A DNA stretch of 5,991 bases from positions 16,810 to 22,800 of the forward strand of contig PATO01000002.1 of NCBI GenBank assembly GCA_002712415.1. The letters run 5' to 3'. Origin of the DNA: Actinomycetota bacterium (GTDB taxonomy: Bacteria > Actinomycetota > Acidimicrobiia > Acidimicrobiales > UBA8592). A program made the translations under genes and the position numbers. Shown here one piece after another: positions 1-5,991 of the stretch (the first letter of the stretch is position 1; each line of letters starts with the position of its first letter). Below the pieces are notes generated by a model that was not told the origin of the DNA, did no database searches, and saw only the letters and a program-made list of their open reading frames with translations.

Positions 1-161
1 TTGCCTTTTCGGCTACCGTACATTCGCAGATCATCCCCACCGGTCGTATTTTCAACTTTTATTATCTCAGCCCCTTGGTTTGCTAGTAAGTGCGTAGCTC
101 CAGGTACGGCTATCATCTGAGCCAGTTCAACTATCTTTACCCCGCTTAGTGGCCCTGTCAC
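1..161 (-). CDS. CaiB/BaiF family (class III) CoA-transferase, N-terminal fragment
   Basis: This is the first 53 residues of a class III CoA-transferase, running off the left edge. Family members move CoA between acyl-CoA and carboxylic acid substrates in the cytoplasm (formyl-CoA:oxalate, carnitine and racemase-type relatives). Seen directly: the N-terminal signature G-P-L-S-G-V-K-I-V-E-L-A (residues 3-14), then a helix ending in Q-G-A-E-I-I-K-V-E (29-37), then G-G-D-D-x-R (41-46), matching the family's nucleotide-fold start. The start is GTG at 161-159, set by AAGGAG five bases upstream. Full-length members are usually about 380-430 residues, so the catalytic Asp and the C-terminal half are missing and the substrate cannot be told. 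It follows the AhpD-like selenoprotein gene by 17 bases on the same strand, suggesting co-transcription. Family assignment is firm; any specific reaction would be a guess. Confidence 0.88.
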   Translation of the reverse strand, partial: MTGPLSGVKIVELAQMIAVPGATHLLANQGAEIIKVENTTGGDDLRMYGSRKG

Positions 162-166
162 AAAAT

Positions 167-172
167 CTCCTT
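167..172 (-). promoter_or_regulatory. Ribosome binding site of the CoA-transferase
   Basis: AAGGAG on the minus strand lies 5 bases before the GTG at 161-159. It is a near-perfect Shine-Dalgarno and decides this non-ATG start. It sits in the 17-base gap after the stop codon of the upstream selenoprotein gene, so the two genes probably share one transcript. Confidence 0.75.
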
Positions 173-178
173 ACAAAC

Positions 179-709
179 CTAACCATGGGCGAAGAATGAT
201 GGGTCTTCGCCAGGGTCAGCTGTCAAGTTAACCGGACAGTCATTCGCAACGTCAAGGACTGCAAGTAGTCTTCCAACTCCAAGACAAAACCCGATTAAGG
301 ATAATAGCTCCAGTATTTGTTGGTCCGAAAAGCTCAACTTCATGCGTTCCCAAAATGCCTCATCAGTTTTAAGCGAGCCATGGTCAAATACAAAGCGCTC
401 CGCTAGCTCCGCGGCTAATTTTTCCTCTTCAGAAAACGCACCTATCTCCGAGTATTCATCTACTCGGTGATAAAGGTCATCATCTAGTCCTTGCTGCATC
501 GCCGATGCAGACCGAGTATCAAGTCATATGTGACAGTCATTGATCTGAGCTATTCGCATTCTTGCCACTTCTCGAACTCTTGTGTCTAACGAAACTTTGG
601 TATATAGAGCGTTCCCTGCTATGCCAATACCCTTTCCGACATCTGGTTGCATATACCAAAGCCTGCTTCGTTCTAACCCTTCACCTTCGGGAATATTGAT
701 TCGTGCCAT
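179..709 (-). CDS. AhpD/carboxymuconolactone-decarboxylase-like selenoprotein (CxxU, in-frame TGA read as Sec)
   Basis: Read through one in-frame TGA (526-524), this is a 176-residue protein of the AhpD/CMD alkylhydroperoxidase-like superfamily. Members are cytoplasmic, all-helical thiol redox enzymes. The signature region reads R-E-V-A-R-M-R-I-A-Q-I-N-D-C59-H-I-[TGA62]-L-D-T-R66. Relatives have Cys at the TGA position (C-x-x-C), and Glu47 lies 12 residues before Cys59, the same spacing as the catalytic Glu and first Cys of AhpD. AhpD's later His is replaced by Arg66. The second half (residues 86-175) has the usual CMD helices, including S-D-Q-Q-I-L-E-L and G-V-G-R-L-L-A-V-L-D, with no other disruption. 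The ATG at 709 is chosen over a TTG at 715 because AAAGG ends six bases before the ATG and abuts the TTG. The frame ends with TAG. AhpD-like selenoproteins with a Sec in this motif are known from bacteria and marine metagenomes. The alternative is a nonsense-mutated pseudogene or a sequencing error. It probably forms an operon with the CoA-transferase. Confidence 0.82.
494..523 (-). promoter_or_regulatory. Candidate bacterial SECIS element directly after the TGA codon
   Basis: On the minus strand, 13 bases after the TGA, there is a perfect 7-bp stem: CTGCATC (510-504), loop GGC (503-501), GATGCAG (500-494). The apical loop begins 21 bases after the TGA and its first two bases are both G. This meets the bacterial SECIS rules as I recall them: apical loop of 3-14 bases, a G in its first two positions, and 16-37 bases from UGA to loop. 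A weak lower helix is also possible, CTTG (523-520) with CAAG (493-490), leaving a nine-base 5' bulge. The element lies inside the coding sequence, as bacterial SECIS elements do, and would recruit SelB with Sec-tRNA. No folding program was run. Confidence 0.75.
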
Positions 710-786
710 CTTCAACCTTTTTAGTAAATCTTGTTTGCTCTTACTTTAGCTTGACCCGAATGATAGAGAAAGACTAAAGAGTAAGC
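710..786. promoter_or_regulatory. Divergent intergenic spacer between selenoprotein and nitroreductase genes
   Basis: This 77-bp spacer must hold the start signals for both divergent genes unless promoters lie inside coding sequence. On the plus strand TTGACC (751-756) resembles a -35 box, but the best -10 partner, TAAAGA at 775-780, is poor and would leave almost no leader before the ATG at 787. On the minus strand only the ribosome site at 720-716 is clear. I see no strong inverted repeat. Shared regulation of the two redox genes is possible but unproven. Confidence 0.3.
716..720 (-). promoter_or_regulatory. Ribosome binding site of the AhpD-like selenoprotein
   Basis: AAAGG on the minus strand, within an A-rich run, lies six bases before the ATG at 709-707. 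It directly abuts the alternative TTG at 715-713, which leaves no spacer for that codon. It therefore decides the start in favour of the ATG. By contrast, no such motif precedes the internal ATG at 499, which argues against the downstream half being a separate gene. Confidence 0.6.
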
Positions 787-1464
787 ATGGAAGAATTTAA
801 TTTAGATGAAATTGATCACTTACTCACAACCACCAGAGCTGTTCGTAAACGGTTAGATCTCAGTCGTGCCGTGCCTAGGGAGTTGATTCTTGACTGCGTC
901 AAAGTTTCGACTCAAGCACCAGCAGGCGGAAACTACCAAAAGTGGCGATGGGTCATAGTAGATGATCCTGAAAAGAAACTAGTTATTGCAGAAGCCTACA
1001 GAGATGGATATGCGCCTTATATAGACGCCCAAAAAAAAGCTGTTTCAAATAAGATTCCCGATGATCCGACAGTGCAAAAGATAATGTCATCTAGCGATTA
1101 TCTTGCCGAAATACTGGAAAAGGTTCCTGTTCTTGCAATTCCTTGTTCGTTAGGTAGTCCTGCAGACATGGAAGGAGATTTGGGTGGAGGGCTTCAAGGA
1201 TGGTGGGGATCCGTATTGCCTGCTGTTTGGAGTTATATGTTAGCTGCAAGAGCACGTGGCCTAGGAACTGCTTGGACGACGCTACACCTGCGCTACAGTG
1301 AACGAGTTGGAGAGGCACTTGGAATACCTGCAACAGTAACCCAGCTCGCTTGCGTACCAACTGCATATTATCTCGGCGAAACCTTCAAGCTCGGGAAAAG
1401 AAAACCCGCTGAAGAAATCACATACTGGAATACATGGAAACAATCCAGTATCGAAGGAAGTTAA
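787..1464 (+). CDS. Nitroreductase-family FMN-dependent oxidoreductase
   Basis: A 225-residue protein of the nitroreductase flavoprotein superfamily, within the usual length (about 180-240). Members bind FMN as homodimers and use NAD(P)H to reduce nitroaromatics, quinones, enones or other electrophiles, or do more specialised chemistry. Seen directly: the N-terminal T-T-R-A-V-R-K-R (residues 15-22), whose arginines usually contact the FMN phosphate; A-P-A-G-G-N-Y-Q (44-51), matching the S/A-P-S-x-x-N-x-Q FMN site; and a long helix A-A-R-A-R-G-L-G-T-A-W (153-163), the classic second flavin-site segment. The ATG at 787 is the first start after an in-frame stop at 775-777, with a modest AAAGAG five bases before it. 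It is divergent from the AhpD-like selenoprotein and its TAA overlaps the stop of the convergent chorismate mutase. Substrate is unknown: the family call is strong, while specific nitro-reducing activity is not implied. Confidence 0.9.
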   Translation: MEEFNLDEIDHLLTTTRAVRKRLDLSRAVPRELILDCVKVSTQAPAGGNYQKWRWVIVDDPEKKLVIAEAYRDGYAPYIDAQKKAVSNKIPDDPTVQKIMSSSDYLAEILEKVPVLAIPCSLGSPADMEGDLGGGLQGWWGSVLPAVWSYMLAARARGLGTAWTTLHLRYSERVGEALGIPATVTQLACVPTAYYLGETFKLGKRKPAEEITYWNTWKQSSIEGS

Positions 1465-1760
1465 GCTCGCAGGTCACCATGTTCATCCGCAGATTGGAGA
1501 TGATGACGTATTACTTCATCAACGATAAGCCGGAAAACCTTCTCGCCAAAGACTGGGTCCATCCCCTCACGTCGAGCTATCTCATGAAGTCTGGCTATTT
1601 GCTCTTTCTCACGTTTTGGATCGGCAGCGGGTAAACCGGCTTTTGCTTTCAATTCACCGACTGTTTTTGTAATTTCAAAACGCTCAGCCAACAAACATAT
1701 AAGTTGCTCATCTAATTCATCAATTCTTACTCTTTGCTCTCGAAGAATATCAGTATTCAT
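1461..1760 (-). CDS. Chorismate mutase, AroQ class, monofunctional
   Basis: A 99-residue, all-helical single-domain AroQ-type chorismate mutase, which converts chorismate to prephenate for phenylalanine and tyrosine synthesis in the cytoplasm. Aligned by eye to the E. coli P-protein mutase domain, the key residues are R10 (R11 in E. coli), R27 (R28), K38 (K39), D47 (D48), R50 (R51) and E51 (E52), in the pattern R-I-D-E-L-D-E-Q-L and D-P-K-R-E. The third helix carries V83 and H87 where E. coli has S84 and Q88, so part of the pocket is atypical. The ATG at 1760 is preceded by GGGGG nine bases upstream, and an in-frame TGA lies just beyond at 1784-1782. No fused prephenate dehydratase or dehydrogenase domain follows. 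It is convergent with the nitroreductase, sharing TTAA, and divergent from the hydrolase gene. A related chorismate or isochorismate-processing role is the alternative. Confidence 0.88.
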   Translation of the reverse strand: MNTDILREQRVRIDELDEQLICLLAERFEITKTVGELKAKAGLPAADPKREKEQIARLHEIARREGMDPVFGEKVFRLIVDEVIRHHLQSADEHGDLRA

Positions 1761-1919
1761 ATCTTGTAACCCCCGTGGTCCTCAATTCCCACTACTCGGA
1801 TAACTGTAGATTCTAGTAGATGATTACCGATGGAACTTTTGTTTACTTGCTATTCGTAACGTTACTGAAAATTTACTACGAGAATGGAGATTACTGTAAA
1901 GGCATGAGAATATTTACTC
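1761..1919. promoter_or_regulatory. Divergent promoter region between chorismate mutase and hydrolase genes
   Basis: This is the largest gene-free stretch in the window (159 bp) and must drive the mutase leftward and the hydrolase-synthetase pair rightward. It contains GTAACGTTAC (1856-1865, perfect palindrome) and TTACTGTAA (1891-1899, inverted repeat with a one-base centre), both built from GTAA/TTAC half-sites. TTTACT also occurs three times (from 1842, 1872 and 1913). On the minus strand TAGAAT (1815-1810) could be a -10 box for the mutase, without a good -35. No terminator-like hairpin with a T-run was seen. Confidence 0.4.
1856..1865. repeat. 10-bp perfect palindrome, candidate operator
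   Basis: GTAACGTTAC is identical to its reverse complement and lies 55 bases before the hydrolase ATG and 96 bases from the mutase ATG. A second, shorter inverted repeat with the same half-sites, TTACTGTAA, sits at 1891-1899. The placement suits a regulator controlling the rightward operon, but no regulator gene is present in the window and short AT-rich palindromes also arise by chance. Confidence 0.35.
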
Positions 1920-2834
1920 ATGATCCCTCAAAATGAGACCTTTAATGGCACATGGAATTATGAACCCCAATTTTGTACTGAATCTGGTTTTAGACAGCAT
2001 TACGTTGATGAAGGCAGAGGAGAAGTGGTGATTTGCCTGCATGGAGAACCGACTTGGGGCTACTTGTATCGGAATATGATTGATCCACTGGCAGAAGAGT
2101 TTCGGGTAATAGTTCCTGATCATATGGGGTTTGGGAAAAGCGAAACCCCACAAGATCGTGAATACACACTAAAGAGCCATACTGAAAATTTGAGTCGTCT
2201 AATTGAATCCCTTGATTTAGATAACATAACTTTTGTAATGCAGGACTGGGGTGGGCCTATTGGAACTGCATACACCGTACGTAACCCCGCGCGAGTAAGT
2301 CGTCTGGTGTACATGAATACTCTTGCCGGATACGGACGCGTTCCAGATGATATTCAGAGGATACAAGATTCTCGTTGGTTTAAATGGATCGGAGAAGGGC
2401 TTGAAAACGGTCGTACCGAAGCTGTTCTTCGGAATGCCGGATCTACGGTTGTTTCAATAATGAAATTACTTGGTGTTTCGTCGAATGTGATAGATCAAAC
2501 ATGGATAGAAGCTTACAGCTCACCATTTCCAGACTACGAAAGTGCAATAGGGGCCTATGAGTTTCCTATCGACGCGTACCTCGGCCGTATAGGAGAATAC
2601 GTTTTAGATGGGCTTCAGGGAGTTGAAGACCTCACTTCAAAACCGGCAATACTTTTAGAGGGACTTGAGGACTTTGCGATACCCCCGGAATTTGCTATTG
2701 CAGACTTCATGTCGCTTTGGCCATCAAGTCCGGTCATTAAACTTCCCGGTGTTGGCCACTTTTGTCAGGAGGATGCGCCTGAACTACTAGTTGCGAGTAT
2801 CTTGCAATTCCTGAAAAGTAACCCCATCAAATAA
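1920..2834 (+). CDS. Haloalkane-dehalogenase-like alpha/beta hydrolase (HLD-I type motifs)
   Basis: A 304-residue alpha/beta-hydrolase-fold enzyme most like subfamily I haloalkane dehalogenases such as DhlA (about 310 residues), which hydrolyse carbon-halogen bonds to alcohol plus halide in the cytoplasm. Seen directly: the oxyanion-hole motif H-G-E-P-T-W (41-46); the nucleophile motif V-M-Q-D109-W110-G-G, where the Trp after the nucleophile is the halide-binding Trp of dehalogenases; the acid D251 in E-G-L-E-D, at the position used by HLD-I; and the base H280 in G-V-G-H-F. The cap segment A-Y-S-S-P-F-P-D (198-205) resembles DhlA. The second halide-binding Trp is not assigned: W153, W156 and W195 are candidates. 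The ATG at 1920 is the first start after an in-frame TGA at 1905-1907; the ribosome site is weak. An acyl-CoA synthetase gene follows 23 bases later. Epoxide hydrolase or another esterase-like activity remains possible. Confidence 0.85.
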   Translation: MIPQNETFNGTWNYEPQFCTESGFRQHYVDEGRGEVVICLHGEPTWGYLYRNMIDPLAEEFRVIVPDHMGFGKSETPQDREYTLKSHTENLSRLIESLDLDNITFVMQDWGGPIGTAYTVRNPARVSRLVYMNTLAGYGRVPDDIQRIQDSRWFKWIGEGLENGRTEAVLRNAGSTVVSIMKLLGVSSNVIDQTWIEAYSSPFPDYESAIGAYEFPIDAYLGRIGEYVLDGLQGVEDLTSKPAILLEGLEDFAIPPEFAIADFMSLWPSSPVIKLPGVGHFCQEDAPELLVASILQFLKSNPIK

Positions 2835-2843
2835 TGCAAAGAT

Positions 2844-2849
2844 AGAAAG
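2844..2849 (+). promoter_or_regulatory. Weak ribosome binding site of the acyl-CoA synthetase
   Basis: AGAAAG lies eight bases before the ATG at 2858-2860 and within the 23-base gap after the hydrolase stop. It favours that ATG over the TTG immediately before it (2855-2857). The match to the Shine-Dalgarno consensus is modest, which would fit translation helped by the upstream gene. Confidence 0.4.
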
Positions 2850-2857
2850 TTGAATTG

Positions 2858-4546
2858 ATGACCTCAGAAGCTGCGATTACCGAAATAATTCAATCTGATC
2901 TTCGAGGACCCGGAGGCGATTGGGAAACTAATTTTGAAGATGTGCTGGGAGAAAATCTACTTGTTTTTAAAAACAGGCATAGATCTATTCGTGAAATGTT
3001 CAATGCAAACATTGCAAAATGGGCTACAAGGGAGTTTCTTGTCCTTGGAGAACGAAGAATTACATACAAAGAACTCAAATCATGTGTTGAGTCAACCGCG
3101 TATAGAATGCAGAATCAATGCGGAATAAAACAGGGAGACAGAGTTGCAATACTTGGTGCGAATTCTCCTGAATGGGTTATCAGTTTCTTCGCTGCAACGC
3201 ACTTAGGGGCAATTGTTGCAGCGCTGAATGGTTGGTGGACAGAAACGGAAATACGTCATGCGCTTGAATTAACGGACCCGTCTCTTGTTGTCGGAGATTC
3301 ACGAAGATTAGCTAGAGCTGGATCACTTTTAGACAATTTTCAAGTTATTGATTTTGATCAAAATCCACTTTTTTTTGAAACCTCTGAAAAGGGGCCAGAG
3401 TATCCGGATTTAGATGAAGATGACCCAGCGCTAATCTTATTTACCTCTGGGACTACCGGAAATTCAAAAGGAGCGCTTCTTTCTCATAGGAGTCTTGTCG
3501 GTTTTGTGGATGGAACCATACACAATGCTTACGAGAAGAAACTAATCGCTCTTACGCTTCTCGGTATTGATATTGCTTCATTGCCAAATGAACAAGAGGT
3601 AATTCTAGCGACCTCCCCACTTTTCCATATATCTGGTTTACCTGCAGGAGTGTTGATGAATATGGCAAATGGAGCAAAGCTTATTTTTAGGAAAGGTAGA
3701 TTTGATCCTGGCGACGTGCTTCGACTTATTGAGGAAGAGAAGGTAACGAATTGGGTAGCAATAGGCGACATGGGGCCCAGAGTTATGATGCACCCTGAAT
3801 TTTTATCTCGCGACACCTCCTCGCTGACTCGTGTTAGTAGCGGAGGTGCTCATCTATCTAAACACATGCAAGACCTTATTGGAAAGCATTTCCCGCAAGC
3901 TGCTCACTCTATAGGGCAGGGCTACGGAAGCAGTGAGTCATGTGGTGTGATCACATCAATTGGTGGACAGGATTTTAAAGATAATCCGGATTCCGCTGGT
4001 AGTCCTTGCTTAGGGTATGAAGTTGAAATCCGAGATTCTGATAATAACCCACTGGGCGAAGGTGATGAGGGTGAAATACACGTTCGATCTGCGTATTCAA
4101 TGTTACGTTACTGGGGAAACGATACTGCAACTGCTGAAACGATAAAGCAAGGTCGATGGCTCGCTATGGGAGATATTGGAAAAATCGTTGATGGAAGGCT
4201 TTACATTAATTCGCGAGCGAGGGATATGATTATCCGGTCTGGTGAGAATATTTATCCTGTTGAGATTGAACATCGCCTCGAAAGCCATCCCTTCATTCAT
4301 GAAGCTGCTGTAGTAGGAGTAGATGACGATGAGAAGGGTCAAATACCGAAAGCGATCATTGTTCTTAATGATAATGGTCAGTTTGAGGTAGATACGTTTT
4401 CAGATTGGTGTTCAGAAACATTAGCTAGTTATAAAGTCCCGGAAATTTGGGAGCACAGGACCTCTGCTCTTCCAAGAACCGCTAGCGGGAAAGTGATTAA
4501 GGGTGCTTTAACCGGTGACCGCGAAGTTAGCAGCTTTGATGATTAA
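2858..4546 (+). CDS. Acyl-CoA synthetase (AMP-forming), ANL superfamily
   Basis: A 562-residue AMP-forming acyl-CoA synthetase/ligase, full length for the family. It activates a carboxylic acid with ATP to an acyl-adenylate, then transfers it to CoA. Seen directly, numbered from the ATG at 2858: the P-loop F-T-S-G-T-T-G-N-S-K-G (195-205); the adenine-site motif G-Y-G-S-S-E (355-360); M-G-D-I-G (437-441), where most relatives have T-G-D; the hinge region R-D-M-I-I-R-S-G-E-N-I-Y-P-V-E-I-E; and the C-terminal catalytic Lys545 in R-T-A-S-G-K. The N-terminal segment (about 1-50) is less conserved, and no signal peptide or membrane helix is apparent. Substrate is not readable from motifs; medium or long-chain fatty acids, or aromatic or terpenoid acids, are all possible. 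It is probably co-transcribed with the upstream hydrolase, which may feed it after alcohol oxidation. Its TAA overlaps the stop of the convergent molybdoenzyme. Confidence 0.93.
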   Translation: MTSEAAITEIIQSDLRGPGGDWETNFEDVLGENLLVFKNRHRSIREMFNANIAKWATREFLVLGERRITYKELKSCVESTAYRMQNQCGIKQGDRVAILGANSPEWVISFFAATHLGAIVAALNGWWTETEIRHALELTDPSLVVGDSRRLARAGSLLDNFQVIDFDQNPLFFETSEKGPEYPDLDEDDPALILFTSGTTGNSKGALLSHRSLVGFVDGTIHNAYEKKLIALTLLGIDIASLPNEQEVILATSPLFHISGLPAGVLMNMANGAKLIFRKGRFDPGDVLRLIEEEKVTNWVAIGDMGPRVMMHPEFLSRDTSSLTRVSSGGAHLSKHMQDLIGKHFPQAAHSIGQGYGSSESCGVITSIGGQDFKDNPDSAGSPCLGYEVEIRDSDNNPLGEGDEGEIHVRSAYSMLRYWGNDTATAETIKQGRWLAMGDIGKIVDGRLYINSRARDMIIRSGENIYPVEIEHRLESHPFIHEAAVVGVDDDEKGQIPKAIIVLNDNGQFEVDTFSDWCSETLASYKVPEIWEHRTSALPRTASGKVIKGALTGDREVSSFDD

Positions 4547-5991
4547 TGCGAGATAAGTTCATCGTCCGTAATTGAGGTAATGTTCACTGGGATTGCGCTC
4601 ATTATCGGCAATCCTGTGATTCGGTCATACCCTACATCTGATGAAACAAGGCGATTAGTCGGAGATCCGATATCGCGGACCTTTTCGTCTGTTATCGAAA
4701 TATCACCCCAAGAGTGCGACATTGAAACCACACCTCTTTTTATGTCTGGGTCGCTTTCAATAACTCCTATAACTGATGACCGTGGTGACGTTATTTTTAA
4801 GAGACCACCATCTGTTGCTCCCAATTCAATTAGATCATCAGGATTCACGTAAACATAATTTGTGGTAGCGACCTTGGCAAGTCCGGGTAGTTCTGAGCCA
4901 AGTGAGTTAAGAGCGTGTTTAAGTCGGCGCCCAACAAGAAGGTATGGGAAAAGTGATTTATCAAATGTGTCTAGTAGTTCGCTTCCAGAGCGTTCAGCCT
5001 TAACTTCGGTAAGTTCCGCATAAACGTCATCAGGGCAAACAGCGAAACGTGCATCATTTTGAGGATCGCCGGGCAGAACTTTTATTGCATTGTCATGATG
5101 AATAGTTCGTTTGTTCTCTCTCCATATGCTCATTGGCAATCTAGCGTTTCCGTAAACATAATCAATTACAGTACTATCCGTCAGGTTCTCCCGAATAGGA
5201 AGATCCCCTCCTGGTAATGAAATTTTTGTGTTATTTCTCTTTGCTATTCCAACGAAGACTTCCCATTCGTTGAGTACATCATCATCTGTATGAATTACTC
5301 TTTCGGCATAATTGGTATAAACAGCGGGGAAACGCCGATCCATTACATTTGGGACATCTTCACGTTCAAGTTGAAGTCGGGGTGCTATGACAAAGTCTGC
5401 AAGTTGTGCGGTAGCTGTCATTCGATGATCAATCACAACTAGTAGCTCAAGGTCACTTAATGCTTTTAGAGTTTTATGCTGATCAGGCCAAGCCTGAACT
5501 GGGTTTCCTCCTGAAACAATCAGCGCCCGCACTTGACCATCTCCTTGTAATAGAATTTCATCGTTTAATGCGTTGGTTAGCATCTCTCCTGGCAATCCTG
5601 ATAGACCTCTGACTCTATGGGGTGCGCCTGGAGTAGGGCTACTAGGGGCAATTACTTGTGCCCGTCTTGTATCTCCTGGTGTGAGCATGTAGGGGCTTTC
5701 AAGAGTTTCACCCTCTTTGAGAACACGTCCGCATAGAACATTTAAAGTAAGCACTAAAGACTCCATTAGCGTTCCGTGTGGAGCCATGTTAGGGCCAGTT
5801 CCAGAGCCTGCTGTTCCTTTAGGCCCTGATGCAAACATCTCGGCTGCTAGCTTTATGTGATTCGATGGCACTTCGCAACGCTCGGCTGCATAATCCGGTG
5901 TGAAGGCAGAGCAAGCTTCTTTTAACTTACGAAGTTGGACTTGGTCTACATATTGTTCGCAAAAACTCGTATCGTGCAGATTATTCTTTAG
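4543..5991 (-). CDS. Molybdopterin-dependent oxidoreductase (DMSO reductase family), C-terminal part
   Basis: The last 482 residues of a molybdopterin enzyme of the DMSO reductase/formate dehydrogenase family, open at the right edge. The frame stays open upstream of an internal GTG at 5871, and the added 40 residues fit the family (F-T-P-D-Y-A-A-E just before the GTG), so that codon is not the start. Seen directly, counting from the edge: a cofactor-binding stretch G-S-G-T-G-P-N-M-A-P-H-G (62-73); V-S-G-G-N-P-V-Q-A-W-P-D (159-170); a D-H-R-M-T-A-T-A-Q-L-A-D segment (188-199); and a C-terminal molybdopterin-dinucleotide-binding domain (about 340-470) with N-P-D-D-L-I-E-L-G-A and S-H-S-W-G-D, ending in the familiar S-A-I-P-V. 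The N-terminal [4Fe-4S] motif and the Mo ligand (Cys, Sec or Ser) are outside the window, so the reaction, electron partner and any Tat signal are unknown. It is convergent with the acyl-CoA synthetase, with stops overlapping in TTAA. Confidence 0.9.
   Translation of the reverse strand, partial: LKNNLHDTSFCEQYVDQVQLRKLKEACSAFTPDYAAERCEVPSNHIKLAAEMFASGPKGTAGSGTGPNMAPHGTLMESLVLTLNVLCGRVLKEGETLESPYMLTPGDTRRAQVIAPSSPTPGAPHRVRGLSGLPGEMLTNALNDEILLQGDGQVRALIVSGGNPVQAWPDQHKTLKALSDLELLVVIDHRMTATAQLADFVIAPRLQLEREDVPNVMDRRFPAVYTNYAERVIHTDDDVLNEWEVFVGIAKRNNTKISLPGGDLPIRENLTDSTVIDYVYGNARLPMSIWRENKRTIHHDNAIKVLPGDPQNDARFAVCPDDVYAELTEVKAERSGSELLDTFDKSLFPYLLVGRRLKHALNSLGSELPGLAKVATTNYVYVNPDDLIELGATDGGLLKITSPRSSVIGVIESDPDIKRGVVSMSHSWGDISITDEKVRDIGSPTNRLVSSDVGYDRITGLPIMSAIPVNITSITDDELISH

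What the first reader, a model, noticed from the sequence alone, without database searches (positions are those of the whole stretch)
524..526. In-frame TGA replaces the second Cys of a CxxC redox motif: probable selenocysteine in an AhpD-like protein
Seen: two apparent ORFs on the minus strand (715-524 and 499-179) are in the same frame, separated by one TGA and eight sense codons (L-D-T-R-S-A-S-A). The TGA follows I-N-D-C-H-I, so the motif is C-x-x-[TGA]-x-x-x-R, where CMD/AhpD relatives have C-x-x-C. The downstream half continues the same family fold without another lesion, and its ATG (499) has no ribosome site. Known: AhpD-like selenoproteins exist in bacteria. Inference: one 176-residue selenoprotein with Sec at residue 62, which ordinary gene callers would split into two hypothetical ORFs.
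Basis: partly seen in the sequence, partly recalled or inferred. Interest (0 to 1): 0.93.

Follow-up and report, generated by a model that had tools for sequence, protein, structure and literature searches.

The report
AhpD-like selenoprotein split by UGA
A likely marine actinobacterium (Acidimicrobiales) carries one AhpD-like gene interrupted by a UGA codon that is very likely read as selenocysteine, so that what databases list as a shortened protein would be part of one full-length enzyme predicted to do thiol/selenol redox chemistry, a new member of a known kind.

Summary
Minus strand 709-179 encodes a 176-residue CMD/AhpD-family protein with TGA as codon 62, where 33 of 33 aligned full-length database homologues have Cys. 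All 18 orthologues found in 20 genomes of the same family have TGA there. The window's own genome encodes SelA, SelB, tRNA-Sec and a SelD that itself has an in-frame TGA. A 7-bp hairpin with a GGC loop follows the TGA, 20 nt lying between TGA and loop: 6 of 6 degenerate codons in it are fixed in the 18 orthologues, against 1 of 91 elsewhere, and 5 of its 7 pairs show two-sided changes among 34 sequences. At the same columns CxxC genes do not pair. The downstream ATG is part of this hairpin. Folding energy alone gives no signal. Fold and profile place the protein with AhpD-like proteins such as PA0269, but two of five AhpD proton-relay residues are replaced, so peroxide chemistry is inferred only. 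CxxU AhpD-like selenoproteins are known from ocean metagenomes since 2005: a new member of a known kind. Less expected is the breadth: in 38 of 39 further TGA-bearing CMD matches fetched from this order, the TGA is at that same codon.

The parts
179..709 (-). CDS of the predicted selenoprotein, 176 aa, predicted Sec at residue 62, stop TAG 181-179
   Evidence: Pfam CMD PF02627 35.4 bits over cut-off 23; 18 orthologues
524..526 (-). in-frame TGA, predicted Sec codon (residue 62)
   Evidence: aligned with Cys in 33 of 33 database homologues; TGA in 18 of 18 orthologues
533..535 (-). codon of Cys59, first residue of the CxxU motif
494..510 (-). SECIS-like hairpin CUGCAUC-GGC-GAUGCAG, apical GGC at 503-501, 20 nt between TGA and loop
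716..719 (-). ribosome-binding-site-like AAGG before ATG 709
   Evidence: purine-rich stretches at about this place in the orthologues listed there
3..161 (-). start of a type III CoA-transferase gene, 17 nt after the selenoprotein stop, with AAGGAG at 172-167; probable operon partner (gene runs out of the window)
   Evidence: Pfam PF02515; found on the same side and strand in 17 of 17 loci L059-L074 and L083
787..1464 (+). nitroreductase-family gene, divergent, 77 nt from the selenoprotein start
   Evidence: Pfam PF00881 55.1 bits; beside the selenoprotein gene in 17 of 17 loci L059-L074 and L083

Best explanation
The sequence at 709-179 (minus strand) is one CMD/AhpD-family gene whose in-frame UGA (526-524) is very likely decoded as selenocysteine, so that the cell would make a single 176-residue protein with a Cys59-His-Ile-Sec62 motif. 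Proposed steps: SelB with Sec-tRNA would bind the hairpin 494-510, whose GGC loop lies 20 nt after the UGA, and insert Sec in place of termination (inferred from conservation, covariation and the presence of selA, selB, selC and selD). The Sec62 selenolate would then attack a peroxide or another oxidised substrate and Cys59 would resolve it, with Glu47 as relay partner and Arg66 in the place of the AhpD histidine (inferred; substrate unknown). The gene is probably co-expressed with the CoA-transferase gene that follows it. The confidence given is for Sec decoding; for peroxide as the substrate I would give about 0.5.
For: Frame and motif. Column 62 is Cys in 33 of 33 database homologues aligned, 38-54% identical (33 full-length proteins chosen from the 120 listed). 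TGA in 18 of 18 orthologues. In the window's genome: tRNA-Sec 67.5 bits, also called by ARAGORN with anticodon TCA; SelB 286.9 bits over cut-off 242.25; a SelA-like gene beside it; SelD 352.3 bits with the TGA in GUGCK. Hairpin: 6 of 6 degenerate codons fixed against 1 of 91 other degenerate codons with an invariant amino acid in 18 orthologues, Fisher p 7e-9; 95.0% of 238 cells paired against 86.0% in shuffles, 5 of 7 pairs with two-sided changes, covariation score 0.316 against 0.139, 0 of 500 shuffles as high, and above all slid controls. At the same columns 34 of 34 Sec rows form 5-7 of 7 pairs (25 form all 7); of 59 Cys rows 3 form 5 and none more. Of the 58 genomes with a match, 31 of 34 with a TGA at the motif have SelB over cut-off or a tRNA-Sec above 57 bits, against 12 of 24 without (p 7e-4); the 3 exceptions are 67, 74 and 83% complete (lists typed). 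In 38 of 39 further TGA-bearing CMD matches the TGA is at this codon. AhpD-like fold.
Against: No protein or selenium data. Folding energy of the 61-nt region is no better than shuffles (z 0.35, 113 of 200 shuffles as good), and local folding energy does not separate Sec from Cys genes (medians -8.8 and -9.2 kcal/mol; the Cys genes are GC-richer), so the hairpin rests on position and covariation. One covariation measure is weak (further pair types 9 against 6.9, 27 of 500 shuffles as high), and one pair (23-27) is open in 7 of 34 rows. The helix was chosen after seeing the Sec sequences, and most of the 59 Cys rows are Mycobacterium. No Rfam family matches it. SelD was not found over cut-off in 8 of 18 genus genomes, all 62-83% complete. 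Two of five AhpD relay residues are not kept, which weakens the peroxidase inference.
Confidence: 0.94

Rival explanations
1. A pseudogene or an assembly error: a nonsense change of Cys to TGA, with two remnant ORFs.
For: A one-base change of TGC or TGT gives TGA, and the window alone would look the same.
Against: TGA in 18 of 18 orthologues from separate genomes, never TAA or TAG among 120 CMD rows; Ka/Ks below 0.06 on both sides of the TGA wherever Ks could be estimated; intact frame downstream.
Confidence: 0.01
2. Two separate proteins: a short N-terminal piece ending at the TGA and a 106-residue protein started at ATG 499.
For: Databases hold 106-residue entries as proteins of their own (about 50 of the 120 listed), and ATG 499 is kept in all 18 orthologues.
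Against: ATG 499 is part of the invariant hairpin and has no Shine-Dalgarno-like stretch before it; the Met is absent in more distant Sec homologues such as L052, L080 and L086, and the 33 Cys homologues aligned are single proteins of 158-174 residues.
Confidence: 0.02
3. UGA means another amino acid in this organism (genetic code change or suppression).
For: UGA is read in frame.
Against: tRNA-Sec, SelB, SelD and a SelA-like protein are encoded; the UGA sits opposite a conserved Cys, not Trp or Gly; the other long ORFs of the window and of L048 are open under table 11, where TGA is a stop. Use of TGA as a terminator elsewhere in the genome was not counted.
Confidence: 0.02
4. A selenoprotein as above, but not a peroxidase: a Sec-dependent reductase of some other substrate in a catabolic cluster. 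(This overlaps the best explanation, which leaves the substrate open.)
For: AhpD relay His replaced by Arg66, which is invariant in the 37 rows, and His/Tyr by Ile61; neighbours are a CoA-transferase, a nitroreductase-family protein, an alpha/beta hydrolase and an acyl-CoA ligase.
Against: The CxxC-type motif and the relay Glu are kept; the nearest solved relative PA0269 has weak H2O2-reducing activity (PMC3141380, abstract and passages).
Confidence: 0.35

Closest known systems
AhpD-like and CMD-domain selenoproteins of ocean metagenomes (Sargasso Sea, PMC1088965; GOS 'AhpD-like 2', pfam02627, CxxU, PMC2398784)
   Same: CMD/AhpD family, CxxU motif, SECIS-like element with a guanosine in a small apical loop (passages)
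   Different: The term Actinobacteri- does not occur in the main text of either paper; here lineage, Sec machinery, synteny and paralogues are given. Whether this very gene is among their sequences could not be tested.
NCBIfam NF053654 YciW-related (seleno)protein
   Same: Best NCBIfam match (43.5 bits)
   Different: Far below the family's cut-off of 310 bits, so not a member
AhpD-like PA0269 of Pseudomonas aeruginosa (2o4d, 2ijc, 7xw1) and Atu0492 (2gmy)
   Different: 16-21% identity; Cys in place of Sec; relay His55 aligns with Arg66 and Tyr50 with Ile61
Debrominase Bmp8 (6ohi, 6ohj)
   Different: 13-16% identity, a Cys enzyme solved with a bromopyrrole; no evidence of the same reaction here

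Membership tests
Bacterial selenoprotein | In-frame UGA aligned with Cys of homologues | tested here: met
Bacterial selenoprotein | selA, selB, selC, selD in the genome | tested here: met
   SelA recognised by its translation beside SelB only, not by a family search
Bacterial selenoprotein | Stem-loop just after the UGA with G among the first loop bases | tested here: met
   the usual UGA-to-loop distance of 16-37 nt is recalled, not read
Bacterial selenoprotein | Sec shown in the protein | not testable with these tools
   no peptide or labelling data
CMD superfamily (PF02627) | Pfam match over the curated cut-off | tested here: met
   35.4 bits, cut-off 23
AhpD (functional) | CxxC (here CxxU) in an all-helical fold with Glu 12 residues before the first Cys | tested here: met
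   Glu47, Cys59, codon 62
AhpD (functional) | Full five-residue proton relay Glu-Cys-His/Tyr-Cys-His | tested here: not met
   Ile61 and Arg66 stand in place of His/Tyr and His (relay from PMC3141380)
AhpD (functional) | Peroxidase or AhpC-adaptor activity | not testable with these tools
   needs an assay
NF053654 YciW-related (seleno)protein | Score over 310 bits | tested here: not met
   43.5 bits

The most novel reading that the evidence does not exclude
Acidimicrobiia have made selenocysteine a standard option of the whole CMD/AhpD superfamily, with Sec at one fixed active-site codon in many separate subfamilies, and this member is not an antioxidant but a Sec-dependent reductase (for instance a deiodinase-like reductive dehalogenase, as its fold relative Bmp8 and the haloalkane-dehalogenase-like and nitroreductase-family neighbours would allow) in a catabolic gene cluster.
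Probability: 0.08. Interest if true: 0.72.

Novelty: new member of a known kind. Interest (0 to 1): 0.42.

Why it matters
It joins a database fragment to the active site it lacks, ties a selenoprotein type described from ocean reads to a bacterial order together with its Sec machinery, and shows that automatic annotation of these bacteria cuts such genes at the active site. Sec and Cys forms switch at least 8 times on the family tree, which makes the cost and benefit of Sec testable between homologues.

Tried and rejected
Folding energy of 61 nt around the TGA gave no signal (z 0.35), nor did local folding energy against Cys genes. Rfam gave one match up to E 1, a miRNA family at E 0.13 elsewhere in the window. 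A first alignment of four coordinate pieces was badly framed and dropped. PADLOC gave no family for the protein. Literature: selenoprotein with Acidimicrob- gave 2 papers, neither on this topic by title and abstract start; Bmp8 with debrominase gave none in this library, and the search listed one survey that I did not open. An earlier count said 39 of 39 TGA-bearing CMD matches at CxxU; the residue-by-residue alignment corrects this to 38 of 39 (L150 has CKVC at the motif and its TGA elsewhere). G087 was taken out of the TGA set because L024 has CxxC at the motif and its TGA elsewhere. For the tree, 34 of 114 rows, all Cys and mostly Mycobacterium, were thinned out before building. L002, a distant paralogue, was left out of the covariation alignment (34 of 35 sequences given). 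Of the 120 proteins listed, 33 were aligned.

Full report
What is there. On the minus strand an ORF from ATG 709 runs through TGA 526-524 to TAG 181-179; read through, it is a 176-residue protein with the TGA as codon 62. AAGG stands at 719-716, six bases before the ATG, and purine-rich stretches stand at about this place in the 18 orthologues. Pfam CMD matches at 35.4 bits, cut-off 23. A model made with Cys for Sec is confident (pLDDT 86.0, pTM 0.84), and the solved folds nearest to it are AhpD-like proteins.

The organism. Contigs of its genus mates have the same lengths as contigs titled mostly Acidimicrobiales, Acidimicrobiaceae or Candidatus Microthrix; isolate names and a Tara source (P0010) point to the sea, so order and habitat are inferred.

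The codon. Of 99 genomes searched, 58 have a match to the protein. Of the 20 genomes of the family, 18 have the orthologue (17 of 18 in the genus and G018; G010, 72% complete, and G019 lack it), and all 18 have TGA at the codon. In 33 of 33 full-length database homologues aligned, 38-54% identical, it is Cys. About 50 of the 120 proteins listed are 106-residue pieces that start at the ATG after the TGA, without a Pfam domain, for instance P0003 (63 members, 27 contigs); relatives of this piece at 62-70% identity bear the names hypothetical protein or carboxymuconolactone decarboxylase family protein of Acidimicrobiaceae or Acidimicrobiales (P0053, P0067, P0070).

The machinery. The window's genome (84% complete) encodes SelB at 286.9 bits, cut-off 242.25, a SelA-like protein directly beside it (recognised from its translation), tRNA-Sec at 67.5 bits with anticodon TCA, and SelD at 352.3 bits with its own in-frame TGA in GUGCK. 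Ten of 18 genus genomes have SelD over cut-off, each with one in-frame TGA; the 8 without are 62-83% complete. Of the 58 genomes with a match, 31 of 34 with a TGA at the motif have SelB over cut-off or a tRNA-Sec above 57 bits, against 12 of 24 without (Fisher p 7e-4; outside the genus 15 of 16 against 12 of 24, p 0.005). The exceptions G001, G011 and G018 are 74, 67 and 83% complete, and G001 has a SelD with in-frame TGA.

The hairpin. CUGCAUC-GGC-GAUGCAG begins with the 14th base after the UGA, and 20 bases lie between UGA and loop. In the 18 orthologues codons +5 to +11 never vary: 6 of 6 degenerate codons there use one codon each, against 1 of 91 other degenerate codons with an invariant amino acid. 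In 34 distinct Sec sequences 95.0% of 238 cells pair, 5 of 7 pairs have changes on both sides, and the covariation score exceeds all 500 shuffles and all slid controls; the count of further pair types is weaker (27 of 500 shuffles as high) and one pair is open in 7 rows. RNAalifold finds six of the same pairs. At the same columns 59 distinct Cys genes form 0-5 pairs (3 form 5), the 34 Sec genes 5-7. Against: folding energy alone shows nothing.

The wider pattern. I fetched 39 further TGA-bearing CMD matches, not all that it listed. In 38 of 39 the TGA aligns with the Sec codon; the exception, L150, has Cys there. Their motifs and surroundings differ widely (CGYU, CHTU, CHYU, CVHU, CPIU and others); I did not define subfamilies by a tree. 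The window's own genome has two further CxxU genes, both on contig 17. On a quick tree of 80 rows of the close family, Sec and Cys switch at least 8 times, at least 4 by well-supported branches; direction is not inferred.

Function. Glu36, Cys48 and Cys51 of AhpD-like PA0269 align with Glu47, Cys59 and codon 62; Tyr50 and His55 align with Ile61 and Arg66 (relay residues from PMC3141380, abstract and passages). Arg66 is invariant in the 37 rows. The CoA-transferase gene starts 17 nt after the stop with its own AAGGAG, and a nitroreductase-family gene faces the selenoprotein gene across 77 nt. Both neighbours are found in 17 of 17 loci (L059-L074, L083), the CoA-transferase about 0.1-0.2 kb away in several and about 1.3 kb away in L071 and L072. 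I infer a selenol/thiol reductase, perhaps of hydroperoxides; the substrate is open. The likeness of Bmp8 to deiodinases, used in the novel case, is recalled and comes from no call.

What is known. CxxU AhpD-like and CMD-domain selenoproteins were reported from the Sargasso Sea (27 and 4 sequences, PMC1088965) and from GOS (AhpD-like 1, 299 and AhpD-like 2, 70; PMC2398784); passages seen. AhpD-like proteins made up 9.5% of selenoprotein genes in a later marine study (PMC9402790, passage). AhpD-like and CMD-like CxxU families stand in a 2026 review (PMC13188914, passages), where Actinobacteri-, Actinomycetota and Acidimicrob- do not occur in the main text. Actinobacteria were called selenoprotein-rich in 2006, with Symbiobacterium and Rubrobacter in the passages seen (PMC1794560). 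The searches (15 of 25 papers listed) listed no paper that by title or abstract start treats selenoproteins of Acidimicrobiia; this covers only the library held.

Verdict. A selenoprotein of a known kind in a lineage for which I found no account in this library: high confidence in Sec, moderate confidence in peroxide chemistry.

Noticed in passing
G000:C17:7171-7455 (L002, L180) and G000:C17:42863-42976 (L216): Two more CMD-family frames of the window's genome with TGA at the CxxU position (CGYU, CFYU).
   Followed up: partly
L166 1994-903 (-): SelD with in-frame TGA in GUGCK: the selenophosphate synthetase is itself a likely selenoprotein.
   Followed up: partly
L146-L185: 38 of 39 TGA-bearing CMD matches from the order have the TGA at the same active-site codon.
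   Followed up: partly
window 2855-4546: AMP-dependent acyl-CoA ligase; best NCBIfam is steroid-24-oyl-CoA synthetase, 545.1 bits, below its cut-off of 750.
   Followed up: no
window 1920-2834: Alpha/beta hydrolase most like haloalkane dehalogenases, below their cut-offs.
   Followed up: no
window 4543-5991: C-terminal part of a molybdopterin oxidoreductase; its N-terminal part outside the window was not checked for a Sec or Cys ligand.
   Followed up: no
L061, L077, L088: Records titled Euryarchaeota archaeon, Planctomycetaceae bacterium and Bifidobacterium breve carry loci that group with Acidimicrobiia-type sequences; probably mislabelled or misbinned MAG contigs.
   Followed up: no
L048: Scattered unknown residues (X) in the translated genes, so some bases of the held assembly are ambiguous or N.
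   Followed up: no
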